From Sneathiella sedimenti (GTDB lineage Bacteria; Pseudomonadota; Alphaproteobacteria; Sneathiellales; Sneathiellaceae), in contig NZ_JAFLNC010000004.1 of assembly GCF_017313765.1 (NCBI RefSeq), positions 310,001 through 374,000 of the forward strand: 64,000 nt of DNA. Direction: 5' to 3'. Within the stretch, counting starts at the first letter, position 1, and the number at the start of each line of letters is the position of its first letter. Both the position numbers and the translations under genes were made by a program. The notes under the pieces were generated by a model. It did no database searches, had not been told where the DNA came from, and saw only the letters and a program-made list of their open reading frames with translations. Positions 1-64,000 of the stretch are shown here, piece after piece.

Positions 1-45
1 CGCCTGACCTATGGTGACAAAGGCAATTCTCGGCAGTCGAGCCAT
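1..45 (-). CDS. AroM-family protein, N-terminal fragment cut by window edge
   Basis: Only the first 15 codons lie in the window, reading MARLPRIAFVTIGQA. This matches the opening strand of the AroM family, including the xVTIGQA signature shared with the AroM gene that starts at 207 on the other strand. A strong Shine-Dalgarno run (AAGGGGGAAAG) ends right before the ATG, which supports a real start. The gene is divergent from the AroM gene at 207, with 161 bp between them that must hold both promoters. The family is inferred from very few residues, so this is a probable call. The function of AroM proteins is not established. Confidence 0.6.
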   Translation of the reverse strand, partial: MARLPRIAFVTIGQA

Positions 46-125
46 CTTTCCCCCTTCTTGGAAAAAAGCAGTTATAGACGCTCTGGCTCGCGGATATCAA
101 GGCGTCCGTATTGTGTAAGGGCTTT

Positions 126-134
126 TACGTATTT
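126..134. promoter_or_regulatory. Candidate regulator site TACGTATTT upstream of AroM gene
   Basis: The 9-mer TACGTATTT lies 72 bp before the AroM start at 207. The same 9-mer occurs at 7575-7583, 63 bp before the DUF917 start. TACGTA is palindromic, as expected for half-sites of FixJ/NarL-type (LuxR-family) regulators, and the locus encodes such a regulator at 6558-7472. The link between site and regulator is inference. Confidence 0.3.
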
Positions 135-206
135 CACGAAACCGTAACAACCGTCAAACTTCTCACACTGGATAAAGTAATTTTCGGAAAATTCGGGGGC
201 AAGTCA

Positions 207-902
207 ATGAGCGTGGAAAAGATACGGGGCAAACGGCTGGCGCTGGTGACCATCGGGCAGGCACCACGGGTCGATATCACACCGGACATGATGCGCGGAT
301 TCGAAGAGGACTATGACATCACCGAGTTCGGCGCGCTGGACGGCATGACGAAAGAGGAAGTTGCCGCGCTCGCCCCGGCGGACGGGGAAGATCGCCTGGT
401 CAGCCGTCTTGTCGACGGAGAGGAAGTGATCTGCTCCCACGCGGCGATCGAGGCGCGGCTCGGTGAGTTGTTCGCCCGCATCGACGCGGACAAGTTCGAC
501 GCCATCCTGATGCTCTGTTCGGGCAAGCTGACCGAGGCAAGTCACACGCTGCCCGTCTTTTCCCCCTATGAAACTCTGAATGCCGAGATTGCGGAATGCC
601 GCGCCCGGGGCGAGGTGATCGGCATGATCTCCCCCCTGGCTGAACAGATTGACAAGAACAAGGCGCTGTTCGACAACCCGTCGGGCGCCCGCTTTTCCTA
701 TGTCACGCCCTATGGTGACGGCAGTTTCGAGGCGGTGGGCGAAGAACTTAAAGACACCGATGTCATCATCATGAACTGCATGGGCTTTGACAGCGAGATG
801 GCGGCGAAGGTGGAAAAATCCGCCACCGTGCCGACGCTGACAGTGCGGCAGATATTCATGAAACATATCGAGCGGGCGCTTTCAAAGGATGCGGCGGCCT
901 GA
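207..902 (+). CDS. AroM family protein, racemase-like
   Basis: 231 aa. The AroM family (PF07302) has no settled biochemical role. Its fold signature resembles the Asp/Glu/hydantoin racemase superfamily, with two cysteine-containing loops. Here they are LMLCSG (Cys104) and IMNCMGF (Cys191), the spacing expected for the two-base cysteine pair of such racemases. The start at 207 is preferred over an upstream in-frame start at 111 because GGGGGCAAG precedes it and because LALVTIGQAPR then lies at the N terminus, as in the family. It precedes the ABC importer genes on the same strand, 71 bp before the binding-protein gene, and probably shares their promoter. A role in racemising an imported ureide or amino-acid derivative is inferred. 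Confidence 0.85.
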   Translation: MSVEKIRGKRLALVTIGQAPRVDITPDMMRGFEEDYDITEFGALDGMTKEEVAALAPADGEDRLVSRLVDGEEVICSHAAIEARLGELFARIDADKFDAILMLCSGKLTEASHTLPVFSPYETLNAEIAECRARGEVIGMISPLAEQIDKNKALFDNPSGARFSYVTPYGDGSFEAVGEELKDTDVIIMNCMGFDSEMAAKVEKSATVPTLTVRQIFMKHIERALSKDAAA

Positions 903-973
903 TCGCCGGCGCCCGCGTGATCCATAATAATAACGGGAATAGTGAGCAAGAATTCAACCTGGAGGAAGAAAGT

Positions 974-2581
974 ATGAAAGATATGAGCAGACGTAGTTTT
1001 GGCAGGCTGGTAAAAGCCTGCGCCGTCGCGGGACTGGCCGTTGCCAGCCTTGGCGCGACGATGGAGCCGGCCACCGCCTTCGAGCGCGTAGACGGAGGCA
1101 AGGTTCTCGTCATTGCCGGACGCCAGCCGGTATCCACCTTGGACCCGAGCGTGAAATACAATGCCTCCATCCGGTCCCTGCAGCAGGCGCTCTATGATGC
1201 GCTGGTGAAATATGACGGTAACCCGCCGCAGGTAAAGCCGTGGCTCGCCGAAAGCTGGGAGCAGAGTGACGATGGCAAGACCTGGATCTTCAAGCTGGTC
1301 AAAGGCGCCAAGTTCCACAGCGGAAACCCGGTCAATGCCGAGGCAATCAAATATTCCTTCACGCGGACGCTGGAACTGAATAAGGGCCCGTCCTGGATGC
1401 TGTCCGACTTTCTCAAGCCCGAAGGCATTGTCGTTGTTGACGACCACACGGTCCAGTTCAATCTTGAAAAGCCCTACGCGGCGTTTCTCTCCTTCCTGCC
1501 GTGGTGGTACATCATGGACCCGGCGGTTGTCGGCGCCCATGTCGAAGGCGATGACTATGGCCAGAAATGGCTTACCGAGAATGAAGCCGGCAGCGGCCCG
1601 TACAAGCTGAAACGCTTCGATCAGGGAACGCTTTATGAAGTCGAGCGGGTCAAGGATTACTGGAAAGGCGACGGCGGCTCCAATATTGAGGGCATCGTCT
1701 ACAAGCTGATCCGGGAAACCTCGGCACAGCGCGCGGCGCTGATGCGCGGCGAGGCGGATATCGTACTTGACCTCTCCCCGGACGAGTTCGACCAGGTGGC
1801 AAAAGCCAAGGGGATCAAGACCTCGACCGAACCGGCGCTGACCGCGTTTGGCCTGAAGTTCAACACCAAGGGCAAATACATGTCCGACAAGAACCTGCGC
1901 AAGGCCGTGGCCCATGCCTTCGACTATGACTCACTGGTCGCCATCTTCAACGGCAAGGCGGTTCTGCAGACGAGCCCCTTCACCGACGATATCAAGGGCA
2001 AGATCGACGTGCCGGGCATTCCGCGCCACGACGTGGAAAAAGCCAAGGAATATCTGGCGAAATCCCAGTGGCCGGAAGGTGGGATCGAACTGGAATATGT
2101 CTATGTCCAGGGTCTTGAGGTCGAGCGCCTGATGGGCCTCGTGCTGATTGACAATCTGAAGCCCCTGAACATCACGTTGAAGATGGTGCCGCTGACCTGG
2201 CCGAACCTGGTCGCCCGCGGGTCCAAACCGGAAACGGCCGCCGATCTCATGGCAATTTTCGCCACACCGGTTTCGGTTGACCCGGATGCCGTCGCCTATC
2301 AGTATCACCCGGATTCCTGGGGCAAGTACTATGGCACGCATTTCTACGACAACCCGAAGGTCACGGAACTGATCGAGAAGGCACGCTATACCACCGACTG
2401 GGAAGAGCGGGCGCCGATGTATGCGGAAATCCAGAAACTGATCGTCGAGGATCAGCCGGAAATCTTCGGCATGATGCGCAAACGGCTGGTGGCTTATCGT
2501 GACTATGTCACGGGCTTTTCCTATACACCGGTCCGGATGACGTCTGAAGTCGACTATTACGGCCTCGGCATCGGAAAATAA
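974..2581 (+). CDS. Dipeptide-type ABC transporter substrate-binding protein, Tat-exported
   Basis: 535 aa, family 5 extracellular solute-binding protein (SBP_bac_5: dipeptide, oligopeptide, nickel). The N terminus MKDMSRRSFGR carries a twin-arginine motif (SRRSF) followed by a hydrophobic segment ending near residue 35, so it is probably exported folded through Tat; tatABC are also in this window. Family landmarks include a LDP segment near residue 53 and the WxFKLRxGxKFHxGxP-like region near residues 108-125. The start at 974 is chosen because GGAGGAAG lies just upstream; an in-frame start at 917 would bury the signal peptide. It heads the importer operon, and a strong hairpin at 2591-2622 follows it. 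The ligand is unknown. Confidence 0.9.
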   Translation: MKDMSRRSFGRLVKACAVAGLAVASLGATMEPATAFERVDGGKVLVIAGRQPVSTLDPSVKYNASIRSLQQALYDALVKYDGNPPQVKPWLAESWEQSDDGKTWIFKLVKGAKFHSGNPVNAEAIKYSFTRTLELNKGPSWMLSDFLKPEGIVVVDDHTVQFNLEKPYAAFLSFLPWWYIMDPAVVGAHVEGDDYGQKWLTENEAGSGPYKLKRFDQGTLYEVERVKDYWKGDGGSNIEGIVYKLIRETSAQRAALMRGEADIVLDLSPDEFDQVAKAKGIKTSTEPALTAFGLKFNTKGKYMSDKNLRKAVAHAFDYDSLVAIFNGKAVLQTSPFTDDIKGKIDVPGIPRHDVEKAKEYLAKSQWPEGGIELEYVYVQGLEVERLMGLVLIDNLKPLNITLKMVPLTWPNLVARGSKPETAADLMAIFATPVSVDPDAVAYQYHPDSWGKYYGTHFYDNPKVTELIEKARYTTDWEERAPMYAEIQKLIVEDQPEIFGMMRKRLVAYRDYVTGFSYTPVRMTSEVDYYGLGIGK

Positions 2582-2590
2582 CGCAAAACC

Positions 2591-2626
2591 GTTCTGCCGG
2601 GTTTATAGTGATCCGGCAGAACTTTT
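2591..2626 (+). terminator. Intercistronic hairpin, probable partial terminator
   Basis: GTTCTGCCGG and CCGGCAGAAC form a perfect 10-bp stem with a 12-nt loop, followed by TTTT. It sits between the binding-protein gene and the first permease gene. Such hairpins commonly let the binding protein be made in excess over the membrane parts by partial termination and by protecting the upstream mRNA. Confidence 0.75.
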
Positions 2627-2645
2627 CTAATACTTAGGAGATGTT

Positions 2646-3656
2646 ATGCTGCAGATGATTGGCAAGCGCAGTATCCTGATGCTGGGCATGCTTTTGGGAT
2701 TGCTGGTGATCACCTTCTCCATCTCCCATATCGCGCCTGGCGATCCGGCAGCCCTCGCGGCCGGCCCCGATGCCACGCAGGAGATGATCGACCAGGTCCG
2801 CGAGGAATATGGCTTCGACAAGCCGCTGGTGGAACAGTTCGTTATCTATGTCGGCGGGATATTCGAGGGCGACCTCGGCCGGTCCGTCTACACCACGCGG
2901 CCCGTCGCACAGGACCTGATGGTCTATTTCCCGGCGACGCTGGAACTGGTGATCTACTCAATCCTGTTCGCGATCATACTTGGCGTACCCATGGGCGTCA
3001 TCTCCGCCGTCAAGCAGAACGGCTGGGTCGATAACCTCGTCCGTTTCGTCTCCTCGTCCGGTGTCGGCCTGCCGATGTTCTGGCTCGGGCTGATGCTGCA
3101 GCTCTATTTCGGTCTTCAACTCGGCTGGTTTCCGCTGGGCGGCCGGCTGGACCTGATGACCGACCCGCCGACGACCATAACCGGCATGTATACCATCGAT
3201 GCGTTGCTGACGCTGAAATTCAACGTCTTCTTCGAGGCGCTGCACCATATGGTGCTCCCCGCGATCGCCCTCAGCTTCCCGGCGCTGGCCTCCATTGTCC
3301 GGGTCAACCGCGCGGAGATGATCGAGACGCTCAGCCTTGACTATATGACCAACGCCCGCGCACAGGGCATTTCGAAATTTCGCATGATCGCGGCCTATGC
3401 GCTTAAAAACGCGATGCTGCCGACCCTCGCGATTATCGGCCTGCGCTTTGGCTGGATGCTGGGCGGGACGGTGCTGATCGAGAGCGTGTTCGACTGGCCC
3501 GGCGTCGGCCTTTACGCGCTGCAGGCGGTCACCGCCTCGGATTTCGAGCCGGTAATGGCCGTGACACTGATCCTCGGCGCCTGGTTCATGCTCACCAATT
3601 TTCTCATTGATATCATTTACGGCATACTCGACCCCCGAGTACGTGGCCGGGCATAG
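2646..3656 (+). CDS. Dipeptide-type ABC transporter permease (DppB-like)
   Basis: 336 aa inner-membrane permease of the binding-protein-dependent transport family. It shows the typical DppB N terminus (a first membrane helix, then a long periplasmic loop containing HIAPGDPA), a six-helix layout and the cytoplasmic EAA-type loop around RAQGISKFRMIAAYALKNA (residues about 238-258), which contacts the ATPases. TAGGAG precedes the ATG at a normal distance. It is followed after 11 bp by the second permease gene, as in most dpp/opp operons. It works with the Tat-exported binding protein encoded just upstream. Substrate specificity cannot be read from the permease. Confidence 0.93.
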   Translation: MLQMIGKRSILMLGMLLGLLVITFSISHIAPGDPAALAAGPDATQEMIDQVREEYGFDKPLVEQFVIYVGGIFEGDLGRSVYTTRPVAQDLMVYFPATLELVIYSILFAIILGVPMGVISAVKQNGWVDNLVRFVSSSGVGLPMFWLGLMLQLYFGLQLGWFPLGGRLDLMTDPPTTITGMYTIDALLTLKFNVFFEALHHMVLPAIALSFPALASIVRVNRAEMIETLSLDYMTNARAQGISKFRMIAAYALKNAMLPTLAIIGLRFGWMLGGTVLIESVFDWPGVGLYALQAVTASDFEPVMAVTLILGAWFMLTNFLIDIIYGILDPRVRGRA

Positions 3657-3667
3657 GGGCAGGACAG

Positions 3668-4579
3668 ATGACAGATATTCTTGACACTCCCGCCGAGCCG
3701 ACCTTCCGCGAACGGCATGCCAGCACGATCCGCACCATGCGGCTCTATGCGCGGACGTTCCGCAATAACGGCGCGGCCATGATTGGCCTGCTCATTATCG
3801 CCGGGTTTATGTTTCTGGTGATTTTCGGGCCCTCCATCGTGCCCTATCCCGAAGATGCCCTCGGTGCGACGCATATCGAGCAGAAGCTGCAACCGCCAAG
3901 CGCGGAACACTGGTTCGGCACCGACGAGGTCGGCAATGACGTCTTTACCCGCGTCGTGATCGGCGCCCGCGTCTCCTTGCAGATCGGGCTGATCATTACC
4001 GGTATCTCGATGCTGATAGGGGTCCCGCTCGGGATCATCGCCGGTTATGTCGGCGGCTGGGTCGAGGAGTCGATCATGCGGATCACCGATATATTCCTCT
4101 CCATCCCCGGGCTGATCCTCGCCATTGCGATTGTCGGGGTGCTGGGGCCGGGGATCGGTAATGCCATGCTCGCCATCTCGCTGGTCTGGTGGCCGGGCTA
4201 TGTCCGGCTGGTGCAGGCGAAGACCCTGTCGCTCAAGAGCGCGATCTATGTGGACGCGGCGCGCTCCATGGGGGCGAGCAAGATGCGGATTGTCTTTGTA
4301 CATATCCTGCCCAACTGCCTGTCCCCGATTATCGTCAAGGTGAGCATGGATATGGGCATGGCCATCCTTTATGCCGCCAGCCTCGGCTTTCTCGGTCTTG
4401 GCGCGCAGCCGCCGTTTCCCGAATGGGGCGCGATGATCAGCGTCGGGCGGAACTATTTGCCGGACTGGTGGTGGTACTCTTTCTTCCCGGGCCTCGCGAT
4501 CTTCCTGACGGTGCTTGGCTTTAACCTGCTGGGCGATGGCCTGCGCGATATCCTGGATCCACGAGGGAGAGAAAAATGA
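3668..4579 (+). CDS. Dipeptide-type ABC transporter permease (DppC-like)
   Basis: 303 aa inner-membrane permease, partner of the preceding gene. The N-terminal 40 residues are cytoplasmic and contain the FRNNGAAMIGL segment typical of DppC proteins. The motif HWFGTDEVGNDVFTRV near residues 78-93 is the classic DppC periplasmic signature. The EAA loop lies near residues 195-215 (DAARSMGASKMRIVFVHILPN). GGGGCAGGAC precedes the ATG. The stop overlaps the following ATPase gene by 4 bp (ATGA), which points to translational coupling. Confidence 0.93.
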   Translation: MTDILDTPAEPTFRERHASTIRTMRLYARTFRNNGAAMIGLLIIAGFMFLVIFGPSIVPYPEDALGATHIEQKLQPPSAEHWFGTDEVGNDVFTRVVIGARVSLQIGLIITGISMLIGVPLGIIAGYVGGWVEESIMRITDIFLSIPGLILAIAIVGVLGPGIGNAMLAISLVWWPGYVRLVQAKTLSLKSAIYVDAARSMGASKMRIVFVHILPNCLSPIIVKVSMDMGMAILYAASLGFLGLGAQPPFPEWGAMISVGRNYLPDWWWYSFFPGLAIFLTVLGFNLLGDGLRDILDPRGREK

Positions 4580-5586
4580 CAGACGCTCCGGTTCTTGAAA
4601 TTCGCGATTATCGGTTGAATTTCAATACGTTCGACGGTGTTTATCATGCGCTGGACGGGGTCAATCTCGCGGTCGGCAAGGGCCAGTCCCTCGGTATCGT
4701 CGGGGAGACGGGCTGCGGCAAGTCGGTGACGGTGCGCAATGTGCTCGGCCTGCTGCCGAGCCCACCCGCCGAGGTGGTCTCCGGCGAGATCCTCTATAAC
4801 GGCAAGGACATGCTGAAGGTCACCCCCGCCGAGATGCAGAAGATCCGCGGCATCGAGATTGCCATGATCTTCCAGGACCCGATGACCTATCTCAATCCGG
4901 TGTTCACCATAGGCACGCAGATGGTGGACGTCATTCTTGCCCATCAGAAGGCGCTGGACAAATCCGTCCGCAAGAACAAGAAGCAGGCGCGCGCCCACGC
5001 GATCGAGATGCTGCGAAAGGTTCATCTGCCGAACCCGGAAAGCCAGATCGACCGCTATCCCCATGAGCTCTCTGGCGGGATGCGCCAACGGGTGCTGATC
5101 GCCATGGCGCTGTCGGGTTCTCCTAAGCTCCTGATCGCCGACGAGCCGACAACCGCGCTGGATGTGACGATCCAGGCGCAGATTCTCGATCTCATCGCGG
5201 AACTGGTGGAGGATATGGGCCTCTCCGTCATCATCATCACCCATGATCTCGGTGTGGTCGCCAAGGTTTGCGACAATGTCGCGGTGATGTATGCCGGGCA
5301 GGTGGTTGAATATGGCACGATCGAGGAGGTGTTCGGCAAGCCCAAACATCCCTATACGGAAGGACTGTTGAAATCCATTCCGCATCCGGGAAAACCGCCG
5401 GAGGAGCTCTACGGCATTCCCGGTTTCCTGCCCAATCTCCTGACCCCGCCCATCGGCTGCCGGTTCCAGGATCGCTGCCCGAAAGCGATGGAAATCTGCG
5501 GCACGCCGCCCAAGAACCGGAACAACGCGGCGCACGACCGAACCGTGCTTTGCCACCTCTATGAGGAAGGATTTGAGGATGCTTGA
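4576..5586 (+). CDS. Peptide-type ABC transporter ATP-binding protein (DppD-like)
   Basis: 336 aa cytoplasmic ATPase. Visible motifs are Walker A GETGCGKS (about residues 43-50), Q-loop [10 protein letters not shown], signature LSGGMRQRV, Walker [13 protein letters not shown] and a switch histidine in [11 protein letters not shown]. The C-terminal tail holds the oligopeptide/dipeptide transporter extension with the cysteines [15 protein letters not shown], which in this subfamily can carry an iron-sulfur cluster. Its start overlaps the upstream permease gene by 4 bp and its end overlaps the next ATPase gene by 8 bp. It forms the nucleotide-binding heterodimer with that partner. Confidence 0.94.
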
Positions 5587-6553
5587 AACCCGTGAACTTA
5601 CGGTCAATTTTGCGGCCAAATCCGGCGGCAAGAAAGCCCAGCTGACGGCGGTCAACAAGGTCAACCTTCACATCAAGAAGGGCGATGCCCTGGGGCTGGT
5701 GGGCGAATCCGGCTCGGGCAAGTCAACCGTCGGGCGGACGATCCTGCACCTGAACAAGGCGAGCAGCGGCAGCATCATCTTTGACGAGCAGGACATTACC
5801 CGGCTCAATAGCACCGACGAGAAGATCCTGCGCCGCCGGGCGCAGATGGTTTTTCAGGATCCGCATTCGGCGCTGAACCCGCGCATGACGATCATGCGCT
5901 CGGTCGCCGAGCCGCTGATCCTGCACACGAAGCTCCGCGGCGCTGCCTTGCGCGAAAAAGTCGGTACGTTGCTCGAGATTGTCGGGCTGCAGAAGCAGTT
6001 CCTCTATCGCTATCCGCATGAGCTGTCCGGCGGCCAGAAACAGAGGGTCTGCATCGCGCGCGCCATCGCGCTCAACCCGGAGCTTCTGGTTCTGGACGAG
6101 CCGACCTCGGCACTCGATGTGTCGGTGCAGGCGCAGATTCTCGAATTCCTGAAGTCGATCCAGAAGGAACTCGATCTCACCTATCTGTTCATCTCCCATA
6201 ACCTCGCGGTGATCCGCTATGTCTGCAACCGCATTGCGGTGATGTATCTGGGACAGATCGTCGAGCAGGGGGAGACGGAGGAAATCTTCAACAACCCCAA
6301 GCATCCCTATACAAAGGCGTTGCTGGAGGCGGTGCCGCTGCCCGAACCGGGCCAGCCCCGGCGGGGCAAGCCGCTCGTCGGGGATATCCCGAGCCCACTT
6401 GACCTGCCGAAAGGGTGTTTTTTCAACAACCGCTGCGAAAAGGCCATTGCCGGGGTCTGCGATGTTGCGCCGGTGCCGACCTACACGCTGGAGGGCGGGC
6501 GCGAGGTGCGCTGCGTCCTCTATGACCCGGAAACGCAGCGCCAGACGGCATAA
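5579..6553 (+). CDS. Peptide-type ABC transporter ATP-binding protein (DppF-like)
   Basis: 324 aa, second ATPase of the importer. Motifs seen are Walker A GESGSGKS, Q-loop FQDPHSALNPRMT, signature LSGGQKQRV, Walker B LLVLDEPTSALD and ISHNLAVI. The C-terminal extension has GCFFNNRCEKAIAGVC, the DppF/OppF cysteine tail. The start at 5579 is preferred over 5561 because [11 protein letters not shown] is the usual beginning and AGGATTTGAGG gives the ribosome site; it overlaps the previous gene by 8 bp. It ends only 4 bp from the convergent regulator gene, so no room is left for a terminator between them. Confidence 0.94.
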   Translation: MLETRELTVNFAAKSGGKKAQLTAVNKVNLHIKKGDALGLVGESGSGKSTVGRTILHLNKASSGSIIFDEQDITRLNSTDEKILRRRAQMVFQDPHSALNPRMTIMRSVAEPLILHTKLRGAALREKVGTLLEIVGLQKQFLYRYPHELSGGQKQRVCIARAIALNPELLVLDEPTSALDVSVQAQILEFLKSIQKELDLTYLFISHNLAVIRYVCNRIAVMYLGQIVEQGETEEIFNNPKHPYTKALLEAVPLPEPGQPRRGKPLVGDIPSPLDLPKGCFFNNRCEKAIAGVCDVAPVPTYTLEGGREVRCVLYDPETQRQTA

Positions 6554-6557
6554 AGGC

Positions 6558-7472
6558 CTATATCCGCGCGTTCGAGATATTCCGGACGATCAGCCGCATC
6601 AGTTCGCTGCCCGTGGAGACCCCCATCTTTGCGAGCATGCGGGCGCGGTGAATCTCGACCGTGCGGGGGCTGATGCCAAGCTCCGCCGCGATCTCCTTGT
6701 TGGCGAGGCCTTTGATCAGCAGCTCGAATACCTGATGCTCCCTTTTGGTCAGGTCTTCCAGGCGCAGGCTGAGCGCGCTGCCCTCCAGAAGGTCGGCGCC
6801 GCTGGAGGTGCTCCGGGCCTGCTTGATCATCTTGGCGACGGTGCCGGCGATGACCCGCCGCATCTGTACCACGGGCCGTCCCGAGGCTTCCCGGATAAGG
6901 TTGATCACCTGCGCGTCATAGCCCATGGAATTCAGCACGATCAGGTCGCGGTCGCGAAGCTGTTTTGCCGCATGAAGTAGGGCGTCCTGGTTATAGGCCG
7001 GGGCGTAAACCGACTTGATGCGGGAATCGCGGACTTCCTTCCCCCGTGTGAGCTGGCCTTTCAGCGGGCGGATCTGACCGATCTTCTGCCCGGCGATGAG
7101 AACTGATTCCGTGAATTTATCGAGCGCGTTCTGGGCATGAATGACGTAGGGGTTGGTGGTGCCGAGGTCGAAGACGCCGGTCGAGGCAATGACGGTGAGG
7201 TCGTTGATCGTCTTGCCGCGCCCCTCGCACAGCTCGAGGATTTTCTGGCGCAGCCAGCTTTCCGAGATGGCGACGATGGAGCCATCCTTCAGCGTGGTGG
7301 CGATCCCGGCCTCGTCCGCATGGGGTTCCAGTTCAAGGATCTCCGCCGGGGTCAGCTCGTCGAGGGCGCCAATCTCAGTCACTTGCATGTCGTCAGGCAG
7401 GTGGGCGAGAATTTCGTCAATCATGTCCTGCCGCGGCGATTGCCCGGCCGTGATTACAGTCAGTCGTTGCAA
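6558..7472 (-). CDS. AroM-LuxR fusion: one-component transcription regulator
   Basis: 304 aa with two domains. Residues 1 to about 220 are AroM-like (LTVITAGQSPR at the start, EIGALDEL, VLNSMGYD). Residues about 238-300 are a LuxR/GerE-type helix-turn-helix (LTKREHQVFELLIKGLANKE, then ISPRTVEIHRARMLAKMG). No receiver domain is present. The two loop cysteines of the enzyme-like AroM at 207-902 (Cys104, Cys191) are replaced by serines here (Ser97 in IASTG, Ser182 in LNSMG), as expected for an enzyme fold turned ligand sensor. The start is TTG, with AAGGA upstream. It is divergent from the DUF917 gene and convergent with the importer operon, so local control of this locus is likely. The effector is unknown. 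Confidence 0.88.
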   Translation of the reverse strand: MQRLTVITAGQSPRQDMIDEILAHLPDDMQVTEIGALDELTPAEILELEPHADEAGIATTLKDGSIVAISESWLRQKILELCEGRGKTINDLTVIASTGVFDLGTTNPYVIHAQNALDKFTESVLIAGQKIGQIRPLKGQLTRGKEVRDSRIKSVYAPAYNQDALLHAAKQLRDRDLIVLNSMGYDAQVINLIREASGRPVVQMRRVIAGTVAKMIKQARSTSSGADLLEGSALSLRLEDLTKREHQVFELLIKGLANKEIAAELGISPRTVEIHRARMLAKMGVSTGSELMRLIVRNISNARI

Positions 7473-7574
7473 GCCGGTTTCCTTTTTTGCGGGCTCAACT
7501 GTTTGCGCATATTACATTGCCCGGCGCATTCCGCGCCAGTCCAAACATGACCGAAAGCCGGTTCTAAGTGTCGA

Positions 7575-7583
7575 TACGTATTT
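7575..7583. promoter_or_regulatory. Candidate regulator site TACGTATTT upstream of DUF917 gene
   Basis: Second copy of the 9-mer seen at 126-134. It lies in the 174-bp divergent region between the AroM-LuxR regulator and the DUF917 gene, at a similar distance from the start codon (63 bp versus 72 bp). A nearby 9-bp direct repeat AAGCCGGTT (7471-7479 and 7555-7563) may be chance. Confidence 0.3.
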
Positions 7584-7646
7584 TGGTGCCGTGTCGTTCG
7601 CGATAGGCTGGACCACAGAATACAAATTGAAAAATGTGGGAAGAAA

Positions 7647-8780
7647 ATGGCTGAACAGTTAGGGGTCGCCGTGACGGCGCAAGGCGAGGAACGCCCGCTC
7701 GGACCGGGCGAGCGTTATTTGAGAGCAGACGACATCGAGGCACTGGCACTGGGTGCCTGGATTCTCGGAACCGGCGGTGGCGGCTCGCCCTATCTTAATC
7801 TCCTGAACGTGCGGGAACTGTATAAGCAGGGCCACAAGGTTGTCCTGAAGGACCCGATGACCTTGCCCGACGATGCGCTGGTCGCGGTTCTCTCCACCCA
7901 GGGCGCGCCGGTCGTCGGTATGGAACGGCTCGGCGATCCTGAGAATTCCCTGAAACCGCTTCGTATTCTTGAGGATTACCTCGGTCGCAAGTTCGATGCG
8001 GTGATGCCGGTGGAAATCGGGGGCGGCAATGGCGTGATGCCGCTCATGGTCTCGGCCATATCCGGCCTGCCGACCATCGATGCGGACAGCATGGGGCGGG
8101 CCTATCCGGAAGCCCAGATGACCAGCTTCTCGGCGGCCGGGCTGCAATGCTTTCCATTGGCCATGGCCGATGTGCGCGACAATGAGATCCTGATCAAGAA
8201 AGCCGATAGCTGGAAATGGATGGAACGGATCAGCCGCAAGATCTGCACCGAGATGGGCTCCACGGCCTCCACCTGCAAGGCCCCGCGCTCCGGCGCCGAG
8301 GTCAAGAAATTCGGCGTGCTGCATACGACAACCAAGGCGATCAGTCTCGGCCACGCCGTTTTCGAGGCGCGCGCCAACCATACCGATCCGGTGGCGGCGA
8401 TTGTCGAAAATTGCGAGGGCCTCAAGCTGTTCAAGGGCAAGATTACCGATATCGAGCGGCGCACGACGGAAGGCTTCCTGCGCGGCCGGGCCGAGCTGGA
8501 AGGCATGGATGAGGATCAGGGCAAGCAGTTCACCCTCGATTTCCAGAATGAATTCTCCGTCGGATCGCAGAATGGCGAGCCCGTGGTGATGACGCCGGAC
8601 CTGATCTGTGTGGTCGACAGCGTCAATGGCGACGGGATCGCGACCGAGACCATTCGCTATGGTCAGCGGGTAACGGTTCTGGCGCTGCCAGCGCCGGATA
8701 TCTTCCTCACCCCGCGTGGACTTGAGCTTGTAGGGCCGCGCGCCTTTGGGTTCGATTTCGATTATAAATCAGTATTTTAA
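7647..8780 (+). CDS. DUF917 / S-methyl-thiohydantoin-desulfurase-like protein
   Basis: 377 aa, matching the DUF917 family (PF06032 plus its C-terminal domain), which later naming ties to thiohydantoin desulfuration. Typical features are LGTGGGGSPY near residue 45, a central VEIGGGNG segment near residue 115, and a C-terminal PDLICVVDS segment followed by a conserved beta-rich end. DUF917 proteins are almost always encoded next to a hydantoinase-A-type protein, as here (12 bp to its preferred start). No signal peptide is seen, so it is probably cytoplasmic. Desulfuration or hydrolysis of a hydantoin-like ring is inferred; the real substrate is not shown by the sequence. Confidence 0.88.
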   Translation: MAEQLGVAVTAQGEERPLGPGERYLRADDIEALALGAWILGTGGGGSPYLNLLNVRELYKQGHKVVLKDPMTLPDDALVAVLSTQGAPVVGMERLGDPENSLKPLRILEDYLGRKFDAVMPVEIGGGNGVMPLMVSAISGLPTIDADSMGRAYPEAQMTSFSAAGLQCFPLAMADVRDNEILIKKADSWKWMERISRKICTEMGSTASTCKAPRSGAEVKKFGVLHTTTKAISLGHAVFEARANHTDPVAAIVENCEGLKLFKGKITDIERRTTEGFLRGRAELEGMDEDQGKQFTLDFQNEFSVGSQNGEPVVMTPDLICVVDSVNGDGIATETIRYGQRVTVLALPAPDIFLTPRGLELVGPRAFGFDFDYKSVF

Positions 8781-8792
8781 GGAATGAATTTC

Positions 8793-10340
8793 ATGCAACG
8801 CATTGGCATTGATGTTGGTGGAACCAATACGGACGCGGTTCTTGTTGATCAGGACAAGGTGGTCGGCGCGGTCAAGACCCCGACCACACGCGACGTCACC
8901 GGGGGTGTCCGTAAGGCGCTGGAAGACCTGATCGCGCTGGTCGGGCCGGAGGCGAAGAACGCGAGCTCGGTGACGGTTGGGACCACGCATTTCCTGAACG
9001 CCGTGGTCGAGCGGCGCCGTCTGAACAAGGTGGCCGCGGTGCGGATTTCCTTGCCGGCGTCGGCGAGCCTGCCTCCTTTCGTCGACTGGCCGGAGGATGT
9101 GGCCGCGATCGCCAATGGCGGTCATTACATGGTGCGCGGCGGTCATGAATATGACGGGCGGGAAATTGTCCCTCTCGATGAGGAAGAACTCGCGCGGGTC
9201 GGCCGCGAAATCCGGGAGGCGGGGATCACCTCTGTCGGGATCAGCGCCGTCTTCTCGCCGCTGAATGCGGAGTTTGAAGAACGCGCCAGAGAGATTATCG
9301 AAATAGAATGCCCTGGTGTGCGCATCACCTGTTCGCACAGCCTGGGCCGGCTTGGCCTGCTGGAGCGGGAGAATGCGACGCTTCTCAATGCCGCATTACT
9401 TGATCTCGCGGAGGAGGCGACCAGCGCCTTTCAGGAGGCGCTTGAGCAGCTTGGCATCACTGCGCCGCTTTATATTGCGCTCAATGACGGGACGGTGACG
9501 AACGCGGAGATGACACGGAAATTCCCGGTCTATTGTTTCGCCTCCGGTGCGACCAACAGCATGCGCGGCGCGGCATTCCTCTCCAAGATCGAGAATGCCA
9601 TCGTCTGCGATGTCGGCGGCACAACGACGGATATCGGCTCCCTCGTCAACGGCTTCCCGCGGGAGGCCAACAGCACGGTTACCGTCGGCGGGGTTCGCAC
9701 CCTATTCCGGATGCCGGACCTTATCTCCATTGGTATCGGCGGCGGCACGCGGGTGCATGACGATCCGCTGGATGTCGGCCCCGACAGCGTCGGCTTCCGC
9801 CTGACGGAGGACGCTCGGGTCTTTGGCGGCGCGCAAATGACGCTCACTGATGCGGCGGTCTCCAAAGGGTTGATGGAGGCAGGGGACGCATCCAAAATTG
9901 CCGATCTCGAGGCCGGCTATGTGGATGATATCCTCGCCATCGTGCATGAGCGGATCGCCAGCAATGTGGACCGGATAAAGACCGAGGCGACGGAAGTGCC
10001 GCTGATTGCGGTGGGGGGTGGTGCACCGCTGATCCCGACCGAAATCCCGGGTATTTCGCGGGTGCATCATGTCGAGAATTACGCTGTTGCCAATGCGGTC
10101 GGGGCGGCCATCGCCCAGATCAGCGGCGAGGCGGACCAGGTGTTTCAGGGGCTCAGCCGCGATGAAGCGCTGGCGGAAGCCCTGAAGATCGCCGAGGAGA
10201 AGGCGATCAGCTCCGGCGCGGCAGCGGATACGCTGAAAACCATCGAGATGGAAGATCTGCCCATCGCCTATCTTCCCGGCCATGCCATCCGGGCGCGGGT
10301 GAGGGTGATCGGGGATATTGCCGCACTCTCGGAGTCATAA
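8793..10340 (+). CDS. Hydantoinase A / oxoprolinase family ATPase
   Basis: 515 aa, the shorter class of hydantoinase-A proteins that travels with DUF917. ATPase motifs of the actin-like fold are visible: RIGIDVGGTNTDAVL at residues 3-17, CDVGGTTTDIGSL near residue 272 and IAVGGGAPLIP near residue 406. Family members open or phosphorylate cyclic amide rings (hydantoin, 5-oxoproline) using ATP. The start at 8793 is chosen over 8784 because AAGGA ends at 8783, directly against the upstream ATG but 9 nt from this one. It is co-transcribed with the DUF917 gene. No hydantoinase-B partner is present in this locus. Confidence 0.9.
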   Translation: MQRIGIDVGGTNTDAVLVDQDKVVGAVKTPTTRDVTGGVRKALEDLIALVGPEAKNASSVTVGTTHFLNAVVERRRLNKVAAVRISLPASASLPPFVDWPEDVAAIANGGHYMVRGGHEYDGREIVPLDEEELARVGREIREAGITSVGISAVFSPLNAEFEERAREIIEIECPGVRITCSHSLGRLGLLERENATLLNAALLDLAEEATSAFQEALEQLGITAPLYIALNDGTVTNAEMTRKFPVYCFASGATNSMRGAAFLSKIENAIVCDVGGTTTDIGSLVNGFPREANSTVTVGGVRTLFRMPDLISIGIGGGTRVHDDPLDVGPDSVGFRLTEDARVFGGAQMTLTDAAVSKGLMEAGDASKIADLEAGYVDDILAIVHERIASNVDRIKTEATEVPLIAVGGGAPLIPTEIPGISRVHHVENYAVANAVGAAIAQISGEADQVFQGLSRDEALAEALKIAEEKAISSGAAADTLKTIEMEDLPIAYLPGHAIRARVRVIGDIAALSES

Positions 10341-10364
10341 GCGGGTATTCTAAGGAAGCAGCTT

Positions 10365-10404
10365 CAGAGTGTCATTGCCCGCATGGGTCGGGAATGGCAC
10401 TCTG
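10365..10404. repeat. Inverted repeat after hydantoinase gene
   Basis: CAGAGTG...CACTCTG arms extend to about 16 bp with one bulge and a mismatch (CAGAGTGTCATTGCCCG against CGGGAATGGCACTCTG), with a short loop. There is no T-run on either side, so it is not a standard intrinsic terminator. It may act as an mRNA-end hairpin for the upstream operon or as an operator for the ATP-grasp operon that starts 100 bp later. Confidence 0.6.
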
Positions 10405-10504
10405 ATCAGGAAGTTGGGGCGATCCGTTTCTGCTTCTCGCAAGGATACGGCACCCGGAATGATTTTGCAGTTGCACCGCAGCATTTTTCCTCTACTCTAT
10501 TCGA

Positions 10505-11932
10505 ATGCAGAAAGCCCAGACTGTTTTCGATGAAATGAACGGGGAAGCGGGAGACGTCCGCTACCCTTACGAAGAATATCAAAAATGGCTGTCAGGTGAA
10601 GACCCGGCTAGGCTGCGGCGCAAATCAAGCGCGGCCGAAGCTTTTTTCCGACGCACCGGCATCACCTTCAATGTATATGGACGCGAAGAGGCCGCAGAAC
10701 GGCTTATCCCGTTCGATATTATTCCGCGCGTCATCTCGGCGCGGGAATGGGCGCGGCTGGAGCGCGGCATCGAGCAGCGGGTCCGGGCCATCAACGCCTT
10801 TCTCCATGATATCTATCATCGCCAGGAAATTATCCGGGCGGGACGTATCCCGAAGGAACTGATTGCCAATAATAATGCGTTCCTGCCGCAGATGATCGGT
10901 GTCTCGCCGCCGGGCAATGTCTATACCCATATTGTCGGCACCGACCTGGTGCGGACGGGCGAGAATGAGTTCTATGTCCTTGAGGACAATGCGCGGACGC
11001 CGTCAGGGGTCTCCTACATGCTGGAAAACCGGGAGACCATGCTGCATATGTTCCCCGAACTGTTCTCGCAGGTGCGGGTCCGGTCGGTCAGCGATTACCC
11101 GAAAAACCTCCGCCGTTCCCTTGGGGACTGTGCGCCGCCCGCTTGTGACGGCAAGCCCGTTGTGGCGGTGCTGACGCCCGGTATTCATAACTCCGCCTAT
11201 TTCGAGCATTCCTTCCTCGCCGACCAGATGGGGGCGGAACTGGTCGAAGGACATGACCTGCGGGTCGTCAATGGCCGGGTCGCTATGCGCACAACACGGG
11301 GCTATGATCCAATTGATGTGCTGTATCGCCGTGTCGATGACGATTTCCTCGATCCGCTGAATTTCAACCCGGAATCACAACTCGGCGTCGCCGGCATCAT
11401 GGATGTCTACCGCGCGGGTGGCATCACCATCGCGAACGCACCGGGCACGGGAATTGCCGATGACAAGGCGATCTATTCCTATATCCCCGAGATTGTCGAA
11501 TTCTATACCGGCGAGAAATCGATCCTGCAGAATGTGCCGACATGGCGCTGCGCGGAGCCGGATGCGCTCGCCTACGTTCTTGATAATCTTGACGAACTGG
11601 TGGTGAAGGAGGTGCATGGCTCCGGCGGATACGGAATGCTGGTTGGCCAGGCTGCGAGCAAGCGGGAATTATCGGCTTTTCGCGCCAAGCTCAAGGCAAA
11701 CCCGGGAAATTATATCGCCCAGCCGACCCTTGCGCTTTCCACGGTGCCGATTCTCACGAACAAGGGCCTTGCGCCGCGCCATGTCGACTTGCGCCCGTTT
11801 GTTCTGGTCTCCCCGCGCAGCGTTAATATCACGCCCGGCGGCCTGACGCGGGTCGCCCTGAAGGCTGGATCGCTGGTTGTGAATTCGAGCCAGGGGGGCG
11901 GTACAAAAGACACTTGGGTGCTGGAGGAGTGA
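10505..11932 (+). CDS. Circularly permuted ATP-grasp protein
   Basis: 475 aa, the circularly permuted ATP-grasp type (CP_ATPgrasp, formerly DUF404/407). Recognisable segments are VFDEM at the start, the central FYVLEDNARTPSGVSYMLENR (metal/ATP-binding core, about residues 157-177) and the later KEVHGSGGYGML glycine loop near residue 367. ATP-grasp enzymes join an acid to an amine, so peptide or amide bond formation is expected, though no substrate is known. The next genes encode an alpha-E protein, a transglutaminase-like protease and Anbu, an association described for this family. A weak -10 (TACTCT, 10493-10498) ends 6 bp before the ATG and no Shine-Dalgarno is visible, so the message may be leaderless. 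Confidence 0.9.
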   Translation: MQKAQTVFDEMNGEAGDVRYPYEEYQKWLSGEDPARLRRKSSAAEAFFRRTGITFNVYGREEAAERLIPFDIIPRVISAREWARLERGIEQRVRAINAFLHDIYHRQEIIRAGRIPKELIANNNAFLPQMIGVSPPGNVYTHIVGTDLVRTGENEFYVLEDNARTPSGVSYMLENRETMLHMFPELFSQVRVRSVSDYPKNLRRSLGDCAPPACDGKPVVAVLTPGIHNSAYFEHSFLADQMGAELVEGHDLRVVNGRVAMRTTRGYDPIDVLYRRVDDDFLDPLNFNPESQLGVAGIMDVYRAGGITIANAPGTGIADDKAIYSYIPEIVEFYTGEKSILQNVPTWRCAEPDALAYVLDNLDELVVKEVHGSGGYGMLVGQAASKRELSAFRAKLKANPGNYIAQPTLALSTVPILTNKGLAPRHVDLRPFVLVSPRSVNITPGGLTRVALKAGSLVVNSSQGGGTKDTWVLEE

Positions 11933-11939
11933 TCGCGCA

Positions 11940-12881
11940 ATGCTAGGAAAAACCGCCGGGGGTCTGTTCTGGATGTTCCGCTTTCTTGAACGAAGCGAGA
12001 ATACGGCACGGATGCTTGATGCGGGTTTTCGCATCGCGTTGACCCGATCCACCGCAGCCGAAAATGAATGGGCGTCCGTGGTTGCCGCCGCCGGGGTGAC
12101 GGATGCTTACACCGCCAAATATGATCAGTATATCGCCCGAAACGTGATTGATTTTCTGCTCAGGGATACGAGCAATTCCTCCAGTGTGTGGTCGGTTATC
12201 GAAGGCGCCCGCAACAATGCGCGGCTGGTCCGCACGGCGCTCACCCGCGAGGTGTGGGAGGCGACGAACGAATGCTGGATCACGTTGAAAGACCTGCTCG
12301 CCCATCCGATTTCGGAGCGTGACTTGCCGGAGGTACTGGGCACCATCCGCCAGCAGAGCGCGCTGGTGCGCGGGGCGTTGCACGGGACGATGCTGCGCAA
12401 CGATATTTTTGACTTCGCCCGCCTGGGCACCTATCTGGAGCGGGCGGACAATACAGCCCGAATCCTTGACGTCAAATATTATGTCCTGTTGCCCTCCGCC
12501 TCCTTTGTCGGGTCCTCTCTCGATAATGTGCAGTGGGAATCGATCCTGCGATCCGTTTCGGCACAACGCGCCTTTCGATGGCTCAATCCCGGGGAAATCA
12601 ACCCGATGGGGATTGCCGACTTCATTATTCTGGACCGGCGCCTGCCGCGGTCTTTATCCTTCTGTTATGCAAAAATTGTTGATAATTTATCCTATCTTGA
12701 GGCAGATTACGGTCTCCGGCTCGATTGTCACGAGATGGCAGCCCCAATTTTACAAAGATTAAAAGAGAGCTCGATAGCGTCCATCTTTGATGAAGGATTG
12801 CACGAGTTTATCACGGCTTTCATCCGCGACAATATGGCGCTGGGCGCCCAGATCGAACAAGATTACCGCTTTATCGGATAA
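11940..12881 (+). CDS. Alpha-E domain protein (DUF403)
   Basis: 313 aa, mainly helical, of the alpha-E family (PF04168). The start MLGKTAGGLFWMFRFLERSE and the later YLERADNTARILDVKYY (about residues 164-180) are the twin conserved helices of the family. Members occur beside circularly permuted ATP-grasp proteins and are thought to be partners of that amide-bond-forming enzyme; no catalytic activity is proven. It begins 7 bp after the ATP-grasp stop, with GGAGG close upstream, and is followed after 4 bp by the transglutaminase-like gene. Confidence 0.9.
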   Translation: MLGKTAGGLFWMFRFLERSENTARMLDAGFRIALTRSTAAENEWASVVAAAGVTDAYTAKYDQYIARNVIDFLLRDTSNSSSVWSVIEGARNNARLVRTALTREVWEATNECWITLKDLLAHPISERDLPEVLGTIRQQSALVRGALHGTMLRNDIFDFARLGTYLERADNTARILDVKYYVLLPSASFVGSSLDNVQWESILRSVSAQRAFRWLNPGEINPMGIADFIILDRRLPRSLSFCYAKIVDNLSYLEADYGLRLDCHEMAAPILQRLKESSIASIFDEGLHEFITAFIRDNMALGAQIEQDYRFIG

Positions 12882-12885
12882 CTTT

Positions 12886-13686
12886 ATGCTTCTGAAAATT
12901 TCGCACCTTACGGAATACCGCTTCGAAGAGCCGGTGCATTATGCGCTGCAACAACTGCGCCTGATGCCGAAATCGGGTGTCGGCCAGAATGTCGTGTATT
13001 GGGATGTGACGGTGAAAGGCGGCGTGCGCGAGCAGGAGTTTGATGATCAGTTCAACAACCGAGTCATGCTTGTCTCGATTAACCCGGGTGTGAAGGGAAT
13101 CTCCATTCTCTGTGAAGGGGAGGTCGATACAACCAACATGCATGGCGTGATCGGGCAGAATAACGGATTTGCGCCGCTCTGGTTTTTCCTGAAGCCAACG
13201 CCGCTGACGGAGCCGGGCAGCCGGGTCGAGAAACTGATTGAGCAGCTCGGTACCGACCATGAATCGGATGTCACGCGGCTGCATGCGCTGTCGCACCTGA
13301 TTGGCAAGGTGGTGCCGTACCAGACCGGCGAAACCCATTCGGAAACAACAGCCGAAGAGGCATTAATCTCCGCCAGTGGCGTGTGCCAGGATCACGCGCA
13401 TATCTTCGTCTCGGCGGTTCGGCAGATGGGCTATCCCGCGCGCTATGTCAGCGGTTATCTGTTGATGAATGATCGTACGCAGCAGGACGCAACCCATGCC
13501 TGGGCGGAAGCCTATCTGCCCGATCTCGGCTGGGTCGGCTTTGATGTTTCCAATGGCATTTCGCCGGATGATCGCTATATCAGGGTGGCGACGGGACTGG
13601 ACTACAAGGATGCAGCGCCGATTTCGGGGTTGCGGATGGGCTCCGGCGGAGAAGATATGGATGTCATGCTGCAGGTGCAGCAGTAA
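12886..13686 (+). CDS. Transglutaminase-like cysteine protease
   Basis: 266 aa. Residues 1 to about 85 form the bacterial transglutaminase-like N-terminal domain (LLKISHLTEYRFEEPVHYA). A core domain follows with an intact catalytic triad: Cys167 in SGVCQDHAH, His204 in ATHAWAEAY and Asp220 in GFDVSNG. Family members are mostly proteases or peptide-processing enzymes. The start at 12886 is chosen because the family sequence begins there, 4 bp after the upstream stop. Its place in this operon suggests it trims or crosslinks the product of the ATP-grasp enzyme, which is inference. Confidence 0.9.
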   Translation: MLLKISHLTEYRFEEPVHYALQQLRLMPKSGVGQNVVYWDVTVKGGVREQEFDDQFNNRVMLVSINPGVKGISILCEGEVDTTNMHGVIGQNNGFAPLWFFLKPTPLTEPGSRVEKLIEQLGTDHESDVTRLHALSHLIGKVVPYQTGETHSETTAEEALISASGVCQDHAHIFVSAVRQMGYPARYVSGYLLMNDRTQQDATHAWAEAYLPDLGWVGFDVSNGISPDDRYIRVATGLDYKDAAPISGLRMGSGGEDMDVMLQVQQ

Positions 13687-13718
13687 TGTTTCGCTTAGTT
13701 AAGGGCTGAAGAAAAAGA

Positions 13719-14450
13719 ATGACATATTGCATCGGGTTGAGGCTCAACAAGGGCCTCGTATTTATGTCGGATACCCGCACGAATGCGGGTGTCGATAATG
13801 TATCGGTCTTCAAGAAGATGCATAGCTGGATCGTTCCCGGAGAGCGTGTCATCACCATGATGACGGCGGGCAATCTTGCGACAACACAAGCCATCATCAG
13901 CACGCTTGACGAGCGCTCCAAGGCGCCGCAGGACCGCAAGCCCTCGATACTGGAGGCGCCGTCGATGTTCCAGGTGGCGCGGCTTGTCGGGGAGACCGTG
14001 CGCGAGGAAATTCACGGCACGGTCCTGGAAGGGCAGGAGGCGGATTCCGCCTTCAACGCGACGCTGATCCTTGGCGGGCAGATCAAGGGGAGCCCGCCGC
14101 GCCTGTTCCTGATCTATCCGGAGGGGAATTTTATCGAGGCGTCCGACGAAACGCCCTTTTTTCAGATTGGCGAGACGAAATACGGCCGGCCGATTTTGGT
14201 CAGGGCCTACGATCCCGACATGAGTTTTGAAGATGCGGTCAAGCTGATGCTGGTCTCATTTGATTCGACCATCAAGGCAAACCTCTCGGTCGGGCTGCCG
14301 CTGGACCTTCAGGTTTACGAGAATGACGCCTTCCGGATTAAAGAGGAACAGCGCATTCCGGCGGACGATCCCTATTTCAACCAGATTTCCGCCGGGTGGG
14401 GGGATGCCTTGCGGGAAGCCTTCCGCTCGTTGCCCGATTTTCATTTCTAG
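13719..14450 (+). CDS. Anbu, proteasome-type peptidase
   Basis: 243 aa, of the Anbu branch related to HslV and the 20S proteasome beta subunit. Thr2 directly after the initiator Met (MTYCIG) is the expected N-terminal nucleophile, and the following KGLVFMSDTRTNAG and VITMMTAGNLATTQ segments match the beta-subunit sandwich (Asp18 and nearby basic residues form the charge relay). Anbu is known to assemble into open ring or helical oligomers, and its physiological substrate is not established. It closes the ATP-grasp, alpha-E and transglutaminase set, 32 bp after the transglutaminase gene. No HslU-like unfoldase is encoded nearby. Confidence 0.92.
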   Translation: MTYCIGLRLNKGLVFMSDTRTNAGVDNVSVFKKMHSWIVPGERVITMMTAGNLATTQAIISTLDERSKAPQDRKPSILEAPSMFQVARLVGETVREEIHGTVLEGQEADSAFNATLILGGQIKGSPPRLFLIYPEGNFIEASDETPFFQIGETKYGRPILVRAYDPDMSFEDAVKLMLVSFDSTIKANLSVGLPLDLQVYENDAFRIKEEQRIPADDPYFNQISAGWGDALREAFRSLPDFHF

Positions 14451-14584
14451 GGCGAGATCAACAGATTATTAAGGGGCAGCCGGTTAAAATCGGGAAGCTT
14501 GCCGGTGATGACCTTATGGCTTGCGCAACTAGGCGGTAATTCAGTATAACCACGGAAAGTTTTACTAAGGGGTGATCGGAAAAC

Positions 14585-15241
14585 ATGATCTCTGAAAAAT
14601 TCGCTGAAGCGCGCCGTCACATGGTGCTCAGTCAATTGCGGCCGAACCGGGTAACGAGCGACCGGGTGGCGGAGGCCATGAATACGGTCCCACGCGAGGA
14701 ATTCGTGCCCAAAGAGCTGCGCGGTGTGGCCTATCTGGATGAAGATCTGGAAGTCGCCCCGGGACGCTATATCGTTGAGCCGCGTGTCTTCGGCCGTTTG
14801 CTGCAGGAGGCTGATATCCAGCCGACAGACGTAGTCCTCGATATCGGTTGTGGCACGGGATATTCTTCCGCCGTTCTTGGTTACATGGCGCAGGCCGTCG
14901 TTGCGATCGAGAGTGATCCGGCGCTTGTGGAAACCGCGAGTGAGACCCTGAGCCGTCTGGAAGGCGATAACGTCGCGATTGTTGAAGGCGTGCTGGCCGA
15001 AGGAAATGCCAAGCAGGGACCCTATAACGTCATTCACATCAATGGCGCGATTTCAACGGCTCCGCAAAGCCTGCTGGATCAGCTGGCGGAAGGCGGACGA
15101 CTGATATGCGTGCTGGGATCGAATCCCGGCGTTGCCACCATATATCGCCGCCAGGGGGACAGCTTTTTCCCGCGGGCGGCTTTTGATGCGTCGGTTCCGG
15201 CCCTGCCGGACCTGATGAATGCCGCCACCTTTGAATTCTGA
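14585..15241 (+). CDS. Protein-L-isoaspartate O-methyltransferase family protein
   Basis: 218 aa SAM-dependent methyltransferase of the Pcm family. The N terminus shows the Pcm pattern (RHMVLSQLRPNRVTSDRVAE, then VPREEFVP) and the SAM-binding motif I is VLDIGCGTGYSSAVL at about residues 86-100. It differs from the second Pcm gene at 45252 and lacks the usual GSGxG version of motif I. In many alphaproteobacteria this paralogue sits directly before tolC, as here. The true methyl acceptor is uncertain; repair of isoaspartate is the family default. Confidence 0.85.
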   Translation: MISEKFAEARRHMVLSQLRPNRVTSDRVAEAMNTVPREEFVPKELRGVAYLDEDLEVAPGRYIVEPRVFGRLLQEADIQPTDVVLDIGCGTGYSSAVLGYMAQAVVAIESDPALVETASETLSRLEGDNVAIVEGVLAEGNAKQGPYNVIHINGAISTAPQSLLDQLAEGGRLICVLGSNPGVATIYRRQGDSFFPRAAFDASVPALPDLMNAATFEF

Positions 15242-15325
15242 TTGAAGGGCGTGGCTGTTACTATTTTGTCATGGTCGCCGGAAATAACGGGGATCGTGAT
15301 ACAACACCGGACAGACCGGATACTG

Positions 15326-15367
15326 GGTTTCAATTAGGCGATTTATTTAAAATTGTTGATTGAAACC
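15326..15367. repeat. Inverted repeat upstream of tolC
   Basis: GGTTTCAAT and ATTGAAACC form a perfect 9-bp dyad separated by 24 bp of AT-rich sequence, 70 bp before the tolC start. This layout fits a looped or dimeric repressor site in the tolC promoter, but no matching regulator is identified. Confidence 0.45.
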
Positions 15368-15437
15368 GGTATCGGGACTAAATTCGGCTATGGTTAATTT
15401 ATGAGCGGCCTAATTTTGGGTTCGAGAGGCGAGTTTG

Positions 15438-16799
15438 ATGAAAAAAGTAGCTTTGACCGTTGCATCTGTAATCGCCATTACGATGCCGGTGTCTTTGGTA
15501 AATGCCGAGACATTGCGAGATGCGTTGGCATCAACTTATCAGAATAACCCCAGCCTGCTGGCCCAACGGGCAAATGTTCGCGGTGTGGACGAAAATGTGC
15601 CGCAGGCCCTGTCGGGCTGGCGCCCGCAGGTTTTTGCCACCGGCGAGGTAGCCGCTCAGCATAATTCGACAAGCACTGCCGCGGCGGGAACGAACAAGAA
15701 TTCCAATCCGCGGGAAGCGGCCCTGGTTGTCACGCAGCCGGTGTATACGGGCGGTCAGACAGTCGCGTCGACCAAATCCGCAGAGGCGGCGGTGGAGGCC
15801 GCACGGGCTGGGTTGTTGTCGACCGAGCAGAATATTTTCCAGTCCGCTGTCGAGGCCTATATGAATGTGCTTCGCGATGAAGCGCTGGTCGAGTTGAACC
15901 GGAATAACTCCGTGGTGCTGCGACGTCAGCTGGAGGCCGCGAATGACCGTTTCCAGGTCGGCGAAATCACCCGTACCGATGTCGCGCAGGCGGAAGCCCG
16001 TTTGGCGGACTCCATTTCCAGGCTGATCCAGGCAGAGGGTAATCTTCGTTCCACCCGCGCCAATTTCGAACGCATTGTCGGTCGCCCACCGGAGAGCCTT
16101 GAAGAGCCTTTGGTTCCCGACGACTTCCCGGAGTCGGAAGAGGCCGCGCTGGCGATCGCCCTTGAAAACCATCCGGATATTGAGGCGGCCAAATTTAACG
16201 AGGAAAGTTCCCGTCACACGATTCGCGCAACCTCCGGGCAGTTGCTGCCGTCACTCGACGTTGAAGGCCGGCTGTCGTCCGGTCGGGAACTTGCGGGCGC
16301 GGGAACAAACAATGATACCGCACGCGTCGGTGCCGTGCTGACAGTTCCGCTGTATCAGTCCGGCTCCGTCTACAGTCAGGTCCGGCAGGCCCGCCAGATC
16401 AACAGTCAGCGCATGCAGGAGATTGAGGAAACGGTCCGCGGCGTCCGTGAATCCGTCATCCAGTCGTGGGAGCTTCTGGAAACTTCCCGCTCTCGGATCG
16501 GGGCGAATGAGGAAGCGGTGCGTGCCAATACCATCGCTCTGGAAGGTGTTGAGCAGGAAGCCCAGGTTGGCTCCCGCACCACACTGGATGTGTTGAACGC
16601 GGAACAGGAACTCCTGCAAAGCAAGGTCGATCTTGTGACCGCCCGGCGTGACCAGTATGTGGCGATCTACACGGTGCTTGCTGCGATCGGCAAATTGAAT
16701 GCGCGCGACCTCGACCTCGATGTCGAGTACTACGATCCGACCGCCAACTACGAAAGGGTACGCAACAAGTGGTTCGGTACTGACGGCGGATTGGATTAA
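15438..16799 (+). CDS. tolC: TolC family outer membrane efflux protein
   Basis: 453 aa. A signal peptide of about 24 residues (KKVALTVASVIAITMPVSLV, then NAE) is followed by ETLRDALASTYQNNPSLLAQ, the standard TolC opening helix. Two internally similar halves with long amphipathic helices are visible, for example the NDRFQVGEITRTDVAQAEAR segment near residue 172 and the matching QEAQVGSRTTLDVLNAEQ segment near residue 372. It forms the outer-membrane channel for type I secretion and multidrug efflux. The ATG at 15438 follows GAGAGGCGAG. The position between the Pcm-like gene and popZ is conserved in alphaproteobacteria. Confidence 0.95.
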   Translation: MKKVALTVASVIAITMPVSLVNAETLRDALASTYQNNPSLLAQRANVRGVDENVPQALSGWRPQVFATGEVAAQHNSTSTAAAGTNKNSNPREAALVVTQPVYTGGQTVASTKSAEAAVEAARAGLLSTEQNIFQSAVEAYMNVLRDEALVELNRNNSVVLRRQLEAANDRFQVGEITRTDVAQAEARLADSISRLIQAEGNLRSTRANFERIVGRPPESLEEPLVPDDFPESEEAALAIALENHPDIEAAKFNEESSRHTIRATSGQLLPSLDVEGRLSSGRELAGAGTNNDTARVGAVLTVPLYQSGSVYSQVRQARQINSQRMQEIEETVRGVRESVIQSWELLETSRSRIGANEEAVRANTIALEGVEQEAQVGSRTTLDVLNAEQELLQSKVDLVTARRDQYVAIYTVLAAIGKLNARDLDLDVEYYDPTANYERVRNKWFGTDGGLD

Positions 16800-16905
16800 G
16801 AATTAATTAAATTAAACCGGCCATAGTTGACGGAATGAGCGAATAATAATGATGAGGCGCATGCTATTCGATAACTAGGCCCCCGGTTTCAATGGTGAAT
16901 TGACT

Positions 16906-17733
16906 ATGAGCGATCCAACGACTGAACAAGAACCGACGATGGAAGAGATTCTTGCCTCCATCCGGCGTATCATCTCCGAGGACGGGGACGAAGAAAGCCA
17001 GGACGAGGAGGGCGCCGCCGCAGCTGATGCTGATGCTGCCGCTGAAGAAGGGGAAGACACTGTCGGGGTCGAAGCTGGCGCGGACGCGGAGACGGAAGAC
17101 GAGCCGGAGGCAATGGCTGAATCCGAGCCTGAACCTGAACCCGAGATGGAGGTTGAGGCGAAAGCTAAAGCCGAGCCCGAGGCCGTTTCAGAACCTGAGC
17201 CGGAACCGGAGCCCGAGGCGGAACTCGACTCTGAGGATGACGTTCTGGAACTGACAGACGTAATCGAGGATGATGATGATATTCTCACCCTTGGCGAGGA
17301 AATCGAGGAAGACGCTGTCGAAGCCGATGCCGATGCCCATGCCGCAGTTCAGGAAGAACCTGAAGGCGACCCGGAACCCGAGGTTGAAGCCGAAGCCGAC
17401 GTAGAAGCGGAGGCCGAGGACGACGCCGAGGTTGAGGCGGAAGAGGTAGCCGAACCTGAGACAGCGGAAGCCGCTGCCGCCCGCACCACAAGCAGCCTGT
17501 TGGCTGACCCCACAATTGCCGCGACGACGACCGCTTTTGCCAGCCTGGCCGGTGCCGTTGCATCATCACGAGGATTGCAGATGGGAAAGAATGCAACTTT
17601 GGAAGACATGGTCAAGGATATGCTCCGTCCGATACTGAAGGACTGGCTCGATCAGAATCTCCCTCAGATCGTGCAGCGCATCGTAGAGCGCGAAGTGAGC
17701 AAGCTCGCTGACCGGGCGGACGACGACGAATAA
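16906..17733 (+). CDS. popZ: PopZ-family polar organizing protein (DUF2497)
   Basis: 275 aa. The N terminus (EPTMEEILASIRRIISEDG, residues 9-27) is the conserved PopZ helix that recruits client proteins. Residues about 28-190 form a very acidic, proline-rich, disordered spacer made largely of Glu-Pro and Glu-Ala repeats. The last 50 residues (NATLEDMVKDMLRPILKDWL and onward) form the oligomerisation helices. PopZ builds condensates at cell poles and anchors the chromosome origin in Caulobacter. The spacer is longer than in Caulobacter PopZ. The neighbour valS is the usual partner in gene order. Confidence 0.9.
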   Translation: MSDPTTEQEPTMEEILASIRRIISEDGDEESQDEEGAAAADADAAAEEGEDTVGVEAGADAETEDEPEAMAESEPEPEPEMEVEAKAKAEPEAVSEPEPEPEPEAELDSEDDVLELTDVIEDDDDILTLGEEIEEDAVEADADAHAAVQEEPEGDPEPEVEAEADVEAEAEDDAEVEAEEVAEPETAEAAAARTTSSLLADPTIAATTTAFASLAGAVASSRGLQMGKNATLEDMVKDMLRPILKDWLDQNLPQIVQRIVEREVSKLADRADDDE

Positions 17734-17813
17734 AGTCCTTCCTCCCGGGTGGTGAGCCGACTATATTACTCCCGAATTTTTTTGCCGACGAATAAATAAA
17801 GAAAGGTTCAGCG

Positions 17814-20453
<2,640 letters not shown>

Positions 20454-20461
20454 AGACTAGA

Positions 20462-20487
20462 GCCGGATGCCTTGACGGGTGTCCGGC
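20462..20487. terminator. Hairpin between convergent valS and PAP2 gene
   Basis: A 10-bp stem (GCCGGATGCC with GGGTGTCCGGC, including two G-U pairs in RNA) and 6-nt loop fill the gap between the two stop codons. TCTTTT follows on the plus strand and TCTAGTCTTT on the minus strand, so it may terminate both genes. Confidence 0.65.
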
Positions 20488-21234
20488 CTATCTTTTCAGG
20501 AAGGCGGGCGCCTTGTCCCAGCCCCAGTTCAGCAGGCTGTCGATCCAGCGGACCAGCGGGCTGATTTTCAGCCACGGCAGCAGGATCAGGCAGGCCGCCC
20601 CGCCACCGACGATAACGTCCGTAAACCAGTGGCCACCTCCGGCAAGGCGCGGGACACTGACGAAAATCATCAACAGGACACTCAGAACCGCGATTGCGGG
20701 ACGGTTCCGGAACAGCATAATGACTCCGCCCGCGAACAACGCACTGGTCATTGCGTGGTCGCCCGGGAAGGAGTTATCGGTCGAGGTCTTGACCGTATAG
20801 CCGGTGATATAGTCGTTTATGTTGTTAAACGGGGTGAGGACGAGGCCGGGGCTTGGATGAATGAAGTCACCAACGACCTTTTTCGAGACGAGCAGCGCGA
20901 TGAGGATCAGGAAAGTGATTGCGCCAATTCTGGCGGTGACGTCAATGCGTTCCTCCCGCCGTGTCGAGACCACCAGATAGATGCAAATTGCCAGCATGAA
21001 GACGAATGTCGCCCGGTCGAAGGTCTTGCTGTTTGTCCAGGCCCAGAACTGGGTGAGGAAGCCGTCCGGCGTGATCGTGCTGTTGAGGCTGCGGAAAATG
21101 CGGGTGTCGAGGCTCTGCCAAATCACCTCATAAAGGCCGGTGAAGTTTGAAATCAGCAAAAGTGCTGCCAGCGCATTGCACACCAGCAGCAGGATAATCG
21201 ACTTGCGTAAATTCGGGGACTCAGTGGAAGTCAT
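20488..21234 (-). CDS. PAP2-family membrane phosphatase
   Basis: 248 aa integral membrane protein with about six hydrophobic segments. The phosphatase motifs are present in modified form: SFPGDHA (motif 2, with the catalytic His) and RLAGGGHWFTDVIVGG (motif 3, with His and Asp), preceded by a TSTDNS stretch. PAP2 enzymes remove phosphate from lipid A, undecaprenyl pyrophosphate or phosphatidic acid, and the substrate cannot be told here. The start at 21234 is preferred because AAGGA lies 10 nt upstream; a TTG 13 codons earlier is possible. It is convergent with valS. Confidence 0.85.
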   Translation of the reverse strand: MTSTESPNLRKSIILLLVCNALAALLLISNFTGLYEVIWQSLDTRIFRSLNSTITPDGFLTQFWAWTNSKTFDRATFVFMLAICIYLVVSTRREERIDVTARIGAITFLILIALLVSKKVVGDFIHPSPGLVLTPFNNINDYITGYTVKTSTDNSFPGDHAMTSALFAGGVIMLFRNRPAIAVLSVLLMIFVSVPRLAGGGHWFTDVIVGGGAACLILLPWLKISPLVRWIDSLLNWGWDKAPAFLKR

Positions 21235-21438
21235 GTAATCGCGATCCTTCAAGGCCTCTGATACTCGCGGCAACCCAGTATTTCGCCGCCTTTTGCATAT
21301 AGCGGGATTTTCAACCTAATCTCAAGAGTCAAAATTTTGATTGAGTGGAGGGCGGAATTAGCCTTAGAGTTGTGTCATCATTCCATTAAACGAGAAACCG
21401 GAGAAAATCCGGCGCCGAAACAGGGAAGGACCCCCGAC

Positions 21439-22893
21439 ATGACAGACATTCATTTTGCGCCTGCCTATGAACAGGCAGCGAAGATCGCCAAGGGTGAGAT
21501 TGGTGCAGAGGAACTGCTGGATCACTATCTTGCGCGGATCGGGAAATATAATGGCGACCTGAACGCCGTGATCTGGATGGATGAGAAAGGCGCGCGGGCG
21601 CGGGCGAAGGCGGCGGATGCGGCCCGGGCGCGCGGTGACCGTCTTGGTCCGCTGCATGGCGTGCCGATGACGATCAAGGAATCCTATAACTTCGTCGGCA
21701 GCCCGTCCACATGGGGAAATCCGGCGTGGAAGGATCATTACCCGGAAAAGAACGCTTTGAGTGTTCAGCGCCTTCTGGATGCAGGCGCGAATATTTTCGG
21801 GAAAACCAACGTGCCCTTCATGCTCGCCGACTGGCAGAGCTTTAATGATATCTACGGGACGACGCATAACCCCTGGGATATGAGCCGGACACCCGGCGGA
21901 TCTTCCGGCGGCTCCGCGGCGGCGCTGGCGGCGGGTCTTTCGGGGATCGAGACGGGCTCCGACATTGGCGCGTCCATCCGTAACCCGGCCCATTACTGCG
22001 GTGTCTGCGGCCATAAGCCGACCTACGGCATTATTCCGGGACAGGGCCAGAAACCGCCGGGAATTGTCGCTGACAGCGATATCTCGGTGCTGGGTCCGCT
22101 TGCGCGCTCGGCCTTTGACCTGGAGATTGCGCTGGATGTCATGGCGGGTGCGGGTAGTCCGCAGAATGGCGCCTGGAAACTCGATCTGAAACCGGCGCGC
22201 CACCGGCATCTGAAAGACTTCCGCGTCGCCGTGATGACAAGCGCCGAAGGCTTCGATGTGGATAATGACTATCAGGCGGCGCTGAATGGGATAGCTGACA
22301 AGCTGGAGGCGGCGGGTGCCCGCGTCAGCCGGACCGCACGCCCCGATATCCCCATCGCGGCGGCCTATGAAACCTATATTCTGCTGCTCCGGGCGGCGAC
22401 TTCCGGCGCGCTCTCCGATGACCAGCTGGAGCGGTTCCGCAAGATCGTTGCCGAGGCGGACCCGGATGACAAGAGCTACCTCACCCTGATGGCGCGAGCC
22501 GGGACCCTGTCGCACAAGGAATGGTTACGGATCAATAATGAACGTCACCTGATGGCACGCAAATGGGCGGAATTTTTCGGCGATTGGGATGTCCTGATCT
22601 GTCCCGCCGCGGCCGGACCGGCTTTCCCGCAGAACCAGAAAGGGGAGCGGCAGGATCGGATGATCGATATCAACGGAAATCTTCAGCCAAGCACGGACCA
22701 GATGTTCTGGGCCGGCTACCCAAATATGGTTGACCTGCCGTCGACTGTCGTTCCGGCAGGGATTACGCCCGGCGGTCTTCCGGTCGGGTTGCAGGCCGTC
22801 GCCGCCTATGGGGAGGATAAGACCTCCTTGAAGCTCTGCCAGTTGATCGAGGAGGCATTTGGCGGCTTTACCCCACCTGCCGGATATGACTGA
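21439..22893 (+). CDS. Amidase signature family amidase
   Basis: 484 aa. The amidase-signature catalytic triad is visible: the Lys in GVPMTIKESYN (near residue 81), the cis-Ser in the GGSSGGSAAALAAG glycine-rich stretch (near residue 157) and the nucleophile Ser in GSDIGASIRNPA (near residue 180). These enzymes hydrolyse amides to acid plus ammonia. The start at 21439 is preferred over 21337 because AAGGA is 9 nt upstream and the family sequence begins there. It stands alone, divergent from the PAP2 gene. The lack of GatC/GatB neighbours argues against a GatA role. Confidence 0.9.
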   Translation: MTDIHFAPAYEQAAKIAKGEIGAEELLDHYLARIGKYNGDLNAVIWMDEKGARARAKAADAARARGDRLGPLHGVPMTIKESYNFVGSPSTWGNPAWKDHYPEKNALSVQRLLDAGANIFGKTNVPFMLADWQSFNDIYGTTHNPWDMSRTPGGSSGGSAAALAAGLSGIETGSDIGASIRNPAHYCGVCGHKPTYGIIPGQGQKPPGIVADSDISVLGPLARSAFDLEIALDVMAGAGSPQNGAWKLDLKPARHRHLKDFRVAVMTSAEGFDVDNDYQAALNGIADKLEAAGARVSRTARPDIPIAAAYETYILLLRAATSGALSDDQLERFRKIVAEADPDDKSYLTLMARAGTLSHKEWLRINNERHLMARKWAEFFGDWDVLICPAAAGPAFPQNQKGERQDRMIDINGNLQPSTDQMFWAGYPNMVDLPSTVVPAGITPGGLPVGLQAVAAYGEDKTSLKLCQLIEEAFGGFTPPAGYD

Positions 22894-23152
22894 CGGTCAA
22901 GGCTGATAATCCTTAAAGACTCCAAGAAAATGCCTTAATTTCAGCGGCCTTTGATAAGATGCTGTATTTAAACGAAAAATGGAATTCCGCGTGACTGGAC
23001 CCTAAATTTTTCGTAAAAATTCCGGCGGATAGCAAGATTTTGTAAAGGAATTTTTGCTATTTCTTATCTCAGGTTGACTGTGCCGGAACGCGTCGGTCCA
23101 AGCGGCGAAAAGGGACCGGGAGCGCGGCGGAACTTCTGCTTTGGAGGTAAAA
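22894..23152. other. Intergenic region with AT-rich inverted repeats
   Basis: 259 bp without a gene. It holds two dyads: AATTTTT-CGT-AAAAATT (23005-23021) and an imperfect ATAGCAA...TTGCTAT repeat (23029-23060). The left part could end the amidase transcript and the right part could carry the promoter of the next gene. No RNA gene is recognised. Confidence 0.4.
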
Positions 23153-23578
23153 ATGGCCTATGCCATTCCGATGATCGAGCCGCATTCCCGAAAACGGGCG
23201 ATCGCCTATTCAGGCATTTCCTGGACATGTCTGTTTTTCGGACCATTCCCGGCCTTATACCGCGGTCATATCCTTGGTTTTGTCGGCATGTCGTTGGTCA
23301 ATCTCGCGACCCTTGGATTATCCATGCCGGTCTTTATCTTCGTCTATAACGCCTGGCATTATCATTCGTTGCTGTCGCAGGGGTATCAGCCGGCGCGGGA
23401 CAGCTATGGCGTCGTGACAGAGGAATTCGTACACATGCCCCCCGGCTTTCACGATGACGCGGACGATATTTACGACACCGGCGAGGCACCCCGGGCACGG
23501 CGGATTCGTCTTGCAACACCGAAACTGTCCGACCGCCTGATCGATGATCATCGTCAGGGATCTCTGTTTAAAAAGTAA
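23153..23578 (+). CDS. Small membrane protein of unknown function
   Basis: 141 aa. Two hydrophobic stretches lie at about residues 17-40 (YSGISWTCLFFGPFPALYRG) and 43-68, followed by a charged, probably cytoplasmic tail with an acidic FHDDADDIYDTGE segment. The layout is reminiscent of small DUF2628-type proteins, but I am not sure of the family. A near-perfect GGAGGT ribosome site lies 5 nt before the ATG at 23153. It is convergent with the thioesterase gene. No function can be given. Confidence 0.7.
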   Translation: MAYAIPMIEPHSRKRAIAYSGISWTCLFFGPFPALYRGHILGFVGMSLVNLATLGLSMPVFIFVYNAWHYHSLLSQGYQPARDSYGVVTEEFVHMPPGFHDDADDIYDTGEAPRARRIRLATPKLSDRLIDDHRQGSLFKK

Positions 23579-23586
23579 CGGCTGTC

Positions 23587-24000
23587 CTAAAGCAGCATGA
23601 CACTGGTTGTCACATGGGCGACCGGCTTTGACGCGTCTCCCATATGCAGATTGACTTCCCCGTAAACCAGACGCTTGCCGGACTTGATGACGCGGGCCTC
23701 TGCTAACATCTCTGTACCCTCCGCCGGGCGCAGGAAGGTCGTCTGCATATTTACCGAGGTCATGGAGACAAAGGAGCCTGCATTGGCGGCTACCGCAAAC
23801 ACCATGGCGGTATCGGCGAGCGCCATGATCGCCTGGCCGCAGATCATGCCGCCGAGGCGGTTGATCCGGGATGTCGCGGGTATCCGGAGCGTTGCGTTGC
23901 CTTTCGAGATCGAGGTGAGGGTGATATCCAGCTCCTTGATCCAGTCCGAGAAGCTGTTCTCATAGAAGTCTTGCGCTTCCTTTAAGGTGATTTCTGACAT
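23587..24000 (-). CDS. PaaI-type hotdog thioesterase
   Basis: 137 aa hotdog-fold protein of the PaaI/YbgC thioesterase group. The core shows NRLGGMICGQAIMALADTAM (residues about 46-65), where the usual family HGG is GGM, followed by TSVNMQTTFLRPAEGTEM. It probably hydrolyses an acyl-CoA. The start at 24000 gives the usual family length; an in-frame start at 24069 adds 23 residues without family support. It is divergent from an acyl-CoA synthetase gene, suggesting a shared role in acyl-CoA turnover. Confidence 0.85.
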   Translation of the reverse strand: MSEITLKEAQDFYENSFSDWIKELDITLTSISKGNATLRIPATSRINRLGGMICGQAIMALADTAMVFAVAANAGSFVSMTSVNMQTTFLRPAEGTEMLAEARVIKSGKRLVYGEVNLHMGDASKPVAHVTTSVMLL

Positions 24001-24174
24001 AGGGGCCTGTCTTGCTGAAGGAATTGAGGGAACAGGATGGCCTATGTTCGGGCGGCAGGCAATATCCAATCAAGAGGCCTGCTTTTTCATCGCATTATGA
24101 TCAGCCGCTACACAGCCCCTTTACCTTCGACGCGAATTCTCTAATACTTCTGGAATACAGACAGGGAGCAGGGA

Positions 24175-25734
24175 ATGTTTATTTCACAACTTTTGACGCG
24201 CGCGGTCCAGACCAAGCGCGATAGCATCGCCACCATCTGCGCCGGGAGGGAGAGGACCTACGGCGAGTTTGCCGAGCGGGTGCAGAGATTTGCCGGCGCG
24301 CTTCGGGAACTCGGGATCACGACCGGGGAGCGCGTGGCCATCCTCGCGCTGAATTCCGACCGGTATCTGGAGTTTTATTATGCGACACCCTGGGCGGGCG
24401 GGGTGTTCGTCCCGGTCAACACGCGCCTTGCGGTGCCGGAGTTCGCCTATTGGCTGAAAGATTCCGGATCGGAGATCCTGCTGGTCGATGATGCGTTTAC
24501 CGGCGTTGTGGGCGAGCTTCGGGCGCAGGTTCCGTCGCTGCGGGAGGTAATCTATATCGGCGATGGCGATACGCCCGAGGGTATGCTGAATTATGAGGCG
24601 CTGGTCTCCAGTCACGATCCGGTCGCGGATGCCGGGCGCGGCTATGATGACATCGCCGGGCTGTTTTACACCGGCGGGACAACCGGCGTCTCCAAGGGCG
24701 TGATGCTGAGCCATACGAACTTTATCACCAACACCCTCAATGCCATGCCCTGCTTCAGCTTTGAGGAGGATGCGCGCTGGCTGCATGTGGCGCCGATGTT
24801 TCATATCGCTGATGGCGCCGCGGTCTTCGGGACGACCATGGGGCTCGGCGTGCATGTCTTCATCCCTGGCTTTACGCCGAAAGGAACAATGGAGGCTATC
24901 CAGAAATTCCGGATCACCAACACGCTTCTGGTGCCGACCATGGTCAATATGGTGGTCAATGACCCGGCCATTGGCGATTTTGACATGAGCAGCCTGAAAG
25001 CGATCATATACGGCGCGTCGCCGATGCCCGAGGCGGTGATCAAGAAGGCCCTGGAGGTATTGCCGGGCGCGGGCTTCACCCATGCCTATGGCCAGACGGA
25101 GTGTGCGCCGCTGGTCACCTTCACCGGGCCGGAGTTTCATGTGTTGGACGGGCCGAACGCGGGCCGCTTCAAATCGGCCGGCCGGCCGGTCTATGGGGTC
25201 GAGGTGCGCATCTTCGATGCGAATGATGAGGAGGTGCCCTATGGGACCGTTGGCGAAGTTTGCGTGCGCGGCGCCAATGTCATGCTCGGCTATTGGAACA
25301 AGCCCGAGCAGACGGCCGAGGCGCTGCGGGGCGGCTGGATGCATTCCGGTGACGGCGGCTATATGGATGAGCAGGGCTTCGTCTATATCGTCGACCGGGT
25401 GAAGGACATGATTATTTCGGGTGGGGAGAATGTCTTCTCCGCCGAGGTGGAGAACGCCGTATACCAGCATCCGGCGGTGGCCGAATGTGCGGTCATCGGT
25501 ATCCCCCATGACACCTGGGGTGAGCAGGTCCACGCGGTTGTCCGCCTGCATGAGGGGCAGGCGGCGACGGACAAGGAGATTATCGAGTTCAGCCACACCC
25601 TGATTGCCGGGTTCAAATGTCCGCGCAGCGTCGATTTCACTAATGACCCGCTGCCGCTCTCCGGGGCAGGGAAGATCCTCAAGACCGAGCTGCGCAAGCC
25701 GTACTGGGCGGATCGGGAAAAGCAGGTCAGCTAG
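24175..25734 (+). CDS. Acyl-CoA synthetase (AMP-forming)
   Basis: 519 aa, acyl-adenylate-forming (ANL) superfamily. Visible motifs are the P-loop YTGGTTGVSKGVMLSHTN (about residues 162-179), AYGQTECAPL (near residue 304), the hinge and nucleotide region HSGDGGYMDEQGFVYIVDR (near residue 391) and the C-terminal catalytic lysine in LSGAGKILKTELR. It activates a carboxylic acid to acyl-CoA using ATP. Chain length cannot be fixed, but medium- or long-chain fatty acids are typical. GGGAGCAGGGA precedes the ATG. It is divergent from a thioesterase gene. Confidence 0.92.
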   Translation: MFISQLLTRAVQTKRDSIATICAGRERTYGEFAERVQRFAGALRELGITTGERVAILALNSDRYLEFYYATPWAGGVFVPVNTRLAVPEFAYWLKDSGSEILLVDDAFTGVVGELRAQVPSLREVIYIGDGDTPEGMLNYEALVSSHDPVADAGRGYDDIAGLFYTGGTTGVSKGVMLSHTNFITNTLNAMPCFSFEEDARWLHVAPMFHIADGAAVFGTTMGLGVHVFIPGFTPKGTMEAIQKFRITNTLLVPTMVNMVVNDPAIGDFDMSSLKAIIYGASPMPEAVIKKALEVLPGAGFTHAYGQTECAPLVTFTGPEFHVLDGPNAGRFKSAGRPVYGVEVRIFDANDEEVPYGTVGEVCVRGANVMLGYWNKPEQTAEALRGGWMHSGDGGYMDEQGFVYIVDRVKDMIISGGENVFSAEVENAVYQHPAVAECAVIGIPHDTWGEQVHAVVRLHEGQAATDKEIIEFSHTLIAGFKCPRSVDFTNDPLPLSGAGKILKTELRKPYWADREKQVS

Positions 25735-25749
25735 CCACGCCCGGCGGCA

Positions 25750-27411
25750 TCACGGCCCGCGCGAGCAATCACGGATCTCCACCCGTCGCCGGGGGAGGTT
25801 GCTGCTGCTGTCCTCGCCCCGGCCGATCATATAAAGGGCCGTCTCGTCGAGCCCGGCATCCGCCATCAGGCGGGTGACCGCGGCCGCGCGCTGCCGTGAC
25901 AGGCGATAGTTATCGAAGCTCGACCCGCTCGGGTCCGAATGGCCGGAGATAACGATGAAATGGCTGCCGGCCTCCCTGTAATCGGAGGCGAGTTTGCGAA
26001 TAAGGCTTATGGGCTCCTTGCTGGTGATCTGGGTTGATCCCACGCCGAAGGTGACGATCATTTGCGGCGACTGGTCCCAGCAATAGTCCGGGATGGTGGC
26101 GACGATCCGTTTTGAATGATCGTGTTCTGCCGCGTTCAGCGCGTAGCTGATCCGGCCGAGACCCTCCTCAAGGGTATCGAGCACCGCTGCGGATTTCGCC
26201 GCGCTCCGTTCCAGCGTATCGAGCTTCAGCTTAAGGCTGACGGTGTCTGCCTCTGCGCGTTGCCGGGTTGTCTTGGCGAGGGTTGCGATTGTTTCGGTAT
26301 TCTCCTGCGCCAGCTTCTCGATGGTCCCGATCCGGTCGTCAAGGGTCGTCAGCTGGCTGTTGTCCTCCCTGTTTTCGCCGGCAAAGAGGGGGCCGAGATT
26401 TTCAATCGGAACGGCGAAGGGCAGGCGGGTGCTGCCGTTGAAGAACAGCTCGAAGCGGGAAGTGGAGCCGAGATAGAGAACCGGTTCGGAATCTACGCCC
26501 TGGTTCAGATGCACCACCGGAAAGCTGAAAAAGCCGGCCAGCGTTTTCCGGAATTTAGACGACACATCCACATCTTCCGGCAGGTCCGCAAGGTCGCCAT
26601 GGCAGATATTGGACATGTTCAGTCCCGGATAGAGCCTTGGCGTCTCCGGCGTGGCGGATACGATCTTCTTGTCTGCCACCATGATGATACATTCGCGTAG
26701 CTCGCGTGCCTGATGACCGGCATAGATAATCGAACCGGTGGACGCCAGCATCAGGACCAGCACCGTCACGAAGAAACGATGATTGTTGAAAGTGCAGACC
26801 GCCAGAAAACGGCGGTAGATATTACGGGCGACTTCCGTCCCGTCAGGGCTGGTGGCGGAACGACCCCCGCTTCTGTGGCGCTGCAGGGACAGCGCCAGAT
26901 GTTCGCGCCCGATCAGGATTTGCGAGGGTTGCCGGCGGTTGCGCTTGGGCAGCAGGAAAACGAACATATGCAGCACGTTAAGCACAAATATACCGAGGCT
27001 GAGGCCGATGATCTTGAGCCGCCGCACGGGCTTCAGGTGCTTGTGCGAGGTGATCATCGTGATCCTGACCACAAGCCAGACACCGAAGATCACCGCAAGG
27101 ATGGCCGTATAGATAGCCCATGATTTCAGGACGATGACCGTCAGGACTCCGCCAATTCTGAGGGCACTGATAAAGAAATCATCAAGGCCCGCATATTTCA
27201 GATACTGCAGGTCGAAGACGCCATAATGCAGGGTTTCGAAGAACAGACCGAACAGAAAGAAATAGCAGAGCATCAGCGTGGTCAGGAAGGGGACCAGCAA
27301 CGCGAGATTATAGGTGCGGTTTACCCTCAGATGCACTTCGCAGAAAATTTCATCGTCCAGGGCCTTGTTTCGACAGCGCTGTCCGGCGCGTGTTACTCCT
27401 TCACATTGCAT
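25750..27411 (-). CDS. Multi-domain membrane protein: Cys/His knuckle, membrane helices, OmpA-like C-terminus
   Basis: 553 aa with an unusual layout. Residues 1-28 hold Cys3-x9-Cys13-x10-Cys24-x2-His27 (CEGVTRAGQRC and CEVH), a likely metal-binding knuckle. About four membrane helices follow (residues 35-155), then a basic linker, a further helix near residue 210-232, a periplasmic region with a coiled coil (about 345-415), and an OmpA-like peptidoglycan-binding domain (about 430-553, with VISGHSDPSGSSFDNYRLSR). It may tether the inner membrane to the cell wall. The knuckle on the cytoplasmic side next to an OmpA domain is odd. Its function is unknown. It is convergent with the acyl-CoA synthetase gene. 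Confidence 0.75.
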   Translation of the reverse strand: MQCEGVTRAGQRCRNKALDDEIFCEVHLRVNRTYNLALLVPFLTTLMLCYFFLFGLFFETLHYGVFDLQYLKYAGLDDFFISALRIGGVLTVIVLKSWAIYTAILAVIFGVWLVVRITMITSHKHLKPVRRLKIIGLSLGIFVLNVLHMFVFLLPKRNRRQPSQILIGREHLALSLQRHRSGGRSATSPDGTEVARNIYRRFLAVCTFNNHRFFVTVLVLMLASTGSIIYAGHQARELRECIIMVADKKIVSATPETPRLYPGLNMSNICHGDLADLPEDVDVSSKFRKTLAGFFSFPVVHLNQGVDSEPVLYLGSTSRFELFFNGSTRLPFAVPIENLGPLFAGENREDNSQLTTLDDRIGTIEKLAQENTETIATLAKTTRQRAEADTVSLKLKLDTLERSAAKSAAVLDTLEEGLGRISYALNAAEHDHSKRIVATIPDYCWDQSPQMIVTFGVGSTQITSKEPISLIRKLASDYREAGSHFIVISGHSDPSGSSFDNYRLSRQRAAAVTRLMADAGLDETALYMIGRGEDSSSNLPRRRVEIRDCSRGP

Positions 27412-27598
27412 TGTTCGGTGCCTCTAGTTTTTATCTGATGTAAATAATCTTAAAAATAGTAAATAAAAATCTACAAACAAGTATAAGTAGTATTTTTAGG
27501 GAAAATTTCCCCCGGGGCCCCGTTAATCCTGGCAAATGCTTGTCCTGGCCCCCGGATCGTATTAACTAGAGGGCATAGATTTCACGAAAGAGAACCGC

Positions 27599-29452
27599 AT
27601 GCCCCAATATAGATCAAGAACCACAACACAGGGACGTAACATGGCTGGCGCCCGGGCGCTCTGGCGGGCCACAGGCATGAAAGACGGCGATTTTGAAAAG
27701 CCGATTATCGCAATTTCCAACAGCTTTACGCAGTTTGTGCCCGGCCATGTGCATCTGAAGGATCTCGGCCAGATGGTCGCGCGGGAAATCGAGAAATGCG
27801 GCGGTGTCGCCAAGGAATTCAATACCATCGCCGTCGATGACGGGATTGCCATGGGCCATGACGGCATGCTCTACAGCCTGCCGTCGCGCGAGGTGATTGC
27901 CGACGCGGTGGAATATATGGTCAACGGCCATTGTGCCGATGCCCTGGTCTGCATCTCCAACTGTGACAAGATCACGCCGGGCATGTTGATGGCGGCGATG
28001 CGGCTCAACATCCCGACGGTCTTTGTCTCCGGCGGCCCGATGGAGGCCGGCAAGGGCATGGCCGACGGCAAGGAGATCGGCCTCGACCTGATTGACGCCA
28101 TGATTCAGGCGGGCGATCCCAACGTGAGCGACGAGCAGGTTGCGGAAGTCGAACGCTCCGCCTGTCCGACCTGCGGCTCCTGCTCGGGCATGTTCACCGC
28201 CAACTCCATGAACTGCCTGACCGAGGCACTCGGCCTCGCGCTGCCCGGAAACGGCAGCATGCTGGCGACCCATGCCGACCGCAAGCAGCTGTTCCTCGAT
28301 GCGGCGCGGACCATTGTTGATATCACCCGCCGCCATTATGAAATGGACGAGCCGGGGTTGCTGCCACGAGAGATCGCGTCGTTCAAGGCGTTCGAGAATG
28401 CCATGTCGCTTGATATCGCCATGGGCGGCTCGACCAATACGGTGCTGCATCTCCTCGCTGCCGCGCAGGAAGGGGAGGTCGATTTCACCATGAAGGATAT
28501 CGATCGCCTGAGCCGCGGGATACCGAACCTGTGCAAGGTCGCGCCCTCAACGCAGAACTATCATATGGAAGATGTGCACCGCGCCGGCGGCATTATGGCG
28601 TTGCTGGGGGAGCTGTCCCGCGCCAAGCTTCTGCACACGGACGTCCCGACGGTGCATTCGCCGAGCATGGCGGAAGCAATCGAGCTTTGGGACGTCGCCC
28701 AGACCCGCAGCAACACCGTGCAGGAATTTTACCGTGCCGGCCCCGGCGGGGTTCGCACGACGGAGGCGTTCAGCCAGGCTAAACGCTATCCGAGCCTGGA
28801 TACGGACCGGGAGAACGGCTGTATTCGGTCCAAGGAACATGCCTACTCGCAGGACGGCGGGCTTGCCGTTCTCTACGGGAACATTGCGCTGGATGGTTGT
28901 ATCGTGAAGACGGCTGGCGTCGATGAGAGCATTCTCAAATTCTCCGGCCCTGTGCGCCTGTTCGAGAGCCAGGACGAGGCGGTCGATGCCATTCTCGGGG
29001 ACAAGGTCGTCGCCGGTGATGTGGTCGTGATCGTTTATGAGGGACCGAAGGGCGGCCCCGGGATGCAGGAGATGCTGTACCCGACCTCCTACCTGAAATC
29101 GAAGGGCCTCGGCAAGCAATGCGCGCTGCTGACGGACGGACGTTTCTCCGGCGGAACCTCCGGCCTGTCCATCGGTCATGCCTCCCCGGAAGCGGCGGAA
29201 GGCGGGGCGATCGGCCTGGTGCAGGAAGGGGATATCATCGATATCGACATCCCGAACCGGACCATAAACTTGCGCATTTCCGACGAGGAACTGGCCGACC
29301 GCCGGATCAAGATGGATGCGAAGGGGGACAAGGGCTGGGCGCCAACAAAACCGCGCGCCCGGAAAGTCTCCCAAGCGCTTCGTGCCTATGCGGCTCTCAC
29401 CACCAGTGCCGCAAGAGGTGCCGTCCGCGACGTGAGCCAGCTCAAGCGCTGA
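27599..29452 (+). CDS. ilvD: Dihydroxy-acid dehydratase
   Basis: 617 aa enzyme of valine, leucine and isoleucine synthesis, dehydrating 2,3-dihydroxy-3-methyl acids to 2-oxo acids. It is the E. coli IlvD type: [13 protein letters not shown] lacks the cysteine of the [2Fe-2S] class at that spot, while [11 protein letters not shown] (near residue 117) and [18 protein letters not shown] (near residue 190) provide the cluster cysteines, so an oxygen-sensitive [4Fe-4S] cluster is expected. It stands alone, with a strong terminator directly after it. Confidence 0.97.
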
Positions 29453-29470
29453 GGCAGCGTAAACCAATGA

Positions 29471-29502
29471 AAAGCCCGTCGGCATCCCCGGCGGGTTTTT
29501 TT
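29471..29502 (+). terminator. Intrinsic terminator of ilvD
   Basis: GCCCGTCGG and CCGGCGGG form a GC-rich stem with a short loop, followed by seven T residues, 20 bp after the ilvD stop. Confidence 0.9.
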
Positions 29503-29544
29503 ATGGTTAACGCGCAATTCTCGTAAAAGTTTTTCCAAATTCTC

Positions 29545-29573
29545 TTGACCGCGTGGGATTCAGCACCTTTAAT
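29545..29573 (+). promoter_or_regulatory. Sigma70-type promoter for lipoprotein gene
   Basis: TTGACC (29545-29550), a 17-bp spacer and TTTAAT (29568-29573) make a near-consensus promoter. Transcription would start near 29580, about 47 bp before the lipoprotein start at 29627, and just after the ilvD terminator. Confidence 0.6.
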
Positions 29574-29626
29574 GGTTGAAAAAGAAGTCTTTGTTTGCAC
29601 GGATTTTTATTGCGTAAGGGGGGTAG

Positions 29627-30106
29627 ATGTTTCGCCGTTACATGTTCTTGCTGGCACTCATTTTGCCGATTGCCGGTTGTGCAGCACCGGAGCCGATTGG
29701 TCCGGTCACCTATCGGCATTTTGATTCAGGGTATCAGAAAACAGACCTTCTTTTACGCGGAAGCTTCACGGGAACAAGTACGGAAGTCTATTTACGCGCC
29801 GGGAAATCGGGCGCGAACCTCGAAGTTTGCGGTTTCTATATCAGACGGGGTGGCAATGAGGATAGCTGGATTGTGGATTGGCTCGAGGACGCGGAGGTTA
29901 CCCTAAATGGTGAGGGAATTGTCTCCGCCGGATTTATAAATTCCCAATATCAGCCTGATTCCGCAAAAGCCGCCTGCGTTGTGACAGCCACGAAATACCA
30001 GGAAGACCAACCAAACGGATTTCTTACAATTTCAGAAGGTTGTCACAGTGTCATCTTGTTCGGGTTTCGGCGCAGCACATTCTGCTTCGAAAGGACGAGC
30101 TTTTAG
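29627..30106 (+). CDS. Small predicted lipoprotein, unknown family
   Basis: 159 aa. The N terminus has a charged start, a hydrophobic core and a lipobox LPIAGC (Cys18), so it should be lipid-anchored in the envelope. The rest is beta-rich with several cysteines (CGFYIRRGG, a CVVTATK segment, GCHSV) that may form disulphides. I do not recognise a family. The ATG has GGGGGGT upstream. It is preceded by its own promoter and followed after 80 bp by another lipoprotein gene. Base composition looks lower in GC than in the flanking ilvD and xthA genes, so it may be newly acquired. Confidence 0.65.
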   Translation: MFRRYMFLLALILPIAGCAAPEPIGPVTYRHFDSGYQKTDLLLRGSFTGTSTEVYLRAGKSGANLEVCGFYIRRGGNEDSWIVDWLEDAEVTLNGEGIVSAGFINSQYQPDSAKAACVVTATKYQEDQPNGFLTISEGCHSVILFGFRRSTFCFERTSF

Positions 30107-30186
30107 CCGAGGTTTAAGTGGCATCACAAGTCTTTAAAAAATACTGTTCGCCTCTTTGGGCGCTGTTAGAGAACAGGGGGTAGTCA

Positions 30187-30987
30187 GTGTCTAATGCTAA
30201 ATCAGTCTGTCGGTATTTAGTCGCAATCGCATTTCTTTTCCTTCTCTCCGCCTGCCAGACGCCTCAGAAGAGTGTGCCTGTCTTCAGTGATGCAGAAGTC
30301 CAGAGGATGGTGTCACTGATGGAGCAAAGCGAACTTGAAGGACGCACTTTAAGCGCAAAACAGATCAAGGCGTTTTTTGAAGGGACGAATGTTCGGGGTA
30401 TTTCTCGTTTTGGTGAAAGAATTGGCTTTTCCCTCTCCAAAGAGGGAGACAAGATGTTCGAGTTATTGGCATCTTTCTACGATGAAAACGGGAATGTAAT
30501 CCGGAAAGACGCGGGTTTCTGGTGGACGGCAGGTGACAAAAAGCTTTGCGGTAAGTTGAAATCTTATGACAGATACAGGTCACATTGCTTTATCGTTGGA
30601 TGGAAAGAAGACGAATATTTTCTGACCGATATTCGGGAGGAGCAAGTTTACTGGTTTAAAATTGTCAGCCTATATGATCCCTCGGGGAGCGCCAAGCCCA
30701 ATGCCAGCAAAAGTTCGCGCGCCAGTGACAAAGAGCCAGGCGAGTATCATGTAGGGCGTATTATCGGCTATAGCGAGGTTTGTAGTGAGTTTCGCGGAAT
30801 TGCGGCTGATCCACAAATTCTTCAGACCATCAAGCAACTGTTTGGTGCCAATCCGGACTTCAAGCGTGGCTATGCCGAGTTCGACAATTTCACGGGATTT
30901 GACTTCGTGACAGGCCTGACAGAATGCGAGGAAGCGAAGGCAGGCGTTGAAAAAGCATACAGCATATTAAAGTCCAAGGGGGGCTAG
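30187..30987 (+). CDS. Predicted lipoprotein, unknown family
   Basis: 266 aa with a GTG start. The signal ends in LLSAC (Cys near residue 23), a good lipobox. The middle carries a conserved-looking block with tryptophans and paired cysteines (FWWTAGDKKLCGKLKSYDRY), then a helical C-terminal part with CSEFRGIAADPQILQTIKQL. No family is recognised. It follows another orphan lipoprotein gene at 29627 and may be co-transcribed with it. Its AT-richer sequence than that of its neighbours hints at transfer. Function unknown. Confidence 0.65.
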   Translation: MSNAKSVCRYLVAIAFLFLLSACQTPQKSVPVFSDAEVQRMVSLMEQSELEGRTLSAKQIKAFFEGTNVRGISRFGERIGFSLSKEGDKMFELLASFYDENGNVIRKDAGFWWTAGDKKLCGKLKSYDRYRSHCFIVGWKEDEYFLTDIREEQVYWFKIVSLYDPSGSAKPNASKSSRASDKEPGEYHVGRIIGYSEVCSEFRGIAADPQILQTIKQLFGANPDFKRGYAEFDNFTGFDFVTGLTECEEAKAGVEKAYSILKSKGG

Positions 30988-31003
30988 GGACGATACACCC
31001 CCC

Positions 31004-31909
31004 TCACAAACTCTTCACATATTGATGGGCGTCGGTGAGCGATAGGCCGTGAATTTCGCGCGCGAGGGCAGTGGCGCCGATGGCGTCGCCGCGACGGACC
31101 ATCTCACGGAGGCGATCGTCCTGTGCCTCCTTTGAGAGGGTGAGGAGCGGGGCCTCCTCCTCCGCTTCATCCGTCTGCGTTCGGTAGAGGCCGTCCAGAA
31201 TGGCCTCCGCCGCCGTCATCGATGGGGTGAGACGGGTCTTGCGCGTTGTCCAGTCGATACGGATCCCGCCGCTGTCAGGCAGAAATTTAATATCCGCCCC
31301 CTTGGCGCGGGACGTTACGCCCTTGATCCATGTCGAGGTCTTGCGACGGCGCTCCTCATTGAGGGCCGTCTCTATCGGTGCGAGATCATTCCCGTAAAGG
31401 GCCACGTTGAGCCATTGCTCATTCTGGAGGTGTTTATCTTCCGGGATGTCCCTATCGCCGATCATGCGGGTTTTCTGCCCTATGAACCGCATCCTGCGGA
31501 TTTCCCGGGCAGGGATAAAGGCGACGATGGGATCGGCGGCGTTCAGGCGATAATCGCTGTAATGGCGGAGTTTGAGATAAAGCCCCTCCGGCACGGCGCG
31601 CAGGGTCCAGTTGCTCTTTTTCATGGCAGCAAGAGCGGAGGAGAGAAAGACAAGGCCGACGAGAGTGCAGATCAGGACAGTCGCGCTGCAGATGAACCAG
31701 ATAAAGCTAACAAAGACCATGCCGAAGAGGGAGCCGCCCGTGCTGAACAGGTCATTCATCGCGAGAAATGCCGGAAAAGCGACACTCCAGCCAAGAAGGA
31801 ACAGCGCGACGATCAAATGCCCTTTCCAGGACATTTTCGCGGTCAGAAGCGCCGGGTTTTTCAGCGCCTCCTCCTCAGGGATCAACTCAATTTTGCCATA
31901 ACGGCCCAT
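31004..31909 (-). CDS. Membrane protein with L7/L12-like C-terminal tail
   Basis: 301 aa. Two strong membrane helices lie near residues 30-52 and 62-92, and a long cytoplasmic region follows. The last 28 residues (GDAIGATALAREIHGLSLTD, then AHQYVKSL) match the helix-turn-helix pattern of the ribosomal L7/L12 C-terminal domain, which is often reused at the end of small bacterial membrane proteins. The middle part is basic (KLRHYSDYRLNAADP) and looks like a PH-like or DUF domain, not identified. It is convergent with the preceding lipoprotein gene (30187-30987) and lies upstream of xthA on the same strand. Function unknown. Confidence 0.65.
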   Translation of the reverse strand: MGRYGKIELIPEEEALKNPALLTAKMSWKGHLIVALFLLGWSVAFPAFLAMNDLFSTGGSLFGMVFVSFIWFICSATVLICTLVGLVFLSSALAAMKKSNWTLRAVPEGLYLKLRHYSDYRLNAADPIVAFIPAREIRRMRFIGQKTRMIGDRDIPEDKHLQNEQWLNVALYGNDLAPIETALNEERRRKTSTWIKGVTSRAKGADIKFLPDSGGIRIDWTTRKTRLTPSMTAAEAILDGLYRTQTDEAEEEAPLLTLSKEAQDDRLREMVRRGDAIGATALAREIHGLSLTDAHQYVKSL

Positions 31910-31974
31910 ATGTCGTGCACCTTAGGTCTTTAGATGCGCGCAGGATAGCCGGAATTCCTTAATATTCTTTTGAG

Positions 31975-32742
31975 TCAGTCCGCGAGATCGACCCAGATCG
32001 GCGTGTGGTCGGAGGGCTTTTCCTGTCCGCGCGGGCCCTTGTCGATGCCGACTTCCGTCATCCGGTCGGTCGCTTGCGGCGAGAGGAGGAGATGGTCGAT
32101 GCGGATGCCGTGATCCTTGGCCCACGCCCCGCGCTGATAATCCCAGTAGGTGTAGTTCACCTCGGTCGTGAAGGCGCGGTAGGCGTCGGTATAGCCAAAA
32201 TTGAGAAGCTGGCGGAAACGGTTGCGGCTCTCCGGGCGGGTGAGGGCGTCACCCTCCCAGGCCTTGGGGTCGTAGCAATCCTCATCCTGCGGGATCACGT
32301 TGTAGTCGCCGGCGAGGACGGTCGGCTCCTCCAGAGTGAGGAGGTATTTCGCGCGGGCGATCAGCCGGTCCATCCAGCCCAGCTTGTAGGGGAACTTCTC
32401 CGTATCCGTCGGGTTGCCGTTCGGCAGGTAGATGGAGGCGATGCGGACATTATTGACGGTCGCCTCGATATAGCGGGCCTGTTCGTCCGTGTCGTCGCCC
32501 GGCAGGCCGCGCATGATATCCTCGATCGGGTGCTTGGAGAGGATTGCCACCCCGTTGTAGGTTTTCTGGCCGTGGGTCTCGACATTATAGCCCAGTTCCT
32601 CGACCTCCAGCCGCGGGAAGTTGTCGTCAATGACCTTCAACTCCTGCAGGCAGAGCACATCGGGGGCGTAGTCCTTCAGGTAATCGACAAGCCGCGGCAG
32701 GCGCGCTTTCACCGAATTGACGTTCCAGGTGGCTATCTTCAT
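31975..32742 (-). CDS. xthA: Exodeoxyribonuclease III
   Basis: 255 aa. The EEP-family active site is clear: WNVNSVKARLPRL at the start, CLQELKVIDDNFP (catalytic Glu, near residue 34), IYLPNGNPTD, and the C-terminal SDHTPIWVDL (Asp-His pair). It acts as AP endonuclease and 3'-phosphodiesterase/exonuclease in base-excision repair. An intrinsic terminator of the upstream erpA gene ends about 11 bp before this start, so either readthrough or a promoter overlapping the terminator must drive it. The ATG follows a weak GGGGTAAGAG site. Confidence 0.96.
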   Translation of the reverse strand: MKIATWNVNSVKARLPRLVDYLKDYAPDVLCLQELKVIDDNFPRLEVEELGYNVETHGQKTYNGVAILSKHPIEDIMRGLPGDDTDEQARYIEATVNNVRIASIYLPNGNPTDTEKFPYKLGWMDRLIARAKYLLTLEEPTVLAGDYNVIPQDEDCYDPKAWEGDALTRPESRNRFRQLLNFGYTDAYRAFTTEVNYTYWDYQRGAWAKDHGIRIDHLLLSPQATDRMTEVGIDKGPRGQEKPSDHTPIWVDLAD

Positions 32743-32753
32743 CTCTTACCCCA

Positions 32754-32786
32754 CAAAAAAGCCCGGTCTTCCGCCGGGCCTTTTTT
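32754..32786. terminator. Intrinsic terminator between erpA and xthA
   Basis: GCCCGG-TCTTCCG-CCGGGC stem flanked by AAAAAA on one side and TTTTTT on the other, so it works in both directions. On the minus strand it ends erpA transcription and sits immediately upstream of the xthA start. Confidence 0.9.
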
Positions 32787-32807
32787 CTAACATTTTTAGG
32801 GAGTCAA

Positions 32808-33158
32808 TCAAATGGCAAATGACGATCCGCAGGAGCAGGAAGCCGTCGCGTTCGGGTTCTTGATCTGGAACGACGCGCCGATCATGTCCTCGACAAAATC
32901 GATTTCCGATCCCGCGAGATACATCAAGGACAGCTGGTCGACAAGCAGGGTCGCCCCCTTGTTAATGACCGCTACATCGTCCGGGTTTTGCGTATCTTCC
33001 AGGTCGAAACTGTACTGAAAACCGGAGCAGCCGCCGCCATTCACCGCGACGCGCAGCATTTTCTTGTCGGACTTCATTTCCTCGACAATGGCATTGATCC
33101 GGTCGGCCGCCGATTCTGACAGTTTGACAGGGGGTTCCATTGTATCCATGACAGACAT
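32808..33158 (-). CDS. erpA: Iron-sulfur cluster insertion protein ErpA
   Basis: 116 aa A-type Fe-S carrier. The three conserved cysteines are Cys44 (NGGGCSGF) and Cys108/Cys110 (SCSCGSSF), exactly as in the HesB/IscA/ErpA family. It delivers Fe-S clusters to target enzymes such as IspG. In many alphaproteobacteria this gene sits beside dgt and argS; here it is divergent from the ArgS-like gene. In-frame Met4 and Met7 are alternative starts, and the Shine-Dalgarno is weak. Confidence 0.9.
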   Translation of the reverse strand: MSVMDTMEPPVKLSESAADRINAIVEEMKSDKKMLRVAVNGGGCSGFQYSFDLEDTQNPDDVAVINKGATLLVDQLSLMYLAGSEIDFVEDMIGASFQIKNPNATASCSCGSSFAI

Positions 33159-33277
33159 TGTATTTAAATTCCCAAATTACAAAGACAACTGGCCTTCGTT
33201 ATAGAGACTATATAGCAAATGATGTATTAATCCTAAGCATGTTTGTCAATCGACGGTCCCGAAAAGTATCCTGCATA

Positions 33278-34303
33278 ATGTCCATCAGCTATATAACCCA
33301 GGCCCGTACGGCGCTTCAATCTGCCCTCGATGCGGTTGAGCTGCCCGAACCGGGGGCGAAAGCGGCGTTACAGCGGGATATTACCCTGCGTCCGCCAAGG
33401 GAAGTGTCCTATGGTGATATTTCAACAAATGCCTGTATTATACTGAAATCAAACAAAAATATTGACTTCGAAAAGACATCAAAGGCGGTTGTCTCGGCCT
33501 TGAAGGAGTTGGATGGGATCGCAACTGTCCGGCTGGAAGATAACGGCTATATCAACCTCTTTTATTCTCATAAATACTGGTTAAATAATATTATACCGGT
33601 ATTGAAAGAAGGGTCTGACTTCGGGCTTGCCGGAATGGCAAAAGAAAAATGCGAAAGTCCCGTTCCGGCAGAGGTTCTCGATCTCGCCAGCTACCGCGAA
33701 CAGGCAAATGCAGAGGCGCTGGAGCGTATCGCGGCGCTCATGGGGGCGGAAGTAGAGCGCGTAACCCTGCCGCAGCGGGCGGCGGCAGGTTATCCGCTTG
33801 CCTCCGCGATTGCGAAATGCAGCGAGGGGAAAACGCGATTTGCCGTTCTTGCCAATCCGCCCGGCTTTATTGATGCGTTCAGCCCTATTTTAGCCATAGA
33901 CCGGCATTATGATAACCCGGTTTTCGCGATCCCTTATGCGCGCCTGATGCTGCACCGGCTCGGGGCGACAGCAGAGGAGGCGAAAGCCGGGATAAGCGAC
34001 GGGGTGGATATGTCAGTTCTGAAATTGCCGGAAGAGGTGGCGCTGGCGCGGCGAATAAGCGACTGGCCGCTGGCGCTTGAGCGTGCGGTAAGGAAGCGGG
34101 ACGCATTTTATCTGGCCTCTTTCCTCCAGGAGCTTTCCTTGCTATTTTTCCGTCTCAATAAGCGGGTGCATCTTATATCGTCGACCTATCTGACGGCGGA
34201 GGCGGAGCGGTCGGCACGTGTTGGGTTGCTGGGCGCGCTCGATGTGATTTTAATCGGCGGCGTGACACTTCTCGGCGTTGATACAGTAAAGGAGTATGGT
34301 TAA
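33278..34303 (+). CDS. ArgS-like protein lacking the catalytic core (tRNA-binding domains only)
   Basis: 341 aa. Residues about 1-105 match the ArgS N-terminal additional domain (DITLRPPREVSYGDISTNA, then NGYINLFYSHKYW). A stretch near residues 185-225 (KTRFAVLANPPGFIDAFSP and onward) aligns to the part of ArgS just after the KMSK loop, ending in DNPVFAIPYARLML, and the rest is the DALR anticodon-binding domain (EEVALARRISDWP near residue 250; LGALDVILIGGVTLLGV near residue 318). The Rossmann core with HIGH and KMSK motifs is missing; normal ArgS is about 580 aa. The frame is open throughout. The 5' part is AT-rich. It occupies the usual argS position before the SPOR gene. The start is not certain (39 nt upstream is an alternative). 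A functional argS must lie elsewhere. Confidence 0.8.
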   Translation: MSISYITQARTALQSALDAVELPEPGAKAALQRDITLRPPREVSYGDISTNACIILKSNKNIDFEKTSKAVVSALKELDGIATVRLEDNGYINLFYSHKYWLNNIIPVLKEGSDFGLAGMAKEKCESPVPAEVLDLASYREQANAEALERIAALMGAEVERVTLPQRAAAGYPLASAIAKCSEGKTRFAVLANPPGFIDAFSPILAIDRHYDNPVFAIPYARLMLHRLGATAEEAKAGISDGVDMSVLKLPEEVALARRISDWPLALERAVRKRDAFYLASFLQELSLLFFRLNKRVHLISSTYLTAEAERSARVGLLGALDVILIGGVTLLGVDTVKEYG

Positions 34304-35179
34304 GTGACTGGCGAAGATGACTACCTGGACGACGACTTCTACGACGGCGATGACGAGCCACGCTTCAGCCGCAAAAAATGGATCGGCGGCATTCTCGCCC
34401 TCCTGATAATCGGCGGTTTCGGAATTGGTATCTGGTATGCCTATGACCAGGGCGTGAAAAAAGGCGTTCAACTCGCCCCGCCCATCATCAGCGCCGACAC
34501 ATCACCCGTCAAGATAAAGCCTGACGATCCGGGCGGGATGGACATTCCCAACCAGGACAAGCAGGTCTTTAACGTTCTTCAATCCGGCGATGCGCCCGAA
34601 AAGGTGGAAAAGCTGATGCCGCCGCCGGAAGACTCGATAAAGGATGAAACGGCAGAGCAGGCGCAGGATTCCGCGATGACAACCGCGGAAAAGGCGGCCG
34701 ATGAAAGCAAGCTTGAAACCCTGATCGAGAAGGCAACGAAAGACGCCCCGGCGGCCGATGCAGCAGCGTCGCAGGCGGCTGACAAGGCGGCGGGCGGCGA
34801 GAGCGCCTCTAACGCGATCAAGTTGCCGGAGGTTGTTGTCCAGAAGGTGGAGGCCAAGCCGGTTGAGGAAAAGACCGAGGTGGCAGCGGCGTCTGCCCCT
34901 GCAAAGGTCGAGGAGCCAAAGACCGGCGGCCCGTTCTATCGTGTTCAGGTTGGCTCTTTCCGGTCACCTGATGCGGCTGAAAAACAATGGTCGACGCTGT
35001 CCAGCAAATATAAGTCGCTACTCTCCGGCCTCACCTATCGGGTGCAGGACGTTGCGGTCAAGGACAAGGGCACCTATTACCGCTTGCAGCTTGGCGCCTA
35101 TGACAGCCGCGATGGGGCCAACAAGCTGTGCAGTGACCTGAAGGCACAAAAGCAGGATTGTCTCGTTGTCAGTGGTTGA
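34304..35179 (+). CDS. SPOR-domain cell-envelope protein
   Basis: 291 aa, GTG start directly after the previous stop. The N-terminal 25 residues are cytoplasmic and acidic, then comes one membrane helix (IGGILALLIIGGFGIGIWYA), a long Ala/Glu/Lys-rich periplasmic linker and a C-terminal SPOR domain (YRVQVGSFRSPDAAEKQW, then TYYRLQLGAYDSRDGANKLC; about residues 211-289). SPOR domains bind septal peptidoglycan with stripped stem peptides, so a role in division or wall remodelling is likely. It usually follows argS and precedes nagZ in alphaproteobacteria, as here, and it overlaps the start of nagZ. Confidence 0.9.
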   Translation: MTGEDDYLDDDFYDGDDEPRFSRKKWIGGILALLIIGGFGIGIWYAYDQGVKKGVQLAPPIISADTSPVKIKPDDPGGMDIPNQDKQVFNVLQSGDAPEKVEKLMPPPEDSIKDETAEQAQDSAMTTAEKAADESKLETLIEKATKDAPAADAAASQAADKAAGGESASNAIKLPEVVVQKVEAKPVEEKTEVAAASAPAKVEEPKTGGPFYRVQVGSFRSPDAAEKQWSTLSSKYKSLLSGLTYRVQDVAVKDKGTYYRLQLGAYDSRDGANKLCSDLKAQKQDCLVVSG

Positions 35180-36206
35180 TTTAACCAACTGCCGCTCTGT
35201 CATTTTTGGCTGTGAAGGAACGACTCTATCCGCCGCGGAGAAGAAATTCTTCAAGGCGGAGCAGCCTGTCGGCTTTATTCTGTTTTCCCGGAATGTAGAG
35301 ACGCCCAAACAGCTCAAGAAACTCGTCAAATCCCTGCGCACCGCGGTTGGCCGACCCGATGCCCCGGTGCTGATCGATCAGGAGGGTGGCCGGGTGCAGC
35401 GCTTGCGGGCGCCGCACTGGTTCGAGGCGAAGTCTTTCGGCCATTTCGGGGATCTTTACCAGACCGATCCGGAGCGGGCAATTGAGGCGCTGCGCCTGAC
35501 CGCGCGCCTGATCGCGGCAGACCTGCGGGAGGCGGGGATCACTGTCAACTGCACCCCCTGTCTCGACCTTCACCTGCCGGAGACGGTGGATGCCATCGGC
35601 AATCGCGCCTTCGCCGACAACCCGCAGGTTGTCGCCCGTCTCGGCGCGGTGGTGGCGGAGGAAATGCTGACCGCCGGGATCATTCCCGTGGTCAAGCATA
35701 TGCCGGGCCATGGCCGGGCCACCATCGACAGCCATCATGCCTTGCCTCATGTCGGCGCGCCGCATGATACCCTGCAGGAAACGGATTTCGCCCCCTTCAA
35801 GACACTCTCCGTGCTCCCCTGGGGCATGACCAGCCATATTGTGTTTGACGCCATCGACCCGGATCACCCGGCGACCCAGTCCGCTGCCATTATCAAGGAC
35901 GTTATTCGCGGCGAGATCGGCTTTAGCGGGCTGCTCCTGACCGATGACCTTAATATGGAGGCGCTTTCTGGCAGCCTGGCGGAGCGGGCGACGGCCGCGC
36001 TGGAGGCCGGTGTGGACATCGTGCTTCATTGCTCGGGCGTGCTGACGGAGATGCAGGAGTTGGCGGCGGTCTGCCCGCCGCTGACGGAGGAGGCGCAGGC
36101 GCGGATTGAACTTGGCAACCGGGTATTTGATCACACGCCGGACAAGATAGACGCGAAGGCGGATCTCGCGCGGCTTAACGATCTTCTGGAAACGGACATC
36201 GCCTGA
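35166..36206 (+). CDS. nagZ: Beta-N-acetylhexosaminidase NagZ
   Basis: 346 aa glycoside hydrolase family 3 enzyme of peptidoglycan recycling, cutting GlcNAc from muropeptides in the cytoplasm. Landmarks are IDQEGGRVQRLR (near residue 74), the KHMPGHGRATIDSHH motif (near residue 178, with the Asp-His dyad) and LTDDLNMEAL (catalytic Asp, near residue 260). A TTG start overlapping the upstream SPOR gene by 14 bp is taken because AGGA lies about 8 nt before it; a GTG at 35172 is the alternative. It is one base from overlapping the M50 protease gene, so coupled translation is likely. Confidence 0.94.
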   Translation: MSVVDLTNCRSVIFGCEGTTLSAAEKKFFKAEQPVGFILFSRNVETPKQLKKLVKSLRTAVGRPDAPVLIDQEGGRVQRLRAPHWFEAKSFGHFGDLYQTDPERAIEALRLTARLIAADLREAGITVNCTPCLDLHLPETVDAIGNRAFADNPQVVARLGAVVAEEMLTAGIIPVVKHMPGHGRATIDSHHALPHVGAPHDTLQETDFAPFKTLSVLPWGMTSHIVFDAIDPDHPATQSAAIIKDVIRGEIGFSGLLLTDDLNMEALSGSLAERATAALEAGVDIVLHCSGVLTEMQELAAVCPPLTEEAQARIELGNRVFDHTPDKIDAKADLARLNDLLETDIA

Positions 36207-36892
36207 TGGACTTTGGTCATATTCTCTACCAGATTTCCGTCTGGATCGTCCCGGCGCTTGCCGCGATTACCCTGCATGAGGCGGCGCATGGCTTCGTTGC
36301 CTGGAAACTCGGCGATGACACGGCGAAGCGGCAGGGGCGTGTGACCTTCAATCCGTTCAAGCATATCGACCCGATGGGGACCATTATTATTCCGGGTATC
36401 CTGTTGCTGGTGAAGGCGCCCTTCCTGTTCGGCTATGCCAAGCCGGTTCCGGTGAATTTCGGGCGTCTGAATAATCCGCGCCGCGATATGGTCTGGGTGG
36501 CGCTGGCGGGACCGGGAATGAACTTCCTGCTTGCCTTCCTCTTCGCCCTCGGCTTTCACCTGCTGGCGTTTATGCCGGTGGGGGCCATGGCCTGGTTCGC
36601 GGAGAATTTTAAAAACGGTATTATTCTCAACGTTGTCCTTGGTGTTTTTAACCTTTTGCCACTGCCGCCGCTGGATGGCGGACGGGTGGCCGTCGGCATT
36701 CTGCCCGACAGGCTCGCCCTGCCGCTTGCCCGGCTGGAACGCTATGGGTTCTTTATTCTGATCGGCGTTATTTTCCTTCTTCCCATGATCACGCGCCAAC
36801 TCGGCATGGAGGTTGATCTGCTGAACTGGCTGTTCACCGGACCCATCAGCTATGTGGTCAATCTGATTGCCAATCTGGCGGGTCTGGGCTAG
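36206..36892 (+). CDS. Site-2 protease family (M50) membrane metalloprotease
   Basis: 228 aa integral membrane protein. The zinc motif HEAAH (residues 24-28, first helix) and the NLLPLPPLDGG motif near residues 148-158, with the third zinc-binding Asp, identify an intramembrane protease of the M50 group. No PDZ domain is present, unlike RseP. The substrate is unknown; a position next to nagZ and scpAB is normal for this family. It overlaps the nagZ stop by one base. Confidence 0.9.
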   Translation: MDFGHILYQISVWIVPALAAITLHEAAHGFVAWKLGDDTAKRQGRVTFNPFKHIDPMGTIIIPGILLLVKAPFLFGYAKPVPVNFGRLNNPRRDMVWVALAGPGMNFLLAFLFALGFHLLAFMPVGAMAWFAENFKNGIILNVVLGVFNLLPLPPLDGGRVAVGILPDRLALPLARLERYGFFILIGVIFLLPMITRQLGMEVDLLNWLFTGPISYVVNLIANLAGLG

Positions 36893-36941
36893 GCTTTTGT
36901 GATGTTGACATGGTCACGAAAAGCAGTTGAGGCGCCGCGCC

Positions 36942-37742
36942 GTGGATAAGGGATCCTTCGACGACGCGGGGCAGAAAAACACCGAGGTTATTCCGCTTCC
37001 CTCCCATGCCCTGCTGGTTGATCTTGACGGGTATGAGGGACCGCTGGATGTGCTGCTGGTGCTCGCACGGGACCAGAAGGTCGATCTTCTCAAAATCTCC
37101 ATCCTACAACTGGCGGAGCAGTATCTCGCCTTTATCGAGCAGGCCCACGCGCTCCGTCTGGAAGTGGCGGCGGATTATCTGGTGATGGCGGCCTGGCTCG
37201 CCTATCTGAAATCGCGTCTGCTGCTCCCGGTGGAGGATGATGACGGCCCCAGCGGGGAGGAGCTTGCCGATCGGCTGGCGTTCCTGCTGAAAAAGCTGGA
37301 GGCCATGCGCGAGGCGGCGGAAAAGCTGATGAACGGCACTGTCGTTGGGCGGGACAGGTTGCAGCGCGGCCGGCCGGAAGCGATCCGGATTACGCGGCAC
37401 TCAAAATATGAATGCAGTTTGCGCGACTTGTTGCAGGCCTACGCCGAACAAAAGGAACGCAAGGGCATTATCAACCCGCTGCGCCTGATGCGGGATACCG
37501 TCTTCACCGTTGAGGCCGCACTGGACCGGCTTGAAAAGATGCTCGGCACCCTGCCGGAATGGACCGATCTGATGGCCTATCTGCCGGAAAATCTCTCCGA
37601 TCCGTTCAGCCGCCGCTCGGCCCAGGCCTCGACCCTGCTGGCAAGCTTGCAGATGGCAAAAGAAGGACAGCTTGAACTACGTCAGGGCGCGACCTTTGGC
37701 CCCATTCAGGTAAAAAAGAGGAATAACGGGAATGAGTCTTGA
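36942..37742 (+). CDS. scpA: Segregation and condensation protein A
   Basis: 266 aa kleisin partner of the SMC complex. The conserved start is LVDLDGYEGPLDVLLVLARD (about residues 26-45), followed by the helical SMC-binding region (ADYLVMAAWLAYLKSRLLLP) and the C-terminal winged helix. The GTG at 36942 is chosen because GAGG lies 9 nt upstream; an in-frame TTG at 36927 is possible. It overlaps scpB by 11 bp. Together they hold chromosome arms for segregation. Confidence 0.92.
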   Translation: MDKGSFDDAGQKNTEVIPLPSHALLVDLDGYEGPLDVLLVLARDQKVDLLKISILQLAEQYLAFIEQAHALRLEVAADYLVMAAWLAYLKSRLLLPVEDDDGPSGEELADRLAFLLKKLEAMREAAEKLMNGTVVGRDRLQRGRPEAIRITRHSKYECSLRDLLQAYAEQKERKGIINPLRLMRDTVFTVEAALDRLEKMLGTLPEWTDLMAYLPENLSDPFSRRSAQASTLLASLQMAKEGQLELRQGATFGPIQVKKRNNGNES

Positions 37743-38340
37743 TCCCGAACATGTGAGAATGGCGGAAGCCCTGCTGTTTGCCTCAAAGGAACCGCTGGAT
37801 GAGGCGGCACTGGCAGAACGACTGCCCGAGGGCGCCGATATTCCAGCGATCCTCGCCACGATCGAGGAGCATTACCGGCACAAGGGGGTCAACCTGACGC
37901 GCCTTGCCGGGAAATGGACCTTTCTGACTGCGCCTGATCTTTCCTGGCTGCTGGAGGAGGAGCGGGAGACAACCCGCCGTCTCAGCCGCGCGGCGTTGGA
38001 GACCCTTGCCATTATCGCCTATCACCAGCCGGTGACCCGCGCCGAGATCGAGGAAATTCGCGGCGTCGGATTGAGCCGGGGCACCATGGACGTCCTGTTC
38101 GATGCAGGCTGGATCCGCCCGCGCGGGCGTCGCCGGACACCGGGGCGGCCGGTCACCTACGGGGTGACGGAAGACTTCCTTATTCATTTCGGTCTGGATG
38201 ACATCAAGGACCTGCCGGGCTTTGACGAGATGAAGGCGGCGGGGCTGTTGAATACGGAACCGACCGGCATCTTCAGGGACCTTGCCCGTGCCAACGAGGA
38301 GGAAGACAGCCTCGAAGACCCGGAGGAAGAGGAGCTCTAG
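37732..38340 (+). CDS. scpB: Segregation and condensation protein B
   Basis: 202 aa, two winged-helix domains. Family landmarks are AEALLFASKEPLDEAALAERL at the start, ALETLAIIAYHQPVTRAEIE (about residues 87-106), the RGVGLSRGTMD segment and GRPVTYGVTEDFLIHFGLD (near residue 138). It binds ScpA and SMC. Start overlap with scpA and the matching ribosome site CGGGA indicate coupling. The C-terminal tail is acidic (EEEDSLEDPEEEEL). A Fur-like box and an unrelated transporter follow. Confidence 0.95.
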   Translation: MSLDPEHVRMAEALLFASKEPLDEAALAERLPEGADIPAILATIEEHYRHKGVNLTRLAGKWTFLTAPDLSWLLEEERETTRRLSRAALETLAIIAYHQPVTRAEIEEIRGVGLSRGTMDVLFDAGWIRPRGRRRTPGRPVTYGVTEDFLIHFGLDDIKDLPGFDEMKAAGLLNTEPTGIFRDLARANEEEDSLEDPEEEEL

Positions 38341-38392
38341 CCGGGTTTCGGCGCGGCGATTTGCCGCTTGATATCTTTCTTTTCTTTGCCAA

Positions 38393-38413
38393 TGCAAATG
38401 ATTACTATTTACG
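38393..38413. promoter_or_regulatory. Fur-like operator
   Basis: TGCAAATGATTACTATTTACG resembles the alphaproteobacterial Fur/iron box (TGCAAATnAttnnnATTTGCA type), with left arm TGCAAAT and a weaker right arm. It is 58 bp upstream of the permease start and just upstream of the iron-type ABC genes, so iron repression is likely. Confidence 0.5.
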
Positions 38414-38470
38414 GATAGCGCCATGTGGCTTAGATAAGCCTCTGAGTGCGAACCGGAAAGAGGAACATTT

Positions 38471-40189
38471 TTGGCTGTTCTGGAATTTGAAAATCAGCAA
38501 CCCCTGACAGGGCTGGGGCGGCGGCGCAAGGGCGCGTCCGCGGCGACAGCTTTTGTGTTGCTGATCGCGCTGGTCCTGTCGATCCCGGTCCTGGTCGTCC
38601 TCGGTTACGTCTTCGTGCCGGCGCAGGACATCTGGGCCCATCTCGCCAGCACGGTTCTCCCGGTTTATCTCTACAACACGGTACTGCTGGCGCTTGGCGT
38701 GGCCGCAATGGTGCTGGTTATCGGGGTAGGGGCGGCCTGGCTGGTGACCATGTGCGAGTTTCCGGGACGCAGGATATTCTCCTGGGCGCTGTTCCTGCCA
38801 CTAGCCATGCCCGCCTATATCATCGCCTACACCTACACCGGGATGTTCGATTTCGCCGGGCCGATCCAGACAATGCTGCGCGACAGCTTCGGCTGGAGCC
38901 GGGCCGATTACTGGTTCCCTGCGATCCGCAGTCTCGGCGGGGCCATCGTCATGCTTGGCCTTGTGCTCTATCCCTATGTCTACCTGGTCAGCCGCGCTGC
39001 CTTTCTGGAACAGTCGATTTGCGCGCTGGAAGTGGGGCGCACTTTGGGGCGCGGCCCCTGGCGCGGGTTTTTCTCGATCGCGCTGCCGCTTGCCCGTCCG
39101 GCCATTGTGACCGGGCTGGCGCTCGCCCTGATGGAGACCCTGAGCGATTTCGGCACAGTCGAGTATTTCGCCGTCGATACCTTTACCACCGGCATCTACC
39201 GTACCTGGTTCGGACTTGGCGAACCGGCGGCGGCGGCGCAGCTCGCGGCGATCCTGATGCTCTTTGTCTTCACCCTGATCCTGATCGAGCGGTTCAACCG
39301 GGGAAAGCGCAAATTCCATCACACGACCGGCCGGTACCAGAAGATCACCCGCTACCGCCTCGGCAAGGGCCGTCAGACTCTCGCGTTTGTGGCCTGTGCG
39401 CTGCCGATCCTTCTCGGCTTCCTGCTGCCGACGGGCTGGCTGTTGAAAGACAGTATTTCCCATTCGAGCAGCGCCTTTAACGCGCATTTCCCGACCCTTG
39501 TCCTGAACAGCGTGACGGTCGCCCTGATTGCGGCGGGGTTGTCGTTGCTGCTGGCGCTGCTCCTGATTTACGGGCTGCGGCGGGAGAGCCGCGCACCTTC
39601 CCGGCTGGAACAGGGGGCGTTGCGCGTGGCGTCCATGGGGTATGCGGTGCCAGGTCCGGTCCTTGCGGTCGGGATCATGCTGCCGTTCGGGTTTATCGAC
39701 AACACCGTCGATCAATGGATGCGCGCGTCCTTCGGGATTTCCACCGGCTTGCTCCTGAGCGGCACCATGGTAGCACTACTGTTCGCCTATATTGTCCGCT
39801 TCCTCGCCATCTCCCTCAACACGGTGGAGGCGGGATCTGACACGGTGACTCCAAACATGGATCGGGCGGCGCGGACGCTCGGGGTAACGGGACTCAAAAA
39901 GCTTCTCCGGGTACATATCCCAATTGTGTCCGGCAGCCTGATGACGGCGGTTCTCCTTGTCTTTGTCGATGTGATGAAGGAGCTGCCGGCGACCTTGGTG
40001 CTGCGGCCATTTGGCTTTGACACATTGGCGATCCGCGCCTATGAAATGGCGAGCGATGAGCGGCTGGCGGACGCGGCCGCGCCGTCGCTGGCCATTGTCA
40101 TCGTCGGTATCCTCCCGGTTATTGTCCTGAGCCGGGCAATCGCCAAATCCCGTCCAGGGCAGAATTCACGCGCGAGAAGCGATTTTTGA
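38471..40189 (+). CDS. Iron-type ABC transporter permease (FbpB/SfuB-like)
   Basis: 572 aa with TTG start, RBS-like AGAGGAAC upstream. About 12 membrane helices in two repeated halves, the pattern of fused FbpB-type Fe(III) permeases. Two EAA-type loops can be seen: EVGRTLGRGPWRGFFSIALP (about residues 187-206) and a second, DRAARTLGVTGLKKLLRVH, about residue 466. The substrate is probably ferric iron or a related ion, as in SfuB/FbpB. No gene for a periplasmic binding protein lies next to it; one may be elsewhere. It overlaps the ATPase gene by one base. A Fur-like box precedes it. Confidence 0.9.
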   Translation: MAVLEFENQQPLTGLGRRRKGASAATAFVLLIALVLSIPVLVVLGYVFVPAQDIWAHLASTVLPVYLYNTVLLALGVAAMVLVIGVGAAWLVTMCEFPGRRIFSWALFLPLAMPAYIIAYTYTGMFDFAGPIQTMLRDSFGWSRADYWFPAIRSLGGAIVMLGLVLYPYVYLVSRAAFLEQSICALEVGRTLGRGPWRGFFSIALPLARPAIVTGLALALMETLSDFGTVEYFAVDTFTTGIYRTWFGLGEPAAAAQLAAILMLFVFTLILIERFNRGKRKFHHTTGRYQKITRYRLGKGRQTLAFVACALPILLGFLLPTGWLLKDSISHSSSAFNAHFPTLVLNSVTVALIAAGLSLLLALLLIYGLRRESRAPSRLEQGALRVASMGYAVPGPVLAVGIMLPFGFIDNTVDQWMRASFGISTGLLLSGTMVALLFAYIVRFLAISLNTVEAGSDTVTPNMDRAARTLGVTGLKKLLRVHIPIVSGSLMTAVLLVFVDVMKELPATLVLRPFGFDTLAIRAYEMASDERLADAAAPSLAIVIVGILPVIVLSRAIAKSRPGQNSRARSDF

Positions 40190-41274
40190 TGAGTAATCTG
40201 ATTTTCAGGAATGTCCGTCACCAATATGACGGGGTCAATTCCGTTGATATTGAATATCTGGAAGTGGGGGCGGGCAAGCTGGTCTGCCTGCTGGGGCCGT
40301 CTGGCTGCGGTAAATCGACCACTTTGCGGCTTGCGGCGGGGCTGGAAAGCCCGATGAGTGGTGAAATCAGCATCGAGGGCGAGGTGATGGCCAACGACCG
40401 GATTTTCGTCGGGCCGGAAGATCGCCGTGTCGGGCTGATGTTTCAGGATTACGCGCTGTTTCCGCATTTGACAGTGGAAGATAATGTCGCCTTCGGCCTG
40501 ACGCAGCTTGGCGGGAAAGAACGCCGTGCCCGTGCCCGGGCCATGCTGGAAACCGTTGGCCTGGCGGAGTCGGCGCGGAAATATCCGCATATGCTCTCGG
40601 GCGGGGAGCAGCAGCGCGTGGCGCTTGCCCGGGCGCTTGCGCCATCCCCGCGGATCATGCTGATGGATGAACCGTTCTCCGGGCTGGATGTGGTCTTGCG
40701 CAACCGGGTGCGGGATGAGACCCTGACCCTGCTGAAGGAAATGGGCACGACCGTGCTGATGGTCACGCACGATCCGGAGGAGGCCATGCGCATGGCGGAC
40801 GAGATCGTGCTGATGCGGGACGGCCGGATTGTCCAGCAGGGCAGCGCCGGTGCGCTCTACAACCGCCCGGTAGATGCCTTCGCGGCATCATTCCTGGGTG
40901 ACGTCAATACTGTCACGGCGCACCGAAATGGCGATATTTTCGAGACCGACCTCGGCCCGATACCCGTCTCCGCCGCCTCCAATGGTGATACGGTGACTGA
41001 TATCCTGGTGCGGCCGGAGGCAATCCGCTTTCTGCCTGTCGTTAATCCAGAGAAGCCGACCGGCACAGTGGTGCTGTCCCGGAATCTCGGTGCCTACAGC
41101 CTTGTTGACGTCCAGTTCGAGAGCGGGATGCGGGTAACGGCGCGCGTCGCCTCGATGTATCAGCCAAAGGTGGGGACAAGCTGCTCTCTTTCGCTTAATT
41201 TGAGCGGCGTTTTCATTTTTCCGGAACCGGGAAATGCCCAATACGTCGATAAACCCATATCAAACACGAATTAA
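40189..41274 (+). CDS. Iron-type ABC transporter ATP-binding protein (FbpC-like)
   Basis: 361 aa ATPase partner of the permease. Motifs are Walker A GPSGCGKSTT (about residues 36-45), Q-loop FQDYALFPH, signature LSGGEQQRV, Walker B IMLMDEPFSGLD and VTHDPEEAMRMAD. The C-terminal part (about 240-361) is a TOBE-like OB domain, usual for FbpC/PotA-type subunits. The ATG at 40189 is preferred. It overlaps the stop of the permease gene by one base. It likely belongs to Fur-controlled iron uptake. Confidence 0.92.
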   Translation: MSNLIFRNVRHQYDGVNSVDIEYLEVGAGKLVCLLGPSGCGKSTTLRLAAGLESPMSGEISIEGEVMANDRIFVGPEDRRVGLMFQDYALFPHLTVEDNVAFGLTQLGGKERRARARAMLETVGLAESARKYPHMLSGGEQQRVALARALAPSPRIMLMDEPFSGLDVVLRNRVRDETLTLLKEMGTTVLMVTHDPEEAMRMADEIVLMRDGRIVQQGSAGALYNRPVDAFAASFLGDVNTVTAHRNGDIFETDLGPIPVSAASNGDTVTDILVRPEAIRFLPVVNPEKPTGTVVLSRNLGAYSLVDVQFESGMRVTARVASMYQPKVGTSCSLSLNLSGVFIFPEPGNAQYVDKPISNTN

Positions 41275-41333
41275 ATGTCGTATAAACGCCTATAGACCTT
41301 TATATAAAGCGAAGGAAGAACCGCAGAGATCCT

Positions 41334-41362
41334 TGAAAAAGCTCCGAATCGGAAACTTTTCA
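41334..41362. repeat. Near-palindrome upstream of tatA
   Basis: TGAAAAAGCTCCGA and TCGGAAACTTTTCA form an 11-of-14 dyad around one central base. No T-run follows. It lies 61 bp before tatA and could be an operator or a transcript-end hairpin for the iron operon. Confidence 0.4.
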
Positions 41363-41422
41363 GTCTATGTGGTCGTCATACAGTTTTAAGATATTCTCGA
41401 GACGAGAACAGGAGCATAAAAC

Positions 41423-41656
41423 ATGAGTATTGGTCCGTGGCAAATCATATTAATTCTTGTCATCGTGCTCATCATTTTTGGTGCGGGCAAGTTGCCGCGC
41501 GTTGCCGGTGATCTGGCAAAAGGCATCAAGAATTTCAAAAAAGGCATGACTGAGGAAGACAAGCCGGAAACGGCTGAGGACGGCAAGACGGAAGTGCTTG
41601 AATCCGCCAGCAATAATGACAAGCCCGAGAACAAGGACAAGGCTGCGCAGGGCTGA
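41423..41656 (+). CDS. tatA: Twin-arginine translocase subunit TatA
   Basis: 77 aa. One N-terminal membrane helix ([20 protein letters not shown], about residues 6-25), a hinge at GKLP, an amphipathic helix ([16 protein letters not shown]) and a charged acidic tail. This is the pore-building subunit of the Tat pathway. The start has CAGGAGC upstream. It heads the tatABC operon; the substrate-binding protein at 974-2581 in this window is a likely Tat client. Confidence 0.95.
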
Positions 41657-41709
41657 ATCTGTTGCAGCTCAAGTCATGAAACCCTTCAACCTGGATGAAG
41701 TGAAAAGCC

Positions 41710-42192
41710 ATGTTTGATATTGGCTGGTCGGAAATGGTGTTTGTGCTGGTGATTGCCGTTCTGGTCATCGGGCCAAAAGACCTGCCGCGTGCGATCTCGA
41801 CCATCGGGAAGTATGTCCGCAAGGCGCGATCCATGGCCCGGGATTTCCAATCCGGTATCGACGATCTCGCCCGCGAGACAGAACTTGACGATATCAAGAA
41901 GGACATCCAGAAGGGGACGGATTTCAATATCAAGAAGCAGATTGAGGATGCGGTCGATCCAACAGGCTCCAAGGAGGGTATGTTCAACGACATCAAGCCG
42001 CAGATCCGCGATCCGCGCGACAGCGCCAACAACTATTCTGCGCCCCCCGAGAAACCCGCACCGGCCGCGAAAAGCGGGGACGGGGCGCCAAGTCCCTCCA
42101 AGACCGACGCTCCGGCAGAAAAGCCGGCCGCAAGCACCGCTGTAAAGGCGGATGTTCCCCCTGAGCAGAAACCGGAAACCAAAGCGTCGTGA
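41710..42192 (+). CDS. tatB: Twin-arginine translocase subunit TatB
   Basis: 160 aa. The helix FDIGWSEMVFVLVIAVLVIG (residues 2-21) with the conserved Glu8 and the GPKDLPRAI hinge identify TatB, which with TatC forms the Tat receptor complex. An amphipathic helix (about 30-90) and a long Pro/Ala/Lys-rich tail follow. The stop overlaps the GTG of tatC (GTGA). Confidence 0.94.
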   Translation: MFDIGWSEMVFVLVIAVLVIGPKDLPRAISTIGKYVRKARSMARDFQSGIDDLARETELDDIKKDIQKGTDFNIKKQIEDAVDPTGSKEGMFNDIKPQIRDPRDSANNYSAPPEKPAPAAKSGDGAPSPSKTDAPAEKPAASTAVKADVPPEQKPETKAS

Positions 42193-43061
42193 ACGATACT
42201 GAGATTGACGAGAACAAGGCTCCCCTGATGGAGCATCTGATCGAGTTCCGTAACCGGCTGGTCTACTCGGTCATTGCGCTTCTTGTGGCGTTTATCCTCT
42301 GTTACATCATCTCGGAAGACCTGTTCGCATTCCTCGTCCGGCCACTGGTCGAGGCGATGGGTGACGATGTGGAAGGCCGCCGGATGATTTTCACCGGCCT
42401 GCATGAGGCGTTCTTCACCTATATCAAGATCGCCTTCTTTGCGGCGATTTTTATCTCCTTCCCGATTATTGCGACGCAGATCTGGATTTTCGTGGCGCCC
42501 GGCCTCTACAAGAATGAGAAGAAGGCGTTTTTGCCTTTTCTGGTGGTGACACCGATCCTGTTTTTCCTCGGTGGCGCTCTGGCCTATGAAATTGTCATGC
42601 CGCTCGCATGGAAATTCCTGCTCAGTTTTGAAAGTAACGGCCAGGCCAGCCTTTATGCGCGGGCCGTTGCCGCAATTGTCGAGCATTACCCGACGATGGC
42701 AAATTACCTGCCCACACCGTCCGAGCCGATGGCCCTACCGATCCAGTCGGAAACGCGGGTCAGCGAGTATCTCAGCCTCTCGATGAAGCTGATCTTTGCC
42801 TTCGGGCTGTGTTTCCAGCTGCCGGTCCTGCTGACGCTGCTCGGGCGGGTCGGCATCGTTACCTCCGCCGGGCTGAAGGCGAAATTCAAATACTCGATCG
42901 TGTTCGCCTTTATCGCGGCGGCGATCCTGACACCGCCGGACCCGTTGAGTCAGATCACTCTCGCGATCCCGATCATTGTCCTCTACGCGATTTCCATCGT
43001 CAGTGTGCGTATGGTCGAGAAAAAGCGTGAGGAGCGTGAGGCCCTGGAAGACGAGGACTGA
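42189..43061 (+). CDS. tatC: Twin-arginine translocase subunit TatC
   Basis: 290 aa, GTG start overlapping tatB by 4 bp. Six membrane helices, with the conserved MEHLIEFRNRLVYSV start (near residue 14, Glu and Arg of the signal-peptide site) and the later FGLCFQLPV segment. TatC recognises the twin-arginine signal. Compared with E. coli TatC, a periplasmic loop (about residues 160-190) is enlarged, ending in a polar stretch before helix V. Confidence 0.96.
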   Translation: MNDTEIDENKAPLMEHLIEFRNRLVYSVIALLVAFILCYIISEDLFAFLVRPLVEAMGDDVEGRRMIFTGLHEAFFTYIKIAFFAAIFISFPIIATQIWIFVAPGLYKNEKKAFLPFLVVTPILFFLGGALAYEIVMPLAWKFLLSFESNGQASLYARAVAAIVEHYPTMANYLPTPSEPMALPIQSETRVSEYLSLSMKLIFAFGLCFQLPVLLTLLGRVGIVTSAGLKAKFKYSIVFAFIAAAILTPPDPLSQITLAIPIIVLYAISIVSVRMVEKKREEREALEDED

Positions 43062-43199
43062 TCTATCCCGTCATTCCTGTGGGCTGGCCACAACATTTTT
43101 TGACAGAAATTCACAAGACGGTGCAAACCCCTCTGGACGTCGGGCGGCCCGGCCCTTATACACAGAACATCCATCCTTCAATACCGAAATGACGTTCTT

Positions 43200-44471
43200 A
43201 TGCTCGACTTAAAATGGATCAGGGAAAACCCGGAAGCTTTTGATGCGGCCATGGCGCGGCGCGGCCTGTCACCGCAGTCCGAGGGGCTGCTCATCCTCGA
43301 TGCGGACAAGCGGAAAATCCAGACCGACATGCAGGAGGTTCAGGCCCGCAGGAACGCTGCCGCGAAGGAAATCGGCAAGGCAAAAGCGTCCGGCGGCGAT
43401 GCCGATGCCCTGATCCGTGAGGTGGCCGACCTGAAGGGCGCCGCGCAGGATCTTGAGGCGCGCGAACGCGAGTTGCAGGCAGAGCTGGACATGGCGCTTT
43501 CCGTCCTGCCCAATATCATGAAGGATGACGTTCCGGATGGCGCGAGCGAGGACGATAATGTCGAACTCCGCCGTGTCGGCGATATCCGGAATTTCGATTT
43601 CAAGCCGAAAGAGCATTACGAGCTTGGCGACGCGCTCGGCATGATGGATTTCGAGACAGCGGCGAAGCTCTCCGGCTCACGCTTTGTCGTCACCAGCGGC
43701 CAGATTGCCCGGCTGGAACGGGCGCTTGCCGCCTTTATGGTTGATGTGCATACACTGGAAAAGGGCTATCTGGAAGTCTCCCCGCCGGTGATGGTGCGCG
43801 GCGACAGCCTGTTCGGAACGGGCCAGCTCCCGAAATTCGAGGAGGATTTGTACAAGACGGCCGAGGATCAGTACATGATCCCCACCGCGGAAGTGCCGCT
43901 GACCAACCTGGTTCGGGAAAGCATCCTCAGCGAGGAGGAACTACCGAAGCGTTTTACTGCCCATACGCTCTGCTTCCGGTCCGAGGCGGGATCAGCGGGC
44001 AAGGACACGGCCGGCATGCTGCGCCAGCATCAGTTCGCAAAGGTCGAGATGGTTTCCATCACCACGCCGGATCAGTCCGACGCCGAGCATGAGCGGATGA
44101 CCGCCTGCGCCGAGGATATACTGAAAAGGCTTGGGCTGCCGTACCGCGTTGTCGTGCTTTGCAGTGGCGATACCGGCTTCGGTGCGCGCAAAACCTACGA
44201 TATCGAGGTGTGGCTGCCGGGTCAGGATACTTACCGCGAGATTTCAAGCTGCTCCAACTGCGGGGATTTCCAAGCCCGCCGGATGAAGGCGCGGTTCCGC
44301 CCCGAGGGCGAGAAGGGAACGCAGTTCGTGCATACGCTCAACGGGTCCGGCCTTGCTGTCGGGCGGACGCTGATCGCGGTGATGGAAAACTACCAGCAGG
44401 CGGATGGATCGATCAAGATACCGGATGCACTCGTGCCCTATATGGGCGGGGTGACGGAAATCCGGGCCTAG
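43200..44471 (+). CDS. serS: Serine--tRNA ligase
   Basis: 423 aa class II aminoacyl-tRNA synthetase. The N-terminal coiled-coil arm (about residues 25-110) binds the long variable arm of tRNA-Ser. Core motifs are motif 2 region [21 protein letters not shown] (near residue 260) and motif 3 [19 protein letters not shown] (near residue 382). It is between tatC and surE, the usual alphaproteobacterial order. A TTGACA upstream (43094-43099) has no convincing -10 partner. Confidence 0.98.
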
Positions 44472-44496
44472 TACAAGAAAAACAAGGAACAATATT

Positions 44497-45255
44497 TTGC
44501 GAATTCTACTCAGTAACGATGACGGATATAGCGCGCCCGGGATGGAAACACTTCGGCGCATTGCGGCCGCGCTTTCCGATGATATCTATGTGGTGGCCCC
44601 GGAAAAAGAACAGAGCGGGGCGTCGCGTTCGTTGACCCTGCATGATCCCATCCGCATCAATAAATACTCCGATCGCGAATATTCCGTGGAGGGAACGCCC
44701 ACGGATTGCGTGATGATGGCGATGAACCACCTGTTCAAGGATAAGCGGCCCGACCTGATCCTCTCCGGCGTCAACCGGGGCGGCAATCTCGGCGAAGATG
44801 TGCTCTATTCGGGAACTGTCGCGGCCGCGAGTGAGGGATGCCTGCTCGGTGTGCGGTCAGTTGCGCTCAGCCAGTGTGTCGCTCCGGATGGCGCGACATT
44901 CCATTGGGACACGGCGGAGGCTCTGGCGCCTGATATCATTCGCAAGCTCCTCGATTTCGAGTGGGGTCCGGATGTGCTGATCAACCTGAACTTTCCGGCA
45001 TTGCCAAAAGTGCAGGTAAAAGGCATCGATGTGACAGAGCAGGGCAAGCGTGACCTGTCCAATCTTTCCATCGATGACCGGGTCGACGCGCGCGGGCGGG
45101 AATATTTCTGGCTTGGCTACCGTCCTTCCTTCGGCGATCCGCCAAAGGGGACGGATCTATGGTCGGTGGCAAACGGTCGGGTATCCATTACACCGCTCAA
45201 GCTCAACCTGACGAAGGTGGCGCTGGCGGACAAGATAAAGAAGGCATTTGCGTGA
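44497..45255 (+). CDS. surE: 5'/3'-nucleotidase SurE
   Basis: 252 aa survival protein, a metal-dependent nucleotidase. Key features are RILLSNDDGYSAPGM (metal-binding Asp8-Asp9), APEKEQSGASRSLT (near residue 32), VEGTPTDCVMMA and SGVNRGGNLGEDVLYSGTV (near residue 87). The start is TTG with AAGGA upstream; no ATG is available in the right place. It overlaps pcm by 4 bp, the same surE-pcm-nlpD order seen in gammaproteobacteria. Confidence 0.96.
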   Translation: MRILLSNDDGYSAPGMETLRRIAAALSDDIYVVAPEKEQSGASRSLTLHDPIRINKYSDREYSVEGTPTDCVMMAMNHLFKDKRPDLILSGVNRGGNLGEDVLYSGTVAAASEGCLLGVRSVALSQCVAPDGATFHWDTAEALAPDIIRKLLDFEWGPDVLINLNFPALPKVQVKGIDVTEQGKRDLSNLSIDDRVDARGREYFWLGYRPSFGDPPKGTDLWSVANGRVSITPLKLNLTKVALADKIKKAFA

Positions 45256-45899
45256 TTGAAAATCCTGCCCAGAAAATCCGCCTGATTATGGAGCTTCGCC
45301 GGCAGGGGATCAGCAATACCGAGGTCCTCTCGGCGATCGAGCGGGTGCCGCGCGACGCTTTCGTGCCCAAGACTTTCCGGGATCGGGCGTATGAGAATAT
45401 CGCCCTTCCCATCGCCAGCGGCCAGACCATCAGCCAGCCCTATGTGGTCGCCTACATGACCCAGATGCTGAAGCTGGACAAACGGCGCAAGGTGCTGGAA
45501 ATCGGCACCGGGTCCGGGTACCAGACGGCGATCCTTGCCCGTCTTTGCCGCCGGGTCTATTCGATTGAGCGATACCGCAACCTGCTGGAACAGGCGGAGG
45601 CGGCGTTCGAGGAGCTGAAGATCACCAACATCACGACGCGCCTCGGCGATGGCTATAAAGGGTGGCCGGAACAGGCGCCGTTTGACCGGATTATCGTGAC
45701 GGCGGCGGCGGAGGAAGTGCCCGAGGCATTGCTCGATCAGCTCGGCCCGGACGGGATCATGGTCCTGCCCGTGGGCAAGGATTCCGCGAACCAGCATATA
45801 TTGCGGTTAAGCAAGGACAAGGACGGTGATGTGTCGGAGGAGGTCCTGCTGCCCGTTCGATTCGTGCCCATGGTTCAAGGGGTTGCTGAAGAATCTTAA
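45252..45899 (+). CDS. pcm: Protein-L-isoaspartate O-methyltransferase
   Basis: 215 aa SAM-dependent repair enzyme that methylates isoaspartyl residues of damaged proteins. Motif I is VLEIGTGSGYQTAILA (about residues 78-93), preceded by the AYENIALPIASGQTISQP substrate motif. The GTG at 45252 is chosen: it overlaps surE by 4 bp (GTGA) and has AAGAAGG upstream. This is a second Pcm-family gene in the window besides 14585-15241, and the more typical one. Confidence 0.94.
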   Translation: MIENPAQKIRLIMELRRQGISNTEVLSAIERVPRDAFVPKTFRDRAYENIALPIASGQTISQPYVVAYMTQMLKLDKRRKVLEIGTGSGYQTAILARLCRRVYSIERYRNLLEQAEAAFEELKITNITTRLGDGYKGWPEQAPFDRIIVTAAAEEVPEALLDQLGPDGIMVLPVGKDSANQHILRLSKDKDGDVSEEVLLPVRFVPMVQGVAEES

Positions 45900-45971
45900 T
45901 TTAGCACTATATATTGTATGTGCTTAAATTTGTTGTGATTCGCGGCCTTTTATGCTTAATATCGAAGCATT

Positions 45972-47138
45972 ATGGCGAGGTATGTATCTTTTTTCAGTCG
46001 CGTTGCCTGCGTAAGCCTGCTTCTCCCTTTGATGGCGGGCTGCCTTTATGACGACTATTTGCCGCGCTATCAGAGCGCCAAGGTAATTCACGTACCGAAA
46101 CCGGAGCTGGTGACCGCCAAGGTCGTCATGCCCGATGATTTTTCGCCCTATTATCAGGATCTTTCCTATCAGTATGTGACCGTGCGCAGCGGAGATACGC
46201 TCTCCGGGGTTGCAACCCGCAGCAATGTGCCGGTCCAGGCAGTCATCGCCATGAACAATATGCGCGAACCTTACATGATCTATCCCGGTCAGCAGTTGAA
46301 GGTGCCCGCGTTCCATGTTCATTCGGTCCGTCCCGGTGAAACGCTCTACGCGATTTCGCGTGTCTATGATGTGGAAATGTCGGAAGTGGCGCATTTCAAC
46401 TTTCTCGATGTGCCCTACACGCTTATGCCCGGAACGAAGCTTAAAATTCCGCTGAAGACGCAGGGCGAGGTGAGGGTGGCCTCCGCCGACATGAACGCCT
46501 GGCCCGCGGCAAAACCGGCCACAGCCGCGACGTCAACGCAACCGGTTAAGCGGGTGGTGATAAACTCCCTGCCGCAGGTCGTTGCGGTGCCACAACCGCA
46601 ACCCAAGGCCACGCCGGCTGTGGTGGCACCCAAGGCGGCGGCCCCGGCTGTGAATACCGCTCCGGCACCGAAAGAGGCGGAGCCCGGCTATCAGGTGGCG
46701 AAGCTCGACATTCCGCCGGTGCCGACACGGAAATACACGACCAAGGCGCCGCCGCAACGCAGCGGCAAGGCCTTCTCCTGGCCGGTGAAGGGCCAGGTCA
46801 TTTCCGGTTTCGGCAAGAAGAAGACCGGGTATCACAATGACGGCGTCAATATCGCCGTAAAGGAAGGAACGCCCATCCGCGCCGCGGAAAATGGCGTGGT
46901 ATCCTATGTCGGCAATGAGATGCGCTCCTTCGGCAACCTTATTCTGATTTCCCATGCCGATGGATATGTGACCGCCTATGGCCATACGGAACGGGCGACG
47001 GTCACCAAGGGCGACACCGTCAAGAAGGGCGAGGTGATTGCCTATGCGGGATCGTCGGGCAGCGTGACGCGCAGCCAGCTGCATTTTGAAATCCGTAAAG
47101 AAGGCCGCGCGATCAATCCGGTGGCGATGCTGGATTAA
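45972..47138 (+). CDS. NlpD-type lipoprotein with two LysM and a degenerate LytM (M23) domain
   Basis: 388 aa. Lipobox LMAGC (Cys24). Two LysM peptidoglycan-binding repeats (about residues 60-102, SGDTLSGVATRSNVPVQAVI; and about 116-158, PGETLYAISRVYDVEMSEVA). A Pro/Ala/Lys linker follows, then a LytM domain at about 280-385. The zinc site is not intact: where active enzymes have HxGxD, this has NDGVN, though later AYGH and QLHFEIR are kept. That matches NlpD and DipM, which activate amidases rather than cut. It follows pcm, the order seen in surE-pcm-nlpD. Confidence 0.88.
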   Translation: MARYVSFFSRVACVSLLLPLMAGCLYDDYLPRYQSAKVIHVPKPELVTAKVVMPDDFSPYYQDLSYQYVTVRSGDTLSGVATRSNVPVQAVIAMNNMREPYMIYPGQQLKVPAFHVHSVRPGETLYAISRVYDVEMSEVAHFNFLDVPYTLMPGTKLKIPLKTQGEVRVASADMNAWPAAKPATAATSTQPVKRVVINSLPQVVAVPQPQPKATPAVVAPKAAAPAVNTAPAPKEAEPGYQVAKLDIPPVPTRKYTTKAPPQRSGKAFSWPVKGQVISGFGKKKTGYHNDGVNIAVKEGTPIRAAENGVVSYVGNEMRSFGNLILISHADGYVTAYGHTERATVTKGDTVKKGEVIAYAGSSGSVTRSQLHFEIRKEGRAINPVAMLD

Positions 47139-47142
47139 CGCC

Positions 47143-47556
47143 TCAAGCTCTCGGGCGCAGCACCGTTTGTGTCTGGGTGACCTTGCCGACGAGCTTTCCG
47201 TCCGTATTCCGGAGTTCCGTTTCAATCACAATTGTCGAGCCACCGACATGAAGCGGTTTGGCCGTCGCGGTGACGCTTCCCTCCCGCACGGCACCGAGGA
47301 AGTTGGTCTTCGATTCAATGGTGGAGGTGCCACTTGCGCCTTCGGGCAGATTGGCGAAGGCCGCGGCACCGCCTGCGGAATCGGCAAGTGCCATGATCGC
47401 CCCACCATGCAGGATACCGGCGCTGGTGCAGAGGGCCGGGCTCCAATCGAGGGTCAGGATCACTTCTTCAGGGGACATTTTCTCGGCCTTCATGCCGAGG
47501 GTGGCGCAGAAGGGCATTCTGTCGTGAAGATATGCGGTGAAGTCAGTTGTCGTCAT
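47143..47556 (-). CDS. PaaI-type hotdog thioesterase
   Basis: 137 aa hotdog protein. The family core is SAGILHGGAIMALADSAGGA (about residues 45-64, with the HGG and Asp pair), followed by TSTIESKTNFLGAVREG. It probably hydrolyses phenylacetyl- or other acyl-CoA esters. It ends 4 bp from the NlpD-type gene, in convergent orientation. It is distinct from the other thioesterase of this window at 23587-24000. Confidence 0.88.
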   Translation of the reverse strand: MTTTDFTAYLHDRMPFCATLGMKAEKMSPEEVILTLDWSPALCTSAGILHGGAIMALADSAGGAAAFANLPEGASGTSTIESKTNFLGAVREGSVTATAKPLHVGGSTIVIETELRNTDGKLVGKVTQTQTVLRPRA

Positions 47557-47646
47557 CGGGTCACTTCTTGTTGTTTGAACGGAGAGCCATCCTCGCCCAA
47601 CCCCGTAGGATAATCAATTACCTCCAGGGTAATGACCACACATCCG

Positions 47647-48285
47647 TCATGTTTTTTCAAGATGCCAAGCGATTTCATCGGCGGTCACCCGGCCTTTCAA
47701 CCCACCCGTCACATCTGATTTTTCAAGAAGGGTGGAGCTGTAGCAGGCGTCATAGAGCGCCTTTACGGTCAAGCCATCAATAGAAAAGGGCGGGCCCGCC
47801 ATTTCGCTCTGGTCATACTCAAAGGTCAGGAGGAGCTGCGGCGCCGTATCGGTGATTTCCGTGACCTGCCGTGCATAACGCCTGCGCATCTCATCGGGGA
47901 GCGCCACCAGGGCCGCCCGATCATAGATGGCATCGACGCGTCCGAGATGATCGGCGGAAAGTTCGAAGATATCACCAACGAAAATGTCGATATCCGGGGC
48001 GCTATAGCGGGTAAGCGTGCCGGCCGGGGCAATGGCAGGTGTGACACCAAGTTCCTCAAAAAGCTGACGAACGGCTGTTTCGCTGAGTTCCGCGCCGGCG
48101 ACACGGTATTCCTTCGTCAGCAGCCAGCCGATGTCGAGGGTCTTGCCACAGAGCGGCAGGAAAATGCGGCTTCCGGACGACAGATCAAGGTCGCCAATAT
48201 GTTTTTCGAGCAGGGCATTTGGTTTGCTTTGGTGGAACCCGATTTCGTTCGCGCTCCACCTTTCGTGCCAGAAACTTGCTTCCAT
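47647..48285 (-). CDS. tpm: Thiopurine S-methyltransferase
   Basis: 212 aa SAM-dependent methyltransferase. The N terminus (MEASFWHERWSANEIGFHQ) matches TPMT proteins, and the SAM site shows FLPLCGKTLDIGWL (near residue 43). Bacterial Tpm methylates thiols and inorganic selenium or tellurium compounds, giving resistance. The ATG at 48285 is chosen: AAGGA lies 6 nt upstream, and the promoter at 48326-48356 would start transcripts just before it. It is divergent from a MerR gene with a shared operator. Confidence 0.88.
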   Translation of the reverse strand: MEASFWHERWSANEIGFHQSKPNALLEKHIGDLDLSSGSRIFLPLCGKTLDIGWLLTKEYRVAGAELSETAVRQLFEELGVTPAIAPAGTLTRYSAPDIDIFVGDIFELSADHLGRVDAIYDRAALVALPDEMRRRYARQVTEITDTAPQLLLTFEYDQSEMAGPPFSIDGLTVKALYDACYSSTLLEKSDVTGGLKGRVTADEIAWHLEKT

Positions 48286-48301
48286 TGTCATTCCTTCTCC
48301 G

Positions 48302-48330
48302 TTGAATATGTGCGCCATTTTTCGTAGGAT
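48302..48330 (+). promoter_or_regulatory. Promoter of merR
   Basis: TTGAAT (48302-48307), 17-bp spacer and TAGGAT (48325-48330) point toward the MerR gene at 48364. The MerR operator (48335-48352) begins just downstream, so MerR may repress itself. Confidence 0.5.
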
Positions 48331-48356
48331 ACAAGTTCAAGTCAACTTGAGGTCAA
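48326..48356 (-). promoter_or_regulatory. MerR-type promoter and operator for tpm
   Basis: On the minus strand TTGACC (48356-48351) and TATCCT (48331-48326) are 19 bp apart, the long spacer that MerR regulators need to activate. The spacer holds CCTCAAGTT-GACTTGAAC (48352-48335), 15 of 18 matching the SoxR box CCTCAAGTTAACTTGAGG. Confidence 0.75.
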
Positions 48357-48363
48357 GAGGAAA

Positions 48364-48777
48364 ATGACGCAGTCCAGAGTGTTGGATATCGGCGAGGTGG
48401 CAAAAGCCACCGGTCTGCCGGCCTCGACATTGCGCTATTATGAGGAAAAGGACCTGATCCGGTCGATCGGCCGTCGCGGGCTCAAGCGGCTGTTTGACTC
48501 GGCGGTGCTGGAGCGCCTGGCCCTGATTACCCTCGGTCAGCAGGCCGGGTTTTCTCTCGACGAAATTGGCCGGATGTTTTCCCCGGACGGGCGGCCGCAG
48601 ATTGACCGGGCGCTGCTCGTGGCGAAGGTGGATGATCTTGACAGGAGCATTCGCCAACTCAGCGCGATGCGGGACGGGCTGCGCCATGCCGCGGTTTGCA
48701 AGGCACCAAGCCATATGGAATGCCCGACATTTCAGCGCCTGCTCCGGGTGGCCGGGAAAATCCGCGCCCGGGCGTGA
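48364..48777 (+). CDS. MerR family transcriptional regulator
   Basis: 137 aa. The N-terminal winged helix-turn-helix (DIGEVAKATGLPASTLRYYE) is the SoxR-like MerR type. A dimerisation helix follows (about 75-105). The C-terminal sensor has Cys-x8-Cys (VCKAPSHMECPTF, about residues 114-126), which differs from the Fe-S motif CxxCxCx5C of SoxR, so the effector is likely a metal, metalloid or thiol rather than redox cycling through a cluster. GAGGAAA precedes the ATG. It is divergent from tpm with the operator in between, and very probably controls it. Confidence 0.9.
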   Translation: MTQSRVLDIGEVAKATGLPASTLRYYEEKDLIRSIGRRGLKRLFDSAVLERLALITLGQQAGFSLDEIGRMFSPDGRPQIDRALLVAKVDDLDRSIRQLSAMRDGLRHAAVCKAPSHMECPTFQRLLRVAGKIRARA

Positions 48778-48788
48778 TCCGGCGTGAT

Positions 48789-49646
48789 CTATTCTATGAC
48801 GGTGCCGGTCCGTCCGGCGACATCCTGAACATACTGCCAGGCGACCCGGCCTGATCGGGAGCCACGGGTGCGGGTCCATTCAATCGCCTCTCTGGTGAAC
48901 TCTTCCTCGCCGATGGGGATGTTGTAATGCGCAAGATAGCGGCGAATCATCTCGAGATATTCATCCTGCGAGCAGCTGTGGAAGCCGAGCCAGAGGCCGA
49001 AACGGTCAGACAGGGAAACTTTTTCTTCGATTGCCTCCGACGGCATGATGGCGGTCGAGCGTTCATTCTCGATCATGTCCCGGCGCATCATGTGGCGGCG
49101 GTTCGAGGTGGCGTAGAAGATCACGTTGGTTGGCCGTCCCTCGAGCCCGCCATCGAGCACGGTCTTGAGGGACTTGTAGGTTGAATCGTCGCTGTCGAAA
49201 GACAGGTCGTCGCAGAAGATAACGCAGCGGCGTTTGGTCTTTTGAAGCTGTTGCATCAGGATCGGCAGGGAGGGGATATCCTCCCGATGAATCTCGATCA
49301 GGGCCAGCGGGCTGCCGAGTTCCTTGTTCACCTGCGCGTGCGACGCCTTGACGAGAGAGCTTTTCCCCATGCCTCGCGCGCCCCAAAGCAGCGCGTTATT
49401 GGCGGGCAGGCCCTTGGCGAAGCGCAGGGTGTTCTCAAAAAGGATGTCGCGCACCCGGTCGATCCCGTGCAGGATTGACATGTCCACATGATTGACCTTT
49501 GCCACAACGCGAAGAAGATTGCTTTCCGCTTCCCAGACAAAGGCATCTCCGCTGTCCAGATTAACGGCGGCGGGAGCAGGCGGTGCCAGCCGGTCGAGGC
49601 TGTCAGCAATGCGCATCAGCTGCGCGAGGATTTTGTCGTTACTCAT
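48789..49646 (-). CDS. DUF815 family AAA+ ATPase
   Basis: 285 aa. Walker A GARGMGKSSLVKA (about residues 91-103) and Walker B CVIFCDDLSFDSDD (about residues 142-155), then IFYATSNRRHMMRRDM (near residue 177) are typical of the DUF815 AAA+ family. No biochemical role is known. It lies directly before yajC-secDF in many alphaproteobacteria but is on the opposite strand here. ATG at 49646 is taken; in-frame TTG/GTG starts just upstream are possible, and no clear Shine-Dalgarno is seen. It is convergent with merR. Confidence 0.85.
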   Translation of the reverse strand: MSNDKILAQLMRIADSLDRLAPPAPAAVNLDSGDAFVWEAESNLLRVVAKVNHVDMSILHGIDRVRDILFENTLRFAKGLPANNALLWGARGMGKSSLVKASHAQVNKELGSPLALIEIHREDIPSLPILMQQLQKTKRRCVIFCDDLSFDSDDSTYKSLKTVLDGGLEGRPTNVIFYATSNRRHMMRRDMIENERSTAIMPSEAIEEKVSLSDRFGLWLGFHSCSQDEYLEMIRRYLAHYNIPIGEEEFTREAIEWTRTRGSRSGRVAWQYVQDVAGRTGTVIE

Positions 49647-49892
49647 AATCACCAATTGAAATCAGAAGGGGCAAACCCCAATTTACGGGACAGGCAACAT
49701 AAATGCCACCATACGGCAGAATGTTCAAGCACCGGTTCGTCAGGCGGCCTCGGCGGTCTCCAATTGAGGGAGTTTTCCGATTGCGGCTTGCATTGCGCGG
49801 CAGGAACAATATAAAAGTCGTTCTGTAATTTCATGGGGAGGGCAGATCGTTGTCGTCCCGTCGTCACGAATTGTACCAAAGGACCTATAAAG

Positions 49893-50252
49893 ATGGACCA
49901 AGGATTAACCCAACTTCTGCCGCTCGTATTAATCGGTGTCGTTTTTTACTTTCTTCTTATCCGTCCACAGCAGAAACGGGCGAAGCAACACCGCGCCATG
50001 ATCGAGGCTGTCCGTCGCGGCGACAGCGTGGTGACTGCTGGTGGGATCATGGGCAAGGTGACCAAGGTGCGCGACGATAACGTCGTCCAGATCGAGGTGG
50101 CGCCGGAAGTTCGCATTGATGTGGTAAAATCGACCCTGACCGACGTCAAGAGCAAGGGCGAGCCCGTTGCGGCATCGCCGAAAGACGATGACAAGGCCGA
50201 AGGCGACAAGCCCGAGGGCGGCAATCCGGTCAGCAAGTTTTTCAAGAAATAA
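49893..50252 (+). CDS. yajC: Preprotein translocase subunit YajC
   Basis: 119 aa. A single membrane helix with the family signature LPLVLIGVVFYFLLIRPQQK (about residues 9-28) and the VVTAGGIMGKVTKV stretch (near residue 48). YajC binds SecDF in the inner membrane. The ATG at 49893 follows AAAGGA; an in-frame start 60 bp upstream is less likely. The C-terminal tail is charged. The start of the conserved yajC-secD-secF operon. Confidence 0.94.
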   Translation: MDQGLTQLLPLVLIGVVFYFLLIRPQQKRAKQHRAMIEAVRRGDSVVTAGGIMGKVTKVRDDNVVQIEVAPEVRIDVVKSTLTDVKSKGEPVAASPKDDDKAEGDKPEGGNPVSKFFKK

Positions 50253-50264
50253 CGGCCATAACTC

Positions 50265-51845
50265 ATGAACCGCTTCCCCACGTGGAAGATTATCGTTGTC
50301 GCCATTGTCTGCGCCTTCGGGGTAATCTACACGCTTCCTAACTTTGTCAGCAAAACGGTGCTCAGCGGGCTACCGGACTGGATGCCGACGAAGCAGGTTA
50401 ATCTCGGGCTCGACCTGCAGGGGGGCTCTCACCTCCTGCTACAGGTCGATGCCGGAGCCGTGAAAACCAAGATGATGGACAGCCTTGTGGATGGGGTGCG
50501 CGACAGCCTGCGGCAGCAGGGGGATAATGTCGGGTATCGGGACCTTGGCCATAATGGCGAAGTTGTCTCCTTTACCTTGCGGGATCCGGCGGATGAGGAT
50601 AAGGCGCGGGAGCGGCTTTCCGATCTTTCCAACATCATGGCGAACGGGCAGCGGGACGTGGTTATTGCGTCCGATGACGGACGTGTCACCCTGACACCGA
50701 GCGAGGCGGCAATTATCGCGCGCCTGAGCGCTGCGGTTGACCAGTCGATCGAGATTGTGCGTCGCCGCGTTGATGAAACAGGCGTGAATGAACCGACCAT
50801 CCAGCGACAGGGCACGGACCGGATTCTTGTCCAGTTGCCGGGCGTTGACGATCCCGACCGGATCAAGCGACTGCTGGGGGAGACGGCGCAGCTGACCTTC
50901 CATCTGGTTGACCTGACCGCTGATGTCGGGGCTGCAGGGCGGGTGCCACCCGGTTCCAAGCGGCTTCCGGCAATAGAAGAGAATGGCCGGACATATATCA
51001 TCAAGAGCCGGGTGATGGTGTCGGGCGAAAATCTGGAGGATGCGCAAGCCACCTTCCAGCAGGGACAGCCGGTGGTCTCCATCCGTTTTGACGGACTGGG
51101 GGCAAAACAGTTTGGCCGTGCGACGACCGAGAATGTCGGCAAGCCGTTCGCGATCGTCCTCGATAACAAGGTGGTCAGTGCCCCGCGCATTAACGAGCCG
51201 ATCCTGGGCGGCTCCGCCGTCATCAGCGGCGGCTTCAATGTGGAGGGGGCGCAGGACCTCGCGCTTCTCCTCCGGGCGGGCGCGCTGCCGGCCCCCCTAG
51301 ATATCCTCGAGGAACGCTCCGTCGGGCCGGATCTTGGTGCGGACAGCATCGCCGCCGGTGAGATTGCCGGGATTATCGGCATTATCGCGGTTGCGGTCTT
51401 CATGATCGCGAGTTACGGCCTGTTTGGCATTTTCGCCAATGTGGCACTTGCGATGAATATCTTCCTGATCATGGCGGTCCTGTCGGTTCTTGGCGCGACC
51501 CTGACCCTGCCGGGTATCGCAGGTATCGTGCTGACCATCGGTATGGCGGTGGACGCCAATGTGCTGATATTCGAGCGAATCCGCGAGGAAATCCGTGTCG
51601 GCAAGTCGCCGCTCAATGCGGTTGAAGCCGGTTTTGCGCGCGCCTTTACCACCATTATCGACGCCAATGTGACGACCGGTATAGCCGCCACCATCCTGTT
51701 CGTGATGGGGTCCGGGCCGGTCAAGGGCTTCGCGGTGACGCTGCTGATCGGGATTATCAGTTCCATGTTTACGGCAATCATGCTCTCGCGCATGCTGATA
51801 TCCTTCTGGATGCAGCGCAAGCGCCCGAAGACACTTGAGATTTAG
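50265..51845 (+). CDS. secD: Protein translocase subunit SecD
   Basis: 526 aa. One N-terminal membrane helix, then the periplasmic head with GLDLQGGSHLLLQVD (near residue 48), and five helices in the C-terminal half. The D1 and D4 segments include EERSVGPDLGADSI and the GMAVDANVLIFERIREE motif (near residue 426), the proton path of SecD. It pulls secreted proteins out of the Sec channel using the proton gradient. It sits 12 bp after yajC and 12 bp before secF. Confidence 0.97.
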   Translation: MNRFPTWKIIVVAIVCAFGVIYTLPNFVSKTVLSGLPDWMPTKQVNLGLDLQGGSHLLLQVDAGAVKTKMMDSLVDGVRDSLRQQGDNVGYRDLGHNGEVVSFTLRDPADEDKARERLSDLSNIMANGQRDVVIASDDGRVTLTPSEAAIIARLSAAVDQSIEIVRRRVDETGVNEPTIQRQGTDRILVQLPGVDDPDRIKRLLGETAQLTFHLVDLTADVGAAGRVPPGSKRLPAIEENGRTYIIKSRVMVSGENLEDAQATFQQGQPVVSIRFDGLGAKQFGRATTENVGKPFAIVLDNKVVSAPRINEPILGGSAVISGGFNVEGAQDLALLLRAGALPAPLDILEERSVGPDLGADSIAAGEIAGIIGIIAVAVFMIASYGLFGIFANVALAMNIFLIMAVLSVLGATLTLPGIAGIVLTIGMAVDANVLIFERIREEIRVGKSPLNAVEAGFARAFTTIIDANVTTGIAATILFVMGSGPVKGFAVTLLIGIISSMFTAIMLSRMLISFWMQRKRPKTLEI

Positions 51846-51857
51846 GGGACCGGAGAC

Positions 51858-52826
51858 ATGTATAAAATCAAGCTTATACCGGATAACACGGCGATCCCCT
51901 TCCTGAAATTCCGCATGATGGCCTTTATCGTGTCGGGGGTGCTGATCCTGGGATCAATCGGCGTCTTCCTGACTGCCGGGTTCAACAAGGGAATTGATTT
52001 TGAAGGCGGTATCCTTATTGAAATAGGAACCGAAACCGCGCCAGATCTTGGCGATATGCGGAGTTCCCTTGGAGGCCTTGGTCTCGGGCAGGTGGCGTTG
52101 CAGACCTTCGGCCGTGATACGGATATCCTGATCCGGGTCCAGAGGCAGGAAGGCGATGCCTCCGCGCAGGAAGAGGCTGTCTCCGTGATCAAACAGCAGC
52201 TCGCGTCTGATTACGGCGACAAGATTTCCTACCGCCGCGTTGAATTCGTTGGCCCGACCGTGTCGGAAGAACTGGTGATTGCCGCGACAGAGGCGGTGCT
52301 TGTCGCCGTTCTGGCAATGCTGGTCTATATCTGGCTGCGGTTTGAATGGCATTATTCCATAGGGGCGGTGGTTGCACTCGTCCATGACGTAATCCTGACC
52401 ATCGGTATGTTCGCGATAACGCGGATCGAGTTTAACCTCGCCTCCGTTGCGGCGATCCTGACGATTGTCGGCTATTCGATCAACGATACCGTTGTGGTCT
52501 ATGACCGTATTCGCGAGAATTTCCGCCGCTATAAGAAGCTGTCGGTCGCGGAGTTAATCAACCTCTCCATCAATGAGACATTGACGCGAACGACGATGAC
52601 TTCGGTCACGACTTTACTTGCGCTTGTCGCCCTCTATATCTTCGGGGGTGAAGTGATCCGCGGCTTTGCAACGGCCATGATCTTTGGCGTTGTTGTCGGA
52701 ACGTATTCGTCGATCTTCGTTGCTGCGCCGGTCCTTCTTCATATCGGCCTGACTCATCAGAAAGAGGAAGAGGACGGGTTTGCCGGCGCGGAAAAGGCTG
52801 ACGGGGACGCGGACGAGAAAAACTAG
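51858..52826 (+). CDS. secF: Protein translocase subunit SecF
   Basis: 322 aa with six membrane helices. Recognisable parts are NKGIDFEGGILIEIG (near residue 43), FVGPTVSEEL (near residue 129), the proton-path VGYSINDTVVVYDRIRENFR (near residue 210) and TLTRTTMTSVTTLLALVAL (near residue 239). The C-terminal tail is acidic. SecF pairs with SecD and YajC in protein export. GGGACCGGAG precedes the ATG. Confidence 0.97.
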   Translation: MYKIKLIPDNTAIPFLKFRMMAFIVSGVLILGSIGVFLTAGFNKGIDFEGGILIEIGTETAPDLGDMRSSLGGLGLGQVALQTFGRDTDILIRVQRQEGDASAQEEAVSVIKQQLASDYGDKISYRRVEFVGPTVSEELVIAATEAVLVAVLAMLVYIWLRFEWHYSIGAVVALVHDVILTIGMFAITRIEFNLASVAAILTIVGYSINDTVVVYDRIRENFRRYKKLSVAELINLSINETLTRTTMTSVTTLLALVALYIFGGEVIRGFATAMIFGVVVGTYSSIFVAAPVLLHIGLTHQKEEEDGFAGAEKADGDADEKN

Positions 52827-52855
52827 GATTTCGCGATCCAACCACAGGAGACGTC

Positions 52856-53233
52856 ATGCAAGACATATCCGGCCTTCCCAAAGAAGGGCAGCAACTCATC
52901 AATGGATACGGTGACGGCGGCTTCCGTGTAAGTGGCGTCCGCTATGAGGGATCTGTCCTGATTCTGCCGGAAAAAACGGAAAGCTGGTCTCTCACGGATA
53001 TCGAGGCGCTTAGCCTCGATAGTCTCGACAGCCTTGCCCAAAACAGCGATGAAATCGATATCCTGCTGATCGGCTGCGGCGAGGGGATGGCTTTTATCGA
53101 GGATGACATCCGCGCAAGCCTGCGCGCGAAAGGGGTCGTTATCGACGCCATGAGCACAGGGGCAGCCGTCCGGACCTACAATGTTTTATTGCTGGAACGC
53201 CGCCGGGTCGCCGCGGCGCTGATCGCCGTTTAA
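52856..53233 (+). CDS. Mth938-like domain protein (DUF498)
   Basis: 125 aa. The family (PF04430, also human AAMDC and NDUFAF3) is seen here from INGYGDGGFRVSGVRYEGSV near the start and IDILLIGCGEGMAFIEDDIR near residues 62-81. In alphaproteobacteria it commonly follows secDF, and in mitochondria NDUFAF3 assists complex I assembly. That role is by analogy only. CAGGAG precedes the ATG. It ends the sec operon. Confidence 0.88.
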   Translation: MQDISGLPKEGQQLINGYGDGGFRVSGVRYEGSVLILPEKTESWSLTDIEALSLDSLDSLAQNSDEIDILLIGCGEGMAFIEDDIRASLRAKGVVIDAMSTGAAVRTYNVLLLERRRVAAALIAV

Positions 53234-53254
53234 TACTCCCTTCATATTACGGAC

Positions 53255-53284
53255 TTTACATATAAGGCAATCCGGCCTTATGAT
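53255..53284 (+). promoter_or_regulatory. Promoter with palindromic operator for PuuD-like gene
   Basis: TTTACA (53255-53260), 18-bp spacer and TATGAT (53279-53284). A perfect ATAAGGC-N6-GCCTTAT palindrome (53262-53281) covers the spacer and overlaps the -10, the layout of a repressor site. Confidence 0.5.
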
Positions 53285-53361
53285 TCTCCGCATATATCCT
53301 CCCGGAAGAAGAAAATTGTAGGAGTGCCGGGCGGGATATCCTTAAGGGGAAGGAAAAAGTC

Positions 53362-53976
53362 ATGTCCAGTATATTATCAAACCTCAGAAATACGGTTATT
53401 GCCGGGATTGTCCTGACCGTCATAATGGTGCTGATTGTCGCCGGGATAACCGGCGGCGGCTTCGAAGTGGGCGGCCATGCCTATGGCGCCTTTATCATGC
53501 GCTGGCTTCACGTGCTGAGCGGCGTTATGTGGATCGGCCTGCTATGGTATTTCAACTTCGTGCAGATTCCAAACATGCCCAATATTCCAGATGAACAGAA
53601 ACCTGCGATTGGCAAGGTGATTGCGCCGGCCGCGCTGTGGTGGTTCCGCTGGGGCGCGATGGCAACCATCGTCACCGGCCTGCTGCTGGCCTGGATGAAC
53701 GGCTATATCGGCGATGCACTGACACTTGGTGCGATGAATGGATTTGCCGTCGACAAGAGCCTTGCCATCGGTATCGGCATGTGGCTGGGCATCATCATGT
53801 GGTTCAATGTCTGGTTCGTGATCTGGCCAAACCAGAAGAAGGCACTTGGCCTCGTTGAAGCGGATGCAGAAACGAAGACGGCGTCCGCCCGGACGGCGAT
53901 GCTTTTTTCCAGAACGAATACAATGCTGTCGATCCCAATGCTGTATGCGATGGTCTCGGCGCAGAATCTTTTCTAG
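53362..53976 (+). CDS. PuuD-like urate hydroxylase membrane domain protein
   Basis: 204 aa, with four to five membrane helices. It matches the membrane part of PuuD-type urate hydroxylases (PF06181), with RWLHVLSGVMWIGLLWYFN near residue 46 and the conserved GMWLGIIMWFNVWFVIWPNQ near residue 136; His and Trp residues fit haem or quinone sites. Full PuuD ends in a cytochrome c domain, which is missing. Whether it oxidises urate is not known. AAGGGG precedes the ATG. It has its own promoter and palindrome. Confidence 0.75.
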   Translation: MSSILSNLRNTVIAGIVLTVIMVLIVAGITGGGFEVGGHAYGAFIMRWLHVLSGVMWIGLLWYFNFVQIPNMPNIPDEQKPAIGKVIAPAALWWFRWGAMATIVTGLLLAWMNGYIGDALTLGAMNGFAVDKSLAIGIGMWLGIIMWFNVWFVIWPNQKKALGLVEADAETKTASARTAMLFSRTNTMLSIPMLYAMVSAQNLF

Positions 53977-53981
53977 GCAAC

Positions 53982-54013
53982 AAAAAAGGCGCTTCCCGCA
54001 GGAAGCGCCTTTT
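53982..54013. terminator. Bidirectional terminator between PuuD-like gene and sodB
   Basis: AAGGCGCTTCC-CGCA-GGAAGCGCCTT, an 11-bp stem with A6 on one side and T4 on the other. It ends both convergent genes. Confidence 0.92.
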
Positions 54014-54029
54014 CCCGATACTTTAGCGA

Positions 54030-54620
54030 TTATGCCTTGGCGAGATTTTCATTCGCAAAGTCCCAGTTGATCAGGTGATCAAGGAAGGTTGCGATATAAT
54101 CCGGCCGACGATTCTGGAAGTCCAGGTAATAGGCATGCTCCCAGACGTCCATGGTGAGTAATGGCGTGGCGCCATCGGTAAGCGGGCAGGCCGCATTCGG
54201 GGTCTTGGTGACCTTGAGCTTGCCGCCGTCGAGAACCAGCCAGGCCCAGCCGCTACCAAACTGAGTGGCGCCGGCAGCCTTGAATTCCTCGGCAAATTTT
54301 TCGTAAGAACCGAAATCAGCATTGATCTTGTCGGCAATTGCGCCGGTCGGCTTGCCGCCGCCGTTCGGCTTCATGGAATGCCAGTAGAAGGTATGGTTCC
54401 AGACCTGGGCCGCATTGTTGAAGACGCCAGCCTTTGCCGCGTCACCCGCCGTATCCTTCATAATCTCTTCGAGCGATCGGGAGTCGTTGTCGAGGAGATT
54501 GTTCAAATTCGTCACATAAGCGTTGTGATGCTTTCCGTAATGAAAATCGAGGGTATTTTCCGAAATATGGGGAGCCAGAGCATCTTTTGCGTAAGGAAGG
54601 GGGGGAAGTTCAAAAGCCAT
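54030..54620 (-). CDS. sodB: Superoxide dismutase, Fe type
   Basis: 196 aa. Metal ligands His27, His76 (AQVWNHTFYW), Asp158 and His162 (MDVWEHAYY) are all present. Gln72 in the AAQVWNH segment is the position that marks Fe-SOD rather than Mn-SOD. No signal peptide is seen, so the enzyme is cytoplasmic. It converts superoxide to hydrogen peroxide and oxygen. A weak AGAGGA ribosome site precedes the ATG, and the convergent PuuD-like gene shares its terminator. Confidence 0.97.
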   Translation of the reverse strand: MAFELPPLPYAKDALAPHISENTLDFHYGKHHNAYVTNLNNLLDNDSRSLEEIMKDTAGDAAKAGVFNNAAQVWNHTFYWHSMKPNGGGKPTGAIADKINADFGSYEKFAEEFKAAGATQFGSGWAWLVLDGGKLKVTKTPNAACPLTDGATPLLTMDVWEHAYYLDFQNRRPDYIATFLDHLINWDFANENLAKA

Positions 54621-54756
54621 AATTATCCTCTTGCCATTTTATTGGTCAATTTTTCAGTTCATAATTCCGTGAAAATTCAAGCCCCTGAACGGGGAAAGAA
54701 CTCGCATATCGCTACGCTTACAGATATATAGCAAATTATGCGCGCTTCCAGTTTTT

Positions 54757-54762
54757 TATAAT
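54757..54762 (+). promoter_or_regulatory. Candidate -10 element upstream of NDUFAF6-like gene
   Basis: TATAAT (54757-54762) without a good -35. Transcription from it would begin near 54769, giving a 21-nt leader if the GTG at 54790 is the start. Confidence 0.35.
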
Positions 54763-54789
54763 GATTCTATATGAAAGTTGAGACAGCTT

Positions 54790-55623
54790 GTGAATGAGTC
54801 CGGTCAGAACAGCTATCTATCCGATGAAGTTAAGCGATATGATTATGATCGCTGGCTGACAACCCTCTTCGCTCCGCCCGACGCCCGTGATGGGATTTTT
54901 ACGATCCTGGCCTTTCATGCGGAGATTGCGCGAATCCGCGAGACGGTGACTGAACCGCTGCTCGGTGACATTCGCCTGCAATGGTGGCGCGACGCGCTCA
55001 CGTCGATTGCGGGTGGATCCTTGCCCGCCCATCCGGTCGCCGAGGCGGTGGCGCGTCTCATTCCGGCCCATGATCTAGATGTTGGTGACTTTCAGAAACT
55101 GATTGAGGCCCGATCCAAGGATCTTGATCCGCTGCCTTTTGGCCGGACCGACGAGCTGCTGGACTATGCGGAGCAGACCGGTGGTCTGCTAAATGTCCTT
55201 ATTCTGAGAATATTGGGTGAAGAGACGGACGCAGGCCTGGCCGTGGCACGCCAGGTCGGCAAGGCCTATGCGCTTAGTGGCATCCTCAGGGCAGTCCCGT
55301 ATCATGTCGCCCAGGACGTTCTGCGGATTCCCTCGGATGTTATTGCGGCGCATGGCCTGACGGCGGACACACTCTTTACATCAAAGAACCGGGAGGGTTT
55401 CTTTCGGATCATGCAGGAACTGGCGGCGATTGCCGAGCAGGAACAGGCGACGGCGCGCCAGTTGATGCAGGGAAGGCCGAAAACGGAAAAGGCCGCCTAT
55501 CGACTGGCGGCGCTGACGACACTGTATCTCGATCGCCTCCGGACGGCAGGTTATGATCCGGCACATGAGAAAATGGATATTGGAAGATTACGGAAAATAT
55601 TCGCGCTCTTTTTCTGGCGATAG
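54790..55623 (+). CDS. Squalene/phytoene synthase-fold protein, NDUFAF6-like
   Basis: 277 aa. The fold match is clear from LLGDIRLQWWRDALTSIAGG (about residues 57-76) and GGLLNVLILRILG (near residue 132), as in NDUFAF6, a complex I assembly factor. The Asp-rich catalytic motifs of squalene/phytoene synthases are lost: at the first site it has FHAEIARIRETV, and after GILRAVPYH there is no ExxD. So prenyl transfer is unlikely. The GTG at 54790 is a choice; TTG at 54778 is possible. It is convergent with the next hypothetical gene. Confidence 0.8.
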   Translation: MNESGQNSYLSDEVKRYDYDRWLTTLFAPPDARDGIFTILAFHAEIARIRETVTEPLLGDIRLQWWRDALTSIAGGSLPAHPVAEAVARLIPAHDLDVGDFQKLIEARSKDLDPLPFGRTDELLDYAEQTGGLLNVLILRILGEETDAGLAVARQVGKAYALSGILRAVPYHVAQDVLRIPSDVIAAHGLTADTLFTSKNREGFFRIMQELAAIAEQEQATARQLMQGRPKTEKAAYRLAALTTLYLDRLRTAGYDPAHEKMDIGRLRKIFALFFWR

Positions 55624-55641
55624 CGATAGCGAAGAACGGCT

Positions 55642-56580
55642 CTAGACGCCGCCCAGCCGCCAGCTTTGGGATTGCATATAGTTCCGGGCAAGGAACTGAT
55701 AGGTTTCCCTGAGGAGCCGTTCAATCTCCTGGCTTTCCTCAATGATTGCGCTTTTCCATTTATCCAGAATTTCGTGCCAAACCATGAAATGCTGATGGAG
55801 CTTGTCGCGCGTTTTGCGGATCGCAACGACCGTCGGCTGGAAATTCCGAAGGATCACCATGACTTCGCAGGTCTGGGCGTCAATATCGATAAAGTTTCGG
55901 TCGAATTTCCGGATAACCGGATCGATCAGAACCTGCATCCGGCCGATATCGTCGGACGTTGCCCGGTCACGTTTGTAGAGGACCGCTAGTCGATTGAGAT
56001 TGGTACTGATCTTCTTGATTTTTGCATAATGTTCGCGCAAGGCCTCGATGTAGGCGAGCTCGCGTACAACTTCATCGATCTTCGCAACCACGTCTTCGCG
56101 TCGAACACCGAGGTCAACAGCAATCTCGCGGAAGGCCTCCTGAACCTTTTCCTTTGTTTGCGGGTCATTGGATATTTCTTCTAGCTCATTGAGGTTAAGG
56201 ACGACGCCCTCGTTCCCCTTGAGCCAGGATAGAACCTGCATGGTGATGCGGCCGCGGGCAATTTCCTTATGCCTGTCCTCTATTGACCAGGAGGCAGACC
56301 CATCGAGCAGTTCCTTCGGGATAGAGTCATTCGGCCGGATTTCCCGAACATATTTGAGCGCACGACCAACGGTGCTCAGAAGCTGGGCATCCGAGCTTTC
56401 ATCTTCGATACCAAATTCCTTGCACAGGGACTTCGTTGGTATTGCCCCCTTCATTTCGCCAAGATTGACGTAAAAGCAAGGTTCTTTCGTATCGTGAGTC
56501 AGTCTGAAATACGCTCCCTCGAAACTGAAGATCTTATGATCAAACGCGAAGAAGACGTTAGGGTCTCGTTTTTCATCCAT
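55642..56580 (-). CDS. Hypothetical protein, mostly helical, conserved type
   Basis: 312 aa (ATG at 56580; a GTG four codons earlier is an alternative). The N-terminal part looks beta-rich (FFAFDHKIFSFEGAYFRLTH), the rest is charged and helical, with a coiled-coil-like stretch about residues 140-280. There is no signal peptide, membrane helix or enzyme motif, so a cytoplasmic scaffold or regulatory role is possible. I do not recognise the family. It is convergent with the NDUFAF6-like gene and downstream of trmFO on the same strand, 188 bp apart. Confidence 0.7.
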   Translation of the reverse strand: MDEKRDPNVFFAFDHKIFSFEGAYFRLTHDTKEPCFYVNLGEMKGAIPTKSLCKEFGIEDESSDAQLLSTVGRALKYVREIRPNDSIPKELLDGSASWSIEDRHKEIARGRITMQVLSWLKGNEGVVLNLNELEEISNDPQTKEKVQEAFREIAVDLGVRREDVVAKIDEVVRELAYIEALREHYAKIKKISTNLNRLAVLYKRDRATSDDIGRMQVLIDPVIRKFDRNFIDIDAQTCEVMVILRNFQPTVVAIRKTRDKLHQHFMVWHEILDKWKSAIIEESQEIERLLRETYQFLARNYMQSQSWRLGGV

Positions 56581-56768
56581 GGAATTGCCCACTGCATCTC
56601 ATGCAATCAAATAGTCTGGTTTAATATACACTTACTGTCCGCTATTCAGTTTTCCGCCGCGCCGACCTGTCAAAATAGGGGCGTCAGGGCGAATAAATGA
56701 ACGTTCGAGAGTGATCATAGGTAAACATTCTATACAAATGGTTACCGTATTGCGATGTTTTCAAAAAA

Positions 56769-58106
56769 TCAGATCAACGCTTTGTTGAGCCAGCCCGAAA
56801 AGTCCTCTGCGGCACGTGCGGTATAGGCCTGCTTGCGTTCCTTTTTCTTGACCCGGCCTTCCGGGGGCGGAAAAAGTCCAAAATTTACATTCATTGGCTG
56901 GAAGGATTTGGCGTCCGCCCCACCGGTGATATGGCTCAGGATTGCGCCCATGGCCGTGGTAACAGGCGGCAGGGCAAATACGCTCCCCGCGATATCCGCG
57001 GCAGCGAGCCGACCGGCGATCAGCCCGATTGCGGTGCTTTCCACATATCCCTCGACCCCTGTGATCTGGCCCGCAAAGCGGATATGAGGATGATTCTTGA
57101 GGCGAAGCTGTTCATCCAGAACTTCCGGACTGTTGATAAAGGTATTGCGGTGCAGGCCGCCAAGGCGGGCGAACTCCGCTTTTTCGAGCCCGGGAATGGT
57201 CGAGAATATGCGCTTCTGTTCCCCATAGGTGAGCTTGGTCTGGAACCCGACCATATTATAGAGCGTGCCGAGCTTGTTATCCTGACGGAGCTGGACAACG
57301 GCATAGGGTTTCTCGTCCGAATTCGGGTTGGTGAGGCCAACGGGCTTCATGGGCCCAAACCGGAGTGTTTCCGGTCCGCGTTCCGCCATCACCTCAATGG
57401 GCAGGCAGCCATCGAAATAGGGCGTATTCTTTTCCCATTCCTTGAATTCTGTCTTGCCACCCTCATTCAGCGCCTGGATGAAGTCTCTATATTGCGCCTC
57501 GGTCATCGGGCAGTTGATATAGTCGGATCCGTCGCCCTTGTCATAGCGGGACTGGAACCAGGCGATATCAAAATTAATACTGTCTTTATAGACAATCGGG
57601 GCAATGGCATCGAAAAAGGCGAGGGCATCGGCGCCGGTCGCCGCATGGATTTTTTCCGCGAGCGCCCCGGAGGTTAGGGGCCCCGTGGCGATTATTACCT
57701 GTTCCCAGTCGGCGGGGGGCAGGTCCGTGACTTCCGCGCGTTCCAGCGTGACCAGGGGATGGGCTTCTATTTTCTCCTGAACATAGGCGGAGAAACCATC
57801 CCGGTCGACCGCAAGCGCGCCGCCCGCCGGGACCCGGTTGATATCGGCACTCTCCATGATCAGTGAGCCCATATCCCGCATTTCCCGATGAAGGAGCCCA
57901 ACAGCGTTATTTTCCGCATCATCAGAGCGGAAGGAGTTGGAGCAGACAAGTTCCGCGAGACCATCGGTCAAATGCGCATCCGTCCCGCGAACGGGGCGCA
58001 TTTCATGCAGGATGACGGGTACACCCGCCGTAACGAGCTGCCAGGTGGCTTCGCTTCCGGCCAGGCCGCCACCGATAACATGTACGGGTTTTTGATCTGC
58101 ACTCAT
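56769..58106 (-). CDS. trmFO: tRNA (uracil-54-C5)-methyltransferase, folate/FAD-dependent
   Basis: 445 aa flavoprotein that makes m5U54 in tRNA using methylene-tetrahydrofolate. The FAD-binding start is [17 protein letters not shown] (residues 8-24), and the [20 protein letters not shown] segment (near residue 40) is a family hallmark. Presence of TrmFO means the SAM-dependent TrmA is probably absent. It starts 5 bp after the uvrA stop on the same strand and is probably co-transcribed with uvrA. Confidence 0.96.
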
Positions 58107-58111
58107 GGACT

Positions 58112-61006
58112 TTACGCAGCCTTCGTTTTCTTGGTCTTTTTCGCCTTGCCTTCGGCCTGCTTGACCGCGGGCCGCTTGGCGAGAATGTCTTTCAAATACC
58201 GTCCGGTGTAGCTTTCCGGGACCTTGGCAACTTCTTCCGGCGTGCCTTCGGCAACCAGATAGCCGCCCGCATCACCACCATCGGGGCCCATATCCACGAC
58301 CCAGTCGGCGGTCTTGATAACCTCGAGGTTATGCTCAATCACGAGGACGCTGTTGCCCGCATCGACAAGGGCCTGCAGCACTTCCATCAATTTGCGCACA
58401 TCCTCGAAGTGAAGGCCCGTGGTCGGCTCGTCGAGGATATAGAGGGTACGGCCCGTTGCCCGGCGAGAAAGTTCCTTGGCCAGTTTGACGCGCTGCGCCT
58501 CACCGCCTGAGAGGGTCGTCGCCTGTTGCCCGACATGGATATAGCCGAGGCCGACCTGTTGCAACGTCTCGAACTTTTCGCGGACGTTCGGCACGGCCTT
58601 GAAGAACACGGCGGCATCATCAACGGTCATGTTCAGGACGTCGGAGATGGACTTGTCCTTGAACTTGATCTCCAGTGTCTCACGGTTGTAGCGCTCCCCC
58701 TTGCAGACGTCGCATTGTACATAGACGTCGGGCAGGAAGTGCATCTCGATCTTGATCACGCCATCGCCCTTGCAGGCCTCGCAACGGCCCCCCTTCACGT
58801 TGAAGGAGAAACGCCCGGACTTGTAGCCGCGGGCTTTCGCTTCGGGCAGGCCCGCAAACCATTCGCGGATCGGCGTGAAGGCGCCGGTATAGGTCGCCGG
58901 GTTGGACCGCGGCGTGCGGCCGATGGGCGATTGGTCGATATCGACAATCTTGTCGAGCCATTCAATCCCCTCGATCCGGTCATGCGGTCCCGGGTGATTG
59001 CGGTTGTTGTTCAGCTTCTTGGCGATGGCCTTGTACAGCGTCTCGATAATCAGTGACGACTTGCCGCCGCCTGACACGCCGGTCACGCAGGTGAAGGTGC
59101 CAAGCGGGATGTTGACATTCACGCGCTTAAGGTTGTTATGCCGCGCGCCGATGATATGAATCTGGCGGCTTTCCTTGATTTCACGCCGTTGCTTCGGCAG
59201 CGGTACTTCCATCTCGCCGGAAAGATATTTGCCGGTGATGCTTTCCGGCTCTTTCATGATGTCTTCCGGGGTGCCCTGCGCAATCAGGCGCCCGCCGTGA
59301 CGGCCGGCGCGCGGGCCCATATCGACCACATGATCGGCGGTCATGATGGCTTCCTCGTCATGCTCGACCACGATCACGGAGTTGCCCTGATCGCGGAGGT
59401 TGACGAGGGTTTTAAGAAGCCGGGCATTATCACGCTGGTGCAGTCCGATGGACGGCTCGTCCAGAACATACAGCACGCCGGTGAGTCCTGATCCGATCTG
59501 GGAGGCGAGGCGGATACGCTGGCTCTCGCCACCGGAGAGCGTGCCGGAACCCCGCGAAAGCGTCAGATATTCAAGCCCGACATCGACTAGGAAGCCGAGC
59601 CGTTCATTGATTTCTTTGAGCACCCGCTCGGCGATGGAATTGTCCTTGTCCGACAGGGCGGTCGAAAGTTCCTCAAACCACTTGCGGGCATCAAGGATGG
59701 ATTTTGCACAGACTTCGCCGATATGATGGCCATTGATGCGGATGGCGAGGCTTTCTTCCTTCAGCCGGTGACCCCCGCATTTACTGCAGGCTGTCTTGTC
59801 CTGGTATTTTTCCAGGTCCTCGCGGACCCAGCTGCTGTCTGTCTCGCGCCAGCGTCGTTCGATGTTGGGGATAACACCCTCAAACGGCTTGTTGGTCTTG
59901 TAGGTCCGCAGGCCGTCGTCAAAGGTGATCTGGACTTTCGTCTCTCCCGTGCCGAAGAGGATTGCCTGCTGGGCTTCCTCGCTGATCTCTTCCCACGGCT
60001 CCGTAGTCGTAAAGCCGTAATGTTTGGCGAGGGCCTCCAGCGTCTGCATGTAGTAGGGCGCCGGTGTCTGGGACCGGGACCAGGGGGCAATCGCGCCCTC
60101 CCGCAAGCTCAGTGTCACGTCCGGCACGATCTGGTCCGGATCGAAGAACATTTCCGTCCCCAATCCGCCACAGGCGGTGCAGGCACCGTAGGGGTTGTTG
60201 AAGGAGAAGATGCGCGGCTCGATCTCCTCGATCGTGAAGCCGGAAACCGGGCAGGCGAATTTGGAGGAGAACATCGTCCGCTCCTGCGTGTCCGCATCTT
60301 CCACGGCAAACAGGCCATCCGCGAGGTCGAGCGCCGTCTCGATGGAATCGGCAAGACGGCCCTGGATATCCTCATTCAGGACCACGCGGTCCACGACCAC
60401 GTCGATATGATGCTTGATCTGCTTGTCGAGATCGGGCGTCTCCTCGATATCATAGATTTCACCGTCGATCTTGACCCGCTGAAACCCTCGCTTGCGAAGG
60501 TCCAGGAACTCCTTGCGGTACTCGCCCTTGCGGCCGCGCACGATGGGGGCCAGCAGGTACAGCCGCTTGCCCGTGCCCATGGCCATGACCTGGTCAACCA
60601 TCTGGCTAACGGTCTGGCTGGCAATCGGCAGGCCCGTCGCCGGGGAATAGGGCACACCGATACGGGCGTAGAGAAGGCGCAGGTAGTCGTAGATTTCCGT
60701 TACCGTGCCGACCGTGGAGCGCGGGTTCTTCGATGTGGTTTTCTGCTCGATCGAGATAGCCGGGCTGAGGCCGTCAATATGATCCACATCCGGCTTCTGC
60801 ATCATCTCCAGGAACTGCCGGGCATAGGCTGACAGGCTTTCCACATAGCGCCGCTGCCCCTCCGCATAGATGGTGTCGAAGGCAAGGGAGGACTTGCCGG
60901 ACCCGGAAAGACCGGTGATTACCACCAACTGGTCGCGGGGGATATCGATATTGACATTCTGCAAGTTATGTTCGCGTGCGCCGCGGATGCTGAGGATCTT
61001 CTGCAT
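58112..61006 (-). CDS. uvrA: Excinuclease ABC subunit A
   Basis: 964 aa DNA damage-recognition ATPase of nucleotide excision repair. Two ABC units are clear: Walker [14 protein letters not shown] (near residue 33) and [13 protein letters not shown] (near residue 643), signatures [14 protein letters not shown] and [14 protein letters not shown]. Zinc-finger cysteines appear in [28 protein letters not shown] and [17 protein letters not shown] -10 sits 6 bp before the ATG with no Shine-Dalgarno, so the message may be leaderless. It is divergent from ssb; I see no clear LexA box. Confidence 0.98.
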
Positions 61007-61211
61007 TCGGATAGTATACCTGACCTGTGCTTGAAACTGTGCCGGAATTTATAGGGTATCATGTGAAAAGGCCAGACTTATTGGCAAAATATGTTTTCAT
61101 TTTGTTCACGGCCGACATTATGCTCGAAAAGCACTGGCCAGAGCCGCTTTTGCACGTTATTGTCTGGCCAGAATTTTTTAAAAGAATACAGAATCGGAAG
61201 CGGAACACACC

Positions 61212-61718
61212 ATGGCGGGCAGCGTTAATAAAGTCATTCTTGTTGGAAATCTGGGGGCGGATCCTGAGGTTCGATATATGAACAACGGAAAGCCCGTCTG
61301 TAACCTGCGTGTTGCGACGAGCGAATCCTGGAAAGACCGCGACAGCGGCGAACGGCGCGAGCGGACGGAATGGCATAGGGTCGTTATATTCAACGAGGGG
61401 CTTTGCAAGATTGCCGAGCAGTTCCTGAAAAAAGGCTCCAAGGTTTATCTGGAAGGCCAGTTGCAGACCCGCCAGTATGAGCAGGATGGGATCACTAAAT
61501 ATTCAACGGAAATCGTGCTGCAGGGCTTCAACTCTGCACTGACCATGCTGGATAGCGCCGGTGGCGGCCAGGGGCAGGGCGCAGGCTATGGCGGCGGCGC
61601 GGCGCAGCAGGGCGGCAATGATTTCGGCGGCGGGGGTGCCCCTGGCGGTGATCGCAGCTATGGCGGTCCGTCCGGCAGCGGCATGGGCGGCGATTTTGAT
61701 GACGATATCCCGTTCTAG
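61212..61718 (+). CDS. ssb: Single-stranded DNA-binding protein
   Basis: 168 aa. The OB fold opens with [20 protein letters not shown], followed by WHRVVIFNE and [16 protein letters not shown] Gly-rich linker with GGGG/Gln repeats (about residues 115-155) leads to the acidic tip DFDDDIPF, which binds repair partners. GGAAGCGGAAC precedes the ATG. It is divergent from uvrA with 205 bp between them. Confidence 0.97.
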
Positions 61719-61745
61719 GAGCGTGGTAATCACGACGAAACAAGG

Positions 61746-61777
61746 AAAAGGCTGTCCGTCACGGGCGGCCTTTTTTT
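61746..61777 (+). terminator. Terminator after ssb
   Basis: GGCTGTCC-GTCAC-GGGCGGCC stem (two G-U pairs in RNA) followed by seven T residues, 28 bp after the ssb stop. Confidence 0.9.
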
Positions 61778-61811
61778 ATGAGATGGAAAGACAGGCAGAG
61801 GAGGGTAACGC

Positions 61812-62195
61812 ATGGCGCTGGATCATATTTCCGTTGCTGTGAAGGATCTGGAAAAAGCCGGGAGGTTTTACGATGTGGTTTTTGCGCCTCTGGGCATGGT
61901 CCGGCTGGCGGATCGTCCCGAAACCATTGGCTATGGCAAGAAGTTCCCGGAATTCTGGATCAATGCGCGCCCCGATATGGCGCCGGTCCCTGCTGATACC
62001 GGGGTTCATATCGCCCTCCGTGCCCGCAGCGAGGAGCTGGTCCTCGATGTCTACCAGACGGCGCTGACCAATGGCGGATATGATGCCGGCGCCCCCGCGC
62101 CGCGTCAGGCCGTGCTCGGCCCCTATTTCGGTGCCTTCTTCAAGGACCCTGATGGAAACAAGGTCGAGATTTTGACCTTCCCCAAACCCGAGTAG
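61812..62195 (+). CDS. VOC (glyoxalase-fold) family protein
   Basis: 127 aa, starting ALDHISVAVKDLEKAGRFYD, the standard first strand and helix of the vicinal-oxygen-chelate fold. Probable metal ligands are His4, His66 (TGVHIALRA) and Glu120 near KVEIL. The C-terminal GAFFKDPDGNKVEILTF is typical. Exact substrate is unknown; VOC proteins act as glyoxalases, dioxygenases or resistance proteins. It lies 21 bp before a hydantoinase-A-type gene on the same strand, so the two may work together. Confidence 0.85.
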   Translation: MALDHISVAVKDLEKAGRFYDVVFAPLGMVRLADRPETIGYGKKFPEFWINARPDMAPVPADTGVHIALRARSEELVLDVYQTALTNGGYDAGAPAPRQAVLGPYFGAFFKDPDGNKVEILTFPKPE

Positions 62196-62216
62196 CCCGG
62201 CGGGTATGGTGGCATA

Positions 62217-64000
62217 ATGGCGCTATTGCTGGGGATTGATACCGGAGGCACCTATACGGATGCCGTGCTGTTCGATGAGGAGCGGGGCGTGATCGCCAGC
62301 GCCAAGTCTCTTACCACGCGGGCAAATTATGCCGTCGGTATCGGCAAGTCTGTGGCGGCCGTGGTCGCGGCGGAAAAGATTTCTCCCGCCGATATCGGTC
62401 TTGTTTCCCTTTCGACAACGCTGGCGACTAACGCGCTGGTGGAGGGGCAGGGCGGCCGTGTCTGCCTGGTCATGATCGGTTTTGACGAGGCGGCGCTGGA
62501 TCGCAATGGCCTGCGCGAAGCCCTGAAGGGTGATCCCGTCATATTTTTGGGCGGTGGGCATAACGGGCAGGGAGAGGCCGAGGTTCCGCTCGACGAGGCA
62601 GCGCTTGCGGCGGAGCTCGCAGAAAAGGCGGGTCATGTCACGGCCTTTGCGGTTGCCGGCCTTTTCGCCATCCGCAACCCCGAGCATGAACTCCGGGTTC
62701 GCGAACTAATTCTACAGCGGTCAGACAGCTACAGCGTCACGTGCAGTCATGAGCTTTCCAGCAAGCTCGACGGACCGCGGCGGGCGCTGACGTCTGTCCT
62801 GAATGCGCGGCTGATCAATCTTATCCATCACCTGATCACCTCAAGCGAGTCCCTGTTCGCGGAGATGAAAATTGACGCGCCGCTGATGGTGGTGCAGGGG
62901 GATGGCGCCCTGATCTCGGCGGAGATTGCCAAGGTGAAACCGATCGAGACGATCCTTTCCGGTCCGGCGGCAAGCCTTGTCGGCGCGGCCTACTTAAGCG
63001 GCGAGAAAAACGCGATTGTCTCGGATATCGGCGGGACGACGACAGATATTGCGGTTCTTGAAAACGGCAGTCCACGCCTTGATGCAGATGGCGCGACCGT
63101 TGGCGGCTGGCGCACCATGGTGGAGGCGGTGGCGATCCATACGGTCGGGCTTGGCGGGGATAGCGAGGTGGCGGCGGTCAAGTCCGGATTCGGGCTCGCG
63201 CTGGCGCTGGGGCCGCGGCGCGTGGTGCCGGTCAGTCTGCTCGCCGTGGACTATCCCGATCTTGTGCAGACCACACTGGACGCGCAACTGTTGCGGGAGC
63301 GATGGCAGGATAATTTTGGCCGCTTTGCCCTTGCGGTGGGTCGGGAAAGCGCGCATCTGGCCATCCTTTCTGATCTCGAAAGAGAGCTGCTCGCCGAGTT
63401 GCAGGCTGGACCAATGCCTTTGGAGAAGCTGGTCACGCGGAGAAAACAGGCGGCAGCGCTGGACCGGCTGGTGTCGGCGGGCCTGGTGATGATTGCCGGG
63501 CTGACGCCGTCAGATGCGGCGCATGTTCTGGGGCTGCACGAAGCCTGGGACCGGAGCGCGGCGGAAAAGGCGGCGACCCTCTTTGCCCGGCAAAAGGATG
63601 GGCGCGGTGTTCCGCTCGCCCGGTCGGCGACAGAGGTGAGTGACATGATTTTTAACGCGCTGGTGACCACATCGAGTGAGACATTACTCGCCGCGGCGCT
63701 GGGCAAGGATTCCTTACTGACGCCGGGCGAGGCAGTGACGGTTCTTCATGCGGCGCACAGGGAGGATCCCCATCCGCTGGTCAATGTGGATATTGGCCTT
63801 CGCCTGCCGGTTATCGGGCTCGGCGCGTCGGCCCATATCTACTATCCGGAGGTGGCGGCACGACTCAAGACAAGGGCCGTCATCCCCGGACATGCCGGTG
63901 TCGCCAATGCGGTGGGTGCGGTGGTAGGGCAGGTCCGTGTGAGTGCCCATGCCAGTATTTCCCCGACGGATAACGACGGCTATCGCCTTTATCATAGCGG
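62217..64000 (+). CDS. Hydantoinase A / oxoprolinase family protein, C-terminus cut by window edge
   Basis: At least 594 codons, open to the right edge of the window. The ATPase motifs LGIDTGGTYTDAVLFDE (near residue 5) and IVSDIGGTTTDIAVLE (near residue 264) are clear. Near residues 385-440 there is an inserted segment (ELLAELQAGPMPLEKLV, then AGLVMIAGLTPSDAAHVLG) that resembles a winged helix. It is longer than the other hydantoinase-A protein here (515 aa), so it belongs to a different subclass. It starts 21 bp after a VOC gene. The product may open a cyclic amide with ATP; the downstream partner lies outside the window. Confidence 0.88.
   Translation, partial: MALLLGIDTGGTYTDAVLFDEERGVIASAKSLTTRANYAVGIGKSVAAVVAAEKISPADIGLVSLSTTLATNALVEGQGGRVCLVMIGFDEAALDRNGLREALKGDPVIFLGGGHNGQGEAEVPLDEAALAAELAEKAGHVTAFAVAGLFAIRNPEHELRVRELILQRSDSYSVTCSHELSSKLDGPRRALTSVLNARLINLIHHLITSSESLFAEMKIDAPLMVVQGDGALISAEIAKVKPIETILSGPAASLVGAAYLSGEKNAIVSDIGGTTTDIAVLENGSPRLDADGATVGGWRTMVEAVAIHTVGLGGDSEVAAVKSGFGLALALGPRRVVPVSLLAVDYPDLVQTTLDAQLLRERWQDNFGRFALAVGRESAHLAILSDLERELLAELQAGPMPLEKLVTRRKQAAALDRLVSAGLVMIAGLTPSDAAHVLGLHEAWDRSAAEKAATLFARQKDGRGVPLARSATEVSDMIFNALVTTSSETLLAAALGKDSLLTPGEAVTVLHAAHREDPHPLVNVDIGLRLPVIGLGASAHIYYPEVAARLKTRAVIPGHAGVANAVGAVVGQVRVSAHASISPTDNDGYRLYHS

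Follow-up and report, generated by a model that had tools for sequence, protein, structure and literature searches.

The genome of Sneathiella sedimenti carries, within the window examined here (the whole analysed stretch of 64,000 nucleotides, contig NZ_JAFLNC010000004.1, positions 310,001 to 374,000), a short gene on the forward strand (33278..34303, 341 amino acids plus stop, defined from the open reading frame, Pfam and orthologues) that descends from the native-type alphaproteobacterial arginyl-tRNA synthetase (ArgRS) and lacks the core of the catalytic domain. The origin, anatomy and selection of this gene are solid. In the mechanism proposed for it, a complete argS of another type would have left the native argS of Sneathiellaceae redundant; the native gene would then have lost about 230 residues from the catalytic domain and would have been retained as a separate non-catalytic protein. 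This protein would still grip tRNA, probably tRNA-Arg, via its pocket for A20 of the D loop and via a DALR domain that has been remodelled. It could serve another protein as adaptor or chaperone by presenting, protecting or marking these tRNAs, as DALRD3 delivers tRNA-Arg to METTL2. The displaced enzyme may, in this manner, have been given a new job. The passage from a displaced native ArgRS to a core-less protein acting as a putative adaptor or chaperone of tRNA, likely tRNA-Arg, is given an even chance. Its narrower version is more tentative and stands below even: one in-frame excision yielding a tRNA-Arg adaptor, a bacterial counterpart of DALRD3 that would have arisen independently of the protein NrtL at the same seam.

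The frame opens with an ATG at 33278 and runs through 341 codons without an internal stop to a TAA at 34301-34303, as the preliminary description had read it. The ArgRS N-terminal (D-loop-binding) domain PF03485 spans residues 10-95 (33305..33562, forward strand; 30.3 bits against a cut-off of 21.5) and contains Asn93, aligned to Asn84 of E. coli, and the DALR anticodon-binding domain PF05746 spans residues 236-338 (33983..34291, forward strand; 32.6 bits against a cut-off of 22.3), with SLLFF and SSxYL segments unlike those of native ArgRS. These two domains match in 13 and 14, respectively, of the 15 members of A2 at E <= 0.01. The catalytic domain PF00750 gave no match in the short protein up to E = 1, and neither an HxGH nor a KMSK motif was found in any of the 24 short homologues; among the full native-type ArgRS, 14 of 15 have an HxGH-like motif and 10 of 15 a literal KMSK. 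The short gene thus has PF03485 and PF05746, and it lacks the PF00750 domain and the HIGH and KMSK motifs of a functional arginyl-tRNA synthetase. The net charge of the protein, which is as acidic as ArgRS, is uninformative either way.

A beta-alpha-beta unit retained from the former catalytic domain follows the N-terminal domain (residues 124-163, 33647..33766, forward strand, from the predicted structure and the alignment). Within it HIGH has become DLAS (residues 135-138), succeeded by Y139 and R140. Across the short homologues this site is mostly DLxS, the two histidines of HIGH being replaced, respectively, by D in 21 of 24 and by S in 15 of 24, and the arginine that follows is R in 22 of 24 and K in the other two. 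The missing part runs from after this first beta-alpha-beta unit through KMSK and leaves an excision junction at residues 162-180 (33761..33817, forward strand), where the short protein has 19 residues against about 250 in native ArgRS. With 15 full native-type ArgRS from other alphaproteobacteria as the reference for its size, the native-type stretch has a median of 250 residues versus a median of 19 in the 24 short homologues, which puts the net loss at about 230. The removal of about 240 residues holding both HIGH and KMSK, as originally supposed, thus stands for a net loss of this order that extends through KMSK, but the unit at the HIGH site itself is kept. Beyond the junction, a post-KMSK segment leads into the anticodon region (residues 181-235, 33818..33982, forward strand); it bears the motif YDNPVFxxPYA, and its Cys181 and Ser202 are identical in all 21 short homologues counted, a set without the sister-genus homologue G024 and two partial rows.

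The surroundings of the gene correspond to those of argS in related bacteria. The conserved neighbours xth (exodeoxyribonuclease III, 31975..32742) and erpA (iron-sulphur insertion protein, 32808..33158) lie upstream on the reverse strand, and downstream, on the forward strand, are a SPOR-domain gene (34304..35179; FtsN-like below the cut-off), whose GTG start immediately follows the stop of the short gene, and nagZ (beta-N-acetylhexosaminidase, 35166..36206). The same arrangement, with erpA on one side and a SPOR gene or nagZ on the other, surrounds the full ArgRS in 10 of 15 alphaproteobacterial loci. Thus, the Pfam matches together with the erpA/SPOR/nagZ synteny sustain the initial assignment of an ArgS-like protein without a catalytic core, with the PF03485 and DALR domains kept, at the argS position. 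A scan with a single peptide pattern gave 14 named loci (9 Sneathiella, 1 Sneathiellales and 4 with broader or other labels), across which the order xth-erpA-short gene-SPOR-nagZ-rip-scpA-scpB is retained as far as the contigs extend, the rip neighbour being a Peptidase_M50 by Pfam. Thirteen named loci include the end of the gene, and in 12 of them its stop abuts or overlaps the SPOR start (SPOR starts placed by eye), which suggests translational coupling between the two genes. No tRNA-modifying enzyme was found among the seven neighbours identified. In five full-ArgRS loci inspected, a long dGTPase-like open reading frame (one of them checked with Pfam) lies between erpA and argS; in the Sneathiella genome of the window, erpA and the short gene are directly adjacent and the dGTPase gene is located elsewhere (G000:C1:75232-76482).

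A complete argS in another part of the genome, which had been suggested as a point to check, was indeed found, although of another type. This genome (3.58 Mb in 8 contigs, with a listed completeness of 100%) contains a single PF00750 match, inside a complete ArgRS of 589 residues of the other type, whose gene is flanked by those for a chaperonin and a fructose-bisphosphate aldolase. A split ArgRS acting in trans, with its core encoded elsewhere, is ruled out, since the sole PF00750 match lies inside this complete enzyme. This idea and that of an assembly error in the window together have a practically negligible probability; the same short form occurs in 21 other genomes, and so the apparent deletion is no product of assembly, a doubt that had been raised at the outset. 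Besides the window genome, 22 of 24 Sneathiellaceae possess the other-type ArgRS, which is absent in G002 and G017, and in a wider set it occurs in 47 of 288 alphaproteobacterial genomes, four of them of the window's genus, from scattered families. Because of this scattered occurrence, the other-type argS was probably acquired by transfer. Most of its carriers have no native-type match, and one genome (G069) combines pieces of the other type with a native-type match.

The joint presence of both genes in these 22 of 24 Sneathiellaceae would also be expected if the short protein were an accessory subunit of the other-type ArgRS that provides its grip on tRNA in trans, for which insect SLIMP and mitochondrial SerRS are a precedent, as outlined in PMC9437257. 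This explanation is improbable, however, given that the other-type ArgRS looks complete and that 42 of its 43 carriers outside the genus (G069 left out) have no convincing short partner. The Sneathiellaceae have kept the displaced enzyme, of which no convincing short form was detected in 42 other alphaproteobacterial genomes with the other-type ArgRS.

By descent, the short gene is a native-type alphaproteobacterial ArgRS, as its clade and its locus indicate at the level of sequence. The phylogenetic tree (327 columns, 52 rows) comprised 15 full loci of the native type (type A), 14 loci of the other type (type B) out of 48 extracted, E. coli ArgS and all but two of the 24 short rows; the partial rows L048 and L053 were excluded from the tree and from the site counts, and G024 was additionally excluded from the site counts that compare native and short proteins. 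The short rows form a clade with support of 99/98, and the short and native-type ArgRS together are supported at 100/100. The alternative in which the short rows join the other ArgRS type is rejected (p-AU 9.4e-5), and the best tree places the short clade inside the native alphaproteobacterial ArgRS. The exact place within type A is unsure, owing to the long branch of G024 (3.59) and to the odd composition of L126, one of the nearest native rows. The alignment also contains a two-residue NPVF feature, absent from E. coli and from the one type-B row compared. Since there is one clade and one junction, the excision was probably one event.

Among 60 relatives searched, orthologues of the short gene were found in 20 of the 23 genomes of the same genus, at 31-74% identity. 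The three same-genus genomes without it are 56, 65 and 66% complete, and all 20 others, at least 70% complete, have it. The orthologue of G002 is split across two contigs. Outside the genus, the genome G024, from a sister genus of the same family, has a homologue of 313 residues in the same slot, with PF03485 and PF05746 over the cut-off and no catalytic domain; it was detected weakly (E 1.7e-5 and 1.9e-4) and lacks Cys181. On a broader scale, 333 of 386 alphaproteobacterial genomes gave some match, with one contiguous match to the short gene in each of the five of this genus; among the best matches listed, where a divergent short form could have escaped notice, other alphaproteobacteria gave partial ones only, mostly to the N or C piece of open reading frames of at least 570 residues. 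A further search covered 51 genomes, selected as carriers of the other ArgRS type or for absent or weak matches; it gave matches at E <= 1 in 19 of them, with a convincing short form in G024 alone; weak matches to small fragments were seen in G045 (E 0.005, open reading frame of 221), in G215 (near a contig end) and in G375.

The short gene is under purifying selection, as judged from codon comparisons, at a level clearly weaker than that of the six neighbours measured and of the complete argS. Its median dN/dS is about 0.28 (NG86, five genomes, 10 pairs), against 0.02-0.10 by the same measure for the six neighbours, the SPOR gene left out. With six genomes and 15 pairs the ratio ranges between 0.22 and 0.38, and a 200-fold codon bootstrap over four of these gives 0.24-0.35; for the complete argS, taken from these six genomes as well, the ratio is 0.03-0.06, with dS often >1.5. 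When the short gene is divided into four segments, each has a median dN/dS of 0.15-0.30. In every named locus where the seven neighbours are present, all of them are more similar to their window copies than the short gene is to its own.

These ratios bear on the notion of a decaying remnant, offered in the preliminary description as one outcome, or of a frame kept only through translational coupling to the SPOR gene. In its favour are the fast change of the gene, the fastest among those compared, the abutting stop and start, and the orthologue of a Sneathiella glossodoripedis draft (G009, locus L053), whose start is lost via a frameshift at a run of A about position 8977 of the locus. This notion is nevertheless very improbable, since a dN/dS of about 0.28 denotes purifying selection rather than the relaxed selection expected of a relic, every segment of the gene is constrained, no stop interrupts the matched frame in any of the 20 same-genus orthologues, and the predicted fold is compact and confident. 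In the frameshifted draft the full argS is also broken (G009:C12:832019-833784), so both breaks are likely to be sequencing errors.

The short protein is predicted to keep the ArgRS fold. The AlphaFold2 model (15 rows) is compact, with a pLDDT of 90.8 and a pTM of 0.90, and its top match by VIA-align is E. coli ArgRS from a tRNA complex (5b63_C; Z 21.4, rmsd 3.7 over 315 residues, almost the full length). Ranks 2-9 are all ArgRS (Z 19.6-20.6), rank 2 being E. coli ArgRS 4oby; as this entry is tied with 5b63_C and unbound ArgRS entries are near, the match indicates the ArgRS fold and not a bound state. Likewise, all 19 Foldseek matches with E <= 0.001 are ArgRS.

In E. coli ArgRS, on the account of tRNA contacts given in PMC8975779, the residues F36, Q40, A78 and N84 hold the nucleotide A20, which stacks on F82, and N84 seems to have a central role. 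With residue numbering verified on E. coli ArgS, the A20-reading equivalent of Asn84 is Asn in all 24 short proteins, and the stacking position equivalent to Phe82 has Tyr in 21 of them and Asp in the other three. The residues G37 (23/24), D38 (24/24) and N42 (23/24) are also retained; F36, Q40 and A78 are not, and at positions 36 and 40 the native alphaproteobacterial ArgRS differ from E. coli too. When 21 short and 15 native proteins are compared, 20 positions are conserved alike and 68 are conserved in the native ArgRS only, some of them with similar residues in the short proteins; 25 of these 68 lie at residue 212 or later, and they include the positions aligned to E. coli R466, H517 and V518. 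Five positions have become fixed to a different residue in the short proteins, namely C181, S202, F291, Y304 and L305. The genome itself has 46 tRNA genes found, including four for tRNA-Arg (UCU, CCG, CCU and ACG), and in all four the GG of the D loop is followed by A (A20, placed by eye), where five other tRNAs compared have T.

From these patterns we infer that the D-loop grip was kept and anticodon recognition altered, a combination that would fit selectivity for particular tRNAs, as in DALRD3. The loss of conserved positions and the five newly fixed ones count against the tRNA-Arg reading, since they mean that the ligand may have changed. Further points against it are the loss of F36, Q40 and A78 and the occasional Asp at the stacking position in the A20 pocket, the low identity of the gene relative to its neighbours, the lack of a tRNA-modifying enzyme among the seven neighbours identified, and the missing Cys181 of G024. 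The scaffold could thus have passed to a role without tRNA, binding proteins or other nucleic acids on a new conserved surface and possibly tied to the SPOR/FtsN-like operon. Such a role, although rather unlikely, would agree with the presence of C181, S202, F291 and Y304 in 21/21 short homologues counted, where 15/15 native ArgRS have other residues, and with the abutting or overlapping SPOR gene; yet without a tRNA ligand there would be no need for the conserved Asn of the A20 pocket or for G37, D38 and N42, though these may be structural. The tRNA-binding role of the short protein, as suggested by residue conservation and the structural model, has about equal chances of being right or wrong. 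As for the tRNA-Arg-binding regulator that had been envisaged, its binding part is plausible in view of the predicted ArgRS fold and the A20 Asn, but the term regulator finds no direct support.

Core-less relatives of ArgRS are already known. NrtL is an actinobacterial protein. Its model (NCBIfam NF045898, 'ArgS-related anticodon-binding protein', 327 positions) has a core-less ArgRS layout and the same size as the short protein, which it matches in one contiguous alignment (11-336 of the protein to 9-323 of the model), and on shared ArgRS loci (G036, G052 and G203) both models break and resume within a few codons of each other. Membership in NrtL was rejected at 69.7 bits versus the curated cut-off of 340; this score is below those of the best ordinary ArgRS pieces (up to 107.8 among the matches listed), which argues against membership, and above those of the other-type ArgRS pieces of the same genome (37.4 and 35.9). 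None of 397 Pseudomonadota genomes exceeds the cut-off of NF045898. In our reading, descent at the native argS locus suggests an excision independent of that of NrtL at the same seam. If so, ArgRS would have a built-in cut site and be a repeated source of core-less tRNA-binding proteins.

Vertebrate DALRD3, as presented in PMC7237682, has a DALR domain but no catalytic motif of a synthetase; it binds particular tRNA-Arg species and directs them to modification. The short protein shares with it the DALR domain and the absence of a catalytic motif, whereas the N-terminal part of DALRD3, in that paper's description, has no recognisable domain and the short protein keeps PF03485. Insect SLIMP, a SerRS-like protein, is also a synthetase-derived tRNA binder without aminoacylation, although from a different synthetase, according to PMC9437257. 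Compared with native type A ArgRS, the short protein shares descent, locus, N-terminal domain and DALR domain but has neither HIGH nor KMSK, is about 230 residues shorter and has the five positions refixed. Literature searches for bacterial core-less ArgRS found none among the papers listed, bringing up DALRD3 and a review describing SLIMP; those for NrtL with tRNA and for Sneathiella with arginyl-tRNA found nothing, and among the papers listed for NrtL alone none concerns this protein. Papers on ArgRS yielded no usable list of residues in contact with the anticodon. Thus, the traceable history and family-wide retention of this form are without a report found in the literature searched. The history of the gene can be traced from its native locus to its core-less state, and living relatives still have the intact ancestral form at that position. 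This provides a testable example of how tRNA-binding proteins may evolve from synthetases, for which named Sneathiella strains exist.

The intergenic region from which erpA and the short gene diverge (33159..33277) is probably a divergent promoter; it contains ATGTATTAA and TTTGTCAAT, both invariant across the 10 aligned sequences. A candidate regulon box taken from the window, ATGATGTATTAATCNTA, was rejected, with one exact site in the genome and another with two mismatches; being essentially single-site, it points to no co-regulated genes. An Rfam scan of 30000-38000 gave no match. Among plasmid records, the short gene had 28 matches with less than 60% identity, of which 20 were listed; most of these have no annotated feature beneath the match, and the four with a named feature are all annotated as arginine--tRNA ligase.
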